A stretch of 64,000 nt of DNA, from assembly GCA_951230915.1 (NCBI GenBank), contig OX579638.1, positions 31,100,322-31,164,321 on the forward strand, written 5' to 3'. The notes below the pieces were generated by a model. That model was not told the origin of the DNA and made no database searches. It saw only the letters and a program-made list of their open reading frames with translations. How positions within the stretch are numbered: position 1 is the first letter of the stretch; every line of letters begins with the position of its first letter. A program made the position numbers and the translations under genes. This stretch comes from Antitrichia curtipendula (Eukaryota > Streptophyta > Bryopsida > Hypnales > Leucodontaceae). Positions 1-64,000 of this stretch are shown piece by piece.

Positions 1-2
1 GG

Positions 3-2627
<2,625 letters not shown>

Positions 2628-2634
2628 TGGATTG

Positions 2635-2655
2635 AAACCCTAAACCCTAAACCCT
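2635..2655 (+). repeat. Telomere-like AAACCCT tandem just after kinase stop
   Basis: Three units of AAACCCT start seven bases after the TAG stop, in the presumed 3' UTR. This is the plant telomere repeat in the C-rich orientation. Confidence 0.8.
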
Positions 2656-3071
2656 GGCCTGCTTCCATTTCTTGTCTATGTCTTGCTAGATTTTCACTGC
2701 AGTTACGCAATGCTAAGCTATAGCTGAGTGCCAAGTGCAGAGTGCACGTACCATACCAGTGAGACTTGTAGAAACTTACACCAATAATAAGTTAGTCATA
2801 TTCGTTACAATGGCTAAATTTCAAGAGATTCCAATTTCCATTCTGGAACAGGTCTCAGATCTAGAGCAGCAGTCCCAGCTTGTAGAACTCCATGCACTTG
2901 AATGTCACAATCTTTGGTGCTCTGAAACATGCCATTTTAACGAATATGATCGTCATAAAAAATACGTTATTCTTTCGCTGTAAGGAGTGAGTATGTCCAC
3001 AGGAAACGTTTCAGAATTGCTTGACTGATGAAGCTGCTTGAAGGTCATCTGGTTTGTCATTCTTTTCAAAT

Positions 3072-3077
3072 AATAAA
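3072..3077 (+). terminator. Possible poly(A) signal of the kinase gene
   Basis: AATAAA about 445 bases after the kinase stop, in an AT-rich context. It is the first good match downstream of the gene. Plant poly(A) signals are loose, so this is tentative. Confidence 0.35.
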
Positions 3078-3485
3078 AAATTCTCCATTGTGGATTGATT
3101 TCGGTTTGCTCCGGTGTCTAACAACCTGCTTGACGGTGATACTATTATGAGCGAATTTTAGCCAAAGTCTTTGGGAATAATCAATGAATTCAGTGGTATG
3201 CAATATTATTTTCTGCAACTAGAATTGACACACGTAGCACTTAAATGTCATCCAAATATCACCCAAGTATTATCCATACAACACATGAGTATCTAAGAAA
3301 GTAAATTACAAAATTAGCCTATCCTGTTACTGAGAAGACAGGCTTATTTTTGAGTTATTTCCCAAAATCTATGATAACTTCAATGCTTTTTTCATATCGC
3401 CTTCCGACAGATTCTTTAATCGGATTCGTTTTCCTCGGCAAAACTCATAATTAACTTAAATTTCCAATTTTAAGAGTCTACATAT

Positions 3486-4146
3486 TTAACCCCTAAATGC
3501 CCCTGGCACCAGAATTTGGTGTCTGACAATACTTTGAAGTTAAATAAAACCTGATCAAGTTGCTATTTTCTGTAGTTTACATTTTAGAAAAATTCTTTTT
3601 GAAGTCTAGTTTTAGCATGAAAAATCCGATTTTGAAAATGATTGATTATGATTTTTTGTATTCAAGATTTTGTGCAAGGGTGTCCATTGCAATCTCAACT
3701 TTCCATAGTGTTGAGAATTCTTGGAAATGAGCACTCAAACACACTAGATCTTAGAGAAAAAATCACATTAGAAATTCATTTTATAAATTTGTAGAGTAGA
3801 TTTTGAGAAGACATAAATTGATGGAGGTTATGCATGTTAGACCCTTCATCTTCATACTTTTTTGGTGACCAACTTTTTAGATTTGACATGTGAAAAGAAG
3901 ATTGAAAGACTTCAAATCACTTTTTCAGTTTTAACACCCACGTGATTAAATATTATAATCTTTCAATTAATTAGTAGTATTGTTGTGTGAGTTTTTCCTA
4001 TGTGATCTCTAACATGTCTAGTTTGAATTTATATGGTTACAATTAAAAAAAAAATTGATACAACGTATCAAAATGTTGGCTTTTTGTTCAATTTAGAGCA
4101 AACTTCTAGAGAAGCTCAAGAAAAGCCTTGGATATTTAGGGGTTAA
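3486..4146 (+). mobile_element. TTAA-flanked non-autonomous element, family A copy 1
   Basis: It begins TTAA-CCCCTAAATGCCCC and ends TATTTAGGGG-TTAA. The ends are inverted repeats of each other (CCCCTAAATG/A..CC..GGC), and both are flanked by TTAA. There is no coding capacity. A diverged copy in the same orientation lies at 40222-40842, with matching internal text such as GAAGTTAAATAAAACCT and TTCAAGATTTTGTGCAAGGG. The TTAA flank and CCC-start are piggyBac-like hallmarks; the superfamily assignment is inference. Confidence 0.75.
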
Positions 4147-4479
4147 CAGTCCAAGCAAAAGTGATCTTGTGAGGGTTTTGGTCTTCTAATTGTCCAAAAG
4201 CTCCAAAAAAACAAAACTCAATATAGCCAAAATTTTGTTTAAATTTTGTTTTATGATATGTGATGCATCTTGGTGTGGGTATTAAACAAACTACTTGAAC
4301 TTGACTCTGAAAAAGTCTATGATTAACTTTATTCTCTTTAGCAATGCATTGGCTCCTTTTGTTTCAAAATAAAAATTTCAAAATTTTTATGCTTTAGTTT
4401 TAAAAAGATCACGTCCAATGCAAAGAGCTAATTTAAATCTTTCTATAAAATCATCTTCAATCCTAAGATTTTGACTTTC

Positions 4480-5462
4480 TTAACCCTGCACCGCCCAAGG
4501 CGACCAAAAGTATCCTCACACAGTGTAGCAGTCAACTTCAAAGTGCTGTAACTTTTGCAGCCGATGTCCAAATTCAATCAAACTTGTTGGGAAAGTTGTG
4601 CATACTACACCATTTTTTGTGGTAAAATTTTCAGATCTATACAAGATGTACTGAGTTTTTGAAAGCCATTCGAAGTTCACAAGTTCAATTTGAGTTCACC
4701 ACACTGAATTGAGATGGCTTCAACTTCGGGGGTTTGTATCTTTTTCATCAAATGTTAGGTTTCAATAAAAATTTGTTTTGTTTTGTTTCCCTCCAAAAGT
4801 TTACTTATTGTGTAAAATTTTCAAGTCAATCCAAGTTGTTTTGAATGCTTGGGAGCAATAAGAAGTTCAAAATCTAGACATTTTTGCATTACATTGAACT
4901 TCAACGGCTTATAACTTCTTCAGAAGGGTTTGTTTTCAATAATTTTTGTTGGAAAAGTTGCGCATACTAGTCTAGCTCTTGTGGTAAAAATTTCATGTCA
5001 ATACAAGAAGTTATGATTGACTGAGAAGCATTTTAGTAGAGGTAGATTCAGCCATAGATGTGTTTTTTTGCTACTTTTTTCACTATTTTTTTACATTTCA
5101 AAACAATTTTGCAAACGCCACGAGTCAATTGAATGTTGTTTTTTTCCCACCCATGTGTTTGTCTTTTGGTTTTGAATCACTTTGTAGTTTAAAGTTTTTT
5201 CATTTGAGTAGGTTTAGAAATCGAATTTCACCTCCAAATGTGATTTTTGGAAAATTTCAACACCTTTTTTCAACCCTAGAACATTATAATATTTCAATCT
5301 ATACGGTCAAATGACCCCAAATTTGATTTACACCATCTAAAACATGCACACTGCAAGATTGTACGGTTGAGATTTTCATACCTTACTCACATTTAGACTT
5401 ATAACACTTGAAAAGCAAGGTTGCTTTTTGACATGGTTAGGCCTTGGGCGGTGAGAGGTTAA
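4480..5462. mobile_element. TTAA-flanked element with CACCGCCCAAGGC inverted ends, family B
   Basis: The left end reads TTAA-CCCTGCACCGCCCAAGGC. The right end, read inverted, is TTAA-CCTCTCACCGCCCAAGGC. The 13-base core is identical on both sides. The 0.98 kb interior is AT-rich and non-coding, with degenerate internal repeats around GTGGTAAAA-TTTC and CATACTA, such as those near 4600, 4810 and 4980. The shared TTAA flank groups it with the other families here. Confidence 0.75.
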
Positions 5463-5914
5463 ACATAAATAGATATTATTTTCTAGAAAGTTGATAACAT
5501 AGAATTAAATATTAGAGTTTGAAATAAAGAGAAAAAAAAATTCTATACACCACATGACAGGTCACATTGACTCCTCTTAATGCAATTTCTTTTGCACAAT
5601 GCAAAGTTGTGGTTTAAGCCTTTCACAATGAACATCATTCTTGTTAAGGCAATTATTCATTACTTTTAATTATTTTTATAACTTTATCATAAAGCAAATT
5701 TTTCCTTGTATAATAAGTTGATGAAGTTTTAGTAATTATTTAGAATAACTTAATATTGCTGAACACATGACTTAATATTGTAAAATTTGAATTTGAACTT
5801 ATAAGAGACAAATTTGTTGTTTTATATTGTAAAGTATGATAAATATACTCTCAAATTTGATAATATCTACTAATATCAAACTACAACTAGTTCTTTTTTG
5901 TGGTATTTGTTTGT

Positions 5915-6908
5915 ATAATCCCTAAAGTTTCATTGTCCCCTCAGGGGACAAAATGGACTTTAGGTAGGCTCCTATGGTCTCAATATTTGTCATACTTTTT
6001 TGAATTTTTTTGTGAAGACAAAAAAACACATTACCTTTCCGAAAATATAACTTTTATTTCAATTAAAGTCCGGGAGCAAAGGTTATGGCACAAAAAGCCC
6101 TTTTTTAAGTTTGGCAGGTAAAAAAAAACTTAAAGTAAATAAATTAAAAAATTTGCTTTGTATAGATTGTATTTTTATGTACATGGGAAGCTTTAATTTA
6201 TTCCATTTGGATTTGTCTTGTGAAAGTTATGGACAATCTTGTTTTTTGGGCAATCAATGCATCTTCTTGAAAATATAATATGTACGATTCATTTTTTACC
6301 TCAATTTTCATAGTAATTTTTCAGAGTAATAATTAGGTCAATTACTATGAAAAATCACTATATGTCAATTTTTCAGAGTAATAATTAATTTTTCATAGTA
6401 ATAATTGAGTTGCACAAGGTTATATTTCTTACTAGAACAATCTCACCATTGAGATTAGTGTATTTTAAGTCAATCTTAGAGCTATTAACAATATAGATTT
6501 TCCTTCAATCTTGACTATAGTTCTACTTAATAAATTTTTAATGAACAAAAAACTAAATGTATTTTTTTGAATTTTTTTTCTAGACTCTCAACTCAATTAT
6601 TTATCAAATAAAATTCAATATTCAAAATCAATACAGCAAAAATTATAAGTTATGAAGGTTCAAAGCCCAAAATGTAGTTGAGCAAGGTAAAAAAAACTTA
6701 TCCCTTCACTTTAAACACAAATATCTTGCAAAATACATAGTCAAAGTTTGTAAAATTTCTTCTACACATTCTTATACTAGTCTAGTACAAGATCCTATGG
6801 TGAGATATATAACAAAAAAAAAAAAATTATTTTTGCTCTTTGCTATAGAAATGATAGATTTGAATGATTTTTGATGGAACTGAGAGGCCTTCAGACTTTA
6901 AAGGATGA
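5915..6908 (+). mobile_element. TTAA-type element, family C copy 1 (decayed ends)
   Basis: The left end ATAA-TCCCTAAAG and the right end GACTTTAAAGG-ATGA are decayed forms of TTAA-CCCCTAAAGTC. The whole length is colinear, inverted, with 45182-47055: both carry GGGGACAAAATGGA near one end and GTAGTTGAGCAAGGTA near the other. At 6650-6653 it keeps the unoccupied TTAT site where copy 2 has a nested insertion. Confidence 0.7.
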
Positions 6909-8488
6909 TTGTGTATTTCTAGTACCTAGAATAACCTCAATAGTAAAGTTGATTGTAGCCACAAAAGGAATTCCACAAGGAACTATTTTGAGCTTTTTAA
7001 AATACTGTCCCATATATGCAATGTACTCTCAACATATGTCGTTGTTTTCATTTTGGAGAAGGAGCCGATTGTTTTGTTAATATTCATGGGATACTTGGGT
7101 GATATTTGGTAATATCTAAATCTCAAGGGGTGCACTTAGTTCTACTACAACAAACCACATGCGAACAAGTGGTTTCTAATAAACTATAATTTCAACCTAA
7201 AATTTTGAGTATTGTTTAATAATGATTGTAGGTTTCTATTGCCAAAATTTCCAACTCAAATAAAATATAAAATGATTTCTAGAAGAGGTCTAAAATGGCA
7301 TGTTTATCAACTCAAATAATTATAGAGAACACATTTAGATGACTATTGAATCAATATTCAACTCAAAATGAGCTTTCAATAGAGTTATTTTTGTTCAATT
7401 TTTAGACAATTTTTTCTTATATAGTATAGGGGTGTAAACGTTATTTTTCAATTCTATAGTATATATTTTTACTTTGAAATTTTGTAACTAATTATTATTA
7501 ACAAATAAAAATATCTATAATTCAAAACATAAACTTTGAAAGTAAGAAAAAAATTTCATATTTATTTATTTTTAATTTAAAATTCAAAAAGTATATAGGA
7601 GTTCTAAAGTTTTGTTGGCGCGTGGTTTCAAATGGATACTCTAAGTGAACTCCCCAAGATCTATATGAAAACTAGGTGATATATAGGTCAAATTTGACGT
7701 CTTAAAATACAATAGTAATTTGGTTATTTTGCCCCCCCAAAATAAAAATTTCCTTTACAAAAAATAGCCAACATCATTTGACTCTAGCCAAGTGGCAAAA
7801 ATCTGTGCATTAAAAAAACAATACTCTTAACTACTTCTATGCAGAATTGTCAAGTATCTTTTACACTAAAGCTTCACATTGCTACATACACTTGTCTACT
7901 ACTTGCTTGGTGGATTGGTTTGGAGGATTATATTGAATTTCAAAAAAAAATTGTGTACTAATTAAAATTAGATTTATAGAATTATAAAAGATAATATGAT
8001 CTATGGAGATTTTTAAGTACATAATCTATCATTAAAAGTTGTCACACCTTCTCTAAAAGAGACACTATAGACAAGGAAACTTCTTCACACCCATTTTTCA
8101 CCTTAAAAAAAAAAAAAACCTTCTCAATCTTCAAAGAATGGCCCCTTTACAATTCAAGGAGAGTGCCACAATCCCTATTATTAGAAAGAACTCCATAAAA
8201 TGTTGATATTTAACCTAAAAACTTTCTAAGCAACATATTGCTTTGTTTGTTATAAAGTAACAACACCCATAACCATCTCCTCTAAAATCTTTCAAAATCT
8301 TGGGAAGTAAATTGAATTATAAAGAGGTATTACATCTAAATATCAAACCCTAATGTCAATATTAGGTGCATTTATAGTCAGCTCTTTAAAAATTCACAAC
8401 TTATACTCACAATGTCCAAATAATACATTTGAAAGTGCATGAGAATTATTTTTCTCTTCCTAGTAGGGCCCAATAATTTGTTGGATGT
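6909..8488. other. AT-rich intergenic DNA, no gene seen
   Basis: Only short frames interrupted by stops are present. Around 8040-8160 there is text resembling the MITE at 36538-36823 (CTTCTCAATCTTCAAAGAATGG). Confidence 0.6.
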
Positions 8489-8698
8489 CTATTAATAGAC
8501 ATCATATCCAAACCCCTTAAATTCACAGTTATGGGTGCTGCTATTAATAGACATCATATCCAAACCCCTTAAATTCACAGTTATGGGTGCTGCTATTAAT
8601 AGACATCATATCCAAACCCCTTAAATTCACAGTTATGGGTGCTGCTATTAATAGACATCATATCCAAACCCCTTAAATTCACAGTTATGGGTGCTGCT
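8489..8698 (+). repeat. Four-copy 52-bp tandem repeat
   Basis: Units containing ATTAATAGACATCATATCC and CCCCTTAAATTCACAG start at 8489, 8541, 8593 and 8645. The copies are essentially identical, so the expansion is recent. The array ends in GTGCTGCT before unique sequence. Confidence 0.95.
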
Positions 8699-9508
8699 AC
8701 CTTATGGCTACAAGATGAAAATCAAATTTCTCAATCTATTCCTGTTGATCTAACGCAAGTGTCAATGGCTAACATTCTGTTGTTATTGTTGAACAAATCA
8801 AGGAACTTCTTTGGAGGGAGTAGCTCCGCACGACCTACACTGGTGACCTGTGACTGCCTTTGAATTCTGACCTCTGACAAAGTTCATGGCGCAACATTCA
8901 CAGATTCTATGAAGCTTTATTGAACATAGCTTTTTTAACTTTCGTCATGTTCGATTCCCTACTGATTCTCTTTCACTTCGATCTAGAGGTTTCGGGGTTT
9001 TGGCGTCATCCCTCTCAAAAAAAAATCACCACATATATGAAAGCTGTTAATGTATATGGAACCAAAATCGGATTGAGCGAAACCTAATGGTCTCACCACG
9101 ATAGCAGTCAGGCATATTGATGGCGGATATATGCCTCGATCACCAAATATCACCAGCAGCAATAACTTCAAAAATACGTTTTACTGTCACAAGCAAAAAA
9201 CAATTTGTTGTCATTGTAGGTGAAGACTATTTTTAAGGTTTGGTTGCACTTAAGTGTAGTGTTAGGAATGGTGCTAGCAAAAGGTAATCCAGTTTATGGG
9301 TGTACTCAAATTAAATTCTAAGACCCTGGCTAAGACACCTCTCAACTCCAAGTGAGAACATGTCTTAACTCGATGAACGAAGAACAGACGATAGGCTTAT
9401 GTGCGTCAGAAATACAGAAAAGGTTGAACCTCAAGCACTGTACAAATGATTCAAATGATTCTGTTTGATTCATCACTGTGCTGAATGTAAGAGAGCATAT
9501 ACTGTAGT
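8699..9508. other. Downstream flank of the AIRIM-like gene
   Basis: No convincing gene. It may include the 3' UTR of the minus-strand gene and possibly a further terminal exon near 9476-9420, which I could not settle. Confidence 0.5.
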
Positions 9509-11225
9509 TCAGGAGAGTGAGCGCAATGACAAACCTTCATTCGGGGGCAGATTTGGTTGGTCTTGAAGCACGGCTTGCAATGCGCAAACATCGTCACTCC
9601 TTTTGAGCAGAGAAGACATTGATTAGTTCGATATTCAAAGTATATTCAAGGGGTACTCATTTAGATTCACCGTGCCAAGTGAGTTACAAGTGAAAAACAA
9701 ATGACTGGAAATGAGAATTGTAATATTAACGCATTAAGTATTCATTCAGCATGAACTGGTTGGATTACAAGCTACCTAATAAATTTACATAATTGAAAGA
9801 AATGAGGAAATATTCTCTTACTGGTAATAGAAAAAGAGATGTTACCTAGACTCGTAAGATAGTGATGAAATGATTGCAAGCTTCAACTTATGCCTGAGTG
9901 TACAAATACCAGTCAATTGTGAGTCTCATAGTCACACAGTTCGCAAAATTCAGTAAATGCTTGCTTGCTTCATGTTATAAAAGAAGAAACAACAGATGCC
10001 AGAAATGACAAAAAGACTTACTCGTCTCGATGCATTATGTAAAGATCATGAAGACCTTGAAGACAATCATTCAAACTTGGTCTCGGCCCGACCCTTTGCT
10101 CAGATTGTTGCGCTGTTATCTTCTCAGCTTTCAGAAGCCCCATTCCATCTCGCCATAGCTTCTCAAATGACTTAACAATCTTCTCTAGCTCAGCACTGAG
10201 ATACTCACCCCACATTAAGAATCAATTTTCAGTCTCACAAAGACAAGACAATTGCAACAATGACACGCAAGACAAATAGCTCTTGATTTCATTTGAGATT
10301 TCATTTGAAATAGACCCTAATCCAGTAACTACAATGTTCATTTCAATGCTAGAACCCTACTTTGTCCTGAAGATTTTGGTCTACTTGAACCCAGACATAA
10401 GTAAGGTTCACACGGAGGCAGATAAAGTTTACTCACATGGTGGATTGCATCGAGCGCAATATGAGCTCTAGTTGTTCGATCTGCATTGCTGGCATGGCTT
10501 GCAAGATGGACCTCATACTGCCCATAATACCATAATTCTTTGCTTCCAGGAGCACCTGAAACCAGCACTCAAAAGCTTCTTAATCTAGGCTTTAAAATTC
10601 CATTCACGTGCAGGATTTCAACACAAAATTTCACCAGTCTGTCCTCTGTAGACGAATTTAAAACATATCACCCAAAACAGAGATCGATCAGACCTAAAAG
10701 GTTATTATGGCAACATCATTAGCATTCTGCCGCTAAAAATTCCTTTTAATTCAGTTATATTTTTCTTTCACTGTAGGGTCGTATGGATTTCTTAAGAAAA
10801 TAATTCATAAAATCTGAGAACAAAATAGCTGAGAATTGATCTGATTCAGTGGTCGATATTCTAAGGCAATGCATACTTCACAGTACTATTTCCGTTTGAT
10901 CCATGGTGAACATCAACTGATTTTCAAATTCAAAACAAATCTCAAATCTCAGTAGCCTAGAGAATGAAGTGCCGAATTTCAAAATTCCATAAAACAAATG
11001 ATTCCGTTTCTACTGTGACGACATCCACAACTCCATAGGGTAATGGAAAATCAAATCGTAACATACGAGAAAAAAGAAAGAGAACAAGAGTACCGGTAAC
11101 CTCTCGAGAATTGCACTTGCATTGGCGAACTGTTTCAGAAGTCGTGACTGCAGATCCTCCCACGAGTTGTGAAGATCCAAAGCGCGACGGTACCTTTGCT
11201 CAAATTTCTTCACCAAACGCTCCAT
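9509..11225 (-). CDS. AIRIM/C1orf109-like ribosome maturation factor
   Basis: Likely a small helical factor. The human homologue AIRIM (C1orf109) works with AFG2 AAA-ATPases in 60S maturation. Five exons on the minus strand, all GT-AG with matching phases: 11225-11094, 10555-10437, 10195-10022, 9893-9846 and 9599-9509; about 187 residues. Telling stretches are MERLVKKFEQRYRRALDLH, WEDLQSRLLKQFANASAILE, VLLEAKNYGIMGSM, SEQRVGPRPSLNDCLQGLHD and LQAVLQDQPNLPPNE. These match the plant family order as I recall it: an N-terminal helix, a KNYG motif, then a PSLxDCLxGL segment. The start is the first ATG of exon 1. The last exon edge is uncertain: I used the nearest in-frame TGA, but a donor at 9534 could lead to another exon. 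The longer ATG-less frames in each exon are artefacts. Confidence 0.72.
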
Positions 11226-11406
11226 AGTAACCACCTCACAAATGGTGACATTGCTCGAAAATTTTCCAAATTAGGTCATGCTGATTGAGCAGATCCAACT
11301 TCGCCACAATCCAGATCACCGCCATGGAAAAAACGGTTGCCCTAATTCGGATAACAAACACTCTAGCGGGCTTCAAAATCAAAGAGTGAGAAGTCATGCC
11401 ATCGCT

Positions 11407-11425
11407 AAACCCTAAACCCTAAAAC
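11407..11425 (+). promoter_or_regulatory. Telo-box-like motif upstream of the AIRIM-like gene
   Basis: AAACCCTAAACCCTAAAAC lies about 180 bases upstream of the start codon. In Arabidopsis the telo-box AAACCCTAA is common in promoters of ribosomal and ribosome-biogenesis genes, often near the transcription start. Function here is inferred from motif and context. Confidence 0.5.
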
Positions 11426-13360
11426 TTAAAAAACTTAAAAAACCTGACGCTTGGAAAACAAGCAGCTCCACTGATAGAGGCTCTGGCCCTGTAGCACTAG
11501 CTGGATTTTTTGACTTGGGTAGCTACACTGATTCATCCAATTAGTGTGGGAGGAAATTAATGTCACCTAAAAATGACTGTCACTACAAAATTTTAAAAAG
11601 AAAAAATATTAGCAATTTTATTTTGTAGAAATTGGTACAACGCAACATTGTTTCAACCTGCTCTAATTCAATATTACTAACATAAATGTTTTGATATGTT
11701 TATACATTGAAATATCTTATAAATACCATCAATATTTAGCATTGCAAATAAACCATGTCAATGTATTATTTATCAAACCTTAAAAAAATCTACCAAATAT
11801 TTAACAATTTGACAATAAAATTTTAATATATTCATATTTTTACTTGAAAAATTTCATACATAGAATCATAGAAGAGCATCCTAAGTAGCAAAGGATAGAT
11901 TTTTTGAACCTATACGAAATAATTGAATGCCATTTTTAATTGTTATTTCATCACTTTATGCATTCAAAATATGAAACTATATATTCTAAAATACCAAATT
12001 GTTGTATGTCTTTTCTTACGGGGTGAAATACATAAAATCATATTCGACAATATTAAAATGTCATTATCCATGTAAGGCCTTAAAAATGTCACTATCCTTA
12101 TAATTGTTACAAGGGATTATAAATATACCAATCATTGTACTGTGGAGTAATGATATACTACCACCCTCTATTGCAAATTGATCATTTTTGGAAGGAATTG
12201 TAGTTTGCCAATACAAAAAAAATTATTCAATATTTTGTTCAATTATTTTCAAACTATCAAAAATGACAATAATGAAAGTAATTTTTTTAATATTGTTTTA
12301 ATTGGATAACATTGTGTGTTGGGTATACAACTCAAATTCATTTTTGGTAAGACAACAAATTCTTAGTACATCTCTTTCTAATAAGCATATTGGATAAACA
12401 ATTCAATACAATAATGCACTCTAGGGTTCTCTTCAAATATCAATAGAATTTTTTTTAGTATATAATTATTTCATACTCTTTGAATAATATTCTAATTTAA
12501 TTTTGTGCATTTCAACATCATCCTTTCAAAAATTTACTTTCTTCAAATTTCAATTATTCATTGAAGAATATATCATCACTCCATGGTATTTAGTAGACAC
12601 AAAAAAATAATCCTTTACATGATAGGCAACAACAGCTAAAAAATATTTTAATATGTATCATTTCCATTTTGGCGTGTAACTATTTGACTTTGGTGTTAAT
12701 TTTTCAACAACCACATGTGACAATTCTACTAGAAATAAGAAATATATTCTTTTAATTGATGGGTCCTAACATGCCAGTTCAAAACACACTTCCATCATAT
12801 TCATTTTGTTTCATAGATTTTGAACTTTCAAAACATTGGTCACCATTATCATCACTATAATGTAAACTAAAATTTCATATCTACATTTGGAAAGTCCATC
12901 AACTCACTCCAATTTTTAGTCCTTCACACTAAATTTGTTTGAAATAATAAATTGACAAAGTACAAGTTGAATACAGATTAAAGAATAAAGTAGAAAAAAC
13001 TTTGATTGATGGGCCTATCCTTTACATGGCCATAGGATAGAAGCTTTGGAGAATATTTAGAGGGGCTCAAAACAATTATCATCAAATTTGTTCATATGGT
13101 AGACCTTTGCCATGTTGAGGTGGGGATGATCTTACTTGCTTTGCATGCATTGAAATAACTTGACATTTATAAGCCATCCAATTTGTCCAAAACACAACAA
13201 ATTCTTAGGATATAATCAATTAGTCTTATAATACCATGGAGGACTCGAAGTGTCCATTGAATGACTTTGGAGGGTGAAGAAACAATCAATAAAATTATTC
13301 ATTGTATCAATTAGTAATTTTGAGACCAATGATCATGGTAAAGGGCCCCTTATTTTATAG
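11426..13360. other. AT-rich intergenic DNA, no gene seen
   Basis: Very AT-rich, with stops in all frames. I see no inverted-repeat ends or coding remnant that I can support. Confidence 0.55.
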
Positions 13361-14304
13361 CTAACCTCTAAAGTTGTTTCATGTTTAGAAGCCTAAAACT
13401 ACTTCAAAATGCTTGTCTTCAAAGCAAGGCTAAAATCTTCATCTATATTAATATTTTAACAAATCCAACCATGGGGTCCTTTAATTAACTTGTTAGAGTA
13501 CACTCTCCCATAATTTAAGGGTAATAAACCTTACTAATTACAAGATCATGATGCTTGGATTTCAAAAAGGAGTATTTTCAGTTTTTCTCAAGTAATTAGA
13601 CTTCATCTTTCAAACTTTTTATCCAAACATGTGAAGATCTTACAATTTACAACTCTTCATAATATGTTGAAGAAATAAGTTGGAAATACATATAAAAATT
13701 TCAAACAAGAAATATTTCATATTCATGCTTGACAAAATAGTAAGTAGAAAGAAGTAGATAATGACTTAAATTACTAAATTGTTAAGAATTTAGTTATGGA
13801 ATTAAAATATTGCCAATCCAATGATCATAATGTTGTAATAAAAAATCTACATCCAATTATTATTTATTTATTTCAAAATATTGAAAATTGAGTAAAAATA
13901 AAGGCGAGAATAAAGGGCTTCAAATTTTAGTTTAGAATAGAAATTTCCTAACTGCCTGCAAACTCCTAGAACTCATCATAATTTCACCTCATTAATCAAA
14001 ATGGAATGTTTAAAAGCTTTCAGCATATATATAAATCTAGGAAACCTATTTCAAATTTTTTTCTTTTGAAAATGTAATTTTTTCTTGAACTACCCTGGCT
14101 CTAAAGAAACTACAAATCATAACCAAGTAATCAATAACTTTTTAACCAAAGAGTCAAAAGTTATAAAAATTGTTGCGCCTTAAGCTATTGCTCGATCCCA
14201 TGTTGTGTGAAAATTTCAAAGAAAAAAATCAAAATTTCATTTGTAAATGGATGACCGAAAATGCTATGTTGCCAAAAAATGCTACTTGGTCCTTTTGGGG
14301 TTAA
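13361..14304 (-). mobile_element. TTAA-type element, family D copy 4
   Basis: Begins CTAA-CCTCTAAAG and ends CCTTTTGGGG-TTAA. Internal text is colinear with 19538-20425 and, inverted, with 45442-46383 and 40870-41788. Shared marks include a GTTGTGTGAAAATTTCA block and GCCAAAAAATG close to the right end. Non-coding. Confidence 0.65.
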
Positions 14305-14786
14305 AGTAGTCCACATTAATTGGTCCATAAAAGCATTTCAACTTCTTCCACATGGTCACATCATGAGAATTTGGTTCAAATGGATTAACAAAATGTAATA
14401 TAGATGTTGCAAGTAGAATTTGAGTTTTCTATTACTCAGGTGATATGTTGTAAATACTCAAAAACAACACTTGGTTGTTTCTACAATTGATCATAGACTC
14501 CATAAGAAACAACACATTTGGAACCTTGAAGCAACAAAAGGTGATGCCAAATAGTAGTATCTTGGAATATCCACTCTGATCATCTACAAAACTTCTAAAA
14601 AAGAGATTGATAATTTCACATGCAAATTTGGTTTGCAGTTACATAATAATAGAAGCTCATTGTCGGTACTTGAAAAGTTAACTATGAAACTTTTAAGAGG
14701 ATGCTTTGAGTCTTTTAGATGATTTTAGAGAAGCCTTAATAATGGAAAAAAATTGTTTTAATCCAAATTAGGGATCGCTCAAACCA
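14305..14786. other. AT-rich spacer, no gene seen
   Basis: Nothing recognisable between the family D element and the large transposon. Confidence 0.5.
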
Positions 14787-14805
14787 TTTTCAACGCCGGG
14801 GATGC

Positions 14806-14872
14806 TAGTATGTGAGCTTGTGAGCGTGAGCCTATGAGCTTGTGAGCCTGTGAGCCTATGAGCCTCCATTTT
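14806..14872 (+). repeat. Subterminal GTGAGC repeats, left end of large transposon
   Basis: Tandem variants of GTGAGCCTATGAGCTT, about six units. The inverted counterpart lies at 22079-22135. Clustered short repeats just inside the ends are typical transposase-binding arrays of plant DNA transposons. Confidence 0.7.
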
Positions 14873-15633
14873 TTTGCTCCATTTAGGGTTTGTGAATCCA
14901 TTAGGAATCTATGACTATGGAATTAGACGTAAGGATTTTCAATCTGAATGAACAACAAATGAATATGGCTCTATGTGATTTTGTACAAAAAAATTGAACT
15001 AAAAATTGAGGTATAGTTAAAACAGATAGTATTTGTAAGCAAATACATGATGATAATAGTAGTGGATAAGTATGTCTCACTATGAAGTACCTAAATATAA
15101 AATTGCAATACATCATAGAGGTGACATTTATGAAGTCTAAAATTGATGGAGCAACAAATGTGGGTTGTAGACACTAAATATAATTTGGTGATAAACAAAG
15201 GCTCTAAACATTACAAGCACTAAATCATGAACAATGCTTTTGAAGAATTAAGTGATAAATGTAGTCTTCATCATGGGCCTTCATGTAAATTTAAAGGATG
15301 AAAATGGTCCACCTATTTTATTTTATTTTATGTTTATAACTATATTTGAAAATAAAAACAAAAATATCTTGGACATGAAATATTTAAAATAAATATAATA
15401 ATAATATATTAAGCACCAAATAAATGTACGAACCATAAATGACCTAAATAACCATTTTTCTAATCAATGCCCTTTTATTTAATTGTCTTTTTTTATAATT
15501 CTTCTAAATATAATAATAATTTCTAATAAATAGTATATATAATGAATCCAATGATATTAGTTTCATTGAATTTCAAATTAAATTTTGCTTTGTGGAATTT
15601 CATAAAGTTCAATAGTAGAGTGTGATTCAAGGC

Positions 15634-17425
15634 TCATGATTTACGAAAGAATGAAGTATCCCACAACACTATGAACATTGTCTCTACATAATAAAAAAAA
15701 TAGTGGACAAAAGATCCATACCATGCATCTAAAAGATAATTATTAGACATGCCTAGATTAACCACTATAGCATCAAAAAAAATTTGTCTCGATAGCTGAC
15801 TACCATATACAAAATTTAAATTAGAAGAATTCAATGATTGAATAAAAAGTTTCAAAGAAATAATACTAATTAAACAATAAAAAGAGACAAGTACTCACCT
15901 AAATCCACCATGTAGCTTTATGAAGCTACTCAAAAAAGTCTATACCATTGAATTTGCTTTTGGAAATTTGAAAGTTTTACAATGAGTAGGAGACTTGTTC
16001 CACCTCTCTAGCCACTTGATCTTTACAGAAGTGTTTATTACTGAAGTTGCCAACATCCAAAGATGATTCAAGGGAATCTTTGGACTTTCATCATAAATTT
16101 TATAGTGACACTTCACTTGCTCTAAGAAAACCGTGATATACTTAGGATCTTCAATAGAGAGCTACTTCTTCAATTTTGAATGAGAAGCTACCTTCACCTT
16201 GTCAAGAACTTTGAAGACCCATTCATCAAATGCACTTGAAGTCTAATATGTTGGATTGTGCTACTTTTCATAAAAAAATTTGAGCTACAGTAGCAGCGTC
16301 CTCCAACTCTTGCTGCATGAATTAAATGACGTATAAGAATAAGGAGAATTGTACATGATGACAAATGTTAAAATGTATAGTAGAGCAACATATTATTAAT
16401 TCAAATTAACAACAAGAATAAAGGGAAGACCAAAAAATTGAAAAAAATTGAAAATGAAAAATAAAATTTGAGAAATGAATTTGGTATAAGATTCCATTTA
16501 GAGCCTAAATAGTAAGAGTAAAATTCTTTGATTTGACTTTTGCCTCACTCCAACTATAGCAAGATCCTCTTTGGAGACAAATTTTCTAAAATATGCGAGC
16601 GGTTGTCTAACAATACTTTGAATGTGATGAAGCTTGTGAACAAGATTTATGGAAATATGAGAATTCTAGTTTCTCTTGGCAAAACAAGATTTATTATGTT
16701 AAATATGTGAAGTGAACATCAAACCAAAAAAGGTAGAATAGTGACAATTGCAATGGTCCAAAGCAAGCAAGTTTTAGACTAAGAAGTGAAATGAAATTAA
16801 AAAATGATAATGAAATATAAAGGATTATCAATTGACTATATGTCATACTGCCAACATAGTTGCAATGTACCCCTTGATCTCTAAAACAATATTTTTAGTG
16901 GCATAATGCCACATGAAGTGTCTGCATAATCATGATTGATAATAGGCAAGCATTCTTGTAAATAGTAATTGTCATCCTACACCATAAACATCTAGCCTAA
17001 GGAAACTTTGAGATCTTCATAATTTTCAATTCTTTCTCAAATGTACCATTTACCCCCACCTAATTGGCACTCTACAACTTAAAAATATCATCCATGACAT
17101 CTACTATCTTCTCCTCATTATTTTCCAAGGTCATATAGAAAATTCCATTTCCTTCCATGTAACTACAAGTAACAAAATGTGCAACTAGATTCATGGCATC
17201 ATTTTTTAGCATAGGCTTGACATCTGGAAAAAAAATCATATAGCACAAAGGAATATTGATTATTGAGTTTGCCCTTGGTTGATACCTCAACTGCTCAAGA
17301 CGAGAAGAAGTGTTCACAACTTCCTTCTTTAAAAAGCCATGCAATTGTAAGTCCAATTGATTTTCAGAAAGAAATTGAAGTATAGCATCTATTTTTTGTG
17401 CTTGTGGATCTCCTTGTATCAACAT
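15634..17425 (-). pseudogene. Decayed coding remnants inside the large transposon, unidentified
   Basis: Three minus-strand stretches still read like protein. At 17425-17072 there is a 117-codon frame with MLIQGDPQAQKIDAILQFLS and FYMTLENNEEKIVDVMDDIF. At about 16250-15960 there is EDPKYITVFLEQVKCHYKIY, then LNHLWMLATSVINTSVKIK, with internal stops. At 15855-15634 there is LSRQIFFDAIVVNLGMSNNY. Stops and frame changes separate them. They could be the transposon's own transposase or accessory gene, or a captured host gene. I do not recognise the family. Confidence 0.4.
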
Positions 17426-17509
17426 TTTTGAAATGACATTTAAATCAAGATTAAAAAAATTCTAGATTGTGTATATGTATTGTACACCATGTAATTCAAC
17501 ATAGCAGAT

Positions 17510-18330
17510 GTTAATGGTTGTGTATTAGAAAGGCCTAAAAATTTCAGAATTTGACTGAATTCTTGCATATGTTGTAAGCAAATTTGAATTCCAAAAACCA
17601 TGGCCGTTAATGGCTATGCACTTGGAAGGCAAATTTTTTCCAGCATTTGACCAAATTCTAGCATATATTGCAAGCAAATTTCAATCTCCAAAAGCATGGC
17701 CATTAATGGCTAGGGGTCTAGGAAGGCCCAAAAAATTCCAGCATTTGACCAAAATTCTTGCATATGCTGAAATAAATTTGAGTCCCTAAAATTGTAGCCT
17801 CTAACGGCTGGGGGTCTAGGAAGGTCGAAAAAATTTCAACATTTAACCAAAATTCTTGCATATGTTGCAAGCAAATTTCAATCTCCAAGAGCATGGCCAT
17901 TAACGGCTAGGGGTCTAAGAAGGTTCAAAAAAATTCAGCATTTGACCAAATTCTTGCATATGCTACAGTAAATTTGAGTCCCTAAAACCATAGCTGTTAA
18001 CGGCTGGGGGTCTAGGAAGACCCAAAAAATTACAGCATTTGACCAAAATTCTTGCATATATTGCAAGCAAATTTGAATCTCCAAAAGCGTGGCCGTTAAC
18101 GGCTAGGGGGTCTAGGAAGGCCCTCCAAAAGTCCCTATTTGACCAAATTCTAGCATACGCTACAATAAATTTAAGCCCCTAAAATCGTAGCCGTTAACGG
18201 CTGGGGGTCTAGAAAGGCCCAAAATTTTTTAGCATTTGACCAAATTCTTGCATATATTGCAAGCAAATTTGAATCTCCAAAAGCGTGGCCGTTAACGGCT
18301 ATGCATTAGGTTGTCCCAAAAAAATTCAAG
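17510..18330 (+). repeat. Dimeric ~98-bp tandem satellite, about eight units
   Basis: Each unit contains GCATTTGACCAAATTCTTGC and a GTTAACGGCT-like block followed by GGGGTCTAGGAAGGC. The block recurs near 17607, 17703, 17797, 17899, 17999, 18094, 18192 and 18292. Two unit types alternate: type A has TTGCAAGCAAATTTGAATCTCC, shown in part as GCAAGCAAATTT, and type B has AAATTTGAGTCCCTAAAA. The order is A A B A B A B A, a higher-order dimer of about 195 bp. Confidence 0.85.
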
Positions 18331-18420
18331 ATTTGCACACCTAGATTAGGAAGCCACTAATTTTGAATACATGTTGGAGAGAAGACAAACTCTTTATACA
18401 ATTGGGGTGATACAAGGTAA

Positions 18421-18945
18421 AACAACCCATGTGGGATATGTAAATTAGGATTACTAGGGGCTCAATCACTCATACCTAGTTAAGTTAAAAGTAGAAATTA
18501 TATTCAATATAGAACTTTGGACCTCATTTTGGCATAGTAGAATAATTTTTTCTAAAAAAATTTTAACTAAAAGAAATTGGTAAATCAAGTCAAATTTTGT
18601 CTCTAAAAATCCATTTGAGATTTTAAGGCTTAGATCAAAAGTTATGGACAAAATTTAGAGAGGGGTTGGAAGGGATAATTTCTTTGACATTTTCAAACAT
18701 CCTCTCTGAATATTGTCTACAATTTTCTTTTGGAAACTCAAAATCACAAATGGATTTCTAGAGATGAAATTGGGATTGATTTACCACCTTTTTTCATTTC
18801 AATTTTTTTTGAAAATAATCATGCCATTATGCCAAAATGAGGTCTGAAGTTTGACATTGTATACAATTCCTGCATTTAATTTGACTATGAGTGGTCGAGC
18901 TCTCATCTTTGAATTTTCCCATGCCCTTTCAGGATTTATAACGGA
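18421..18945. mobile_element. Fold-back element, family FB copy 1
   Basis: Two long arms are inverted copies around a short centre near 18680. Left-arm marks are CTCATTTTGGCATAGTAG and AAATCCATTTGAGATTTT; right-arm marks are AAATGGATTTCTAG and ATTATGCCAAAATGAGG. A second copy lies at 43681-44062 and a single-arm relative at about 32150-32375. Non-coding. Confidence 0.75.
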
Positions 18946-19537
18946 CAATGGATTTCATTATTAAAACAACCTCTCAATCTTTTAATCTTAGTAAATTCAA
19001 TCTCATTCAATGTCAATAAAGTAGTTCTTTCATTCAACCATCAAAAAAATTCTTGGTGGTAGATGGTCAAATTATAGTTGATATATGGTTCAGTGAATTA
19101 TTATTGGATTCATTGGATTTTTGGCAAACCATCATTACATTTATTTATAAATTTAGATGTTTGGTCCTAGATTTAGCAAAAAAAAATTGGCGTTTGTTTT
19201 TTAGAAAATTTAATCCAAATTTATTATCTAAGTATAGTGTTTGTTTAAGATAATTGTAGATGGACATAGGAATGGAATTGATCTCACATAACAAGTGCAA
19301 CCAAGTGGCAACCTTGAGAACTACTTTGTCATGTTTGGTCATGTGAAGAGGGGGATATCATGGACAACTATTGCTTGTCACATCTATGACTTTACTTATT
19401 GTAAAGTCATGACCATTGCTGTTTGTAATATGCACTAAAGGCTAGCTCATTTTTGGCATTGTTGTAGGCCAATATAGAAAATAGGGTGTTAGATCCAACC
19501 ATCAAAAGATTCATGTGTGATAGTGCTTAAGCCAACA

Positions 19538-20425
19538 TTAACCTCTAAAGTTCCTTGACTATGTTTTCACCCAAAACGCTTCAAAACTACCATTTTTAGG
19601 ACATATCCAACCATAGGATCTTGTAGTTAGCTGATTTGAGAAGATGTGAAAAACATTTCAAAACATTTCACTATGTATGTTGCAAGTTATTAGCGTTTGA
19701 ATTGACAAAAAGCCTTTTTTTGTCCTTGCAAAAAACAGGGAAGCTACACTTCACAAGGTCACATTTGTATGAAAAAATGTCCAAAATGGTTGCAACTCTT
19801 TGGATTCATTCTTCAAGGCAACATGCTTGAAAAATTTGAAATCATTTGGAATTGTACAACATATAGAAAAAAAATAGTAAATAGAAAGAAGTGAGAATGA
19901 ATCAAACTACTAATTTGTTAATAATTTAGTTATGGAATTGAAAAATGTCAATCCCAATGGTTGCGGTCTTGTAATAAGAATTCTATATACTATGGTTTTA
20001 TTTTTTCCAAAAATATTGAAAATTGAGTTAAATAAACAACTTAAGAGTTTATTATAGAGTAGAGAATCTATAATTGCCCACAAACTAAAACTCCTCATAG
20101 CTTTTGACTTGTTAATCAAATTGAAATGATTCAAAGCTTTCCACGTACATATAAATCTAGAAAACTAATTTCAAATTTTTATTTCTGAAAAAAGTGTTTT
20201 TTTCTAATTTGACCAAATTGTCCCCATGGTGAAAAACCTTGCATATCATACAATAACTTTTTAACCATATAGTCAAAAGTTAGGAAAATTGTTGGGTCTT
20301 AAAAACAAACCTTGTCCCCAAGTTGTGTGAAAATTTCAGAAAAAATAAATAAAAACTCCATTTGTAGTGAGCTGCCCAAAATCTCTATATTGCCGAAAAA
20401 CAAAGCTTGGTCCTTTAGGGGTTAA
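19538..20425 (-). mobile_element. TTAA-flanked element, family D copy 2, nested in the large transposon
   Basis: Ends are TTAA-CCTCTAAAGTTCC and GGTCCTTTAGGGG-TTAA. It is colinear and inverted relative to 45442-46383; for example GACTATGTTTTCACC lies beside one end and TTGCCGAAAAACAAAGC beside the other. Non-coding apart from short frames. Confidence 0.78.
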
Positions 20426-20785
20426 TGCAATTTGCATTGTGTACAGGTCAAGGGATCCATCTATTCCAATGGTAGATTGTGAAAGTACTTGCTTGTTCCA
20501 TTGGGCAACAAACATGGAAAAGCACACAAAATTTTGGAACTTTTGATATCATTAGATTGGATTTGAGCCTTCAAGCAAATGACAAACTATAGGAATTATT
20601 TTTGCGGGGGCCCTTTTAGAAAAGGTCCCTCTAAAAAGAATTTGAAACTGAAGACAGTTATGACATTTGGAGATGGACAGAAAATCATAGAGGCCCTAGT
20701 GAGATGCCTGAAGCGGAAGACATTTGCATTCAAATTCCGCATTTAGAGGTGGAAGAGATATTTAGGTCCAATAAAAAAAATTGGG

Positions 20786-21509
20786 TATTTTGATTAATTT
20801 TGAAGGTGATTCTCATCACCCCAACAAGGTCATCTTCTCTCATCCTTGGGTTCAAACTAGATCAGTCATTGCTAGAGTGCAACTCGGGACTACAGTTGAG
20901 GATTTTAACATGGTCATGTCCTATAAATAATTTATAGTGGAAACGGATTGCAATATTTTGGAATGACACATAGCGAGAATTTCATACAAGTCAAGGAAAC
21001 GATATCACATCATTTAGAAGTATACACATGTCAAATGCAAGCTATTGATTGTTAGGCATGGAAAATCCATTCTTGCCCTTATTAACAAAGGACAAAAGCA
21101 TGAGTATAAAGGCACAACAATTCAAACCAAGACAATTTTTGGTTTTGTATAAATCAAATAGCATGATACATTATGGAATCTAAGCTTTTACATGTTTTTA
21201 CCCAACCCAAGATCCCCAAGGTTTGGCCTATTCTTCCTCATGCCACTCTTTACCCATACTGAAATCATTGAGCTTGAAGAAGCTGGACTCTACCTATTGT
21301 CCATCAATCCGATGTCATTTTGATGTTTATTCACTTCTTCTAGGATATTTGAACCTATATTGTAGACTCATCCTCGACTAGCACATGTTGAAGGAATCTC
21401 CTCCATTTGGAATGGCAAGCAAGTTTGCCAAGGCAATCAAGTACCCATTGAAAATCACCACAATCAGTGGGAAAGTGTAAGGAATGTTACAAAAAAAAAA
21501 GAATTAAGG
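20786..21509 (+). pseudogene. Decayed plus-strand coding remnant, unidentified
   Basis: Interrupted open stretches read like protein: FEGDSHHPNKVIFSHPWVQT and RVQLGTTVEDFNMVMSYK end at a TAA (20928-20930). After a frame change come THTEIIELEEAGLYLLSINP and then, after two stops, HVEGISSIWNGKQVCQGNQV. It lies inside the large transposon and may be part of its gene content. Family not recognised. Confidence 0.3.
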
Positions 21510-22155
21510 TGAACTTTTTTTTGTGCCCTAAATTTAGTGTCACTATTATTACGCTTTCATCCAAGACTAATCATAACCAAAAGGTCCATAACATGATTAA
21601 CATCATACTTTGCAATTTTCCATTTTATACTTATTTTCATTATAGAAGCATGAACGGGACTGTCATTATGCCACATTTAACTACTTCTAGACTTTTGAGA
21701 GTCCAAAATTAATACTAGTCATCGGAAAAAAAAATACAAACATCTGGAGATAATGCAAAACAATGGGAGTTCAATACAAAACATCCGGATATTTTCATTG
21801 AATTTGTCTTCCTCTCATCCTTAGAATTGACTCAAAATTATTTGTACTCTCACTTGATCAATCCACCCTGAAATGACCTTTTAGAATATGATATAATTTT
21901 CAAAACATGCAATAGTATCAACTTCTCAGGCTTTTAGATCTTAAATCCACAGTCATGGGTCCCATGGTAATAGGTCATATCTTTCTAAATATAATAAATT
22001 TTGTTGAAAAAACATCAATCTTTTAATTATTTAACCAAAAGAATTAGAAATTACATCATGTTCAAAATTTCTAGGCTCTAGGCTCACACAATCCCTGCTC
22101 ACCGCTCATAGGCTCACGCTCACATGCTCACATGCTAGCGTCGTTGTTTTCAACG

Positions 22156-23417
22156 CAAGGTATTGGGTAATCTTGTGTTGTAATATTTTTTTACTTTCCT
22201 ACATACGAAAATGACAAATTCATGGAATGATCATTGTGTAGTGTAATTTACTAATTTTTGCTCTTTTATAATAATATGAATTTTAGCCATATAAATAATT
22301 TAAAAAAATTAAAGACCAACTAATGAAATGAAGCTCATCAAATTCAGATTATATTCCAAGTTCAAAAGTTCAAAAGTTCCTAAAATTCATTTTTATTGCA
22401 ATTTGAACTTTGGGTCTAGAACCATGTAGTGCTAATTAGAATGACATTGTAAATTGAATGTACCACTTATGGTTATTGACCAATGTTGGAGGCCTTCGTC
22501 TTGTTCCTTTGAATGTTACCAACATAATATTCATATAATGGGCTAATATTGGCTCTTGATTTAAACTTAGCAAGTAACCCTAAGGTATCGATGGAAGAAT
22601 GGTCCTTTTAGCCCTAACAAGGTGGACAAAGGGTATATGCAATTTAACCTTGGAATTACAAAGCCTTTGATATGTAATCTTCCTTGTTATCTTTTACTTT
22701 GTTTGCTCTACATTGCAATTGAGTTAATTTGAAGATTTTTTAAATTTTTTACTCAAAGATGAAATCACATGTTTTCTATAAGTTACAACTTTTAAAACCT
22801 ATTGGTGATGATTTCAAATTACCATAATATTTAGAAGAAAAAGTGAAATAATTCATAACCAATTTACAATTAGTCCAAAAAATCTGAAATTTTTCTCCAT
22901 ATGTATACAAAATTTCCATATAATTATATAAATGGAAAAGCAATAGATAGTAGTAATAGGTCCAAATCACAATATGTTTTTCAATTTTAGGAATTTTTAG
23001 GATTTTAGAAAGTTTGAAATTGGAATAGAATCTAGACTTACAAAACTTCACTTCATCAAGTTGGTTTAAGTTCTTAAAAGTCCATTTTATATGACTCAAA
23101 ACAGCAAATCAAGAACAAAGAGTTGGAATTTCCAAAATACATTAGAAGGATATCTAATGAGATCTATGGCACATACTTATTTGTTTTTAGCAAAATTCTT
23201 GAATACCTCCATAAGACCATTCTTCTAACAAGGAGAGTCTTCTATACCACTACCCTAAATAACTAGATGAAAACTCTTTGTATTGCTTCCTTTCATCAAT
23301 AAGCTTGTTTTGTCATCCAAAAGTCACATTCAAGCTCCTCAAGCATTTTTAGGGTTGGCAATGTTATGAATAATCTCTACTTGCAATGAAAACCCAATGA
23401 AGAAAATTTCAGATCTA
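22156..23417. other. AT-rich intergenic DNA, no gene seen
   Basis: The 107-codon minus frame at 22776-23099 is low-complexity, rich in Lys, Tyr, Phe and Asn, as expected from AT-rich DNA. I see no splice support. Confidence 0.5.
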
Positions 23418-23649
23418 TTAACCTATGAATGCCACCCCAAAGACGTTTTCTGGTCGATGAATGACAAAGAATCTCTCCCTGCAGGACAAAAGTGCAACCA
23501 TTCATCCTCCCAATTTTGTGTAAAAAGGAAAGATCATCTACAATAGTTTGTCTTCCAATGAGTGCTTTTGCATTATTTTAATTCAACAATTCACACAGTG
23601 TACAAAACAAATGATTTCCATGGTTATGAGCCCATCACTTAAGGGTTAA
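23418..23649. mobile_element. Short TTAA-flanked MITE, family E copy 1
   Basis: Begins TTAA-CCTATGAATGCC and ends ATCACTTAAGGG-TTAA. Shares CATCCTCCCAATTTTGTGT, ATCATCTACAATAGTTTGTC and GGTTATGAGCCC with 44249-44483. About 232 bp. Confidence 0.75.
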
Positions 23650-25347
23650 ATGTGTTTGGTGTTTTAGATGAAATTTTTTCACTACCAATAATTGTTCCAA
23701 AATTCACAATAATTTAAAAACTCACAAAAATATTGAAACTTTTATGACTCATAGAAGACATATGGTTACATCTCTGACAAAAAAAATTATAAAAATTTAA
23801 TTCATGTGTAGTTGCAAAACGGGAGCACATACAGAGAGCACTTCAAAGTTTGCAAAAGTGGTCGTAGGCCTGTCCATCGTGGGTTCCGGTGCCACAACCT
23901 TAGGGTTAAGTGTACACTACAATCAAGGATATGCAACTTATCCAATACCTGGAACAATACACAAACCTCTACAATACTAACTCCACTCACAGTCTTCAAG
24001 TCAGTAACCAGTAATCTCGGCCAACAGTCCACTGAAACTCATCGCATCCAATCTCTTCGAAAAATCTGGATATCAGGAAAACACTTAAACTTAGTTGCAG
24101 CTGAAATCTCCCCATCCTTCACGCCTCGCACAAGAGTACTTGAACACTGCATTGAGGAACCCCGTCCCAGACGAACATCACAGCTCTCGTAACGTAGACT
24201 CATACGATTCAATCTCGACTTGTCCCACGTCTATCTTTAATTCTGGGGACTGGCACAGATGAGCATTAATCACTTCTCATGACACCCCCAGTTGCTGCTA
24301 CATTATTAACTGTACCGAGGGCTCCTGTCATTATGAATTTCACCGAGGCTTAATTGTGGTCTGCAACAGACCCTCACTAACGCCTGAACATACAGGTCTA
24401 CTCATAGGCACAACATTGTAATAACAAGTCCACCGTTTCAGAGCGTTCAAACACAAATGTGAACGCAGACAACAAGAAATCAAAACACTCCTACAGCTAA
24501 CACAATCCTGAAAGCAAGGAAGACCTAACTTACACACCCCATAGAAGAACCCATGACAGATAATACAAGTCTCAAATGCACGGCTGAGCGAATTCAAAAG
24601 GAGTACGTAGGAGAGGAGAGAGAGACACGCCAAGAAATAAGCATTGTCACTGAGATCTTATTCAAGTGGTATATCCAGGGGTGACAAAACATGAATAGAA
24701 ACGAATGAGATAAGAATTAAAAATAAGATATAACAGTACACTTAGTTTACCGGGGGGGGAAAAAAGACGACTCTAAAAAAATAATAAACTGTTCACAATC
24801 AAAGAATCGGCAGTTGACAAGTTCAGAAGGTCCAAGAAACCTTAGCACAGCGTTGACGTGCACACGGAGCCTCTCGCTCACCCTCTGAACTTGACCACCA
24901 GAAGATAAAAATATAGCATAGCAGTTGAATGGATAGAAAAATCAATAAATGCCAATCGGTACCCAAAGTCACCTCACCACAGGAGCTCGCTGTGTCACAG
25001 CCAATGCAAGGGTCAGTGAGGCAGCCTGATACATCCAAGGGGCGCAGTAGTCTGCCATAAAAGGGCAATCTTTGATTGCCTGGTGTCTCGGTGCCCATTG
25101 GGAAGAGAGAGATAGGGCAAGGTTTACCCAAATCTTACCACATCAGAACCACCCCCCTTTTTTTTATCTCACTAGAAATAAACCTTCCGATATCTGTCTA
25201 CTCCCTAAGCAGTCCTTCACCACCACATGCACCACCTGCTCCTATTTTCCAACTCCGCCTACTGCAGATCGAACCACGAAGCCTGGACTTGTCGAATCTT
25301 TCGGGTCCCTGGCACATCTCAAAGAAAGCTTATGACTCGAGTTCAAT
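23650..25347. other. Downstream flank of the LRX-lectin gene, GC-richer than surroundings
   Basis: From about 23800 base composition rises and stays higher to about 28950. No gene with a believable start was found. The minus-strand frame at 24633-24340 starts with TTG only, and the plus frame at 23812-24192 has no recognisable domain. It could contain the 3' UTR or an unrelated non-coding transcript. Near 25040-24970 (-) a short Cys-rich stretch, VSGCLTDPCIGCDTASSCGE, lies between an AG and a GT. Confidence 0.5.
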
Positions 25348-28195
25348 TTATTCCCACTTGGGGATGCAAGTTCCAGAGCCGTCTGCCGTGAAGCCTTCGC
25401 TACAGCCGCAGTTGTACCCTACCGGAGAGTGCGGATCGGAGTAGCACTTCGCCTCGGAATCGCCCTGCGTTTTGCACGTATCGTCCAAATCACATCCAGC
25501 ATCTTCGCATTCGGTCAATGCACAGATGAAGGGCAACGCCACATCGCAGCTCAAGTCGTTGAGCATGAAGGGAAGCTTCTCCGGGTTACGAGCCTGCTCC
25601 CAAGACTCGTACTTAATAGTCAGACAGCCTTCATACCCTCCCAAGTTGTTAGGCTCCCCGTCGTTCCAGAAAGTCTGGTTGAACTCAATGCAAGGAGCGA
25701 GAGGGTAGTTCCAACCCTTGGTGGGGGGAGTGATCGTGTAGGGTCTCCGGCCTCCCAAGTAGCAGCCCAGACCCAGAGGGTTAACATGGTCACTGAAAAT
25801 AGTCTCATTCGACTTGTAACACATACGCCCAAGGTCCTTGAGCTCGGCCCAATTGGCAACGGCGGCCAAGTGTCCATCTGATTGTCCACGGCAGTAAAAC
25901 TCAGCATCCACCCACTTCTTTGGCTCCTTGACCAACATGAAGCATGTTCCTGATTTGTGCCCAGGCTTGTATCCAGGAGGGCAAGCAGCAGGAGGAGGAG
26001 GTGGAGACACGACTGGAGGAGGGGGTGAGAGGACGGGAGGAGGCGGTGACAGGACTGGTGGAGGAGGTGACAGTACGGGAGGAGGAGGAGACAATACTGG
26101 AGGAGGAGGAGAGGGTGTAGGAGTAGGAGGAGAGGGTGTAGGAGTAGGAGGAGAGGGTGTAGGAGTAGGAGGAGAGGGTGTAGGAGTAGGAGGAGTAGGA
26201 GTAGGATTGCCAGGAGGTGAGTAGAATGCAGCGCATGTCGCGGAGTCCTTCTGGCCAGAAGAGCCAGGCACACAGTTACCTCTGAGTGAGAGGATATCCC
26301 CAAGTGCAGAGCATGAAGAGTCGACTCCAGTGAAGTAATTGTCGTCCAGTACAACAGAGCTCAAATTACTGAGTCCACAAAGCTCAGCTGTCACTTTTCC
26401 ACTGAGCTTGTTCTTTGCCATAGCGAAAACTTCCAAGTCCCTCATGTTCTTGATGTTGTCCGGGATCCCTCCAGTGATGCGGTTGTCACTGTAGTCGAAG
26501 AGATTGACCAACTTCAAGCTGCCTATTTCCTCTGGAAGTCCTCCATGGAATTTGTTGTTCGAGGCCACGATCTCCTGCAACGTTCCACCCAATCGGCCGA
26601 TGGACTTGGGGATGTCGCCATCGAAGTTATTGTTGGCGAGCACCATCGCTGAAGTTTTAGCATCTCCAAAAGTATCCGGAAGCTCACCCTCGAAGTTGCA
26701 GTTGTTCACGAAGATCGCATCCAGAGGCTTTAAGAAAAGCTCCCTCGGCAACTTGCCGTAAAACTTGTTGAAGCGAATGTCGAGGTAAACCAGGTTGGGA
26801 ATCGCCAGAACTGCTGATGGGAAAGTACCCCCGAACCAGTTGTTGCTGAGATCCAGCTCGAAGAGTGTCTTCAGGTACTTGAAAGACTCCGGAACTGTTC
26901 CACTGAATCGGTTACTGTTCAAATGGAACAAGCCAATCTCCCGAAGCAAACCGAGCTCGGGCACCAGAGTTCCCTTCAAATAAGCATCGTTCAAGTCGAT
27001 GCCAGACACGACCTCAAGGTAGGAGAGATTCGGATCTTCTGGAGGAGAGCAGAACACTCCTTCGTACGCACAGACATCGGTCCCCACCCAGGTCTTGGTG
27101 ACACCTTGAGGGTCATCAGTGATGGCCTTTTTCCATGCCTGCAGAGCTATCCATGCTCTCCATTTGCTCCACGCGGGCGCATGTCGACCCACACCAGGGG
27201 GATGGTGGCCAACACCCGGAGGATGCGGCCCACCAGGAGAGAATCCAGGGCCACCCTCTGTCAACAACACATACGAGAATAATCAATACCGCAAGTTCAC
27301 GCAGCAGATCGATCAGGAAACCTCCAAATCACACATAGCGAAAACCTACTACACAAAACCATCAATTAAAACAAAACAAGAACAAGAACAAGAACAAGGC
27401 ATTGGAAAGAGAGTGTATCTCCACGCTCAGATCTACTACAATAGACGCAGAACAGGGCGTGATTGATGCCCCCTGCGTGCCTATTTAATAAAGGAGCATG
27501 AGGAATATTCCTCTAGATTTTTTAAACTCGATATTCAAAACCCTTGCACAGATATCGAGAATAGCCAATTCATATGCCAATTTCTAATCACATCGCGACG
27601 ATATGCACAGTAACGGATCTCGGAATGCATAATTCAAAGCACATCTGGCTCACATCCATTCCAAAAACTCCGAAGGAGTCTTGAATCTGATCCCAAGAAC
27701 AGTACCAAGAACTCTTCACACACTATCCACAACTTACCAAGCCGACTCTACAACCAAGGTCGTCAGTCCTACATTACTTCCCTCTCTACGTCAACGGGCA
27801 CGTCACGTTATGGTATGGCATCACACACTCTCGACAGCGCATCGACACACAACCGCCCTAATCTTTCCAAAACAACGTTGAAGCTTAACTTCTCATCACG
27901 AATCAGTACACCCAACTATTATCATTCAAATAGCTACAAACGCATAGCGCAGTGAGTCTCCAGAGCACCCGCATTGAGTCCTCTCTATCCACCGCAACAA
28001 ACCTCACCATGCCCACTTCCCAAACACAAAGCGCCAACCTTCACACTCAAAACTTGAAAACCGAACACCAAAGAACGAAAGTCCACACTCTACTTCCAAA
28101 CCCAGTTCGAGATGCAACCACTAAGAGCACTTACCAGTAGCTACAACCACGGACACCAACGCCACCAACACGGTCACCACCAGCAGTGCCTTCAT
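25348..28195 (-). CDS. Leucine-rich-repeat extensin with C-type lectin and EGF-like domains
   Basis: A secreted wall glycoprotein that probably senses or cross-links wall polymers. Exon 1 (28195-28135) encodes MKALLVVTVLVALVSVVVAT, a clear signal peptide; an 877-base GT-AG intron follows, then exon 2 (27257-25348). Phase 1 joins cleanly, giving 656 residues. Order: LRR N-cap with C83/C90, about ten LRRs at roughly 104-345, a Cys cluster (C314, C336, C349, C362), an extensin region at 367-445 with TPTPSPP and SPPPPVL repeats, a C-type lectin fold at 446-599, and a Cys-rich EGF-like module at 604-651. The lectin keeps EPN (555-557, the mannose-type calcium motif), an ND-xx-C motif near 587, and the terminal FIC. 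LRR plus extensin is the known LRX plan; the lectin-EGF tail is not. The frame starting MLLTEGG lacks the signal peptide and begins in the intron. Overlapping Gly-rich and Leu-rich frames are shadows of the proline repeats. Confidence 0.93.
25986..26213 (-). repeat. Extensin-coding tandem repeats
   Basis: Codon-level repeats encode TPTPSPP units followed by SPPPPVL units inside the LRX-lectin gene. The C-rich strand is the coding one. The number of units is likely to vary between alleles. Confidence 0.9.
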
Positions 28196-29034
28196 CGTCG
28201 ACCCCCTCCGAAAGCCGCTGCTCCCTGCGCATGCTTTCGACGGCGCCATGCACCGCACCATCACACCGGGAGAACCCCCTCCACGGCCACTTTCGCAACC
28301 GGGGTTGCTGCACTTTCCTTAAGTCTTCTAAACTACCACCCGGTACAGCAGCGATCTCACGCACCCCACCAATGCAGCTCTCCACTCTGCATCCACCACA
28401 AGCACATCAACATTAACAACACCAATGCAAGCTCCACTCGGGAGCCCCAACAGCTTGATCCCTACCAATGCAAGCTCGACTCTGGATCCCTACTACCCTG
28501 GAAACGGACACCGCGAGAGGGGTGAGCAGGCGTGTGTGAGTGTGTGTACCTGAAGGGAGGCAGTACTAGCGGTCGCGTCTCAGATGCTGTCAGAGAGGAG
28601 AGCTCAGGTGAGAAGGACTGGAGCTTGCCCTTGGCGATGGGAAAAGGAGGAGAAGAGGGCAAGGGCAATGGGAAGGGCAGGAAGGGCGAGCTGCGAGAGG
28701 AGCAGCCAGCAGCGAGCAGCAGCAGCGCGCATGTGGGGCATGCCGGCGCAAGGCGAGGGGGGGAAGACGAGGCGAGACGAGACGAGTAGGGCCAGCCGCG
28801 ACTTGCTGCGAGGCCGCCGAGCGGCCATTACGTGCGGGACGCGCGGCGGGCTTGGAGGACGCGACGGGACCCCTGCGCCCGTCGTCGTCGGCTGAGAAGT
28901 TACTTACCGTAAGAAGTTACCGTCCCACACACCTATTCCGCTTCCGGGCTTCATTACCGCATTTAATAACTAGGCTGACCTTTCTCCGGGCACCCCGCGT
29001 GCCCTATGGCCGTTTCTAACACCAAAAATGGGCC
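28196..29034. promoter_or_regulatory. GC- and CpG-rich 5' flank of the LRX-lectin gene
   Basis: The stretch upstream of the start codon, especially 28480-28900, is markedly GC-rich with many CG dinucleotides. It probably holds the 5' UTR and promoter. A strong donor-like site in the minus direction (ACG-GTAAGT, near 28907) might belong to a 5' UTR intron. I saw no clear TATA box. Open frames here on either strand are by-products of the base composition. Confidence 0.4.
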
Positions 29035-29256
29035 GGGGTGAACTGACCCCTCGCTCGTCCCTGAGGAAAAACCCTGAAATTTTTTATTTGCCACACATTA
29101 TAAAATTTATAAAATTTGAATTCATATTTGCAATCAGGGGCCCCGAATTAGCCCAAGGGCATGATAATTAAAACAAGCACAAAATAGGGGGTCTTTTTTT
29201 TTACATGCATACATGGAGTGACTTAGGCGGGACGAGCGAGGGGGTCAGTTCACCCC
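29035..29256. mobile_element. MITE with GGGGTGAACTGACCCC ends
   Basis: The left end GGGGTGAACTGACCCC-TCGCTCGTCCC is repeated inverted at the right end with one extra C. The arms are about 27 bases and the element about 222 bases, with an AT-rich non-coding interior. No convincing target duplication was seen. Confidence 0.8.
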
Positions 29257-32200
29257 AACCCCAAAATGGTACCAAAATGTGGGTCATTTTATATTGTCCA
29301 TTTTCATTTCTCATGAGCACATGCTACTAAACATCATAGTAAAAAAATTGGAAAGTCTAACACTTCATCAATTTTATTTTGCATTAATGGTAATAATTAT
29401 CGTGGAAGATATTATTTAATATTTTAATATATACAATGGACAATAGCATATTTGAATTAGATAATGTAGTGTTTTTATGTGTTGTGCCTGTTTAAGATGT
29501 GCTACCCCTTGCCAAGTTCTAAGTTTTATTGTAGATTTTTCAATTGTCAAGTTTTTTTTTTCATCTTTGTGGTCATTACTATTGTTTTTATTTTTCACCC
29601 TTAAATTTTCTAATGTTGTTTTCACTTTCCACTCATCCTTTTCTTAATACAAAGATTGTCATTTCTACTTTTCATTCTTGGATTCCTTGTTATTGTTATT
29701 TTTGCCCTTGAGTTCTCCTATTGTCATTTGAAACTTTCATCCTTGTGTTTCTTAATGTCATTTCTACCTTCACTCTTAGAGATCCTATTGTTGTTTCCCT
29801 TTTCATCCTTAGAGGCACTTTTGTTGGTTTCCCTTTTTTTCATGGATGGCATGTGATGGTCATGCATTCATGAAATCAACATAATTCCATGATAAAAATG
29901 TAGGAGAAATCTTGATATTCTATATTTAGACTATATTAATCTAAATTTGATTTCATTGAGATAAATTCACTCTAAAATCGTTAGGGCAACTTTTGGGCAA
30001 AAACTATCCAAAAGATGTCACATTATAGTGCATTGATAGGGGAAAAACAAGGGATTAAACTTAAATTTGGCACGCTAGTAAAATTAATTGTAAATTTATC
30101 TCTGATTGTACATGGGTTGTTAGAGAAAGATTTAACTCAAAATAATACAAAAAGATTACAACACCAAACTCAAGACCAAACTTTATAAGATCCTAATTTT
30201 GGTGCTTTAAGGAGTTTTGTCATGGGTTTTTTTCTAACATCAAATTGTAGCTCTTTGGTCCCTCTTCAAAATTTATGATCAACTCTAATGTAAATTAGAT
30301 CCCATTTTTGCATGGGTGGAACCTAAAATTCCATTTAGGAAGAATGCAATCAACATTGAATAGTGATTTTAAAGGGAAATTATACTAATTAATCGACACT
30401 AAACACTATATAAATATCTGCCTTTGTTGTACATCATGTTTCAAATATTTGCAATTTTCCACATTAAATTCCTTTAATTTTTTGGTCCCCTTAATATCCC
30501 TACTTAGTGTAATTTGATTAGATTACATGCAACAATTGCTCTTTGTACTTTGACTCTTGGAATGAGATCTATTTTTCTTACATTTATATTTTTTATTGTG
30601 TTGGTGATAGCCTAAAATTTAGAAGAAACAGATAAATTTTGTAAAGTTTCACAAAGTGTCACTGCCTATGTTCCTTGACTCTGAAAAAACATAACATTTG
30701 ATTTAGGTAGTTGTTGAGGAAAAAATGGTATCCTTACAAAAGTTTCTTTAGTCTTTTTCAATAACAATTGTCTTTTAGGGGTTAAAAGCCAAAATTACAA
30801 CTCAATTTGTTGTAAACTAAAAACAATAAAAACCTAGTGATTTTTGAAACAATAAAGTAAAAAATGTTTAGAATTTCAAAAGTTGTAATCATAATAAAAA
30901 TGGAGGCAATAATTGAAGTGTGAGTTTATGGTTGATTAAAATTGGATTAAAGTTAATCAAGAAAGGAACTCAAGGACTAAAAATGTTTGATGAATGACTT
31001 TCAAGAAACTGTAAGACTAAATAATGTATGTATTCATCCAAGAGTCTAATTATGATTACATCATTGAGTTATGATTGGATTATGTGTTTTCAGATTTAGA
31101 TTTGTAAGGTTGTCAATAATAACAATTGTCCATTGGATTGTCAAACAATATTTTTCCATATTGTAGAACATATGATTTTTATCAAATTTATTTTGTGCAA
31201 CTTCACCAATGCTATTTCTAAATCATTGCATCATTGAGTTAATTCAAATCATATATTAAGTTATTTTCAATTTATGAAGATAGTTCATCAAAAAAATAAT
31301 ACACTTATACAATGTACTTGACTACATAGATCAAGATTTTGGAAATAGAGTGAAACAAAAAATTTATATTATTATCATTTGTACTAGAGGAAATTTATAA
31401 TCAATTTTTTTGAATATTTTATTTTAAATATTTTAAATATTTTAAAAACATTTTTTTCAAAATACTTTTTTATATGAATTTTCTCCACTTATTTTATAAA
31501 AATTCATAACAAAATCTGAAATTTTTATGATGTAGAACGTACTTGGATTTGAAGGTTGGCATATTTAATTAAAGTTGGGAAAACAAGTTCAACGTATGCT
31601 TTATATGAAATATTATTTCAAGATCCTTTATCTCTATACAAATTTACTTTTTTCCATAGAAACAATTTCCTCAAAATTCCAACATTCATTTTTAGAATTA
31701 TTTTTTGCCTATTATGATCACCATGAATAATAACAAACATGAGCTTTCATCTCTAAAATAAACCTATAAAATTTCACCCATAAATAACGACAAATTGAAG
31801 GATGCAAATAGGATTTTTTTTGAGGTCAACTAAGCTTTCACGGTCATGGGCTCCACCTTTCTAGGAGTAGTCTTGAAAGGACACCAAGGACATTTTGTGC
31901 CCTTTAGATGGTAAACTAGTCTTTGTACATATTGAACAATTCATGATTTTCATATCATTTTTTAAGTGCAACTTTATTGATGCTTCATCCACATCATTGA
32001 ATTGATTTAAAGACATTTTAGTTATTTTTTATTTTTGTATAGGATAGTTAATAAAAAATGATACACTAATAAATTTATTTCAATACTTTGAGCTTTTTTC
32101 CCTTAAAACTTGATTTTGACATTCAATACAATTTTTTTTAAGGGCCCCTTTTAAAAATGTGACGCTCCCAATGTTGGGAATGTTGTAGGGAACATTGTGA

Positions 32201-32440
32201 GACATTTTTAAATATCCTCTCTAAATTTTGTCCATAACTTTTGACTAGAGACTCTAAATTGCAAACGGATTTTTGAAGATGAAATTTAGCTTCATTTGAA
32301 AACTTTTCTAAATTCAAAGTTTTTTGAGAAAAGTTATTCTATTATATCAAAACGGACTCTGAAGTTTGCTAACTCAACAAACCAAATGGAAAAAACTAAT
32401 AAAAACCAAATAAATAAAAACTTTAACCACACATGTGCAT
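29257..32440. other. AT-rich intergenic DNA, with local tandem-like stretch
   Basis: No gene seen. At about 29520-29850 a pyrimidine-rich stretch repeats a degenerate unit of about 45-50 bases (for example TTTCATCCTTG, TTCATCCTTAGAGG). At 30656-30785 there is an internally deleted remnant of a family D element, with TTCCTTGACTCTG and ending CTTTTAGGGG-TTAA. A single arm of the fold-back family lies near 32150-32375. Confidence 0.5.
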
Positions 32441-32640
32441 GTAAGTCATTGCATGGTGGAATGAGCAAGGGCCTTCCCCCACCAAGCAAGGGGTGCAAGG
32501 TTTGAATCCCTTTGGCATCCCTTGGCTTGGAGGTGGCCTAGGTGGCCTATCCGTGTAGTGGCTGTCTAGGTGGCTTGTAGGCATAGCACTTTTAATCCTA
32601 AATTTTGTTGTGGCATTTGCCACGTGGTGGGTGCCAATTG
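32440..32640 (+). mobile_element. Possible tRNA-derived SINE
   Basis: A GGTTTGAATCC motif at 32499-32509 matches the internal B box of tRNA promoters. An A-box-like TGGTGGAATGAG lies at 32454-32465. The unit ends in an A/T-rich tail after 32640. Only one copy is visible here, so the call is tentative; a decayed tRNA gene is the alternative. Confidence 0.3.
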
Positions 32641-34965
32641 ACCGGTGTTGTTAATTTTTTTAATTTTTTTTTGAACTTGTCCAAAATAACAACCAAATTA
32701 ACATTTTTTTGTTTTTAAGTGTCCAAATCAACAGAAAATATATAAATACAATCAACACTTTCTTGTCCATTTTTTGTTGATTAGGACACAAATTTTCTAC
32801 TAGTGGATCACTTCCATTTGTGTTGACGGTTAGGTATAGCAGTTGAGATACTTCGGTGCAAATGTAAGTACTAAATAAGTAACCAAATAGTTCAAGTTAT
32901 GCAATTATACACCTTCTCTGTTCTATATGATTCAACAAGTTTTTTTACAAGTGCAACACATTTGCAACTTGCTTCAATATATGATTTTGTAGGTGATTCT
33001 TTAGGGCCCATACATCTTGTCACTTTTGAAAAACCTAATAAAATGAAGCTTTTTAAGTGTAGTTTTTACTTCACCAATTGGAAATTTTTTATAAACTTCT
33101 TAGAATAAGCAGTTTAGTGAAGTTTGAAGTTTAAAATCACATTCTTAAATATGGAGTGACACAAAAAATTTCTTTAAGTACTTTGGTGTTCTATACTTTA
33201 ATGCGTTTACTTTTTCATTTTTTTATGAAGTACCAAAGTGGTAATATAAAATGTTGTAGTGGTGCTTCAAATTTCAACATTCATCCACATATTGGATAGA
33301 AAATATCACATCAGCACATATTGCATGTACGTATTTCTATTGTTATCCATAATTTGGCGATTCCATCCAAGATTTTTTTTTAACTTGAAGTTATTTTGGC
33401 AAAAAACTTCATGGTTTGTTGTCATTTTTTAGCCAAATTATTTTTTCTGGTACAATTTGGCACTGTAATACAAAAAAATTGCTTCAATTTACTTTTGCTA
33501 TGAAAATTCTAAATATTTTGAATATGATTTGTATTCAATATGATTTTTCTTTTATTCTTCTTTAGAAATTCATAGTAATTTGAAATTTTCACCAAAATTT
33601 TTGAAAATTTGAAGACTAATACGAGACACATGATTTCATCTCTAAGAAACATAGAAACCAACAAAATTCACTCATAAATAGTGAAGAAATGGAGGATACA
33701 AAGTGAGGGACTTTTTCTATCAAGTTCGACTCCATGGTCATGGTCTCCTCCGTCTTTGCGGGGGGGCTACTCCAAGCCAGCTTCCCTGCCAACTCAGCCC
33801 TTTTGACGTGGCCATGGTGTGGGCCAGTCCCTGCCCTCCACGTCCCCCTCTCTTCCCAAGCGCGTGGAATTTGGGGTCCCATACTCCCATTGCCAGCCCA
33901 CCTCCAGCCCCAGCCTGAGTCACGTCCGTTTTTAAATATCCATTCAAATTTACTTTTCGTCCTAATTTTGCCTAACTTAAGTTATCGTCAGTTTTTCCCA
34001 TTCGTCAATTACCGCGCCTGCTCTGAGTCCTCTGACATTCGGAGTTTAGTAAGTTATTACTTTCGAATCAGCGTTCCCGTTCTTCAACGCCTCGATTTCT
34101 GGGCACGTCCCGGCAACTGCTACGTACTTTCGCCTTTTCCTCCCAACTTCAGTTTTTTGATTTTGTATTGACCTTGGGAATGGAGGAGTCGTTGCGAACG
34201 GAAAGGGAACGGTTGGAGTTGGGAAGCAGATGACGGAGGGCTGGGATATAGCTCTGTCATCCGGTCTTGAGGTCTTTTAACTTCACCCGTGGGGAAATAC
34301 ACTATTTACAATCAGGTGTTTTAACTTGGGGAAATTTGAACTCATATGTGGAATATATGACCGTATTTTTCATGTTGTGAGATCACAAAATATAAAATTG
34401 ATGGTCCCCGAGTTTCTATTTTGTGATCCCCGTTTTCAATTGAAAGTAGGGGAGGTTTCTTCAAAATCTCCGTTTCCACCCATTTAACCTTAAATTGACA
34501 CTACCAATAGGTACAAAGTATATGATGGATGACTTTCTCTGTTACTATAGAAGTAGAGCATGCATGTATTGATTCAAAAATTGAAGCATATTTGAGTGAG
34601 TATGTATCACCGAGGTGGCGTCGTTCCAGAATTAAGGTAAACAAGACCACAAGATCAAATAAATTTTAGTCCTGGCCACCACCAAATTGATGTCCTATTA
34701 TTAATTTTTTTTATGCACCCGGCAACTACAGATTTTGTTGGGGGACCTTGAACAACAAACAAACTCTCAAGGTACACTAACTCCAAAAAGAATCCGAGTT
34801 ATTGTTAGTCCATGGTTATTTTTCAAATAAACATTGATTTGTAGAAATAGAGTGCCCTCCTTCTGGAACAAACTTAGAGGTGAGGGGTATTGCAAATGGA
34901 AAAATTAGTTGTAGGGACATGCCACCATGTCACTCCTTTCATTTGAATTTAAGTTACGTGTAGGC
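32641..34965. other. Intergenic DNA with a GC-richer island at 33715-34300
   Basis: The island contains a 145-codon plus frame starting at 33734, whose product is rich in Pro, Phe, Leu and Ser and has no recognisable domain. It could be a remnant exon or UTR. The rest is AT-rich and empty. Confidence 0.4.
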
Positions 34966-35205
34966 TTAACCTTGTAATAGCATAGAGGCCTAAAAGTGTC
35001 TGATAAATGATACTACAAAATCTTTTCTAAGTAGGATAGAAGAATAGATGTTCATCTTTAGAATTTTGTATGGAAAGGGGAGATCTTGCACAATAGTTTT
35101 GACATCCAATGAATGCTTTTATTTTTTTATTTTTTAAGCAAATGATTTACATAGTACCTAGGAGGAGGATTTCCACAATGACCAATCCCGACGTTCTAAG
35201 GTTAA
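34966..35205. mobile_element. Short TTAA-flanked MITE, family E copy 3
   Basis: Begins TTAA-CCTTGTAATAGC and ends GACGTTCTAAGG-TTAA. Shares GATCTTGCACAATAGTTTTG, CCAATGAATGCTTTTA and a GGATTTCCACAATGACC block with copies at 23418 and 44249. More diverged than the other two. Confidence 0.6.
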
Positions 35206-35388
35206 GACAATAGGTCCATAAATTGACCACCCAAGGGCTGGAATTGAATTTGGGGGAGGTGAAACTACTTGAAATATCTTTCAATTAAATCTTCCTTGAA
35301 AGAATAGTGGAATTGGCATCTAACCCAAGTCGTTTTGGAGCTTTGTAGAATCCATTATGAAATTTTAAAGTTGAACCGGCATAGCCAG

Positions 35389-35508
35389 GACTCCCAAACC
35401 GCCCCACCCCCTAAAATGTACATTGTTTGTACATCAGTGAAAGCTATGCAAAAGCTTCATGTACAAATAATGTACATTTTAGGGGGTGGGTTGTTTTGGA
35501 GCCTGTGT
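35389..35508. mobile_element. Near-palindromic mini-MITE
   Basis: The left arm contains CACCCCCTAAAATGTACATT and the right arm its inverse, AATGTACATTTTAGGGGGTG. The centre holds GAAAGCT..AAGCTTC, so the whole 120 bases fold back with almost no loop. Ends are GGACTCCCAAACC on the left and GGTTGTTTTGGAGCC on the right. Confidence 0.75.
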
Positions 35509-35610
35509 GCTTTTTGAACCTCCTACCTTACCCCTGGTTGAGCGAACGGACTCTGAATGAGTCTCATACAGTAAAATCAACTCATCAGTCCAGTTCCTTG
35601 TTGTTTTCCA

Positions 35611-35699
35611 GGGCCACCCCAAGGGACCGTCGGTTTGGACGGAAGGTCTGAAGACCTCCGTCCGTCCGTCTGTCCGTTCGTCCGTCCCCTGGGGTAACG
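35611..35699. repeat. Hairpin with TCCG microsatellite
   Basis: The left arm CCACCCCAAGGGACCGTC pairs with GACGGACCCC-type text at the right (CCGTCCCCTGGGGTAAC). One arm has expanded into a (TCCG)n run near 35660-35690. A T17-like homopolymer follows near 35730. Confidence 0.6.
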
Positions 35700-36537
35700 T
35701 ACTACTGTACAGTAGGTTCGTTGTGTTTTTTTTTTTTTTTTTCTAATAATCTGGATGAGGGGATCAATTATTGGCTCCCAAGGTCTAAATTAGAATAGCA
35801 GCAGGGACGGAGGTTCCTTCGTCTTCTTCCTCTTCGTCTTCCTTTCAGTCGGTTGCCTTGCCTGCCTCTGCCTCTGCCACTGCCACTTCCCCTGCGACTG
35901 CACCTGACCCGATCTTTCATCATGCCAGGCGCGTCAGAAATAGAGTTCAACCCACTTTGCATTGCCACTGGCAGGGATGGGTCGGGGACTCTGTCCAATA
36001 CCTCTCGGCATCCGTTGGGAGGGAGGGGCCATGCTTCCAGGGGATGGAGTGGGAGCAGTGAGGCCAAGTACCAAACCCTAAAAAAAAAGCACACAAGCAA
36101 ACAAGCAAAGATTCAGAGATACTACACCCCTTGCGTTCTTTACTTCAAATAGGTTAAGTTTTCTATTTGGGGTAGTTGTACCTTCTAATGAGAAATAAAG
36201 AAGAAGGAGAAGTTGGTGAGAGAAAAGAGGAGCCAATTCGGAGCCGTTTGGCATGAAGAAGGTATAATGCGATCCTAGCTACTTGGGCTACAATTGAGTT
36301 ATAATTTCTGGCTTGTGATGTTGTAACATGTGGCAGGTTTGTCAAAACATGGTGTCTCAATGGCAGATTTGTTCTACACCGATAAGGAGACTCCCCAATG
36401 CCTTTGGTAAAAGTAGCAAGTTCCAATGTCGGTTAACAATGTTATGTTATGTTGTTGCAAATAATGGACTCTGGAGACAAGTGTTCACTTGTAGAGGAGG
36501 ATCATGTGACAATAATTTTTCAACATGCACGATCTAT
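35700..36537. other. Mixed-composition spacer, no supported gene
   Basis: Contains pyrimidine-rich CCTCTGCCTCTGCCACTG text and overlapping frames on both strands with low-complexity Arg/Gly or Leu/Pro products. Not supported as genes. Confidence 0.4.
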
Positions 36538-36823
36538 AATTAGTCATGTCGATGGTGAGCAAGGGGAATTGCAGTGAACGCAGCGGCACGCGGAGGGCCA
36601 AGGTGGTGATCGGGGTGACAAGGGCACGTGGAAGGTGAAAGGAAGATAAAACATTCACTCGCAAAATCTTCTTCACGTCCATTGTTCACCTTGGGGGGAG
36701 AATAATGGCCATTCTCAATCTTCAAAATAATGGGACCTCCACAAGGCAAAATGAGCCAACAAAAGAAAGACATGTCTCCATTCTCTGAAGATTGAGAATG
36801 GATTAAGAAGGTGTGACTACCCC
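36538..36823. mobile_element. Diverged Stowaway-like MITE
   Basis: The right end GTGACTACCCC-TA matches the right end of 39796-40168. The left end TAGTCATGTCGATGG is a decayed inverse. The interior holds CATTGTTCACC, as in the other copy, and an inverted pair CCATTCTCAATCTTC / GAAGATTGAGAATGG. Confidence 0.5.
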
Positions 36824-36971
36824 TAATATTATCTTGACCCAAAATAAAAAAGATAAAATAATAATTTCAAAATTGGAATTTATTTTTATATCTTTAATAC
36901 ATGGAGAAACAACTAAAGGTAGAATAAGGGGGAGATCATCAAATAGAAGCTACAAAGTTAGGAACCAATGT

Positions 36972-37020
36972 TTAACCCCTAAAGTCCCAATGTCCCCTTG
37001 GAGGACAAAATGGATTAGTA
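36972..37020 (+). mobile_element. Truncated family C end
   Basis: TTAA-CCCCTAAAGTCCCAATG followed by TCCCC..GGACAAAATGGA matches about 45 bases of a family C end. The rest of the element is absent. Confidence 0.6.
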
Positions 37021-39234
37021 AGATAGTCTTCAGATGATGATGATAGTCTTCAGTGCATTAGATAATGCATAGGAGTAAAACAATTTCCTAATGAAGACAA
37101 GTGCATTGGAGTTAGACAACTCTTAGTAGATGATTTATATTTGGAAAATATGAGCAATTAAACTTGAAATACTTTTATATATGTTTGGGACTCAATTTAA
37201 TTTAGTAGATGCATAGAATTGGGTGGAACACAAAACTTCTCATTGTTGTCATTTCTAGAGTCCAAGGCACAAACCATTCAATATCCTCCCATGCTCCACA
37301 CTATGACTTAAATATCTACTCAAATCATATATGCAAAACTCTCTCTAATATAAACAATATTGTTATCAAAATTTCTACGTATATTTTGTTCTACAAACGT
37401 AAAATAGAAAACAACTTGGTAACCACCCTTGCCTGACCTAAACTAAAATCATTTCACCACCACGGACCACTCTTCTCTCTTCTTTTTACCATCCTAATTG
37501 TAGAATTTAGATGAAAAATTTAAAACACGGTCTCCTTCCAAGTAGAGGTATGTTGCATAAGTGTTACTTGTGTAAAATTCTCGGAGTCAATTGGGGGATT
37601 TTAAATGAACACTCTTCATTTATGCCAACCCTTTTTAGGTTGAAATTTATCTCTTTGTTTGCATGCTTTACAATAGAATTAAAAACAAAAAGCTAGAAAT
37701 CTAAAAGTAGAAGGCTACATATATAGAACTAAATTTTTAACTCAAATGGATGAATTTGGATAGAACCAAAAGTAGATAGGAGATCCCAAACTATCTTAAA
37801 ATTCAATATTCTTCTATTACATAATCTTGATAGAACTTGATGGTGAAAAAAAATCTTTTACGTTTATTACTCCTCTACAATTGGAAGATATACTTATCTC
37901 TCCTCTATGTCTCTTCTTGAATTTAATGAATTGAGCATTCTACAACATTCTTTATTAGAAAAAATTGTAGCTTGAAAAATGGAGCGGTAGTTGTAGGCTG
38001 TAGGAACATACCATTAGAATTAGAGGTTCAAAAATTATGATACATGCAATAGACAATGCTTCGGAATTAGATAGCTTCTAGATCAAGACAAGTGCCCTAG
38101 ACAATGCATTGGAATTAGATAGCTCCTAGATGATTACAAATGCATTAGACAATGCATTAGAGTAAGGGAGCTCCTACAATAACAGGCACCTTTGTCATCA
38201 TTTAGGAATTATCTTACTCTAGTGCATTTATCATCTAGAAACTATTGTATTCTAGTGTATTATCTAGGGCACATGTCATGGTTTAGGAGCTCTCTAACCC
38301 TAATACACTCATCATATAAATGGAGCCATATAATTCTAGTGCACAAATTCTTCATCCAAAGTTATCTGCGTGCAAGCAATCTTTGCTTACACATAAGTAC
38401 AATTACCCCTCCGAAGGCCCTTGGCTTTTCCTCCATCAAAAACCCCTCAAAACTGCCATTTCTATTGCAAAGATTTAAAAACTTTTGAAAATTGTTTTTT
38501 TGCACTCATTGGAGATCAAACTACTATGCACAAGACCTCCCCTTTTCACACAAAATTCCAAAGATGAACATCAATACTTTTGTCTTGCACATGAGGATTT
38601 ATTAGTGTCCGCGGCATCCTTCTAGGGTTAAACTTGGGATCCAGGTCAGCTTGTAAACGTTTTCCTCTTCATTGCGTGATAGAAACCAGCCTTTTTCAAA
38701 GAAAAAAAGAAAAGAAATGTTGCGTTTCTTGGTTGGTTCGGAAAAGTCAAGTGTGCTAGAGCTGGACTGTTTGAAAAGGTCGACCACATTCTTGCAAACC
38801 TGTCCTTAATTAGGAGTCCCATCCACGACCTCGCCGGCATGTCTTGGTGGTGGCACCGCGGAGCCAATCCAGGATGGGTCACTGCAGAACCACAAGAAGA
38901 ACAGAAACTGCACTGAAGAAAAACACGCGCAGGCACACACAAAAGGCAACCGCCCGCCAGCCCATCGGCAACTCAGACCCAAATACTGTTCACCTGTCCA
39001 GCCATTCACAGGTGGAGACATAGACCCAGGAAAGACGACGGAGGTCTGGGAGTGAGAAATGAGCGGCATTGCCATTGCCATTGCCGCTTCCGTTCCGTTG
39101 TCCTGTATAAGTTATATCCTAGCTGCCAGTCCAAGGCCAGCTACGAATTCAGCTTGAAGGAGAACACTGTTGTGTAGTTAATTACGGAGTGGGTTTGTTG
39201 GTTTGTTGGTTTGTTTGTTGCATTCCGTTCCTCG
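37021..39234. other. Intergenic DNA with fold-back at 38045-38340
   Basis: No gene supported. At 38045-38175 units with GACAATGCATTGGAATTAGA and TAGCTCCTAGATGATTACAA repeat about every 60 bases. Inverted versions follow to about 38340, so the block can fold back. A related unit occurs at 37060-37130. From about 38600 to 39240 the sequence is GC-richer, with only low-value frames. Confidence 0.5.
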
Positions 39235-39243
39235 CTTCTTCCC

Positions 39244-39489
39244 GGATCTCGATAAATTGGTTGCACGAGATATTTCAGGAGGGGGGGTGGGGTAAAACCT
39301 GCCCCTGTTTTTTTCGGTTTTTTTAAAGTAGAAGGGGACCTCCTAGAGTAAATTGGGGCCGCAGGTCCCAACTTTGCCAAAAAAAATTCAAAAAAAAGCC
39401 TCCGGACCCCTACAATGAGAAAGCCAGAAATTTGAGAGGGCAAGGGCCCACCTCCTGAAATATCTCGTGCAACCAAAATATTGAGATCC
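39244..39489. mobile_element. MULE-type MITE with 9-bp target duplication
   Basis: The inverted ends are about 40 bases, GGATCTCGATAAATTGG on the left and GGATCTCAATATTTTGG inverted on the right. Both continue with TTGCACGAGATATTTCAGGA. The direct repeat CTTCTTCCC flanks the element exactly (39235-39243 and 39490-39498). A perfect 9-bp duplication and long inverted ends point to the Mutator superfamily. Confidence 0.88.
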
Positions 39490-39656
39490 CTTCTTCCCAG
39501 TCGTAGCGAATCTTTGGTTGCCGTTCATATACAACTGGACTGATAGAGTTAGAGGGCGGGTGGACTCGTGGACCACTGCTGTGAGTGCCAGCCCAATGCC
39601 ATCCAGAAGGTGCCACTGTTGTGTGTGTCAAAGTCTTCGCCGGTTCTTCGTTGCAG

Positions 39657-39701
39657 TTTCTCTCGCGGTTTCTTTCGCGGTCTCTTTCGCGGTTTCTTTC
39701 T
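39657..39701 (+). repeat. 12-bp minisatellite (TTTCTTTCGCGG)
   Basis: Four imperfect units of TTTC(T/G)(T/C)TCGCGG. The Ser-Phe-Ala-Val repeats seen in an overlapping frame come from this. Confidence 0.7.
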
Positions 39702-39795
39702 TGATGTATTTACGTCCAGTTGGGGTCAGTTTTGACTGCAGAGCATCGTCAATTCAACGCTGTAAAATGAAAGGCTCGACACATAACATACAGTA

Positions 39796-40168
39796 GGGGT
39801 AGTCACGGCATGTTCAAGTGGTGTGTGAACTTTGAACAATGAACAATGGAAAGTGCTTTGAGGGGCCAATGAGAAGTGACGAATATTGAACAAGCCGTGA
39901 CCACCCTTTTTGTTCAAATGTTGAGAATGAACAATGGAGGATGGATAATGGCGAGATGGACGGATGTAATTGAAAGTTAAGAGAACAAAGGAATAATCTT
40001 AGCGAAACACTGATTGTTCACTTCCAACATCCACCTCCGGAGGTGGATGTTGGGAGTGAACAATCAATGTTCCGCTAAGAATATTCCGTCGAAAGGAAGC
40101 CATCCCTATGCCGCCACCACTTCAATGTTCATTGTTCACCATCACGCTCAATATGTCGTGACTACCCC
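39796..40168. mobile_element. Stowaway-like MITE with TA target site and central hairpin
   Basis: Ends are TA-GGGGTAGTCACGGCAT and, inverted, TA-GGGGTAGTCACGACAT. The TA dinucleotide on both sides fits Tc1/mariner-derived Stowaway MITEs. The interior carries AACAATGAACAATGG motifs and a 98-base near-perfect palindrome at 39990-40087, centred on CCTCC/GGAGG. Confidence 0.8.
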
Positions 40169-40221
40169 TATTGAGTATGTGCTTTAGTCTTCAAGCGCCT
40201 TTTGCATTTGCGAAGCGGCTT

Positions 40222-40842
40222 TTAACCCCTAGATGCCTGAGGCACCAAATTTTGGTGTCGACATTCTTTTCTGAAGTTAAATAAAACCTAACCAAGTTGC
40301 TATTTTTAGTAGTTTATATTTTTGAAGAATTATTTTTGAAGTTCAAATTTAGCATCTGAATTTGTAAATGATTGATTATGATTTTTTGTATTCAAGATTT
40401 TGTGCAAGGGTGTCCATTGCAATCTTGACTTTCCATAGTGTTGAAGGCTCTTGGGAATAAGCCTCAATTACACTAGATCTTGGAGAAATAATCACATTAG
40501 AAATTCATTAAAAAAATGGAGAGTAGATTTTGAAAAGCTATAAATGGAGTGGGTTATACATGTTAGACCCTCTATCCTCATATAGTCTTGGTGATCAACC
40601 TTCTAGATTTGACATGTAAAAACAGGATCAAAAGACTTCAAATCACTTTCGCAATTTTAACACCATCATGATCAAACATTAGAATCTTTCAATTCATAAG
40701 TGATATTGTTGTGTTTTCTTTTCCTATGTAATCACTAACATGTCTAGTTTGAATTTATATGGTTATCAAAATGTTGGAATTTTGTTCAATTTAGAGCAAA
40801 TTTCTAGAAGCTCAAAAAAAGCCTTGTGCATTTAGAGGTTAC
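40222..40842 (+). mobile_element. TTAA-type element, family A copy 2
   Basis: Begins TTAA-CCCCTAGATGCCTGAGG and ends TGCATTTAGAGG-TTAC. Colinear with 3486-4146, with small indels and substitutions throughout. Confidence 0.72.
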
Positions 40843-40869
40843 ATTGTTAAGCTTAGATTCATAATTTTC

Positions 40870-41788
40870 TTAATCCCTGAAGGACTAGCATGCATTTTTT
40901 GGCAACATAGAATTTTGGGCAAGTTCTTATAATTGGATATTTGCATATTTTAGATTGAAATTTTAATAGAAGGAGGGGACAAGGAATATCTTTCATATGC
41001 ACTAAATTTTGTGATAATTGGAAATATGAGCCAAAAGTTATAGCCTTATATATTACTTTTTTTTTGGTTGGGCAGTCCATGTAGATTTAAAAAAAAGACT
41101 TTTTCATAAACAAAAATTCGAAATTGGTTTTCTAGAGTTATTTATATGTGGAAAGCTTTAAATCATTCAATGAGTCAAAAGTTATGAGGAATTTTAGTTT
41201 GCGGGTAGTTATAGATATTCTACTTTAAAATAAACTTTGGAGTCCTTTACCTTACTTTATTTGTAATATTTCTTGAAAAAATAAAATCATAGGATGTTTA
41301 ATGTTTATAACAACAGTGCCACCATTGGAATTGTCATTTTTCAATTCCATAACAAAATTCTTAACAATTTTGTATTATGAATCATTTTCTATTTCTTTCT
41401 ACATACTATTTTTTTCCTATATGTTGTACAATTCTAAGTTTTGTGAATTTTTTTAAGCATATAGTCAATTTGTCTAGAAAAAAGATTCCAAAGAAGAACC
41501 ACCATCTTGGACATTTTTTCATAATGATGTGACCTTGTGAAGTCCAGCTGCCCAGATTTTTTAGAAGGCCCAAAAAAAGATTTTTGTCACTTCAAACGTT
41601 AATATCTTGCAATCTACGTGGTAGAAATTTCTGAAAATTTTCCCATATCTTCTTGAGTCAGCAAACTATAAGGTCCTCTAGTTACATGTGTCAAAAAAGT
41701 TGTTCTTCAAAAATTTGGTATTTGTACTAGAAATGACAGCTTTGAAATATTTTTGGTAAAAACATAGTCAAGGAACGTAAGTGGTTAA
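40870..41788 (+). mobile_element. TTAA-flanked element, family D copy 3
   Basis: Begins TTAA-TCCCTGAAGGAC and ends GAACGTAAGTGG-TTAA. Colinear with 45442-46383: shared marks include TTGGCAACATAGAATTTTGG near the left end and TTGGTAAAAACATAGTCAA near the right. The terminal motifs are decayed but the TTAA flanks are intact. Confidence 0.7.
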
Positions 41789-43680
41789 CTTTTGAAGGCC
41801 ATTATATGTTCCAAACAACATCAATTTTCTATAATAAAAAACACCTTTCAAAATATTTGATATTTTTTCATGAAGTAATATTCTAGTGTGCCTTGTGCCG
41901 TTGCTATAGTCAAATGAAAAGTAAAAGGTTTGTTCTTGGTTTCTTTTGGGGAATAAACTCCGGATTTTGAAAAAAAATAAAAGCAAAAATAAAAATAATT
42001 TTCTATTTTTTAACTCGTAATTTTTTTCAAATTCATTGTCTTTTTTTACATTAGTTAGAATGCCACAAAACAAAGCCCATGCACCCTTTGCCAAAGGCTT
42101 TCTAATAGTATGAAGAACGCAGCTAGGAAATGGACAGCTTTGGAGATCTCATTGTAACAGACATACAAATCAAAACAAACAATCTAAATTAAGGTATGAA
42201 TATCCAAAATCTAATCTCATTTTTTAATAATAAAAGACATAATGAAATTTATATGATTTTTAAAATTATTCTTTTATTAAAAATATAATAATTACAAAAG
42301 TGCTTACAATAGTATGAAGCTTTTAGAAAAAATAGGGAGGATAGTGATAATATCATGGTGTAGTTGGTGTACTCCTTGAGCTTACACTAAGAGAAATTTG
42401 ATATTCCTGTTGTTTCAAAATAATATCGGTGTTTCCTTTATAAAATACAAAAAAAAAGATCTTATTTTGAGATAAAGGGAGTAGGAAAGTCCAAAAGTGG
42501 TGTGTTTTAAGTTTTCAAGATGTTACCTTCAAGTGTCACAAAAATAATAATTTCAATCATTTTTGGAAAAATTAAAGAGGATTAAAAAGTAGATTATTGA
42601 AACTACATTTTCTTAATCAAGCTCTAAGACATTTAAAATCAATAACTATGTGAAGTTTATGGTTTAACCCTAAAATTATGAGCCTTAGGCACGTTTGTAC
42701 TTTGAAGGTTGACTCCTAAAGTTCAAAGTTTTATAATGGGTTTTAAAGGATTTCAAGCAAATTTCTATAATATCAAATTTTATTGTGATTTTTTGAAACT
42801 TTTTTTGTGGTGGTCAAAGAATGTATTAGCTTTATGGGAATATGATTTTTGTTTTATTTGGTTTATGGGAGGAAAAATTAATCTTTCCTAAGCATATAAT
42901 CTTGAACTCTAGGCAACAACAACACTTCAAAAAACTCAAAATTAAATAATCAATTAATTTTATAGAATATATTTATATCTTTTGGAAAATATTTTATTTA
43001 TTCCATTTGCATAAGTGATGTGAAAGCTATGAAAAGTCTTGTTTTGCAAGTGATTAGAACATCTACACAAAAAAAATAGAGATAATTTGTTATCAAAATC
43101 AATTAAATTTTTTTGAAAACTTAATCATCCATAGGAAGTGTATGACTTGCTACAACAATTAGACTATGAGGATTGACAAATTACAATTTCTTTTTAGAAC
43201 TACTAACTATACAATTTTTCCGTCCATCTTATTCTTATATCTACCTAACAAAGAATTCAAGAATGGAAATTATTAAATTAAAAAAACAACTTGGATTTTC
43301 AACTCAATTCCAGCCTTGGCCCAATTTGGAGAGCAAATGACCAAACTTGGATAGCAAACAGCCAACTGCAGAGTCTCTCGAGTGACACGGGATTGACTTT
43401 GAGTGTACTTTTCTCATTGTTTTCAAGGTACCAAATCCCAACTTGCCCTCTCATAAATGAAAATGAACCTAAATTAGTCCTAATATGAATAAATAAATGA
43501 GTCAAATACCAAGTCAATGTTCCAAATACCTTCAAAACAAAATTTTGATGGAAAAATATAGGAAGGGTGAGTTTCTTTGGCATTTGGTAGGAAAAGCGGG
43601 TGGAAAACTTATATTTATAATGAACCCATTTTCCACCACAAATCCTCAAAGTATATGGGATAATTTGAAGATGAGAGCTT
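41789..43680. other. AT-rich intergenic DNA, no gene seen apart from the small MITE
   Basis: Frames such as 43299-43649 (-) are AT-driven, lack splice support and show no known domain. Confidence 0.5.
42403..42484. mobile_element. Small Stowaway-like MITE
   Basis: Read inverted, the right end is TACTCCCTTTATCTCAAAAT; the left is TCCTGTTGTTTCAAAATAAT. This resembles the plant Stowaway end CTCCCTCYGTTTCAAAATAA. About 80 bases, non-coding. Confidence 0.55.
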
Positions 43681-44062
43681 GACCCCTCATTGTCAAAAAC
43701 TTAAGAATTATATTTACAGTAAAATTTCAGACCTCATTTAGTTACATAAGAATAATTTTTATTAGGAAACATTGAACTAAAAAAAGTAGAAAAATGAGTA
43801 TAAATTTGATCTCCAAAAAGCCAGTTGACATTTGGATCCTCCAATCCTCCAATCAAAATTTTAAACGGATTTTTGGAGATGAAATTTGTCTTTATTTACC
43901 AACTTTTTTTTCCTAGAAAAAGTTGTTCTACTATATGAAGGTCTACTAAATGAGGTCTGAAATTCTACTTTGAACATAATTCTTACTTTGGACTTAACTA
44001 TGAGCAATTGAGCTCATACTAATTCTAATTTACATATCCACATGGGTTGTTCTACTTCCTAC
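43681..44062. mobile_element. Fold-back element, family FB copy 2
   Basis: The arms are inverted copies: TTCAGACCTCATTTAG on the left and CTAAATGAGGTCTGAA on the right. The tip after the right arm (TACATATCCACATGGGTTGT) matches the opposite tip of 18421-18945. Non-coding. Confidence 0.75.
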
Positions 44063-44248
44063 CATCCCATATCTATATAGAAAGCTAACTTGTCTTTACA
44101 TTTGGCAAATCAATATAAGTTGTGAAAGACTTTGGAAGCAATGTCAGCTACTTCTTGAATTCTTTGATTGTTAGTGGATTGAAAGATGAATTGTAGTTCT
44201 ATTTTAATGCATTGAAACTACCTCACGTTGTTTATTTATTGTAGGACC

Positions 44249-44483
44249 TTAATCCATAAACGCCGCTGAGGACGTTTTCTGGCCGATGAATGATAGAGAA
44301 TCTTTCCTTGTAGGACATAAGTGCAACTACTCATCCTCCCAATTTTGTGTGAAAAGGGAAGATCATCTACAATAGTTTGTCTTTCAATGAATTCTTTTAC
44401 ATTATTTTAATCCAACAATTCACACGGTGACAGTGACAAAACAGATGATTTCCACGGTTATGAGCCCGTCGTTTAAGGGTTAA
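44249..44483. mobile_element. Short TTAA-flanked MITE, family E copy 2
   Basis: Ends are TTAA-TCCATAAACGCCG and, inverted, TTAA-CCCTTAAACGACG. TTAA is intact on both sides, about 235 bp. This is the best-preserved copy of the family. Confidence 0.8.
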
Positions 44484-44824
44484 AGCAAGGCCCCTGCTGG
44501 CCCTCAAGTCTTGGGGGGCCCTGTACTGATTTCCTTGTTGCCGTGTCCCTGTCCCGTGTAGCCGTGGGGTGCAGGCGAGAGACACTGGACGGGCTGGATC
44601 ACAGGGTTCGCCAAGCCCTCGCTTGCCGTCCCATCCTGCTGTGGGTCTGCTCTTTAAAGGTTGGCAACTGAATGTTGGTGCAAATTTGGAAAGAGAAGCC
44701 CGTCATTCTCATTCAAATTTAGACCAAGTTCACTTAGCATGACGGAGATCGTATATTCCGCACATCAGCTTCGATCCTCGCTGTACTGTACTGTAGTGCA
44801 TTATTTGTTTCACAAAAGTTGCGG
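44484..44824. other. GC-rich spacer, no supported gene
   Basis: Short GC-rich segment between two TTAA elements. Frames on both strands are short and featureless. Confidence 0.45.
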
Positions 44825-45056
44825 TGTACCCTTGAAAGGCCTGAAAGCCCTTTGTGGGTAAATAGTATATTATAAATTCTGGTGGTATATGAAAAGAAGA
44901 ACATTGAGCAAATACTTTTCAATGCAAAGTAAATTAATGATCACAATAGTGTGTAAAGAACAATGTATCACAATTCATCTATCAAACTACAATTGAAGAG
45001 TTGTAAGGCGAAATAAGGGTTGTATACGGGGACCCCACGGGCCTTTCAAGGGTTAA
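44825..45056. mobile_element. Short TTAA-type MITE, family F
   Basis: The left end TA-CCCTTGAAAGGCC and the right end GGCCTTTCAAGGG-TTAA are perfect 13-base inverse copies; outside them further pairing is weak. The left TTAA has decayed to TGTA. The interior is AT-rich and non-coding. Confidence 0.72.
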
Positions 45057-45181
45057 CCACTGGCTCCACTTACTAGGAAAGTACAGTGCCCTACAATTTA
45101 TTTACGAATTTTTTAGTCAATGTTCACTAGAAAATTCATAAACTTTGGAAAGCTCTAGCGTGCTAAAAAATGAATTGATTT

Positions 45182-47055
45182 TTAACCCCTAAAGTCCCAA
45201 GGCCATTTTTCCATCAAAAACCACTCAAAATTGTCATTTCTAGAGCTAAGAGCAAAAAAACAAATTTAATGTTTTTTTTGCATATTTAACCGTAGGATCT
45301 TGTACTAGACTAGTGGAAGAATGTGTGGAAGAAATTTCAGAAATTTTGACCATGTAGATTGTAAGATATTTGCATTTAAAGTGAAGGAATCTAGTTTTTT
45401 TTGTACCTTGCTCAACTACATTTTTTGACTTTGAACCTTTTTAACCCCTAAAGGACCAAACACCGTTTTTTGACAACATAGCGATTTTGGGCAGCTCACT
45501 ATGACCGGAATTTTTCATTTTTTTCTTTGAAATTTTCACATAAGATGTGCCCGAGGAGTACCTTTAAGGTCCAACAATTTTCATAACTTTTGACTACATG
45601 GTTAAAAAGTTATTGCATGATATGTCATTTTCATTGTTCGGCGGGCAGCCGGGGCAGCAAAAAAAACTTCTTTAAAAATCACTTTTAAAAAAAACTAAAA
45701 TTTGAAATTGGATCTTTAGATTTATATGTACGTGGGAGGCTTTGAATCATTCCATTCCGATCAATGAGTCAAAAGTTATGAGGATTCTTAGTTCGAGGGT
45801 AGTTATGGAATCTCTACTCTAAAATAAACTTTGAAGTCCATTATTTAACTCGATTTTCAATATTTTTGAAAGAAAATAAAAATATTGGGTATAGATTGTT
45901 TATTACAACATTACAATCGTTGGGATTGGCATTTTTCAATTTCATAAATAAATTCTGGACAATTTAGTGCTTTGAATCATTCTCTACCTCTTCCTACTTA
46001 CTATTTTTTTCCTATATGTTTTACAATTCCAAATGATCTGAAATTTTTCAAGCATGTAGTCAACTTGCCTTGAAGAATAAATCCAAAGAGTAACCATCAT
46101 TTTGGACATTTTTTCATACAAATGTGACCTTGTGAAGGGCAGCTGCCCGTTTTTTTGCAGGGACAAAAAAAGGATTTTTGTCAATTCAAACGCTATTATC
46201 TTGCAATCCACTTGGTGAAAAATTCTGAAATTTTTTCCACATCTTCTTAAACAAGTTTACTACAAGATCCTATGGCTACAAGTGTCCAAAAATGTTTTTT
46301 TTCTAAAATTTGGCACTAGTATTAGAAATGGCAGTTCTGGAGCGGTTTTGGTGAAAACATAGTCAAAAACCTTTAGGGGTTAACTTAAAATTTTTGCTCT
46401 AATGATTTTGAATTTCTAATTTCTTATAATGAAGAATTAAGTTGAGAATCTAGAATTTTTTTCTTAAGAAGAAACACTTAGTTTTCACTCATTAAAAAAT
46501 TGTTAAGTAGAAGTAGGTTCAAGATTGAAGGAAAAATTAAATCATTAATACCTCTAAGATAGAATTGAAATATGCTAATCTCAACGGTGAGATTGTTCTA
46601 GCAAGAAATCTTGACCTTGTGAAACTTTTTTTTTTTTAAATTGTTAAAATTGAGTTCAGAAATTAATCCTACAAGTTATTTTTTCAAAAAGATGCTCTAA
46701 TTGCCCGAAAAATAAGATTGACCATAACTTTTGCATAACAAATCCAAATGGAATGAATGAAAGCTTCCCATGTAAATAAAAATAAAATCTATATGAAACA
46801 AATTTTTTTAAATTTTAATTTAAAGTTTTTTTTGAGGATTTTTTTCTGCCTGCCGAACTAAAATTTGAGGTTTTTGTGCCATAACTTTTGCTCCCGGGCA
46901 CCGATTGAAATAAAAATTACATTTTCGGAAAGCTAATGTGATTCTCTCTATCTTCACAAAAAAATTCAGAAAATCACAAAAAATATTGAGACTGTAGGAG
47001 CCTGCCCGAAATCCATTTTGTCCCCCGAGGGGACAATTGGGACTTTAGAGGTTAA
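45182..47055 (-). mobile_element. TTAA-flanked element, family C copy 2, carrying a nested insertion
   Basis: Ends are TTAA-CCCCTAAAGTCCC and GGGACTTTAGAGG-TTAA. Without the insert at 45442-46383 it is about 0.93 kb and colinear, inverted, with 5915-6908. Non-coding. Confidence 0.82.
45442..46383 (+). mobile_element. TTAA-flanked element, family D copy 1, nested in family C
   Basis: Ends are TTAA-CCCCTAAAGGACC and AACCTTTAGGGG-TTAA, with nine perfect inverse bases plus more beyond. The flanking text AAAATTTTAAG and AAGGTTCAAAG is continuous in the relative at 5915-6908 around a single TTAT at 6650-6653. This shows insertion with a four-base duplication. Confidence 0.85.
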
Positions 47056-49328
47056 GCTGCAAATTGCGTTGAAATTGCAATGAAAATTGCAATCAACTTT
47101 GTAGCAAGTGAAAAATAAATAATTTAAAATTATACAACAATTTGAATTCCTTTTATACACTATCTACCATTTCATAGAGAACAATCAAAGATTTTTTGGC
47201 ATTTGGGTGAAAAACAAGCAAGAAATCATACAAGCAATTCAAGTGGTATGTGAATAAGTATCTCTAAAGCAACTGTGAAGATTCATTTCTTATATGTACC
47301 ATTGAATACAAGTAGTAATTTTCACAAATGTTGGCAGCACTAAATAGTACATAGTATATAGAAAACATCATACTCTTTGTATGATTTTCAATTAGATATG
47401 TGTATTTGCAATGATGATAAAGTAAACTTCAATGTGATTCCAATGCAATGTGAAATTTGAAATTCAATTCATTTTTGAGCGCACACAAGCCTCCCAAAGT
47501 TCTTCTAATTTCAAGATGATTCAAAAATTCGTACACACACCAAATGTCTACAAGAACACTAATTGTCAACTCCATTTCCACCAAAAAATTTTAATTAGTT
47601 TTGGAATAGTTCATCCATAACTAAATTAGTATCCATCATGAATATTAAATGTCAACATGAACACTAATTGTTAGTAAATTGAGAATTAGGGGTGAATTAT
47701 ATGATAGATAAAATAACACTATAGGTAGCACAACACTGAATGCCATTATTTGTATAGTGAGAACTAAATGAATTTATTAAGTATTTTTCTTGAGGCTTAT
47801 ATAGTTATTTCTAGTACACATTCAATTTGCGCCAATCTTTCAAATTCAAGTTAATCTTCATCTTTTAGGTCTTTCCTAAATTTTATTTCATTTATGTCAA
47901 CTTGTCCATGGTAGTCAATCTCTTCTACGAGCTTGACTTTATATTAATGGAAGTCACTATTAAACAAAATATTCTTCTCTATTCTCTAAGATTACAATAC
48001 TTGCATTTGTATTAGTCAATCAAAAAATGCAATGGAACAATTCATTGTGACCATTTTATTCCAAAAAATTTGAATGTGATCACACCGTCAACCTTCTTGA
48101 TCAAATAAAATTGCATCCCTATAACCATATTAATGTTTCATTGACCTCTAGAAAATTTGTAATTGCAAATTTGGCTAAATAAGAAACTTCACAAGTTTGG
48201 AGAACTTTATGACATGGCTTTCCGTATACTTAATATGCACGAACATTCAACAAGTTGGAGGACGAGAAAGTCAAGAGCTCTCAAGTGTGATTTTTTAATG
48301 TTAGTAACCAAGAGTTAGGACCAATTGCCAATGCGCAATTGGAGCTCTGATTTTGGACGGGCAACAAGGCTCCATTGAATATTTATGAGCGCCTGGACGA
48401 CCAACTAGCCCTCTAGACTCCAATCCTTGAAATGAAAAAACACAAAGCTAAAGGGTCCTTTGGATGGCACTATTTCAAGTAACCAACAAATTTAGAGTCA
48501 ACCAAGCTATGAGGTTCTAGCACAAAAGTTATTGGGACTAATGATCATTTGACAAGATTTACAATGACTCATCAAGGATATAGATTAGCTACAAGACCGC
48601 AAAGCTGGCCCTCCAAGTGTAATGGCAAGCTCCTAGATTCGTGTGGCCCTCCAACCTGGTGAAACAGATCCTTCCAACAATTGGAACTCTGATCTTGTAA
48701 TAACAAATGGTTCTTAGGACATATAATATTTTAGTTAAGAGCTACGGTGAAAATTCAATTTTTTTAATCCATTGATAGTCTTTAGTAGAGTTAAAAAAAC
48801 AAGTTGAGATCTTAAAAGGAAGGCCTTAAGGAAGTTCAAAGTAGTTTTGAGATCAAATAACACTTCTTTATTTATATTATAACTCAAATTTTAGTTTAAA
48901 CATTAATTTTTGTGTTTTAATGATTAGTTTAGTTTGGTTTGCACAAAAATTTACTTTACTCCAACTACTAATCCTATATAGTTCAAAATAATCAACACAT
49001 GTTTTTTACAATAGCATTTCAAGCAAGTTTGACTTGTTTTTTACATTAGTGTCGAGATTAGCGTTTATTCATTGTGGTAAGTAAAAAGAATTGTCACTCT
49101 TAAAATTGCAAATTAAAAAATAAAAGGGACAACAAACTTCTAAAAATTGATCAAAAATTGATTTTTTATAAGTTTTTTTTTCCAACCCTTGGTCATTTGG
49201 ATGTTGTGGCAAGAAACCTTGTATTTATGTGGTCTCACCGCAAATTACAAGTGACCCTATAATCTTATCTTTTTTAGGCATGTAAAATTCTATGCCACTT
49301 TTTTCATTCATTTTGACACATAACATTA
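47056..49328. other. AT-rich intergenic DNA, no gene seen
   Basis: Around 48240-48720 the sequence is less AT-rich and may be an old coding or element remnant, but no frame stays open. Confidence 0.5.
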
Positions 49329-49526
49329 TTAACCTTGAGCGGGGGGGGCCCCTTTTGCTCCCCCCATATCAGCCCCCCCCCCCCCCCCCCCTTCGTCGAT
49401 ATGGTCTTGTCAGAGCTACAGGGATCTCCAAACCAATTGGATGTACTCAATTATAACTAAAATTTCCCCCCAGGCTTCCAGGGGGAATTATACTTCATGT
49501 CAGAGGGAGTGCAGTCGCGCGGTTAA
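49329..49526. other. GC-rich island with G8 and C19 runs, bounded by TTAA
   Basis: TTAA-CCTTGAGCGGGGGGGGCC opens the island and GTCGCGCGG-TTAA closes it. The C run is 49373-49391. Inverted ends are not convincing, so membership of the TTAA families is unproven. Confidence 0.4.
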
Positions 49527-52500
49527 CAATGTTATGCATCATGGTTCTTTACAAGGGATCTCTCTCTTAACTTGTTGTCCCTTTGCACTATTTTTGTGGC
49601 TATGAAACTTTGGAAGTCATTATTTCTATGTTTTTTTAGATTTTTGAAGTATGGACTTTTTGGGTATGAGCTAAATAGTAAATTCTAGACTTTCAAACAT
49701 TAAATATAGTTTATTGAATTTATGGTACTTACTTAATGGAGTTTGAAGTCAAATAATTTGTACACATCTCCTTATAAAATAGCACTCCAAATGCGACATA
49801 ATTTGGATTTTAGGCATTATTAGTGCCATCTTGTGAATGTTTTAAGGATAAAAATAGCAAGACTAATACATTCAAAAATATAAGGCAGAATGGAAGCATT
49901 GTCAAGGGTGAAATTTGCGTGCATAGCTACAAGCTATATTGAATAAGATGGGATTTTGGAATTTATCAACATGAAGAAGTTGTGGGCAATGTGGAGGTAT
50001 GTTGCCAAATTGTTTTAGAGAGGTCATTTAAGAGTAAATTGGTATTTCTAAACTTGTGTGGTTATTACATGTGTCCAATTGAAGCTAAGATTTACGCCTT
50101 AGTTGTTGATAATCTAGAAGAAGAGTTGTAGCAGGTGATCGAAAGAAGTTGAATGATTGGAAAAATTGGCCTATAAAGATGAAATTTTTAAACACCATTG
50201 TTAGGCATGAATTCTCACCAAATTAGAGATATGGATATTTGTAAATGCTTAGTACCAAGTCATTGAATATTAGTCATGCTTGGTAATAATTAGATTTTTC
50301 ATATAGATCATGCAAACTTATAGACAACAATTAGATACTCTTATCATGGAACTCTTAAGAAAATAGAGCAACGGTGGTTTGTATAGACCAAAATTAGTTT
50401 CAATAGGAAAAATGTGACAATGAAATTTTGGAGTATCAAGGATCACAACAAACGCCCAGTTCACAACTTATGCAAAACTCAAGTAAGTTGCTATGATTCT
50501 ATATTATTCTTGCTTATTCACGTGCTCAATCATGCTTAGTAGACATTGCAAGCCTTATAAGTTCTTATTATATTTATCTCTTCTACTTAAATTTGTAATA
50601 TGTCCATAAGGATTTATATACATTGTGGAATTACTGAGTGCTATGATTGTACTTCAATACGCCTAGTGTGATACAAATATACATATCTAGCACTTTGTGA
50701 GATCCTGAACTGCATAGTGAGTTCTTTGCCACCTTTGTTATATAAATGCCTAGTTAGTGCTTCTCAATGCAAGACATTGGAATTACAAAATCACATAATT
50801 TGTCAAGAACTTGTTGTGGTCATTTTTTTCTTTTTGACCTTCTATAAATTAGTGTTAAACTATTCAACTTGTCTCCTCCAACTACAAAGCTATAAATGCT
50901 TCGATCACAACCCCTTTTACTAGTTTCAAAAATCTCATAGTTACATTTTGGTCAATTGATAAAAATTCTACCTATTAGAATTGACTAAAAGAAACTCTCA
51001 TAAATTGCTAGGTACAAAGAAGAAAGCATTCCAATACTTTATTTTAATTTTAATTTTTGCTTATATCCTTCTAGATTATATTACTAACCTTGATTTCAAA
51101 TTAATCATTAAAGAAGGCTATCTTTCAGATATTACTTTAGAAGCATGAAGAGTTATGAAACAAAACATTGCCCTCAAAGCAATCAATTTATTATCCCCTA
51201 TCCACCTTGAAAATTATGTCTAGTGATAAATTGTATTGAGGTCTACCATATTAAATGGCAAGACTGAATAGAAAGAGATTTTGCGTAATCGTCGCATGCC
51301 AAGGGGCACAACACATCATTTCAACATTTCATAATTTAGTAAGCTCCCAAAATGAAGTTAATTTTGCGAGTTTGTAGATTCAATTTTCCAAGTCGGTGGT
51401 GGTAGTGAGCACTTTGAAGGTGGGCAAGGGATCCAAAAGAGAGCCTAATTGCTTGGACCACCAAAGTTTATCTTAAATCCCTAAAGAATCATGACTTGAT
51501 ATTTCATCATAAAATACTTGAAAGCTGCAATTTCTTGTGCAAAGAGCTACATGAGAATAACTAATTTTTGCATATTGTATTCAAGAGTGTAAGACTTTGC
51601 ACAAATCTTCTATGAAAATGTATGAAACAATTTCATACACTTTGACCATGTAGATTGTAAGAAATTAATGTTCATAGTGAAAATGAAACAATTTTTTTCT
51701 ACCTTGTTTAACTAGGTTGCAAACCTTGAAGCCCCATAACTTAGTTTTTTTGCCCTACAAACTTTTAAAGTTTAAATCTTTATAATGGGGCCATATTTTG
51801 ACCCTAGCCATGCGTGCCATGGGGCACTAAGGTAGTTTGTTCACTTTGTTGTAAAGTGACCATTTAACAGTCGGTCTGCCTTTTCCATAAGTTTTTGTGG
51901 ACATAAATATGTTTAGATCATTTTTCAGAGAAAGAAAAATAGATGTAGAACTTAACACAAGAGGTTTTGTATTTTTTCCAAGTATTTTTGAATTACTTAT
52001 AAATTTCCAAAGATTTGGGGCATAGGCACCTATTTGTAATCATAGGTCTCCCCAAACCTGTTCAATTGCAATTTGTAAAGAAGTGAGAGGAAATCAAAGA
52101 TAATGATTGGCTCTTGCAATAAATAAATAAATTTCTTGACATATTCAATCGGTAAAGTGGTCAATTCAAGGATCACTTCATCTCCATTCTTTAGCTAATA
52201 ATAAAGGCGATTTGAAGGATACGAGTAGTTTTAGAGTAGACTACCTTATATGTAGTCGGGCCCGACCACTCCATGGGTTTGTGCCACATCATGTGTAGCT
52301 ATGGGGCTGCTCTAAGTTCTGTAGCCTCTTATCTTGTCAGAGGTGTCTCTCAGAAAATAAATTAGAGGTTGTTGCTTCTGCAACTATGTTTCTCCGCAAC
52401 AACTTAGACATCATTTGTTTTTGAATGAAGTCTTTTGTTTACCAAATACCGTGTGAGAGCACCGCCACTCCATGCTTGTCGCACTTATCCATAAAAACAT

Positions 52501-55500
52501 TGCTCCACACCAACACCCCGTCACAATAAAAGTTGTGCCATCCTCATGTCACTCCTAAATTTGTTTGGCAACGGAGGGCCTTTGTAGTGGGTAGTTTTAC
52601 AGTCATGCCAACTTGGTCAACTTTGACTATGGCTTTAGTGAAAGACATGGAGGCTAGTGAGAGGTATGAGAAGAAAATGAAGAACTTTAGTGAAGACTTT
52701 AAGGGGTGGTTGGTGCAAAGCATTGGGTCTTGAGTGCACCACCACATCTCATGAAGTAGGAAGAGCCTTGCCACCTCTTGGTGTTGTGGTCAAATAGAGT
52801 GCTATTGGTGGCAATGCTCTAAGTGAATAATACAATATGAACCACATTGTGAAAGGTTATCCTAGCGCTAGAAGTTATGTAGAGTAAAGAGATTTTTTTG
52901 GTCATTTATATTAGGCAATGTAGAAAGCCATCTTTGTTGGAGCAATGCAGTTGTTTACATCTATATTTAATGGATGAAATATAAAACGTGAAAATAAAAC
53001 TTACAGTATTCATTCTAAAGAATGTACATTCATCCCAAAAGAACAATGTCTTTAGAATATGTAGTAAATCAACAATTTCAACCATTGAAAATGAGAGAAC
53101 ATATCACCTAATATTTCCTTAAAAAATGTATTGCTTTTGAACAAAATACCACCCCTGGTTGTATTCTAGTATGGTCCTTTCCTAATTGTATCACCATCTA
53201 CATTTTCCTAACATTTTAGCCTAAAAATTATGGGTTGGTGTAGATAGGGACGTAATTGGATAGGGGACCATAAAAGACATATATACCTCAATTCAACATG
53301 CTAATACTGTACACTAAAAATGACATGTCTATATGCCCATCGTTGTATAGAGACTATCACTTAGAACGTAATTGATATAGAATGTAGTTTATAAATTATT
53401 TCAAATAAATTCTACGTGATGAAGGATTGCAATTTTTCATTCATATTCTTTATACTTCCTTGAAAATGCCTAACTATGTAATGTCCCCCTAGATTTGATG
53501 TGTCTGGTGGATGACTTCAAGGAATAATGTAGAAAAACAAAATGCATGTATACATCTTATTAAAGGATGCTTTTATGATTGATGATCACAATCTTGAACA
53601 AGATTTTTGCAAGATAATCCATGGGTTATAAAACATGACAATTTTTCTAGTATATACTGACAACTTCTAGATTCATGCTTCTAAGATGAATTTTAGTTGA
53701 AATAGCTCTTGAAAAATGAACCCGCTAATGCCAAATGAAGAATATTATAAATAGATCCTACTCCAGTTTGAAAAAATTCTAAAGTATTACATTTAATTTT
53801 ACAATTGACTTTGCATGTTGAACTCCAATTTTTGGATTTTATAATTACAGAATCACTCTTAAATTTGTTCATACCATGATGATCCACTCTACAATATACT
53901 CATTTAATGGCATGTAGAGTTTTGAATGTATTTTGTACTCAATGTGCATTTTTTCAATTTTTCCAAAATATTCACATTAATTTCAATGACGACAAAACAA
54001 TTTGAAAATTGTATAATTATAGAAGACATGTGGGTTCACCTTTGAAAAATAGAGTTGAAAAAATCATTTGTATACCATGGCATATAGTGACAAATTTTGA
54101 AGTTTAACTGCATGGTTATAGGCTTGTCTTTATAGGATTCACTTCTTAAAAACTAGATGTTCAAATTTTCAAGAATTGATGAATGTAAATATGTTCCAAC
54201 CACATAAAGTATTTGTTTTTTCATCCATCTAAATATTAGTTAAATCATGTGTTAATTCTAGTACATTTTGATTGTATAGATTTCAAAACTTTTCATTACA
54301 AGTATCCTATAGTTCAAGGGCTATGTTTAACCTCAAAAGTTATTTTTTGAATAAAGGACTTGAATAAAATTTTAATATATTCAAAACCACTATAATTAGA
54401 ATTTAGTATTTTGGAACTTAATGCAAACAAATCTTTTGAAAATTACACATATTTCATTTATAATCAATTTTAGAGGGATTTTTAAATTTTTAATCACTAA
54501 TAGAAATAGGATCTTTGTAGATGAAGGACATTATCCTTGAAAGACCCACGTGGCAACTTTGACCACTTGTAGATCTCTCATAGGTTGTTTCCGTGGTCTT
54601 CTATCACTTGTTTTATACCAAATATTTTTATTGGAATATATTGGTTAGTGCATCAAATGATTTAATTGTATGGATATGATCTACAGATTACATCTTGTAG
54701 TTTAATATTAAATAATTATTTTTCTCAATTGTATTCAATGATGCAACTTCATAATTTTGAAAATTTGAACTAACCTTTGGTTCTTAAGGGTTTTAAAGTA
54801 TCCATTTATCAAATCCATGTAATACAAGTGTTTAAAAATATCTATTACGCCATTTTATTGTTTGAGATTATTTTTGATACAAGTATAAGAAGAGTTGAAG
54901 ATTGTTAGATACAATCCAATGTATCAAGGGAGTTGACATTTAGAGGCACTGGCATCATTGTTGAGTGTCAATAGTGAAAATTTGAAACATGATTGACAAT
55001 CATATATTGAACAAATTATTATAATTTTTTAATATGATGTTCATTTTTTAGAAATTTCAGTTTCAATCTAGCAATTGCTTACATGCAATTCATAGATTCT
55101 TTAGAATTGCCAAGAATATTATACCTCTGATTCAGTCAAAAGTCCTCGAATTCCATTTATACAAGTACCAAATGAATTTTTAAAGTTTTAAATTTTTTTC
55201 AAACGTATAAAGGTTAATTTTTGATAAGTTCACTAGAGGTGGGTGTTATAGAATGCATATAAAGACATGTCAAGTTGTGTGATTAATTTCATGGTGTTGA
55301 AAAAGCAATTAAAATAATTTGTTAGAGTTCTTTTAGAAAAGAAGGTCAAATCTAAGTGTAGGGTTGCAAACTTTGAGATTTATTAACTTTTGAATTGTGA
55401 TTATATTTTGCTTCAAATTTTTGAAGAAGTGCAGACTACCTCACATACTACAACTTGAATACACATACTTATGTATTCACACTTTTCCTTTTTCTTCACT

Positions 55501-55741
55501 CATTCTTATGCTATGGCTTTCTGAATACAGATGTTCTTTACACTAGTTTAGTTTTGTGAGTCATTGTATGTCAATTTTGTTTTCTTCAAAAGTTATTTGC
55601 ATCTATAAACTTAACATGGCATTGATGGATGAAATTTCAAGTGTGATTAGTTTTCTAGATTTCGCTTTAGATGTAGATATTGTAATACAAATGTAATTAT
55701 ATTTAGAAATAGATATTGAATGTAGATGTACTTATAATATA
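49527..55741. other. AT-rich intergenic DNA, only decayed coding-like scraps
   Basis: No supported gene. Scraps that read like protein include IEAKIYALVVDNLEEEL near 50080-50130 (+) and VKDMEASERYEKKMKNFSED near 52640-52700 (+). Neither has splice support or a recognisable family. Confidence 0.45.
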
Positions 55742-55960
55742 GTTTCCTCTGTTCCCTAATGATCTTCTGGTTGGATAAAGTGTTTAAGTTTTTTATGTTG
55801 AAAAAAATATTATTTCAACCCATTTCAAGTTGCAAATAGGGTTCAATACACTACTATCATTCTGAAACTGTGAATTTTGAATTCCTTTTGAAAGTGTTGT
55901 ATTAAGCTTATTGTAATAAAATCAAAGAGAACCAGAAGATCTTTTGGGGAAAGAGAGCAT
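55742..55960. mobile_element. Stowaway-like MITE
   Basis: The left end CTCTGTTCCCTAATGATC continues with TTCTGGTT. The right end, inverted, is CTCTCTTTCCCCAAAAGATC and continues with TTCTGGTT. The CTCTGTTCC-type start resembles plant Stowaway ends. TA occurs at both outer borders. Confidence 0.6.
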
Positions 55961-58483
55961 ATACAATAGAGTTTTTTACATTGATTCAAATAGTTTTCCT
56001 AGATTCAAAGATAGTTTATAGATTTAGTGACAATTTTTGAAGGTTCATAGATTTAAAGGTATTTTATAGATTAAGTAATGAATTTTGTAGGTTCAAAGTT
56101 ATTTAATAGATTTTAGAATTTTTTTATAGATTTAGGAATTTGTAAAATCACTTTTTTTTATTAATAGGTTCAATAGATTTGAATGAAATAACATAGATTG
56201 CAACATTTTTCCAAAGCAAATGGCTCTAAATGACTAATCATAGTGCTAATAAACCTTGTCTCATGTACCTATCAATGGTTATAAACTCTAAACACATTTA
56301 TCTCGGTTCCTTGTAGTATTTTTGAAGGTCTACTTTAGCATCAATGACATGGATGGTGATGCCAACTCTACTCCCCATGCTAAGTATAAGTGGAATTCTA
56401 TACACTCCCTATATCCACGTTGGAAAGTATTTAGTAGGCAATAAAATTTAAAGAGAGCATTTAACCCTGCATTTAAAACCTTATTAAGCAGACCTCAAAA
56501 GTTTAGACCAAGGTGGCACAATTAGGTACAAAATGAAACCTTGGAATTTGCTTTAATCAATGTTAGAAACAACATTAAGCCATATTGCTTACAACATTGT
56601 AATCTTATAGTCTTCTATGGGTGCTAGATATAACTGTACCAATGATTAATATTATACTCTTTTGAATACCACCTATACATTTCAGATACAAATGCATAAG
56701 GGTTTGTTTCAAACCAATGTTATAATTAGATGACATACAAGCAACACCATTACTACTAGGAAAGTTCATCATGGCAAAATACAAAGTCATCATTTGCTTG
56801 TAAGAAATTATTCTTTGTCCCATCTATGCAATTCGCTATTTTGCCTTTCAACCAACCACAAGGCTACCGGTGTCCTAAAGCAAAAAGAATCTCCATTGTC
56901 ACTAATCTAATAAACTATTTATATAAAAAAAATTAATATTTAGGGGAGGTATTGATCTTGGATAAAAATTACACTTTTTACCATTCCAAAGAGAATATTT
57001 TGATGGTATCAATCATTTCTTGAACATTGTACATCCAAAAAACATGAGGTGTTCTAACCAAGACCCCTAACATTCCTTGGCTCAAAAATATTCTCAAAAA
57101 TCACACAAGAACAATACCCAGGACAAAAAAGAATTGTAAATAAAATTTTATGCATCTTGAAGAATTTCTAATCGTAGTGTCTCATTCTTAGCTTGTGTTG
57201 CAAACAATTCAGGTCTTCAAGGCACTATGTGAGTGAGATCCAGGCACACTAAAACAACTTTTGCTACTTTACTTATGGTGACCAAATCAAACCAAAAACC
57301 AATAGGTTTTTAGTTTAGGGTTGTGAACGTCTCCAAAATCAGCCATGTACTTATGTGGAACCAAACTTTGTTCCTTCATAACTTTAGATTGCTGTATTCA
57401 AATGCTGCGTTCTTTGGTGCGTGGAAACCTCCTTTCCGTTGCCAAAAAAAAAGAATTGAAAATTTAACCCATTCTAATAATAGTAACTAGTCACAGTAGC
57501 AAAAGTGGCGGTTTGGGGGGTACCGACCTTAGATACCTTTACCTGAGTCATGAACTCATGATACCCAGTCTGTACCACCTGCCAAGACCATTAAAGAGCT
57601 GTCACCTGAATTTAAAGGACCGTTATAGGAACACTCACCCCCCCGCACACACCCCAGACTCACCAACAAAATCCGTTGAAACGTTGTGATTCCTGTCCCC
57701 CAACCCAAGCGAAGCCAAGTGAAGCCAAGCCAAGCCAAGCCAAAGGTACCACCTACAATGGCCATGCACACTCTCCACAAACTCCTTTGGACCTCCCCGT
57801 GTGTGCGACTCCTCCATTGCTGCAGTCAAGCTCTGCGCCACTTTCACTTTTACTGACAAAACTCAGCTTCCTATCAGGAGTATCATCATCCCTCTGAAGC
57901 TAAGTTTTGTCTCGTCCATTTGCCGTGATATAAGCTTTGTACCGTGTAGAGCTGCAGCTATGGCGTTTGCTGCATATTGGGAGGCTCTCTGGCTGGGTTT
58001 GGCTCGATCTCAATTGCAATGTGGATGCATGCCAACAGTGGCACTGCTGCTGGTCTTGTAGGTCAGCTGTTTTGGGTTAGCTGTTTTGGGTCAGCTGTAT
58101 GTGTGAATTTCAAGGAATTGCTGTACGTGGGTTGGTTGGATTGTGGAAATTCTTGCTATCGTTCTTTGGTGCTAGAAACGTGATGAGTTTCGGGAACTGG
58201 TTTACAGAGCTTAGGTAGTTTGAGTTGTTTTGAAGCTAAAGTTGTTTAGTTTGCTGTTGTGGTGGTTTACTGGCATGATTTTGCATGAGCCATGTTCAGG
58301 TGGTCGTGTCGTGAGGTCCAACTGCCCAGCTCGTGACATAGCTCTTGTCCAGGTCGTTTGTTTTCGTGGTTTGTTAAAGGATTGGATACTCGGCCGTGGT
58401 GCATTAGCGATTTAAGCAGCGGTCCTGTTGTCTCCTCTAATCTTGTTTTGGCTGCTCTTCCAGGGGTGTTTTTTTCAGGTTTT
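55961..58483. other. Intergenic DNA becoming GC-richer after 57450
   Basis: At 55980-56170 there are many degenerate ATAGATTTA/TTCATAGATT repeats. At 57701-57741 there is an AAGCC pentanucleotide run. From 57450 the composition rises towards the possible gene at 58903; this stretch may include its promoter or early exons, but none could be defined. Confidence 0.4.
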
Positions 58484-58509
58484 TTTAGGGTTTAGGGTTT
58501 AGGTTTAGG
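58484..58509 (+). repeat. Telomere-like TTTAGGG motif
   Basis: TTTTAGGGTTTAGGGTTTAG and a further TTTAGG unit, the plant telomere repeat in the G-rich orientation, lie about 0.4 kb upstream of the unidentified exons. Confidence 0.75.
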
Positions 58510-58902
58510 TCACAAGGTTCTCTCTTTGTGGCAGTTAGAGGGGAAATGTACTAGGTACCGCAAATCTGAAGCCTGGAAAATAGTACAGCCTGAGCCATGC
58601 AAGTAGCAAAGGATGTACCGAGCTTAATCTCAATGACGTCACTACGATTATTTAGGTGATCTGACGGTGAACAATGGAGATATTGGGAAATTCAGTGTCA
58701 AAAAGAAAGAGTGGTGATGGCCTCGAGTCAGTAAAAAATTATGGCCGGGGTCGATCTGAAATTTTACCAGATGTTGAAGATGCGATTGAATCTGTAGGTT
58801 CTGGAAATTTGGTTGTTTTTGAAATTTGGTTGCATGAAAACTGTCTGCGCTCAATGGATACTTACACTTCGTGCAATTACATTGTTTTTCAATCGGATGC
58901 AG

Positions 58903-59566
58903 AAAACTTCGGGAAGCCATCATCATGATGCTTGCTTTCATGGAGCTTCTGTACCTCCTGTCCTTGGAAGCAGGCTTCTCGAACGCTGAGATGATGGTTT
59001 CAACAACATCAGGGCTGCCAATATCAGAGTCGGAACAACCAGCTATGTCACTCCAGAACATCTTCCCGTATGTCCTTGATCCGGAAGTTCCAATGGATAT
59101 TTCAAGGTATCACGATCTAGAAATTCTATAGATTATCATTTTCTTTGAAGCAGCAAGGTTTTAATTGTAAATTTTCGTGTGGTCGACGCTAGCGTTACAT
59201 TCAATTTCCAGCTGGCTGTAAAGTACCTAGGTGGTGGTGTGTGGAGACTCCCACCACTCTACCATTTTTAATTTTTAATTTTGTAAACTTGGTATCCATT
59301 TTTTTCTTTCTCACTGCCGTTTTATACCATTCTTGAGCTTCACAAAGAATCTTCGTTTCTCTCACTTTCATTTTCTCCCAAGTACATAGTTGATTGTTTC
59401 TTCCAGAAGGACAGTCTTCCAACGAGCTCAAGAATGTTATGTTGGATGCTCTGTTTGGAATGAGAGATGGGCAAAACGGTACTCTTGGTTATTTGACAGT
59501 AGATCAATCGATACTGTTCAGTGGGTGGAAGACAATGTCATTGACTTTGTTTGCGAGAATTTCCAG
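58903..59566 (+). CDS. Two exons of an unidentified gene
   Basis: Exon 58903-59106 follows a good acceptor (TTTTTCAATCGGATGCAG) and ends AG|GTATCA in phase 2. Exon 59407-59566 follows TTGTTTCTTCCAG, completes the split codon and ends CAG|GTGCAT in phase 0. Joined, about 120 codons stay open. The first encodes KLREAIIMMLAFMELLYLLS and then PAMSLQNIFPYVLDPEVPMD. The second encodes RTVFQRAQECYVGCSVWNER and IDTVQWVEDNVIDFVCENFQ. The first has a hydrophobic helix that could be a membrane segment. I do not recognise the family. Upstream exons may include the ATG frame at 58674; downstream exons may lie at 59830-60000 or 60440-60620. It may also be a pseudogene. Confidence 0.4.
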
Positions 59567-62470
59567 GTGCATAATTGCTGACACCCAGTTGACATTCCTC
59601 CTACGTAACGCATCGATCAGACATGCGTTGTTGTGGGAAGTTATCATATTTTTTGCCAAGAAGTTTACAATGACGGTAAAACCGTTACCAGGAAAGTGAA
59701 GAGTCACATGTGACAGGGAGCTGAAACCAATTCACCGTTTCGGACATGAATTGTGTACCTCCACAATCAGGCAATATGGAAAAGTGGACGTTTCAAAAGT
59801 GGACGTCACTGTGAACGTTTTTCAAACAATTTTATTTGGTCAGGACAAACAAACCGTTACTCAATCAGTCCCGACTCTCCAGTGTCCACTTCATGCCTTG
59901 GCCGAATTTTCATGTCGAAGGACTACTTGGAAACCAAGAATCAAACATACCACTATCTTGTTTTTTTCAGTTAGGAAAGTATTTTTCTGCACTTGCCCTG
60001 TGAAGCGAATCAATGGAGGACATTATCTGTTCAATTTGTGAGGGAGGTTCTGTTCCAGTGATCTTCTTCAGACGTCCATTATGAGCAGTGTTGCATTGAA
60101 GATGCTCTTACAACATAAATTTATGTGTTTTTACTGCTTGACATACCACAAACCTTTACCGATGCAACTAGGATCTCTTTGAAATCATATGCACATGGGG
60201 CAATAAACCTGGAAAGTAAAACATGCCAAGTTATCTTTCAAGATCTCTTTCCTTTCAAATGACCAACTTATCGACCCCCCCTCCCCCCCCCCCTCCCTCA
60301 TTTCTGAATCAAGGCATAAATGCAGGCATAACGGTCACCCCAAAGGAGAACAAACATCCAGTCAAGTATTCAAACCTCTCTAATGACACTGCGACACTGC
60401 CTTGGTACAGAAAGGGCTTTTAATCACATTCTAAGACATGCAAGTTGTCCAATCAGATGTACAAAAGATTCCGAGCTAGTGCAAATACAGTGTATTATTA
60501 GAGAAGGTGGATTGTACACGACTGTCACATTGGCAATATTTGAAACTGGCAGGTATATGGGAACCAGGCCAGTTAAAGAAGAGGTACAGAATGCATGTGA
60601 AGTTGTTTTTGGTCGGTGTAATTAATGACTCGTTGGTCCTTCAGCAGGCTCCCTTCCACTCTCTGCCTCTTTGTGCTTTCTAAGCAAACCAATTTAATAA
60701 AGAATTTGCCATAACCCAACATTGGACATAACTTGATCTTGCTCAGAACTGGAGGCATCGTCCTTGTACTTCAAAAATGCATCGTTCTCTGACTTGCAGA
60801 AGAAATCTCTGGTGTTCATGATACTCTTCGTTTCTTGAAGTCGAAATGAACATTCAAGCGTTTCTTCAGCTCACTCTGGTTTCTATCCTCTCACATTGTA
60901 CACAATTTGAAGTTTGTACAAGAATTTGGCATGAAATTGGGAATGGCAGTCTTCTTGGGCACTCGTGAGAGAGTGCGTTGCAGTTGCAGTTCTTTAGAAT
61001 GGAATCTTGAATGGCGTAAGGTTGCAAAATAGCATTTAGGGAGAATGTGGTGGCGCTGAAGACTTGCGGTCATTTAATTCGAAAATCATCCTGATTTTTT
61101 CTCCTGAATTGCTGATTTTCCTCTGACTTCGTAGTTCTGTGACAATTTTTTTGTACTCTATCAACCTTGAAGTTGGAAATATGAAAAGTCTTAGGTCGCA
61201 GAGAAGACCTTATGAGCTTTAAACCTTGCAATGAACTCTGCTCTGGCGATGGCGCGATGAATTAGTTTCAGGTCTTGAGGTTTTGGTCTTAGTTCCAATT
61301 GACGATTGATAGGTGAGGCTGAGTTCACTTGGTCAAATACAACTCGTGCATCTAAGGTATGTACACCCGTAATCAACACTACCCAAAATGCAACATGTAC
61401 ATTTTGGATCAAAAGCGTTACAAAAACTTAGATATTGATAACACAAGATGTCTATGAGAGCCTAATGTTGGTTTTGGGAACACCTAGAGATGGTACTTTG
61501 AAACTCATACCTTATTCATATGGTGTCCAAATAATGCATGCTAAAGTGTGTTGAAATACTCTTTCAGCTACCAATAAGATCAAACAAAAATAATTTATGT
61601 TCAATCATAGTAACTAACTATGCTCATGAGTTGTAATTTGTGATGATAATTGTTGCGTAGCTTGTTTGAGGCAATCTCGAGCCTAAATCGAATAGGATTT
61701 GTCCAGATGAGCGAGGGGATAAACTGAGTCATCAGCTTGGAACTGTTCTGAAAAGTGATTTTGTTCCACGATGTGTCTCAGCAATTTATGCAGATGCTTC
61801 ATTTAGAGCTTCACAATCTTCTGGTTCCAAGCTTCGAGGCTGGTGCACTTTGGGGTGGACAGGTCAATAGCAACAAGATTGAATTTGCCCAACTGATCAT
61901 GTGCAACTACGGGTGAGATGACAAACATAAAATAATCCATTGCAGATGTAACACATTTGAGGTAACAACAATTTTCCATTCCAACTTGAAAAACTGTTAT
62001 CTCAAATATTAGAAGGGCATGCCCATAGGAGCCGTGCAATTGCTACTTCTTCATGCTCATTCTTGTTAGTATGATTTACTGCGCAGACAAAGAAAGGGAA
62101 AAAATATATATTTGCACTAATCAAGGTGTAGGATTTCTTTGTTATCTCAAACTTGTTGGTTCAATCTAAAGTGCTCTAGATTCATGTGTGGAATGGTGAT
62201 GGAGTGACTGATGCCCTTCTCATTGTACCAGGGTACTAGTCTGACTTCACTTATAGTCCATTTGCAACTAGTGATTCCTTGCAGTTTTGTACAACTATTA
62301 TAATTCAAATTATTTCTCAATCAGAGGTTGCAGATGCTCTATGAGAGAGTAGCATGTGGTGATGACCTCTCCTCTCACCAATTGCAGAAGGCTTCGACCC
62401 TGAATTGCTTGCTTTTGTCCATGTTTGCTCTTTGATTTTAACGCACCAATTGTAGACTAAGGTAAGAGAC
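59567..62470. other. Possible continuation of the unidentified gene plus coding-like minus-strand scraps
   Basis: Plus-strand stretches such as RIFMSKDYLETKNQTYHYLV (59900-59970) and QCIIREGGLYTTVTLAIFET (60490-60550) could be exons but could not be joined in phase. On the minus strand, LELRPKPQDLKLIHRAIARA (61310-61240) and QLGKFNLVAIDLSTPKCTSL (61900-61830) read like protein and end in stops. A C-rich run lies at 60274-60297. Confidence 0.35.
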
Positions 62471-63466
62471 CCTATTTGTGCCATGTGACAATCTATGCCA
62501 CATAGTGGTCACTATGTATCAACAAAGTGCATTTGAAAATTGGAAATGTACAGTAAGGTCTACTTCATTTATGAATTGCCAATTTGATGCATTCAATTTT
62601 TTTTTAATAATGTATAGTATAATTGGTAGATTTTGGTAAGTATAATTATCATTGCATCCTTGCATAATCCCAATCAAGCATACCAAATTTCAGTTTCAAA
62701 AAAACAAAATTTCATTTTTGGTGAATTTTTGAAGTCAATTTTCATGGTTTAATTTAATATTTTATTGAAAACAATTGGTGTTGATTTTTTTTCAATTCAA
62801 TTGGATAGATGTATAGGGAACATCCATATGCACGTCTTTCAAATTAAAAAAACACCCCATTAAGTAACAAAAATATAATCTAGGAAGAATTCAACGTGAG
62901 GCGTCATATGACCAAACTTTGCGAAACATATATCTCTATATTTTAATTGGGTTTTGGCAAAGTAATTGTACCATTATGATCAAATGTACAAAATTAGTTA
63001 CAAAGTGAGGATCAGATACCAAAATCTAGTTAAAATACAAAGATATCTATTTCACAAAGTTTGGTCATAAGACACCTCATATTAAATTCTTCCTAGAGGG
63101 AATTATGAATTTTTTTTTGGAGAATGATGCTTGTTGAAGGAAAGATGTGCATATAGATATTCCCTACATATCTATTCAATCAAATTAAAAATTTCATCAC
63201 CCATTGTTTTCAATAAAATATTAAGTAAAACCATGAAAATTGACTTCAAAATTTTCACCAAAAATAGAAGTTTTCTTTTTTGAAATTGAAATTTGGTATG
63301 CTTGATTGGCATTGCACAAGAATTGAGTGTTAATTATACAAGACCAAAAATTCCCAATTTTTTGATATTTATACTATGCAATAAAAATTGGAATGTCTCA
63401 AATTGACAGTTTGTAAATGAAGTAGACCTTACTGTACACTATTGATACATATTGGCACAAATAAAG
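62471..63466. mobile_element. About 1 kb fold-back element
   Basis: Two arms of about 450-490 bases are inverted copies around 62968. Left marks are TACAGTAAGGTCTACTTCAT, AAAATTTCATTTTTGGTGAA and GACCAAACTTTG. Right marks are ATGAAGTAGACCTTACTGTA, TTCACCAAAAATAGAAG and CAAAGTTTGGTC. The tips are CTATTTGTGCCA and TGGCACAAATAAAG. A transcript would form a very long hairpin. Confidence 0.85.
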
Positions 63467-64000
63467 TAGCTTTTGAATCCAATTAGCATGTGAAATAGAA
63501 TCATGATGGTGAGAGTGATTTTTCATCACATTCTTCAGTAGTGCGTGCTTGGCTTGCTCCTTTTATCAATGTAGCATCAAAGACGAATCGATCACTTAAA
63601 TAATGTGAGAGCAAGTAATGTCAACAATCATGTGATCCTAAGACTATAAGTTATCATTGATTAGAATCAAGTGGTATGTATTTTAAAGACTTGCTACTTT
63701 TGAGTTGTAATACAACTTATGACTTGAGTGGACTTGCTCCACTCACCTCAGTGAGAGATTTCAGCAGCATGGCCACCCACAGATCGAAGGAGAAGAACTT
63801 CGGTCCATCATGTGTAACATACTGATCTCTTTTCTTTTCTTTTCTTTTCATGTTTTTTTTTTTCCCATTTCATTGTGTCGTGTTGTGAAATAGCGCACAA
63901 TGGAATTGAAATCGACTGCCATACAGAATCCATGAACAGCCTTGTTCTGCACTGTAAGGTAATAAGGTAGACAAGCCTATTACCACCCTGATTTGCGATC
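63467..64000. other. Right edge of window, no gene seen
   Basis: Contains a TTTTC microsatellite near 63829-63848. The last 200 bases are GC-richer and may approach a gene outside the window. Confidence 0.4.

Follow-up and report, generated by a model that had tools for sequence, protein, structure and literature searches.

A minus-strand gene at 25348-28195 of the 64-kb window (the whole stretch of Antitrichia curtipendula DNA analysed here) encodes an LRX-type protein in which the extensin stretch is followed by a C-type lectin domain and a Cys-rich tail; it lies at C6:31.1 Mb of the 400-Mb, 303-contig assembly. Exon 1 (28195-28135, 61 bases) extends from the ATG to a GTAAGT donor and covers residues 1-20 together with the first base of codon 21. 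Residues 1-20 form a putative signal peptide, judged from the hydrophobic start. An 877-base GT-AG intron (28134-27258, GTAAGT...TTGACAG) separates exon 1 from exon 2 (27257-25348, 1910 bases), which codes from codon 21 to the stop at 25350-25348 and is contained in a single open frame of 644 codons. Joining the exons keeps the frame and gives a product of exactly 656 residues. The coordinates of a preliminary description proved correct and its spliced product was reproduced in frame; its statement that one exon carries everything from the LRR domain through the lectin to the tail, with the signal peptide on a separate exon, also holds.

The order that this description had put forward, namely LRRs, a Pro-rich stretch, a lectin domain with EPN and ND motifs and a Cys-rich tail, is present in the product (domain boundaries drawn by us) and recurs in 11 relatives, and because these carry the same order it cannot be attributed to chance. 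The architecture running from signal peptide through LRR domain, extensin stretch and lectin domain to the tail is thus almost certainly real. A hydrophobic start joined at approximately the same point is found in 6 of the 11 relatives (P0003, P0004, P0005, P0009, P0010 and P0012), which supports the exon 1-2 junction at the sequence level and argues for one product, as originally claimed, rather than two transcripts. The N-termini of the remaining relatives are either cut short (P0002 and P0011) or begin with unlike sequence (P0006, P0007 and P0008). Exon 1 is short, and this is what could be said for a gene-model artefact, be it a chance joining of two genes or an unspliced reading. Such an artefact is nevertheless extremely improbable: LRR through tail is one open exon, the join is common to the 11 relatives, two of which are annotated in Ceratodon under locus names that place them on different chromosomes, and the lectin-bearing rows make up one clade in the tree described below.

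G+C content is 46-50% at 24001-30000, around the gene, and 27-44% elsewhere in the window. Tandem repeats occur at 8489-8699 (a 52-base unit, 4.1 copies, 100% matches) and 17526-18335 (a 98/196-base unit). The search for neighbouring genes in the 64-kb window covered eight chosen long ORFs, none with a Pfam match; no tRNA and no Rfam family was detected in the window, which is gene-poor by these searches.

The LRR domain and the extensin stretch

The LRR domain with its N-terminal cap (residues 50-367; 26218-27171, minus strand) was delimited by Pfam LRRNT_2 and LRR matches, by the PDB match to LRX2 and by Foldseek, and on these sequence and model comparisons it is an LRX domain. Its best PDB match is LRX2 (6qxp, E 3.2e-91), out of 155 distinct matches at E<=0.01. 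Ranks 2 and 3 are held by the LRR kinases GSO1 and FLS2, by sums over five stretches each, and ranks 4 and 5 by the LRX8-type chains 6qwn (E 1.1e-81) and 6tme, each in one stretch. All six Cys residues framing the LRX2 LRR domain are kept in the alignment with the moss protein. AlphaFold was run on exon 2 and on the lectin segment, with 12-row alignments. In the exon 2 model, ten-residue blocks across positions 121-340 have mean pLDDT values of 68-95, the N-terminal cap and first repeats falling below 65, and LRX chains fill the first 15 of the best 50 Foldseek rows for this model.

According to its title, 6tme is LRX8 in complex with RALF4; the titles of 6qxp and 6qwn say only 'protein peptide complex'. 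As a proxy for RALF binding, we compared identity at the concave LRR face with that over the rest of the LRRs. The face is hardly more conserved with LRX2 (20/35 against 132/274) or LRX8 (16/35 against 127/272), which makes this proxy uninformative. Upstream of the domain, the translated sequence contains an HPPGVGH-type repeat at residues 32-46 (27181-27225, minus strand). Eleven of the 121 compared proteins carry this type of motif, comprising nine of the 11 relatives, one Ceratodon row dropped from the alignments (P0013) and the Marchantia LRX P0015; it is possibly an ancestral feature of bryophyte LRX proteins.

The Pro-rich extensin stretch (residues 368-445; 25984-26217, minus strand) has six SP(4-5) motifs, all at residues 403-443, and hence the Ser-Pro extensin feature of LRX proteins. 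It contains no Tyr and no YXY. The YXY motif is likewise absent from the Pro-rich stretch of all 11 relatives, among which P0006 and P0008 have a single Tyr inside the stretch; the other Tyr in the counts belongs to the border with the LRRs. An extensin domain with Tyr is not a strict defining feature of the family; the title of a 2010 study by Ringli reportedly states that the LRX1 extensin domain requires Tyr for function. Passages of two papers describe the extensin domain as anchoring LRX proteins, and LRX1 without it as acting dominant-negatively (PMC12034098, PMC11850971). With no Tyr in the moss Pro-rich stretch, coupling to the wall could fall to the lectin.

The moss protein thus shares with the vascular-plant LRX1-11 and PEX proteins the signal peptide, the LRRNT and LRRs, the six Cys of the LRX2 alignment and a Ser-Pro(3-5) extensin stretch, and differs from them in the missing Tyr and in the lectin domain and Cys-rich tail added after the extensin part. 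These 211 additional residues mean that the extensin stretch is not C-terminal. By its LRR and extensin parts, the protein is a member of the LRX family that departs from the family definition at its C-terminus. LRX proteins, five of which are reported in P. patens, have been described as ending in the extensin domain, and the word 'lectin' is absent from the main text of that P. patens LRX study (Liu et al., PMC4769139). Among the matches listed in a search of the main texts of open-licence papers, none described an LRX with a lectin.

The lectin domain and the Cys-rich tail

The C-type lectin domain (residues 446-602; 25513-25983, minus strand) was identified by Pfam Lectin_C, PDB profile matches and hhalign. 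The segment alone scored 25.8 bits against Lectin_C (E 1.9e-5), and 21.9 bits within exon 2 (cut-off 22.6); seven of the eight members tested matched at E<=0.1. Searching the PDB with a profile of eight lectin segments gave 78 distinct matches at E<=0.01, the best of them at E 1e-6. The best 60 of these comprise venom snaclecs, Reg proteins, langerin, mincle, mannose receptor, E-selectin and similar chains, all of which we take to be C-type lectins or lectin-like. Many of the profile matches are partial, and Reg3-alpha chains match the whole lectin domain. When a single sequence served as the query, the best 60 PDB rows included langerin (CLEC4K), mannose-binding protein C and CD209-like chains. 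A comparison by hhalign with three animal-type lectins reached a probability of 99 over 128 columns and is non-independent, since the same profile had found those three.

The structure prediction that the preliminary description had named as a check returned low confidence for this region: mean pLDDT was 44.7 for the lectin segment alone, and nearly all of residues 446-599 fell below 50 in both models. Foldseek rows for the low-confidence lectin model (the best 50 being lectin-type chains with E 0.039 or worse and TM-scores of 0.11-0.20) were not counted as structural support for the fold, given the insignificant E values and the poor input model.

Sequence alignment places the predicted calcium and sugar ligands at E555 P556 N557 (the EPN motif, 25648-25656), E563, and N587 D588 (the ND motif, 25555-25560, predicted to bind calcium), all on the minus strand; the ligand positions (EPN or QPD, E, ND) are presumably those that bind calcium and sugar in mannose-type lectins. 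All five predicted ligand residues are intact in 18 of 20 sequences, a set consisting of the window protein, P0002-P0012 and P0122-P0129. One of the other two, P0012, has QPD for EPN and SD for ND and is a candidate for a natural switch or loss of sugar specificity. The other, P0128, has EPD in a loop expanded by repeated WDDGE/NKT-like units, and SD for ND. The mannose-type site is therefore, as read from these two sequences, not kept in every copy.

With EPN-type lectins (langerin/CD207, mannose-binding protein, CD209-like), the moss domain shares the core GEPNN..GG.E.C...ND..C....PFIC and the five predicted ligands. It differs from animal-type lectins (24-30% identity to three of them) in extra Cys residues, a longer stretch before ND and the fusion to a plant wall protein.

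The Cys-rich tail (residues 603-656; 25351-25512, minus strand) contains seven Cys, invariant in all 12 aligned sequences. Its earlier designation as an EGF-like module is a weak one: the Cys pattern is conserved, but the match to Pfam cEGF reaches 15.4 bits, below the 26.6 cut-off, and three of eight members match at E<=0.1. A CTLD followed by an EGF-like module is also the order in selectins, and E-selectin 1g1t was matched weakly (profile positions 18-181, E 0.0011, no single stretch passing). In contrast to selectins, the moss protein shows no membrane span or further repeats, and its EGF match is weak; we infer that the shared order probably arose independently. The plant C-type lectin receptor kinase of the At1g52310 type carries a CTLD too. 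The moss protein ends after the Cys-rich tail, with no kinase Pfam match and no membrane span seen by eye, and so lacks what would make it a lectin receptor kinase.

Relatives, copy number and origin

A homologue search returned 249 proteins, and among the best 120 the lectin was in frame in 11 (P0002-P0012). Identity to the window protein across these 11 relatives is 61-95% for the lectin domain and 67-95% for the LRR domain; the best local alignments of P0014-P0121 have 36-52% identity and cover 41-60% of exon 2. The lectin-bearing relatives with a named organism, P0005 and P0009, are both from Ceratodon purpureus, and the Ceratodon records are annotated as hypothetical protein or cell wall hydroxyproline-rich glycoprotein. 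The lectin-LRX is thus, judged by sequence, a conserved moss-type family already in the databases without a functional name. P0013, also from Ceratodon, was dropped from alignments, counts and tree on account of a frame lost inside the Pro-rich part; P0009 and P0013 have the same LRR part, and the frame loss in P0013 is either an assembly error or real variation.

A motif scan of 121 proteins found the lectin motif exclusively in the 11 relatives and in the window's own segment. A search with lectin-and-tail words retrieved 10 proteins, all of the lectin-LRX group, its limited reach being apparent from the missed P0012. A profile search for shorter proteins added 11, namely eight C-terminal pieces (P0122-P0129), which start after the Pro-rich stretch so that the LRR side falls outside these records, and three distant lectins, one from sturgeon.

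A single branch (support 100/99) sets the 12 lectin-bearing rows apart from all others in the tree built on 120 LRR regions. The lectin label requires one change on this tree, a value as low as which was obtained in 0 of 500 shuffles. Adjoining the lectin clade (100/99) on a long branch is the Marchantia LRX P0015, which likely has no lectin; its record is marked partial. The simplest reading of these sequences is a single fusion in a moss ancestor.

Two further leads on the lectin were considered and set aside. For a bacterial origin, a scan of bacterial and archaeal contigs gave 46 pattern matches, with zero relatives among them. In Physcomitrellopsis africana, a lectin gene is reported to have been acquired by transfer; a passage of the paper states that no Ceratodon or P. 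patens protein aligned near it, and we accordingly treat it as a different gene (PMC11228847).

The gene seems to be the only LRX in the A. curtipendula genome, as found by two queries. The LRR part recovered itself at 843 bits, with the next best hit at 101.5 bits and 36% identity (113 of 586 candidates scored). With the clubmoss LRX P0032 as a control query, the gene scored 323.9 bits (51% identity) and the next best hit 100.8 bits (101 of 557 scored). These queries should therefore have picked up any ordinary LRX that the assembly contained. No SP motif was found in the LRR frames of L002-L020, a weak negative, since the LRR filter was strict enough to lose the known gene (L001, L021) as well. 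A lectin-and-tail query of the genome returned only this gene (two candidates). The PF00059 family search gave no match in this genome and none in 14 control genomes, and is uninformative on other lectin genes. Four RALF-family matches exceeded the cut-off in the A. curtipendula genome (L022-L025), one of which, L024, has a YISYGAL motif and four Cys; the same search found none in the 14 control genomes.

A proposed calcium-dependent hold on the wall

We propose that the ancestor of the moss clade acquired, in a single event, the lectin domain and the small Cys-rich EGF-like tail behind the extensin stretch. By its LRR domain the secreted LRX would hold a RALF peptide, which would in turn link it to pectin and to a FERONIA-type receptor, with the Ser-Hyp stretch acting as a glycosylated, rod-like spacer. 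The calcium-bound lectin would grip the ends of mannose-, glucose- or fucose-type sugars, whether of the wall itself or of its glycoproteins. The protein would in this way have two wall attachment points, one of them reversible and calcium-dependent, and the lectin grip could replace the Tyr-dependent role of the angiosperm LRX extensin domain. The observed architecture, its conservation in a single clade, the one LRX found, the intact ligand set and the RALF-family matches are the starting points from which we infer RALF binding, wall attachment, sugar binding with its specificity, and calcium control. A moss LRX whose lectin adds calcium-dependent coupling to mannose-type sugars by this mechanism is a proposal for which we see roughly even chances.

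An EPN site requires free 3- and 4-hydroxyls and would be expected to take sugar ends; internal parts of a beta-1,4-mannan chain would be unfit as ligands, and chain ends or the glycans of glycoproteins are as likely. Passages of the cited studies put mannan linkages at ~7% in protonemal walls of P. patens (PMC6482432) and describe LRX proteins as binding RALF peptides and interacting with FERONIA-type receptors (PMC12034098, PMC11850971).

The same domains could instead serve as an immune trap: the lectin would bind mannose-type glycans of fungal or bacterial origin, not those of the plant's own wall, and the LRR part would signal their presence by letting go of RALF or keeping it bound. The EPN-type site would suit such a role, as would the presence of langerin (CLEC4K), mannose-binding protein C and CD209-like chains among the best 60 PDB rows, and a passage on P. 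patens describes RALF2 and RALF3 as negative regulators of immunity (PMC9933782). We nevertheless consider an immune trap unlikely: the lectin is about as conserved as the LRR domain and no second copy was found, a pattern that would fit a structural ligand better than a microbial one that changes fast, and there is no kinase match and no visible membrane span. Nor is it probable that the lectin domain has lost sugar binding and works as a module for protein-protein contacts or packing, like many animal C-type-lectin-like domains. The low Pfam score, the long insertion before ND and the altered ligand residues of two relatives are what such a module might display, but CTLDs that do not bind sugar usually lose the ligand residues, and here all five are kept in 18 of the 20 sequences.

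Taken to its full extent, the calcium-dependent coupling proposed above would have the sole LRX of a moss fastened, in place of Tyr cross-links, by a lectin whose grip on mannose-type sugars is reversible and gated by calcium, with calcium directly setting how firmly LRX and RALF are coupled to the wall, and with duplicated copies having shifted their specificity from EPN to QPD. We offer this combined reading tentatively, as more doubtful than probable.

To our knowledge, plant C-type lectins outside receptor kinases are rare, and the lectin-LRX would be one. Angiosperm LRX proteins form redundant families whose grip on the wall is unsettled, and gene targeting is routine in moss; with one LRX found, and that one equipped with its own candidate sugar-binding domain, the question of how LRX proteins hold the wall becomes close to a one-gene experiment in moss. 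LRX proteins link the wall to growth and immunity via RALF, and how they grip the wall is presented as unsettled in passages of two papers (PMC11850971, PMC12034098). In A. curtipendula, wall sensing may depend on calcium-controlled sugar binding.
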